Below, piece by piece: positions 1 to 11,992 of a DNA stretch of 11,992 bases (position 1 is the first letter of the stretch; each line of letters begins with the position of its first letter). The translations under genes were made by a program, and so were the position numbers. The notes under the pieces were generated by a model. That model made no database searches. It had not been told where the DNA came from and was given only the letters and a program-made list of their open reading frames with translations. Source of the DNA: Actinomycetota bacterium (GTDB lineage Bacteria > Actinomycetota > Humimicrobiia > Humimicrobiales > Humimicrobiaceae); NCBI GenBank assembly GCA_022865545.1, contig JALHTA010000010.1:1-11992 (forward strand), written 5' to 3'.

Positions 1-1
1 A

Positions 2-748
2 AGAAAAAACAAGCTCGCTTTCAATAATGCCAAGAGTATAAAAAAAGACAATAGCAGCGATATGGTAATCATTGACAGAAAACGGCAAATGATAAAAATA
101 AAAGAGATTATCGAAAACCATGAAAATATTGAGACCAGGCAGGGTCTTGTAATAGAATTAATTTTCGATGATAGTATCTATCATACAGTAACAAACGACG
201 GTACTACATATAAAAGCAAAGCCATTATATTAGCTCCCGGAACTTTTTTTGATTCAATAATATTCTGGGGATCTTATTGTATTGCTGCTGGAAGACCAGG
301 AGAGATAGCGTCAAAAAGACTTTTGAGAAATCTTATTAAAACCGGTTTTGAATTTGTAGAAGCGAAAGTATATTCTGGACCTAGAATTGACGGAAGAACC
401 CTGGACCTAAATAAATATATTAGAAACAAGGAAAGCCATAAACTAAATATAATCCCGGAAGGAAAAGAGACAAGCGAGTTGTATGTTGCTGGAGTTATGA
501 CTGCTAATAGTGAGGAAGAACAGTTAAAAACATTAAGGGAGATAAAAGGCCTGGAAAATGTAATAATTACAAGGCCAGGATATGGTATTAAATATAATGT
601 CCTCTCCCCGCTCCAAATAAATAAAAACCTTGAAAGCAAAATATTCCCAGGTCTATTTTTTTGTGGAAGGATAAATGGTCTGTCGGAGTATGAGTCTACT
701 GCGGCTCAGGGATATCTTGCAGGAGTAAACGCATTTAATAAAATATAA
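2..748 (+). CDS. MnmG/GidA-like FAD protein, short paralog (5' partial)
   Basis: The frame is open to the left edge, so the ATG at 62 is probably internal and the true start is outside the window. From about residue 83 of MnmG onward it aligns collinearly with the full mnmG next door: the FAD-domain strand (SKAIILAPGTFF against SKAVIIATGTFL), GPRIDGRTLDL against PPRVDRRTIDF, the IIPEGKETSELYVAG block, ITRPGYGIKYNVLSPLQ, and a C-terminal FAD motif (GLFFCGRINGLSEYESTAAQGYLAGVNA). It lacks about 80 residues between these blocks, including the segment that carries the second catalytic cysteine (GPRHCPS in MnmG). It ends where the helical MnmE-binding domain of MnmG would begin. It is therefore neither a normal MnmG nor obviously TrmFO. 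FAD binding is likely, but the missing cysteine argues against standard tRNA U34 modification. Its actual role is unknown. Confidence 0.8.
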   Translation, partial: RKNKLAFNNAKSIKKDNSSDMVIIDRKRQMIKIKEIIENHENIETRQGLVIELIFDDSIYHTVTNDGTTYKSKAIILAPGTFFDSIIFWGSYCIAAGRPGEIASKRLLRNLIKTGFEFVEAKVYSGPRIDGRTLDLNKYIRNKESHKLNIIPEGKETSELYVAGVMTANSEEEQLKTLREIKGLENVIITRPGYGIKYNVLSPLQINKNLESKIFPGLFFCGRINGLSEYESTAAQGYLAGVNAFNKI

Positions 749-763
749 TAATAAATATAATAT

Positions 764-779
764 TGTTTCACGTGAAACA
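764..779. promoter_or_regulatory. parS: parS centromere site (ParB-binding)
   Basis: This is a perfect 16-bp palindrome, TGTTTCACGTGAAACA, identical to the canonical bacterial parS consensus bound by the ParB helix-turn-helix domain. It sits in the 46-bp gap between the MnmG-like gene and mnmG, about 3.5 kb from the parB gene that should encode its ligand. I saw no second copy in the window. Confidence 0.95.
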
Positions 780-794
780 CTCAAAAGATAAGAG

Positions 795-2678
795 ATGAAA
801 AGAATAGAAAATAGTTATGAAATTATAATTGTAGGAGCAGGACATGCAGGTTGTGAGGCGGCACTTGCGTCTGCAAGGATGGGACTTCAGACATTACTCC
901 TAACTATAAATATAGATAAAACTGCCTTAATGCCATGCAATCCAGCAATTGGAGGACTGGGAAAAAGTCAGCTTGTAAGAGAGCTAGATGCAATGGGCGG
1001 CCAAATGGGAAAAGCTGCAAATAGGACACTTCTCCAGATAAAGACCCTTAATAGTAGTAAGGGTCCTGCTGTTCAGGCCCTGAGAGCCCAGATAGATAAA
1101 AAGGAATATGAAATAGAGATGAAGAAAGTCCTCGAAAATACTGAAAATCTTATTTTAAAACAGGGAACTGTAGAAAAGGTAATAGTAGAGGAAAATGAAA
1201 TCAGGGGAGTCGCCCTGGAAAGCGGACCGGTTTTTCAGTCAAAAGCAGTAATTATAGCAACAGGAACATTTTTAAGGGGACGAATAATAATAGGGAATAA
1301 GGACTATAATGCAGGAAGAATGGGAGAGTATCCCTCAATGAAACTTACAGGAAACCTAAAAGCTATTGGTTTTAAGATCGATAGGTTTCAGACAGCGACC
1401 CCCCCCAGAGTAGACAGGCGTACAATTGATTTCAAGAGATTAAGACTCCAGGAAGGTGACAGCAAGCCAGTTAGTTTTTCTTTTTGGGATGCAGAAAAAA
1501 TACATGAAAATATTCCCTGCTACCTCACATACACAAATAAAAATACACATAATACAATTGCAGAAAACATAGAACATTCACCAATAAAAAGCGGAATGGT
1601 TGACACACACGGCCCCAGACACTGTCCTTCTATTGACAGGAAAGTAATTAATTTCCCTGACAAAACAAGACATCCGATATTTATTGAACCTGAAGGAAGA
1701 AACACAAATGAGACATATCTTCAAGGCCTTACAACAAGTATGCCCGCTGGGATACAGCAAAAGATAGTAAATACAGTTGAAGGACTTGAGGATGCAAGAA
1801 TAATTAAACCCGGGTATGCAGTAGAATATGATTATATACTTCCTGATCAGCTTAATTTTACGATGGAGTCTAAAATTATCCAGGGACTTTATTTTGCAGG
1901 ACAGGTAAACGGAACATCTGGATATGAAGAAGCAGCGGCACAGGGATTTGTAGCCGGAGTGAATGCTTCCTTGAAAATAAATAAAAAAGAGCCCCTGTTA
2001 CTTACAAGAGATAATAGCTATATAGGAGTATTGATAGACGATCTTCTTACAAAAAAACTATTTGAGCCTTATAGGATGTATACATCAAGAGCAGAGTACA
2101 GGCTAGTTTTAAGATCAGATAATGCTGACCGGAGATTATCAGAAATAGGATTAAAAATAGGGTTAATATCAGAAGAAATGTATAGCAGTGTTAAAAAAAG
2201 GCAAAAAGAAATAAATGAAGTTATTGAGCAACTTAAGTGCGAAAAGATAAATCCAGGCAGTAAAATAAATAAAATACTTTCAAACATAAATACGAGCACC
2301 ATTGATAGTCCCACTGCACTTCACCAACTACTAAAAAGACCGGAAGTAAACATTGATGCATTGATAAGTAGTTTTTTCAAAAAAGGTCTTAATTATGATA
2401 GGAAGGTGCTTAAACAGGTAGAAATTGAAATAAAATATAAAGGATATATAAACCGGCAGCTTACTGAAATTAAAAAATTATCAGGAATTGAAAAATATAT
2501 ACTGCCGCAAGTATTTGACTATTTTTCAATTTCTGGACTTACTTATGAAGCCCGTGAAAAATTAAGCATGGTAAAACCTAATACGCTGGGCCAGGCTTCA
2601 AGAATAGCAGGAGTCTCGCCTGCCGATATATCAGTTCTCATAATGGTGCTAAAACAGAGAACAGGGAAGACATTATGA
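795..2678 (+). CDS. mnmG: tRNA uridine-5-carboxymethylaminomethyl modification enzyme MnmG
   Basis: MnmG is the FAD-dependent partner of MnmE in the cytoplasm. The complex installs (carboxymethyl)aminomethyl groups on U34 of tRNAs reading split codon boxes. The protein is 627 residues, close to the usual 620-630. It has the N-terminal dinucleotide-binding motif GAGHAGCEAA (residues 14-23), MPCNPAIGGLGKSQ with catalytic Cys48, and GPRHCPSI with Cys277. These match the two conserved cysteines of the family. The C-terminal FAD motif GTSGYEEAAAQGFVAG is followed by the helical C-terminal region (about 400-627) that binds MnmE and contains YRMYTSRAEYRLVLRSDNAD. The start is ATG at 795, just after the parS site, with only a weak purine-rich leader (AAGATAAGAG). 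The TGA stop overlaps the rsmG start (ATGA), implying one operon. Confidence 0.98.
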   Translation: MKRIENSYEIIIVGAGHAGCEAALASARMGLQTLLLTINIDKTALMPCNPAIGGLGKSQLVRELDAMGGQMGKAANRTLLQIKTLNSSKGPAVQALRAQIDKKEYEIEMKKVLENTENLILKQGTVEKVIVEENEIRGVALESGPVFQSKAVIIATGTFLRGRIIIGNKDYNAGRMGEYPSMKLTGNLKAIGFKIDRFQTATPPRVDRRTIDFKRLRLQEGDSKPVSFSFWDAEKIHENIPCYLTYTNKNTHNTIAENIEHSPIKSGMVDTHGPRHCPSIDRKVINFPDKTRHPIFIEPEGRNTNETYLQGLTTSMPAGIQQKIVNTVEGLEDARIIKPGYAVEYDYILPDQLNFTMESKIIQGLYFAGQVNGTSGYEEAAAQGFVAGVNASLKINKKEPLLLTRDNSYIGVLIDDLLTKKLFEPYRMYTSRAEYRLVLRSDNADRRLSEIGLKIGLISEEMYSSVKKRQKEINEVIEQLKCEKINPGSKINKILSNINTSTIDSPTALHQLLKRPEVNIDALISSFFKKGLNYDRKVLKQVEIEIKYKGYINRQLTEIKKLSGIEKYILPQVFDYFSISGLTYEAREKLSMVKPNTLGQASRIAGVSPADISVLIMVLKQRTGKTL

Positions 2679-3409
2679 TTTTAGAACAAAAAAAGGCGCT
2701 TTATGAATATCTTGGAAAGACAGGTATTAATAATGACAGTGAAAAGATAGATAAGGTTATAAACTACCTGGAAATTGTATACGAAAAAAATAAAGTGATT
2801 AATCTTATAGGTACAAAAAAAAAGGAAGATATTTTTATCAAGCATATACTGGACTCACTTTCAATATTCAATATAAAAATATTGAAGGAAGGAGAGCTCC
2901 AAGAAAAAAAGATTATAGATATAGGAACCGGTGGAGGACTGCCAGGGATACCCATCTCTATATTTTTACCAGAGTCAAAAATATTTCTGGTTGATAAATC
3001 AAAGAAAAAAACTGACTTCCTAAGGGAAACAATAGAAAAACTTGATCTTAAAAATATAATAGTCATTACAGATAGGGCGGAAGAGCTTTCCAGAAAAGCC
3101 AGTTTTAGGGAAGAGTTTGATATAGTCATTGCCAGGGCCGTTACAAAATTTAATATTCTTTTAGAAATAGCCATTCCATTTTGCACCATAAATGGTAAAA
3201 TTATATTTTATAAGAGCAAGAAAGTATTTGAGGAAATAAAGGAGCACAGTGAGGCAATGTCCAAACTTGGAGGAGAGTTCGAGGAGCTATATGATGTTGA
3301 AGTCCCGGACCTTGAGGGGTTTAGGACTTTTTTAATTCTCAAAAAAGAGAAACGGACTCCTTTAAAATACCCAAGGAATTTTGCCCTGATTAAGAAAAAG
3401 CCTTTATAG
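2675..3409 (+). CDS. rsmG: 16S rRNA (guanine527-N7)-methyltransferase RsmG
   Basis: RsmG (GidB) methylates N7 of G527 in the 530 loop of 16S rRNA using S-adenosylmethionine. The 244-residue protein has the Rossmann-fold SAM motif DIGTGGGLPGIPI (from D82), the acidic end of the second strand in IFLVDKSKKKTDFL, the IARAV motif, and the typical basic tail KYPRNFALIKKKPL. The length fits Gram-positive-type members. Its ATG overlaps the mnmG stop by 4 bases, and AGGGAAG upstream inside mnmG provides a ribosome site. Loss of this enzyme is known in other bacteria to give low-level streptomycin resistance. Confidence 0.96.
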   Translation: MILEQKKALYEYLGKTGINNDSEKIDKVINYLEIVYEKNKVINLIGTKKKEDIFIKHILDSLSIFNIKILKEGELQEKKIIDIGTGGGLPGIPISIFLPESKIFLVDKSKKKTDFLRETIEKLDLKNIIVITDRAEELSRKASFREEFDIVIARAVTKFNILLEIAIPFCTINGKIIFYKSKKVFEEIKEHSEAMSKLGGEFEELYDVEVPDLEGFRTFLILKKEKRTPLKYPRNFALIKKKPL

Positions 3410-3420
3410 AAAATCATAAA

Positions 3421-3444
3421 TTGTACATATAGCAAAATGTACAA
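3421..3444. promoter_or_regulatory. Inverted repeat upstream of parA (possible operator)
   Basis: TTGTACAT and ATGTACAA are exact 8-bp inverted arms around an 8-base spacer. Each arm also contains the palindrome TGTACA, so two palindromes sit 16 bp apart centre to centre. It lies in the 61-bp gap between rsmG and parA, about 27 bases before the parA start. No T-run follows, so a terminator is unlikely. An operator for a promoter in this gap is an inference. Confidence 0.4.
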
Positions 3445-3470
3445 AAACATAAATATAGGATGGCAGATAA

Positions 3471-4286
3471 ATGGAAATAATGGAAAAAATATTTAAGAAA
3501 AAAAGTAAAGATAATAAAAAATTCCTTAATAGAGTGATAGCAATAACCAATCAAAAAGGTGGTGTGGGCAAAAGCACGACAGCGGTGAACATATCTGCAT
3601 ACCTTAGCTCATATGGATATGAAACATTGATAATAGACCTTGACCCTCAGAGCAATTCGACAAGCGGAATGGGAATAAATCCTGGAAGCGTTGTTAAGTC
3701 CATATATGATGTTATTATTATTGATGCTGATCCGCATGAAGTTATTATCGATACTGCTTATAAAAACCTTAGGATTCTTCCTTCATCAATACAGCTTGCA
3801 GGCGCTGAGGTAGAGCTTGTCTCCAGCCTTAAAAGGGAATACCGCCTCAAGGAAGCTGTGAATAAAATTGAGGAAGAATATGATTTTATAATCATTGACT
3901 GCCCCCCCGCGCTCGGACTTCTTACAATAAATGCACTCAGTGCTGCAAAGGAAGTGATCATACCGATCCAATGTGAGTATTATGCACTTGAAGGATTGGG
4001 ACAGTTATTAAATACGATAGATCTTGTAAAGAAAAACCTTAATGAGGATTTAAAAATAAGTGGTGCGGTTATGACAATGTATGATTCTAGAACAAAGCTA
4101 GGGGATCAGGTCATAGAGGAAGTCAAAAATCATTTTTCTAATAAAGTATATAAGACGATAATACCGAGAAATATCAGGCTCAGCGAAGCTCCCAGCCATG
4201 GCAAACCCATAATAGATTATGATCCGGAGTGCAGGGGAGCAGAGGCATATAATAATTTTACAAAGGAAGTGATAGACAATGGCTAG
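3471..4286 (+). CDS. parA: Chromosome-partitioning ATPase ParA (Soj)
   Basis: This is a deviant-Walker ParA/MinD ATPase that works with ParB and parS in origin segregation and can influence replication initiation. The deviant Walker A box is QKGGVGKSTT (residues 28-37, with signature Lys29). The A' motif is IIDLDPQSN (54-62) and Walker B is FIIIDCPPALG around D143. The C-terminal IIPRNIRLSEAPSHGKP stretch is typical of chromosomal Soj proteins. The 271-residue length is slightly long because about 20 mostly basic residues (MEIMEKIFKKKSKDNKKFLN) precede the usual start of the fold. The ATG at 3471 is favoured by AGGATGG seven bases upstream. A second in-frame ATG at 3480 would shorten the extension by three residues. 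The gene overlaps parB by 8 bases. Confidence 0.97.
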   Translation: MEIMEKIFKKKSKDNKKFLNRVIAITNQKGGVGKSTTAVNISAYLSSYGYETLIIDLDPQSNSTSGMGINPGSVVKSIYDVIIIDADPHEVIIDTAYKNLRILPSSIQLAGAEVELVSSLKREYRLKEAVNKIEEEYDFIIIDCPPALGLLTINALSAAKEVIIPIQCEYYALEGLGQLLNTIDLVKKNLNEDLKISGAVMTMYDSRTKLGDQVIEEVKNHFSNKVYKTIIPRNIRLSEAPSHGKPIIDYDPECRGAEAYNNFTKEVIDNG

Positions 4287-5145
4287 AAGAGGATTAGGAA
4301 GAGGACTTGGCGCATTGATACCAAGCGCAGATAAGACCAGGGAAGAAGGTCCAAAAAAAGAAAGAGTCATGGAGCTTTTACTGGATGATATAGTCCCGAA
4401 TAAAAATCAACCAAGGTCCAAGTTTAAAGATGAGACCCTGGACGAACTAGCCGAATCAATAAAAGAGTTTGGGGTGCTTCAACCGATAATCGTTAGAATT
4501 ATTGAAGGGGAAGATAAATACGAGATAATAGCCGGAGAGAGAAGATACAGGGCTACCAAAAAAAACGGTATTAGTACGATACCAGCACTTGTGGTTGAAA
4601 AAGTAACTGATACAGCAGCCCTGGAAATGGCACTTATAGAAAATATTCACAGGGATGATCTATCTCCAATGGAACAAGCTTACTGCTATAAGCAGCTTAT
4701 TGATGAATTTGAGATAACTCATCAGGAGATGTCAAAAAGAATAGGCAAGAGCAGGACAGCTATAACCAATATTTTGAGACTCCTTACCCTTCCGCTGGAG
4801 GTTCAAAAGATGCTGGATGTTGACAGCATAAGCGAGGGCCATGCAAGGGCGCTTCTTGGACTGGGAAGCAAAGAAGAACAAATAAGAATAGGTAAGAAAA
4901 TTGCTGAAAAGGGAATGAGTGTAAGAGAAGTAGAAAAACTAGTTGATAGGCAAAAACAAACCCTTGATACAACAAACGAGAGGAAAGCCCTGCAATTCAA
5001 TAAGATCCCAAGAATAACTGAGCAATTAAGTACGCACCTCGAAACACAAGTAAGGATAAATATTGGAAAGAAAAAAGGAAAGATCGAGATAGAGTTTGAC
5101 AATATAAAAGAACTTGAAAGAGTGGTGGGAAAAATAATTGGATAA
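4279..5145 (+). CDS. parB: Chromosome-partitioning protein ParB (Spo0J), CTPase clamp
   Basis: ParB loads at parS, slides as a CTP-dependent clamp, and stimulates ParA through its N-terminus. The 288-residue protein has the basic ParA-activating tail RRGLGRGLGALIP (3-15). It also has NQPRSKF and the LAESIKEFGVLQPIIVR block, the CTP-binding GERRYRA motif (86-92), and ENIHRDDLSPMEQA (121-134). A helix-turn-helix follows around 147-170 (THQEMSKRIGKSRTAITNIL), and the C-terminal dimerisation region ends FDNIKELERVVGKI. All key motifs are intact. The start ATG lies inside the last codons of parA (ATGGCTAG), so translation is probably coupled. The parS site at 764-779 is its expected target. Confidence 0.97.
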   Translation: MARRGLGRGLGALIPSADKTREEGPKKERVMELLLDDIVPNKNQPRSKFKDETLDELAESIKEFGVLQPIIVRIIEGEDKYEIIAGERRYRATKKNGISTIPALVVEKVTDTAALEMALIENIHRDDLSPMEQAYCYKQLIDEFEITHQEMSKRIGKSRTAITNILRLLTLPLEVQKMLDVDSISEGHARALLGLGSKEEQIRIGKKIAEKGMSVREVEKLVDRQKQTLDTTNERKALQFNKIPRITEQLSTHLETQVRINIGKKKGKIEIEFDNIKELERVVGKIIG

Positions 5146-6004
5146 AAAACCTCCGTGGTTAAAGAAAAAGATAGGTCTTGATAATAAAAACATATCAGCC
5201 ATAAAAAACCTTATAGATTCTTCATGTCTTCATACTGTTTGCCAGAGTGCAAAATGCCCCAATATATTTGAATGCTTTAGCAAGCGCACCGCAACCTTTA
5301 TGCTGATGGGGGACAGGTGCACGAGAAATTGCGGATTTTGTGGAGTGAAGAGCGGCAGGCCACTTCCACTTGATAGGGATGAACCTAAAAAAATAGCATC
5401 GGCCATAAAGGAAATGGACCTCCTCTATGCAGTTATAACATCTGTTACAAGAGATGATCTTGATGATGGGGGAGCCTCACATTTTGCCGAAACCGTAAAA
5501 GCTATAAAAAAACTAAATCCTGATACAAGAGTAGAATGCCTGGTGCCTGATTTTGGAGGAAATAAAAAGAATCTGGAGACCTTATTATTAGAGGAACTGG
5601 ATGTCCTAAACCATAATATAGAGACAGTTGAATCTAACTATAGTAAAGCAAGGAGCAGTGCAGATTATGAGCGTTCTCTGAAGCTGCTTAAAAGGGCAAA
5701 AGAGATAAGACCTGATATTTATACCAAATCGGGATTTATGCTGGGGCTTGGTGAAAGCAAGGAACAGATATTAAAATTATTAGAAGATCTCAAAAAGAAT
5801 AAAGTAGATATTATTACAATAGGACAATACTTAAGTCCTTCAGAAGACAATATAGCTATATCAAAATACTATACACCGGAAGAATTTAAAGAAATTGAAA
5901 AAACCGCTAGAAAATTCGGATTTAGGGCGGTTGCGGCAGGTCCCTTTGTCCGCTCTTCATATGGGGCGGAACTAGTGCTCGATAAGGCTTTGGAAAATAA
6001 ATAA
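5138..6004 (+). CDS. lipA: Lipoyl synthase LipA (radical SAM)
   Basis: LipA inserts two sulfur atoms into octanoyl groups bound to lipoyl domains (2-oxoacid dehydrogenase E2, glycine cleavage H), at the cost of its auxiliary iron-sulfur cluster. The 288-residue protein carries the auxiliary-cluster motif C-x4-C-x5-C (Cys35, Cys40, Cys46). The radical SAM motif CTRNCGFC has Cys61, Cys65 and Cys68. The C-terminal RSSY motif (272-275) supplies the serine ligand to the auxiliary cluster. The N-terminal KKPPWLKKK matches the family's usual start. Translation must begin at TTG 5138, since no ATG or GTG fits before the conserved region. This start is preceded by GGTGGGA and overlaps the end of parB by 8 bases. 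No lipB or lplA is nearby. Confidence 0.96.
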   Translation: MDKKPPWLKKKIGLDNKNISAIKNLIDSSCLHTVCQSAKCPNIFECFSKRTATFMLMGDRCTRNCGFCGVKSGRPLPLDRDEPKKIASAIKEMDLLYAVITSVTRDDLDDGGASHFAETVKAIKKLNPDTRVECLVPDFGGNKKNLETLLLEELDVLNHNIETVESNYSKARSSADYERSLKLLKRAKEIRPDIYTKSGFMLGLGESKEQILKLLEDLKKNKVDIITIGQYLSPSEDNIAISKYYTPEEFKEIEKTARKFGFRAVAAGPFVRSSYGAELVLDKALENK

Positions 6005-6024
6005 TACACAATGAAGAGTAAGAA

Positions 6025-6552
6025 ATGGGTAATAAAGCTGTATTTTTAGACAGGGATGGGACCATCATCAAGGATAATGGATATATTGGGAATTTAAATG
6101 ATATAGAGTTCTATTCTTTTACAACCAGAGCACTAAAGCTTTTACAGGAAGAGTTTTTATTATTTATTGTTACCAATCAGTCCGGCATAGGAAAAGGTCT
6201 GGTAAGAGAAAAGGATGTAGAAAACTTAAATGACTACATTTTAAGCTATTTAAGTGAGAATGAAATCAAAATAGAAGAACTCTTTTACTGCCCCCACAAG
6301 ACAGAAGACGGATGTAATTGTAAAAAGCCACTACCTTATTTTATTGACCTTGCTGCAGAAAAATACAATATTGATATAGGCCAGTCATATGTTATCGGTG
6401 ATCATCCCTCTGATATATTGTTTGCTAAAAATGCGGGAGCTGCTGGTATTTTTGTATTAACCGGGCACGGCAGGGGACACCTAAAAGAAATTGGAGAGGA
6501 TATTACAGTCAGTAAAAATCTGTATTATGCCACGAAGAAGATATTGGGATAG
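6025..6552 (+). CDS. gmhB: HAD-IIIA phosphatase, GmhB-type (heptose bisphosphate phosphatase)
   Basis: It resembles D-glycero-D-manno-heptose-1,7-bisphosphate 7-phosphatase, a cytoplasmic enzyme of ADP/GDP-heptose synthesis, and also histidinol-phosphatase-type HADs. The 175-residue protein starts with KAVFLDRDGT, where Asp9 is the nucleophile and Asp11 the acid/base. HAD motif 2 is IVTNQSGIGKG (about 48-58). The zinc-binding CPH...CNC cluster has Cys89, His91, Cys97 and Cys99. K100/K101-P102 supply motif 3, and VIGDHPSDILFAKNAG is motif 4. There are 20 bases between it and lipA and the ribosome site is weak (GAAGAG), so it may be the last gene of the same operon. No other heptose genes are present, so the precise substrate is inferred from the family. 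Confidence 0.85.
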   Translation: MGNKAVFLDRDGTIIKDNGYIGNLNDIEFYSFTTRALKLLQEEFLLFIVTNQSGIGKGLVREKDVENLNDYILSYLSENEIKIEELFYCPHKTEDGCNCKKPLPYFIDLAAEKYNIDIGQSYVIGDHPSDILFAKNAGAAGIFVLTGHGRGHLKEIGEDITVSKNLYYATKKILG

Positions 6553-6558
6553 GCGCTC

Positions 6559-7032
6559 CTAGAAGAAAATAAGAAATACCCCCACCAATAAGCACCCACT
6601 CATTTTGCCTAGCGATGAGCCAAGCACTGTTCTTGTAGCATCTATTCCTTTTGAACGCAGAAATTCAGATAGATTTCCTTCAAAGTATCCCGCTATGGCA
6701 TCCGAGATCGCATTCCCTACAACAGCACCGGCAAGGGCCCCTGCAGCCCCAAAAAGCTCAGCTCCGATTATTGCAGGTATAACAAGTATCAGATTGTCTA
6801 TAATGCCGAATATAATATCAGGAAGCATCTTTTTCAGGTCTATTTTTAGCAAAAATGCGATCAACATCGGAATAAACCCCAGGGCAAATATTACAAGGCT
6901 TACAAACCTTCCCAGCCTCATCGAGTAGAATGCTATAAATGCAGTAAAAGCCGAAAGAAGTAATACAATGATGGTCTCCATTATCTTCTTTTCATTTCTT
7001 TTATTTAATCTTTTTCTTATCCTTTTTATCAT
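6559..7032 (-). CDS. Small multi-pass membrane protein of unknown function
   Basis: I do not recognise the family. The 157-residue protein begins with a strongly basic stretch (MIKRIRKRLNKRNEKK), which predicts a cytoplasmic N-terminus. Hydrophobic segments follow at about 19-38, 43-62 and 72-92. Next is a Gly/Ala-rich helix (GAAGALAGAVVGNAISDAIAG, 95-115), then a short polar loop (EGNLSEFLRSKGIDATRTVLG) and a final segment to the C-terminus (146-157). The small-residue repeats in the 95-115 helix suggest tight helix packing. The ATG at 7032 (complement) has a good ribosome site, GGAGA, five to six bases upstream. Its stop lies 6 bp from the gmhB stop in the convergent direction, with no hairpin terminator in between. 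It could be a pore, a sensor or a structural membrane protein; sequence alone does not decide. Confidence 0.8.
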   Translation of the reverse strand: MIKRIRKRLNKRNEKKIMETIIVLLLSAFTAFIAFYSMRLGRFVSLVIFALGFIPMLIAFLLKIDLKKMLPDIIFGIIDNLILVIPAIIGAELFGAAGALAGAVVGNAISDAIAGYFEGNLSEFLRSKGIDATRTVLGSSLGKMSGCLLVGVFLIFF

Positions 7033-7070
7033 ATCTTCTCCATATTAGTTTGATTATGAATTTTATATCA

Positions 7071-7101
7071 ATTATATACTTAAATCATTTTATTGGCTCA
7101 A
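7071..7101 (-). promoter_or_regulatory. Possible sigma-70-type promoter for the membrane protein gene
   Basis: On the - strand a perfect TATAAT lies at 7076-7071. A TTGAGC lies at 7101-7096, four of six bases matching the -35 consensus. The 19-bp spacing is longer than ideal. In DNA this AT-rich, chance TATAAT matches are common. Confidence 0.3.
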
Positions 7102-7231
7102 TGGTAATTTCTTTACTTTTTCAATAAATTCAATTGTTTAGTCAAAATAAATGGTCTAAATGATTTAAATTGCTTTATAGGATGATTTTAAGGCAGATAA
7201 GTTAAAATTTGAATAATCAATATTTCATTCA

Positions 7232-7247
7232 AGAATATTAATATTCT
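7232..7247. promoter_or_regulatory. Perfect 16-bp palindrome in the divergent intergenic region
   Basis: AGAATATTAATATTCT reads the same on both strands. It sits in the 282-bp gap between the divergent membrane-protein and Ig-domain genes, overlapping the place where a -35 element would fall for the TATAAT at 7267-7272. It could be an operator. The inner AATATTAATATT recurs at 10135-10146 upstream of the propeller gene. The rest of the gap is featureless AT-rich sequence. Confidence 0.4.
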
Positions 7248-7266
7248 ATCAAGCCCCATAATAAGA

Positions 7267-7272
7267 TATAAT
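7267..7272 (+). promoter_or_regulatory. Possible -10 element for the Ig-domain gene
   Basis: A perfect TATAAT lies 43 bases before the start codon. No good -35 element is seen 16-18 bp upstream; the palindrome at 7232-7247 occupies that position. Confidence 0.35.
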
Positions 7273-7314
7273 ATTTGTAAAACTTATTTATAAATAATCA
7301 CAAGAGAGGTTATC

Positions 7315-8607
7315 ATGCAAAAAAGAAAGCTGCTTATAGCTATTGTAGCTATTCTCACTATTTCCCTCATTGGCTTGGCTGCTACATGTTTGGCTCCTGG
7401 CGAGACTCCAACCCTGGAGCTGGAAATATATGATGGTCCTGATTATTCAGAGACAGACAATATGTGCTACTACAGGGTAGAAGCTACAGCAACAGGCATG
7501 CCTGAACCCGAGATTGAATTTGGTGATGATGACAATGTTAGCGCACTTGGTTCTGGCAGAGTGGAAGTGGGTGTAGAAGTTGGTGATACCTATACTCTTA
7601 CAGCAACTGCTACAAATTCAGCGGGTACCGCTTCTGTTTCCATTATCCTTGAAGGTGAGTGCGATGAAGAAGCTGCCGATGCAGACACAGATGCAGACAG
7701 TGACGCCGACACAGATGCAGACGCAGACACAGACAGTGATGCAGACGCAGATAGTGATGCAGACGCAGACACCGACAGTGATGATGATGCAGATGTAGTA
7801 AAAGAAGCTCCAACCATTAGTATAGCGGTCTACGAAGGGCCCGCCCCGGAAGGAAGTATATGCTACTATAGAGTCAAAGCTACAGTTACCGGCAGTCCGA
7901 GTCCCACAGTCAGTTTTAGTAAGGATGATAGCGGAGGTGCTTGGCTCCCTAAAAGGGTCCAGATTAATTTAAATAATCCTGCTGATACCTATACACTTAC
8001 TGCAACTGCGACCAATTCGGAAGGCTCTGCTACAGATTCCATTGAACTTAGCTGGGGCTGTCCGATACCTGAACCTGAGCCCATAGAAGAAGATGTGAAT
8101 ATAGCTGTTGATACCAGCAAAAGTGGTTATATAATGGTGGATATGGGTGCATTTGTAGGGACTAATTATACATATGTAGGTGACTATGGTGGTAATAAAC
8201 AAGTAAAGACCTATTTAAGTTTTAATATAGGCGGTATAAGCAGTCTGGAAGATGTGACTATAAAAAATGTTTCTTTGTCTATGCCAGTAGATTCAATTAC
8301 AGCGCACCCTGAATTAATGCCGGAGGTGCACGTCAGAGAATTCGATTATGGCGATTCTTTGGAACTTGCTGACCAGGTTGCCGGCGGTGACTTTGTAAAG
8401 ATCTTTCCCGCGACTGCCACTATGACAAATTTTAATTTCTCAAGTCCTGAATTAATAGCAAAATTGCAGAATGCTGTAAATACAAATGATCAAAGGTTCC
8501 AGTTGAAAATCAGTCTAAGCGGTATAAATTCTGATAATGTGTCTGACGTGTACGTGTTTGTACTCGGTAATATACAATTACATGTTGAATATGAGATACC
8601 TGGATAG
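7315..8607 (+). CDS. Surface protein: two Ig-like domains, Asp/Ala linker, beta-rich C-terminal domain
   Basis: I do not recognise a named family. The 430-residue protein begins with a signal sequence (basic KRK, hydrophobic 6-23). It may be lipidated at Cys25, but LAATC is a poor lipobox because Thr precedes the Cys. Ig-like domain A (about 33-116) and domain B (about 166-249) are clear duplicates. Both share the CYYRV strand and TYTLTATATNS, and each has a cysteine pair (51/116 and 183/249) suited to an intradomain disulfide. Between them, residues 122-160 are made almost only of Asp, Ala, Thr and Ser. A short Pro/Glu hinge (PEPEPIEED) leads to a C-terminal domain (261-430). Its pattern (VKTYLSFNIGGIS... 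VTIKNVSLSMPV) recalls carbohydrate-binding DNRLRE-type domains, but that is a weak resemblance. The start is ATG with AGAGAGG five bases upstream. The gene is monocistronic and followed by a strong terminator. Confidence 0.85.
   Translation: MQKRKLLIAIVAILTISLIGLAATCLAPGETPTLELEIYDGPDYSETDNMCYYRVEATATGMPEPEIEFGDDDNVSALGSGRVEVGVEVGDTYTLTATATNSAGTASVSIILEGECDEEAADADTDADSDADTDADADTDSDADADSDADADTDSDDDADVVKEAPTISIAVYEGPAPEGSICYYRVKATVTGSPSPTVSFSKDDSGGAWLPKRVQINLNNPADTYTLTATATNSEGSATDSIELSWGCPIPEPEPIEEDVNIAVDTSKSGYIMVDMGAFVGTNYTYVGDYGGNKQVKTYLSFNIGGISSLEDVTIKNVSLSMPVDSITAHPELMPEVHVREFDYGDSLELADQVAGGDFVKIFPATATMTNFNFSSPELIAKLQNAVNTNDQRFQLKISLSGINSDNVSDVYVFVLGNIQLHVEYEIPG
7672..7794 (+). repeat. Low-complexity GA(C/T)-GC-rich tract encoding an Asp/Ala/Thr/Ser linker
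   Basis: Imperfect 6- and 12-base units of the form GAYGCAGACACAGAY run through this tract and encode alternating Asp with Ala, Thr or Ser (residues 120-160 of the Ig-domain protein). Codons for Asp and Ala are mixed (GAT/GAC, GCA/GCC), so the tract is not freshly expanded. It should form an extended, highly acidic spacer. Confidence 0.85.
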
Positions 8608-8667
8608 TGTACCAGGATTATTAGCTTTAACGAGATAATACAAAGATGATTATATAAAAACTTAATT

Positions 8668-8703
8668 ATAATAAGACCTCTTTAATTAGGGGTCTTATTA
8701 TTT
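8668..8703 (+). terminator. Rho-independent terminator after the Ig-domain gene
   Basis: Arms ATAATAAGACC (8668-8678) and GGTCTTATTAT (8691-8701) pair perfectly over 11 bp. A T-G wobble and a C-G pair extend the stem around an 8-base AT loop. A T-rich run (TTATTATTTC) overlaps and follows the 3' arm. It lies 60 bases after the stop codon. Confidence 0.85.
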
Positions 8704-8715
8704 CACTTATAGAGA

Positions 8716-8799
8716 ATGGTAGCCCCAAGTATTGAAATTTCGAACCAATTTTTACAGGAATTGATTAATCTGAAGTCTAAACTACCCGATATCTTTTAA
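8716..8799 (+). CDS. Short ORF (27 aa), probably an N-terminal remnant; copy 1
   Basis: ATG at 8716 opens a frame starting MVAPSIEISNQFLQELINLK and ending in PDIF and a TAA. The same protein start (VAPSIEISNQ) occurs in the short frame at 9635-9721. After the identical DNA ends, the two frames still keep leucines through different codons (TTG/CTA, CTG/TTA), which suggests that they once coded for homologous protein. The pattern of an IS..FL..L..L helix is reminiscent of the start of some toxin-like or helicase-fused domains, but that is a loose impression. No good ribosome site precedes it. It is probably a decayed 5' end rather than a working peptide. Confidence 0.35.
   Translation: MVAPSIEISNQFLQELINLKSKLPDIF
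8718..8748 (+). repeat. 31-bp exact direct repeat, copy 1
   Basis: It starts GGTAGCCCCAAGTATTG and ends TTTCGAACCAA, and it is identical base for base to 9646-9676. It lies 15 bases after the terminator of the Ig-domain gene. Looser similarity continues for about 20 bases downstream. Confidence 0.95.
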
Positions 8800-8925
8800 A
8801 AGCGTCCTATTATAAAATAAAAATATAGCAGATACCTCAATTTATGCTGGTATCAAGCCGAATATATATTAAAGATCTATTTAATAGTCAAAAAGAAATA
8901 AATCAACACGAAAAAGGATGGTCTT

Positions 8926-9585
8926 ATGTTTAAAAAAATATTAGTGGTCATACTTATCGGAGCTATAATTTTTATTTTATTTATTTTCATAAAGTATAAT
9001 GAACAGGTAGTGCAAATTGTAGAAAATATTCCCATAGGTGGCACATATGTAAAATGGAGAGTAGTTAAAGAAAAAATGCCATGCAACATCACAGAGGCTG
9101 CATCTTATGAATATTATGATGAAGATAGACTTTTGGAGAGATCCGATCTTATATTCAAAGGGATAGTTACTGACGCAAAGGAAATTTACGTTAAAGAATA
9201 TTTTGATGGAAGGCTTAACGCTGAATATTATATGGATGTTTTTACATTCGAGATAGAAAAAATATATTATTCGGAAGACCCTACTTTAAAAATTGGCGAT
9301 ATAATAAAAGTTGCAAATGGCAGCTCTCCCAGTGATTGGCTTGAAGGCACTTTAAGGATGGAAAAAGATAAGGAGTATATTGTGCTGACATATAAAGACT
9401 ATCACACAAATACGATTATATTTCCAAAATATTGTGATTATGTTACTGTAGATCGCTATATTTCGATAATCAGAGTAGAAAATGGCGACTACTTTGTTGA
9501 TAGAGAGTTAGAATCTTTAACAAGCGACGCAAAGGAAGAAATAATAAGGGAAGATTATGGATTTGAGACTACAGTCTATGTATAG
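8926..9585 (+). CDS. Membrane-anchored protein of unknown function
   Basis: I do not recognise it firmly. The 219-residue protein has one N-terminal hydrophobic helix (about 4-23), either a signal anchor or an uncleaved signal peptide, followed by an extracytoplasmic region. Residues 70-160 (RSDLIFKGIVTDAKEIYV ... YYMDVFTFEIEKIYYSED ... LKIGDIIKVANG ... MEKDKEYIVLTYKD) follow the strand pattern of small beta-barrel domains. In those domains 'adlIv.G.V' begins the barrel and 'l..GeeYivF' closes it; they are common in secreted proteins of Gram-positive bacteria. The ATG at 8926 has AAGGATGG seven bases upstream. The TAG stop is followed in the same frame by 19 more sense codons of coiled-coil character (see 9583-9645), so this may be a truncated allele. 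It stands alone between long intergenic regions. Confidence 0.75.
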   Translation: MFKKILVVILIGAIIFILFIFIKYNEQVVQIVENIPIGGTYVKWRVVKEKMPCNITEAASYEYYDEDRLLERSDLIFKGIVTDAKEIYVKEYFDGRLNAEYYMDVFTFEIEKIYYSEDPTLKIGDIIKVANGSSPSDWLEGTLRMEKDKEYIVLTYKDYHTNTIIFPKYCDYVTVDRYISIIRVENGDYFVDRELESLTSDAKEEIIREDYGFETTVYV

Positions 9586-9645
9586 GGTGAAGAACTTGAA
9601 CAGGAGCTTGAAGAACTTATTTTAGAGAAGAAGAGTGAAAATTAA
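9583..9645 (+). other. In-frame extension behind an amber stop
   Basis: After TAG (9583-9585), the frame of the preceding gene continues as GEELEQELEELILEKKSEN and then TAA at 9643-9645. The segment is Glu/Leu-rich with heptad spacing and looks like a genuine charged C-terminal helix. It ends exactly where the 31-bp repeat begins. TAG is an ordinary stop elsewhere in the window (rsmG, parA and the gmhB-like gene), so a nonsense mutation is more likely than recoding. Confidence 0.5.
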
Positions 9646-9721
9646 GGTAGCCCCAAGTATTGAAATTTCGAACCAAGTTTTAATAGAACTAAATAAATTA
9701 AATAAACTTTTTCTTAAATAA
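9635..9721 (+). CDS. Short ORF (28 aa), probably an N-terminal remnant; copy 2
   Basis: A GTG at 9635 with purine-rich GAGAAGAAGA just upstream opens a frame starting MKIKVAPSIEISNQVLIE and ending LFLK with TAA. It overlaps the last codons of the extension behind the amber stop. Residues 5-14 are identical to residues 2-11 of the frame at 8716. It is too short to be a typical protein, and a relic of a lost gene is the likeliest reading. Confidence 0.35.
   Translation: MKIKVAPSIEISNQVLIELNKLNKLFLK
9646..9676 (+). repeat. 31-bp exact direct repeat, copy 2
   Basis: It is identical to 8718-8748 and in the same orientation, 928 bp downstream. The two copies bracket the membrane-anchored gene. 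It begins immediately after the TAA at 9643-9645. Confidence 0.95.
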
Positions 9722-9738
9722 TAAACAAATATAATTTT

Positions 9739-9843
9739 TTATTGTGGACCAGAATCAGGGAAATTTCCCTTTGTAGCTTCATTTAAATTTTCATGCTGTG
9801 ATAATTCAGGTTTCTGGTATTCTTTTTTATTATCTTTTTTCAT
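9739..9843 (-). CDS. 34-aa RiPP/lasso-precursor-like peptide
   Basis: The peptide starts MKKDNKKEYQKPELSQHENL and continues NEATKGNFPDSGPQ. It matches the spacing of the lasso-peptide leader motif Y-x2-P-x-L-x3-G-x5-T: Tyr9, Pro12, Leu14, Glu18 in the Gly position, and Thr24. Thr24 then sits two residues before a Gly26 that could be residue 1 of a core. In lasso precursors this motif binds the RRE protein and Thr occupies the -2 position. The putative core (GNFPDSGPQ) is only 9 residues and its acidic residue is at position 5 rather than 7-9, so a classical lasso ring is not expected. The ATG has AGAAGG eight bases upstream. No cyclase, protease, RRE or exporter gene is in the window. It could be an orphan precursor, a different RiPP type, or a chance small ORF with an unusually good fit. 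Confidence 0.55.
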   Translation of the reverse strand: MKKDNKKEYQKPELSQHENLNEATKGNFPDSGPQ

Positions 9844-9936
9844 ATTATTAAACCTTCTGTAATTTTTTAAGTATTGATTAATTATGCCGTAGTTCATAAT
9901 TATTTTTAACTCTCAATGTGATAAATAAATCGGTTC

Positions 9937-9967
9937 TGGTAGCCCATACAAAAGTTAGTTGGAACCA
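9937..9967 (+). repeat. Degenerate relative of the 31-bp repeat, copy 3
   Basis: It has TGGTAGCCC, then 16 bases, then GAACCA, the same spacing as in copy 1 (8717-8747), with the middle diverged. TCTGGT (9935-9940) and ACCAGA (9964-9969) form a 6-bp inverted repeat around it. The first 11 bases (GGTAGCCCATA) recur exactly at 11783-11793. Confidence 0.45.
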
Positions 9968-10241
9968 GATTAAAAGTGATGTAATGCTATTAAATAAGTT
10001 GAAATTTGCCTGAAATATTTTAGCCGACTACTCTACACAATGATAATATCAGGATATGTATATTTAAAAAATCATTATGCAAAACTCCTATCATAGAACC
10101 AACATCTGAATATATATGTAATATATATAATTTTAATATTAATATTTGTATATTATAAAACAGTTTGTTACAATAATAACTAAAGCGCACATATCTTCGA
10201 ATGGTCCAATAGGTGATGGAATCAATATTTCTATAATTATT
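9968..10241. other. AT-rich intergenic region upstream of the propeller gene
   Basis: I see no convincing gene here. The notable element is AATATTAATATT (10135-10146), the same 12-bp palindrome found inside the operator-like site at 7232-7247. It is followed by TATATTATAAAA (from 10149), which may hold a -10 element. Confidence 0.4.
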
Positions 10242-10246
10242 GGAGG
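10242..10246 (+). promoter_or_regulatory. Shine-Dalgarno that fixes the start of the propeller gene
   Basis: A perfect GGAGG lies 8 bases before ATG 10255. It overlaps an in-frame TTG at 10240 that would otherwise add five residues, so the ATG is the start. Confidence 0.85.
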
Positions 10247-10254
10247 TAAGTAAA

Positions 10255-11724
10255 ATGAAGAAATCAATATTATTGATAATGATATTCCTATTATGTGTAT
10301 CCATAAGCTTTTCTATGGGTCCAACTGGTTGTGAAGAAGAGGCGATAGCCCTTGATAAAAGGATGATAGAGGATGCCAAGAAAAAGGTTGATGATATAAA
10401 AGCAGACGAGAATGCTTCCTCTCCAGAGAATAATTATCCTACAATTGCAGTAATGCATTCTCCAGCTGATTATTATATATCCAGTCGGTGTGAAATATCA
10501 GTAGAGTGTAATGATCCTGATGGAGATGATCTTGAATGTGTGTTGAATGCAGATAGGGGTAACTTTACAGATTTAGAATTTCCTGATCCAGACTTACCAA
10601 ATGAGCCAATAGAACCAACCCCTACTTATAGGTATACTGTTGATTATGCTGGAACCTATGTTTTTACCTGGACGGCTCCAGATACGCCCGGCATGTGTGC
10701 TATTACTGTTGAAGTAAATGATGGAAAAGGCGGAAAAGCATATAAAACATTAAATATACAGGTCACCCCTTTATTTCCGGATGATTGGATAGACATAACC
10801 CGTGGAATTCTAGGTCCTCAACGACGTAGATTATCCGCATCAGAGTTAGCTAGTAGAATTGAACTAAATCAAGAGGCTAATGAGGCAGGTATAGAGTATT
10901 TTAGGGGGTTAGCACTTGACAGAATACTCTTCTCCTCCTGCCCTGAAGGAGATACTTGTTCTGCATATACAATTAGGCCCAACGGAGATGATATGCAACC
11001 ACTATGTGTGGATTTTGAAGTTAGCGAAGCCTGCTGGAATTCAGATTATTCAAGGATGATTTGTGTCTCAACTTGTGGCGGGGAAGATGATAGAGATATT
11101 TACGAATGCAATGTCTCAACCTGCGAGAGACAATCTATAATAGAGAGAACGGAAGGATGTGATTTTTCACCACACCCACATCCATATGGATCATTACTTC
11201 TCTCTACCGGCTTTTTAAATGATACCTTTGAAATATTTTTAACAGGAAGTCCCATAAAACAGCTTACTGATGACCCTAACTGGGATGACTATCCCCACTT
11301 TTCTCCCAATGGAGAGACAATAATCTTTTCCAGTAATAGAGGTGGATATAGTAAGCTATATACTATGAATCTAGATGGCAATAATGTTGTGAAAATAACT
11401 AATGGTGATGAGTACAGTGATTGGAATGGCTCTTATTCACCTGATGGTACACAAATAGTTTTTATATCAGATAGAAGTGGAAATATTGATATATGGGTCA
11501 TGCCTGTAAATAATCCAAGTGATGCAATAAATCTTACCAATAATCCATCAGCTGATATAGCTCCTGACTGGTCACCTGATGGTAGTATGATTGTCTTTGC
11601 ATCAGATAGAGATGAGAATAATAAGGATATGCTTGATATTTTTGTAATGGATGCAGATGGAGAAAATCAGGTAAATATCACTCCTGATCTAAAAGATTCC
11701 TATCAGGGTGAACCAAATTGGTAA
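10255..11724 (+). CDS. Secreted Ig-like plus TolB-like (PD40) beta-propeller protein
   Basis: The 489-residue protein has a signal sequence (about 1-20, hydrophobic 5-19). Cys26 in GPTGC is a possible but non-canonical lipidation site. An acidic/basic helix (27-55) is followed by an Ig/cadherin-like domain (60-171), with NDPDGDDLEC ... YVFTWTAPDTPG ... ITVEVNDGKGGKA. A propeller follows (about 215-489). Its last three blades carry clear PD40 repeats: FSPNGETIIFSSNRGG, YSPDGTQIVFISDRSG and WSPDGSMIVFASDRDE, each followed by LYTMNLDG/DIWVMPVN/DIFVMDADG. The first half of the propeller is cysteine-rich (229-302) with weaker blade motifs, consistent with six blades. TolB-like propellers usually mediate protein contacts in the cell envelope. 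No tolA, tolR or pal is nearby, so a Tol function is not implied. Confidence 0.88.
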   Translation: MKKSILLIMIFLLCVSISFSMGPTGCEEEAIALDKRMIEDAKKKVDDIKADENASSPENNYPTIAVMHSPADYYISSRCEISVECNDPDGDDLECVLNADRGNFTDLEFPDPDLPNEPIEPTPTYRYTVDYAGTYVFTWTAPDTPGMCAITVEVNDGKGGKAYKTLNIQVTPLFPDDWIDITRGILGPQRRRLSASELASRIELNQEANEAGIEYFRGLALDRILFSSCPEGDTCSAYTIRPNGDDMQPLCVDFEVSEACWNSDYSRMICVSTCGGEDDRDIYECNVSTCERQSIIERTEGCDFSPHPHPYGSLLLSTGFLNDTFEIFLTGSPIKQLTDDPNWDDYPHFSPNGETIIFSSNRGGYSKLYTMNLDGNNVVKITNGDEYSDWNGSYSPDGTQIVFISDRSGNIDIWVMPVNNPSDAINLTNNPSADIAPDWSPDGSMIVFASDRDENNKDMLDIFVMDADGENQVNITPDLKDSYQGEPNW

Positions 11725-11769
11725 TCTAAAGTTGTTAGAGGAAAAATAGCAAATATTTATACTAATGTG

Positions 11770-11784
11770 CCTATTATTTATAGG
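11770..11784. repeat. Small inverted repeat after the propeller gene
   Basis: CCTAT-TATTT-ATAGG has 5-bp arms and a 5-base loop and lies 45 bases after the stop. With AT-rich arms and no T-run it is at best a weak terminator between the two convergent genes. Confidence 0.25.
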
Positions 11785-11807
11785 TAGCCCATAGGGGACT
11801 CGAACCC
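11783..11807 (-). other. tRNA 3'-end-like fragment
   Basis: On the - strand this reads GGGTTCGAGTCCCC then TATGGGCTACC. It has the T-loop TTCGAGT closed by GGG/CCC, and exactly 17 bases separate the TTC from CC, as in positions 57-73 of a tRNA. The 76th base is T instead of A. The T stem is only 3 bp and no matching 5' half (AGCCCAT) lies in the upstream transporter sequence, so it is a fragment and not a gene. It sits 19 bases after the transporter stop codon. Confidence 0.5.
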
Positions 11808-11826
11808 TGTAGCACACATGATGACC

Positions 11827-11992
11827 TTAAGCAGAGCTTCTTCTGTTTTCGTTCTTGATTATTCTAAATAATATTGCAACAAAAATAAAACCGATAAGCA
11901 CGCCTGTAAGGGCTATATAGGCTATATATTCTTTTCCAAAATATTCCGTTATATAACCGTATAAAGGTTGAAAAACAATCGAGCCCGCAAAG
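11827..11992 (-). CDS. Membrane transporter, probably MFS, C-terminal end (partial)
   Basis: The last 54 residues and the TAA stop (11829-11827) of a gene on the - strand are present; the rest lies beyond the right edge. The visible part reads FAGSIVFQPLYGYITEYFG, a loop with KEYIAY, then a hydrophobic span (about 24-42, IAYIALTGVLIGFIFVAIL) and a basic polar tail (KNENRRSSA). A final transmembrane helix followed by a short charged tail, and the P-L-Y-G...FG pattern before it, fit major facilitator transporters. The fragment is too short to name a substrate or to exclude other carriers. Confidence 0.65.
   Translation of the reverse strand, partial: FAGSIVFQPLYGYITEYFGKEYIAYIALTGVLIGFIFVAILFRIIKNENRRSSA

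Follow-up and report, generated by a model that had tools for sequence, protein, structure and literature searches.

A 34-codon orphan gene in an Actinomycetota genome as the probable precursor of a linear, serine-phosphorylated peptide with a lasso-type leader

Linear polyphosphorylated peptides (LPPs) are made by a cyclase-less, lasso-like machinery that was described in 2026 and that its authors consider restricted to Bacillota (PMC13381572). LPP clusters combine a discrete RRE with a YxxP motif in the leader, an HprK-like kinase, and an uncharacterised NTP transferase, contain no macrolactam cyclase, and use SpI as leader peptidase; in Bacilli, these clusters, along with those of paeninodin, often lie within capsular polysaccharide loci. 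The precursors (35-200 aa) join a conserved leader with the consensus YxxPxVLxHQxIxFETxxS to a variable C-terminus, the core of LppA comprising 45 residues. Core Ser is phosphorylated by an HprK-like kinase in both LPPs and BsfA (PMC13381572; PMC10368454), while deletion of LppN led to no change in detectable product (PMC13381572).

The phosphorylated lasso peptides paeninodin, pseudomycoidin, and BsfA provide a second point of reference (PMC8498205, PMC10368454). In BsfA-type precursors, the YxxPxL motif occupies leader positions -17 to -12, and most lasso precursors carry Thr at -2; Ile at -2 is known among BsfA-type precursors, in which Thr at this position blocks cleavage (PMC10368454). 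B1 assists both the kinase and the B2 peptidase of BsfA, Ser3 is the residue phosphorylated, and cleavage persisted when one or two residues of YxxPxL were changed to Ala, as did phosphorylation where measurable (PMC10368454). For pseudomycoidin, a nucleotidyltransferase was reported to place one or two hexoses on the phosphorylated peptide, and the known kinases target either a C-terminal Ser (PMC8498205) or Ser3 (BsfK, LppK). Additionally, approximately 300 lasso-model RREs co-occur with radical SAM (rSAM) enzymes according to the authors of PMC7470986, B2, kinase, and nucleotidyltransferase not being described for such clusters in the accessible part of that source.

The window analysed here, i.e., the whole stretch of 11,992 nucleotides, carries on its minus strand, at 9739..9843, an intergenic gene of 34 codons plus stop that translates to MKKDNKKEYQKPELSQHENLNEATKGNFPDSGPQ. 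The peptide consists of a leader of 25 residues (9769..9843, minus strand) that ends in Thr(-2)-Lys(-1) at a putative cleavage site, followed by a predicted core, GNFPDSGPQ (9742..9768, minus strand), delimited by the region that is hypervariable across 11 homologs. Homolog alignment identifies YQKPEL (9802..9819, minus strand) as the YxxPxL RRE-binding motif; if Thr24 is numbered -2, its Tyr9 lies at -17, Pro12 at -14, and Leu14 at -12. A preliminary description of this DNA had proposed the gene, the spacing of Tyr, Pro, Leu, and Thr, Gly26 as core residue 1 two residues past Thr, and a core of nine residues with Asp at position 5, all of which hold; the Gly that it placed in parentheses between Leu and Thr does not, this position being Glu18. 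The ribosome site that it ascribed to the gene would correspond to a GAAGG stretch at 9853..9857 (minus strand), which is ribosome-site-like as judged by its letters alone. The two neighbouring genes, both taken as unrelated to the peptide, encode a 219-aa protein that matches no family and a second protein that carries TolB-like propeller repeats. A promoter scan of 9560-10300 returned five promoter-like sites against 5.6 in shuffles, a terminator scan of the same interval found none, and the window yielded neither a tRNA nor, at gathering score, any Rfam match. Searched alone, the peptide had no Pfam match and a single sub-threshold NCBIfam match, to a lasso precursor model (12.5 of 33 bits, E 0.11).

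On its own, the bare motif would be weak evidence for a gene, 0.0975 matches being expected by chance per window (first-order Markov model, mean of 400 simulations), and to this extent a chance ORF could be argued. Against it stand the relatives whose search the preliminary description had suggested: in a single-peptide search that matched 5 of 61 genomes at E <= 10 (own included), 10 more genes were found, all in four other genomes of the same family, at E 3.1e-10 to 5.5e-4. A profile of the 11 sequences matched 5 of 35 family genomes (own included) and the same 11 genes at E 4.3e-20 to 2.2e-16, values that are partly circular, as the profile was built from these very sequences, and one of its alignments runs beyond the start of its gene, through a stop. 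A named-genome scan with one exact peptide pattern yielded 33 stretches, of which the peptide profile confirmed four loci in three MAG records (JAUVXY01, JAQVJB01, JAFGMJ01); their match positions are nearly those of G006:C26, G027:C118, G027:C110, and G016:C70 (G-number and C-number denote genome and contig of the compared genomes, and G000 the genome of the window). The peptide was not found in G001, the sole same-genus genome in the searches. No relatives occurred in viral contigs, in a pattern-limited scan, or in the plasmids searched, and an origin from a mobile element was rejected on these grounds. As far as searched, the precursor family is confined to one family of Actinomycetota MAGs; this family, to which the window very probably belongs, is an uncultured one.

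The family shares the leader consensus YxKPELxEHENLxEVTKG, in which Tyr9, Lys11, Pro12, Glu13, and Glu18 are invariant (11/11, the window's copy included), position 14 is Leu, Ile, or Val, and Thr occupies -2 in 10 of 11 members. The remaining homolog, in G016 (L018 2699-2797, plus strand), has Ile at -2, as BsfA does (PMC10368454), and Gln at core position 1. Counted from the Tyr codon, 17 leader codons give pS 0.79 and pN 0.15 across all pairs, a coding pattern, and the leader is under purifying selection. The preliminary description had named two findings that would speak against it, a lack of conserved homologs in relatives and a non-coding substitution pattern, and neither was obtained. 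In 10 of 10 comparisons, the window's leader displays fewer amino-acid changes than when an equal number of nucleotide changes is placed at random; the P values lie between 0 in 5000 draws and 0.025, although these comparisons lack independence and many of them approach saturation in pS; the leaders of the window and G016 differ by nine nucleotides and three amino acids (P 0.007). Homologs in four other genomes, together with the codon substitution pattern (pN far below pS), thus rule out a chance ORF, the probability of which we regard as practically negligible, and the 34-codon gene can be accepted as real and, judged from its codons, clearly coding. An intergenic gene that is missing from a list of ORFs of 60 codons can therefore be a real precursor.

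The cores, by contrast with the leaders, are hypervariable and comprise 9-12 residues (n = 11, six of them from one genome, G027). Ser is present at core position 5-8 in all 11, followed by 3-5 residues, a pattern that shuffled cores match with a frequency of 5e-5 (20000 shuffles; test chosen post hoc). In the window's peptide, this residue is Ser31 (core position 6; 9751..9753, minus strand), a candidate phosphorylation site whose role is proposed on the basis of a kinase-like gene in relatives; its placement differs from that of the C-terminal Ser or Ser3 (BsfK, LppK) targeted by the known kinases.

The 11 genes occupy six loci, namely arrays of two (G006:C26), three (G027:C118), and three (G027:C110) and single copies in the window, G016:C70, and G021:C50. 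A radical SAM gene lies tail-to-tail with the precursor array in 3/3 multi-copy arrays, and no cassette gene adjoins the three single copies, that of G021:C50 lying 146 bases from the contig end. All genomes are fragmented MAGs, and the two near-complete cassettes are each broken over two contigs. In G006:C116, a Wzz-like gene precedes genes for an RRE (2147-2404; PqqD, 54.6 bits, cut-off 23.4), a B2 leader peptidase (2423-2842; NF033537, 40 bits, cut-off 33), an HprK-like protein (2832-3818), a PF14907 nucleotidyltransferase (3815-5026; 99 bits, cut-off 31.2), and a DUF362 protein (5030-5911), as well as the start of a radical SAM gene (5908-end). The RRE remains under the NCBIfam lasso-PqqD cut-offs (54.2 of 70; 53 of 80), and the HprK-like kinase likewise falls short of the curated threshold of each matching model (Hpr_kinase_C, 26.7 of 33.3; HprK_rel_A, 31.3 of 200). 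The two partial radical SAM genes of G006, on C116 and on C26, encode the counterparts of residues 2-145 (63% identity) and 157-456 (60%), respectively, in the protein from G027, as expected if a contig break had divided a single gene. The only radical SAM protein available in full contains a B12-binding domain (PF02310, 50.9 bits; PF04055, 74.9 bits); it resembles BchE, HpnJ, and ApyD models but stays under the cut-off of each of the best 25 of its 30 matching models. It has matches at E <= 1e-30 in 20/61 genomes, but apart from those in G006 and at the two precursor loci of G027 they share only 27-33% identity.

A second cassette, with the gene order of G006:C116, seems to be formed jointly by G027:C110, which runs on into DUF362 and PF14907 genes, and G021:C46, which ends in RRE, B2, and HprK-like genes. 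As the ends of these two contigs have exactly 127 bases in common (L016 4404-4530; L090 1-127), one cassette seems to be split, probably between two bins, assigned to different genera, of a single assembly. Between the two cassettes, the HprK-like proteins (with a GxSGxGKST loop), the nucleotidyltransferases, and the DUF362 proteins are 42%, 53%, and 57% identical, respectively, and B2 of both exceeds the lasso B2 cut-off. G010:C91 likewise has, at a contig end, an RRE together with a B2 that is truncated; this B2 is over the Pfam cut-off and has no NCBIfam match at 1e-8. All three B2 proteins share the Cys of NPC[IM]IRS and the His of GHSW, which we take to be catalytic. As a measure of how widely the cassette occurs, the nucleotidyltransferase profile was run on 396 Actinomycetota genomes drawn evenly from a larger group and matched two of them, so that a wider spread was rejected for this sample. 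A distant HprK-like protein (L096; G033:C207:1052-1372, minus strand; 31% identity, E 2.6e-8) is encoded in another genome of the same family, G033, which has no precursor or nucleotidyltransferase match.

Genes for sugars and polysaccharides accompany several of these loci: a polysaccharide flippase at G006:C26, a UDP-sugar dehydrogenase and Wzz at G006:C116, a DegT aminotransferase, a dTDP-sugar epimerase/WxcM-like protein, and a nucleotide-sugar dehydratase at G027:C118, and a family 2 glycosyltransferase at G010:C91. The setting is weaker at G021:C46, given the scores of the three neighbours scanned there (one NAD-epimerase-like, one sub-threshold mannosyltransferase-like, and one matchless). 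Such neighbours suggest a possible envelope or capsule role for the product.

The leader (YxxPxL at -17 to -12, Thr at -2) has the spacing of lasso precursors, RRE (B1) and B2 occur together in relatives (G006:C116, G021:C46), B2 exceeds the lasso cut-off, and Asp/Glu is found at core position 7-9 in 6/11 cores, all of which would be expected of a true lasso precursor whose cyclase lies elsewhere in the genome. However, according to the ORF lists, the stretch of G006:C116 from the Wzz-like gene to the contig end, that of G006:C26 from the radical SAM gene to the flippase, G027:C110, and the RRE end of G021:C46 contain no Asn-synthetase-like gene, although the contig break in the G006 cassette could hide sequence. 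PF00733 matches exist in all five genomes searched (G000, G006, G016, G021, G027); among six Asn-synthetase-like proteins scanned (one fragment from G000 and five from the other four genomes, five weaker partial matches being left out), the best models were asparagine synthase or EPS amidotransferase, four of the six fell under every curated cut-off, and the lasso-cyclase model scored at most 283 of 525 bits. The G000 fragment, on C30, was rejected as a lasso cyclase, its best model being asparagine synthase B (292 bits, cut-off 499). Furthermore, five cores, including that of the window, lack an acceptor at position 7-9, and the other six have only 2-3 residues beyond it; the combination of Asp/Glu at 7-9 with a threaded tail is thus absent from the window's peptide. 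With no cyclase seen and no regular acceptor, membership in the lasso peptides was rejected and a true lasso precursor is very improbable, in agreement with the earlier expectation that no classical macrolactam would form. Compared with the phosphorylated lasso peptides, the YxxPxL position, B1, B2, kinase, and nucleotidyltransferase recur here, whereas the cassette has no visible cyclase, the core is short, and DUF362 and radical SAM genes are added (PMC8498205, PMC10368454). The term "lasso" holds for the leader and recognition machinery only.

LPPs are, on the best reading, the closest known kind. G006:C116 unites the discrete RRE, HprK-like kinase, and NTP transferase without a cyclase, and the YxxP motif, the conserved leader with variable C-terminus, and the polysaccharide loci are common to both (PMC13381572), so that the family looks as if it works as LPPs do. 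This common logic, along with the existence of 35-aa LPP precursors, could also indicate an LPP family member proper that was moved from Bacillota by horizontal transfer. Nevertheless, the cassette encodes a B2-type cysteine peptidase rather than an SpI-like (SipW-type) one, of which a Pfam scan confined to cassette proteins returned none; its leader, YxKPELxEHENLxEVTK, deviates from the LPP consensus; its cores of 9-12 residues contrast with the 45 of LppA; and its cassette adds DUF362 and B12-binding radical SAM genes, neither term appearing in the main text of PMC13381572. In addition, unlike in LPP clusters, no MsbA-like transporter was present among the cassette genes scanned, and the hosts belong to Actinomycetota instead of Bacillota. 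Since peptidase and leader consensus differ, we do not place the family among the LPPs, and such a transfer is improbable.

In its own genome, the peptide is an orphan. Five cassette enzymes (RRE, B2, kinase, nucleotidyltransferase, and radical SAM) were sought in G000, an assembly of 2,132,106 bases spread over 487 contigs, with a completeness of 92.09% and a contamination of 5.9%. PqqD gave no match; the best Transglut_core3 match (E 0.013; frames of 836 and 614 residues) stayed under the cut-off; none of 10 radical SAM candidates scored reached E <= 1e-30; and searches for the nucleotidyltransferase (E <= 1e-5) and for the HprK-like protein (E <= 0.001) returned nothing. Neither the RRE nor, over the cut-off, the transglutaminase-like protease that the preliminary description had proposed to seek in the same genome was found there. 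That description had offered a new modified-peptide class, a degenerate copy, or one member of a family with enzymes elsewhere. A locally non-functional copy is conceivable given these absences: the lineage may once have had the cassette and lost its enzymes, the precursor persisting without function. G001 also lacks the peptide, and in G016 (77% complete), which has it, no kinase, nucleotidyltransferase, or radical SAM ortholog was found and no B2 above the cut-off, the PqqD search having covered G000 only. Against a relic speak the intact frame, ribosome-site-like stretch, and Thr24, as well as leader differences that are biased to synonymous sites, also against the G016 copy, and a genome in 487 contigs leaves room for a six-gene cluster in a gap; we consider it unlikely, though less so than the other alternatives. 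The enzymes serving the window's peptide may lie in an assembly gap, may have been lost, or may be supplied by something unrecognised.

Our preferred reading, to which we assign a probability of about 0.7, is that the gene encodes the precursor of a linear, Ser-phosphorylated, and further tailored peptide, belonging to a cyclase-free family with RRE, B2, kinase, nucleotidyltransferase, DUF362, and radical SAM genes; the conserved leader, the hypervariable cores, and this cassette in relatives support the RiPP, lasso-type precursor proposed in the preliminary description. By analogy with BsfA, pseudomycoidin, and LPPs, we infer a pathway in which the stand-alone PqqD-type RRE (B1) would capture the leader, the HPr-kinase-like enzyme would phosphorylate the conserved core Ser, and B2 would cut behind Thr-Lys, freeing a peptide of 9-12 residues. 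The PF14907 nucleotidyltransferase might decorate the phosphate, and the DUF362 protein and the B12-binding radical SAM enzyme might add further modifications. As no lasso cyclase was seen, the product would presumably remain linear or be closed by other chemistry.

The literature covered, a scope that excluded most subscription papers and bioRxiv, listed no cassette that lacks a cyclase and combines B2 with DUF362 and radical SAM genes. Retention of B2 with no cyclase seen, the addition of radical SAM and DUF362 genes, and the occurrence in another phylum are new here compared with LPPs, which suggests that the RRE/YxxP front end can be reused as a module. More tentatively, and with doubt outweighing confidence, these loci may represent a new RiPP class of very short linear peptides, in which a cyclase-less, lasso-type RRE/B2 pair acts with kinase, nucleotidyltransferase, DUF362, and B12-radical SAM enzymes on precursors, some of them scattered as stand-alone genes, to give a product bound for the cell-surface polysaccharide. 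In any case, the compact gene set could be used to probe B2 and the kinase/nucleotidyltransferase pair outside the lasso fold.

Two further features of the window were observed. Directly before a full-length mnmG gene (795-2678), a 228-aa GidA-type ORF (62-748, plus strand) has no match to the C-terminal domains of mnmG and may be a tandem paralog or a remnant. At 7315-8607 (plus strand), a protein with an Asp-rich, DTDADSDAD-like repeat is encoded, and the repeat is where this protein weakly matches Sdr-repeat adhesin models.
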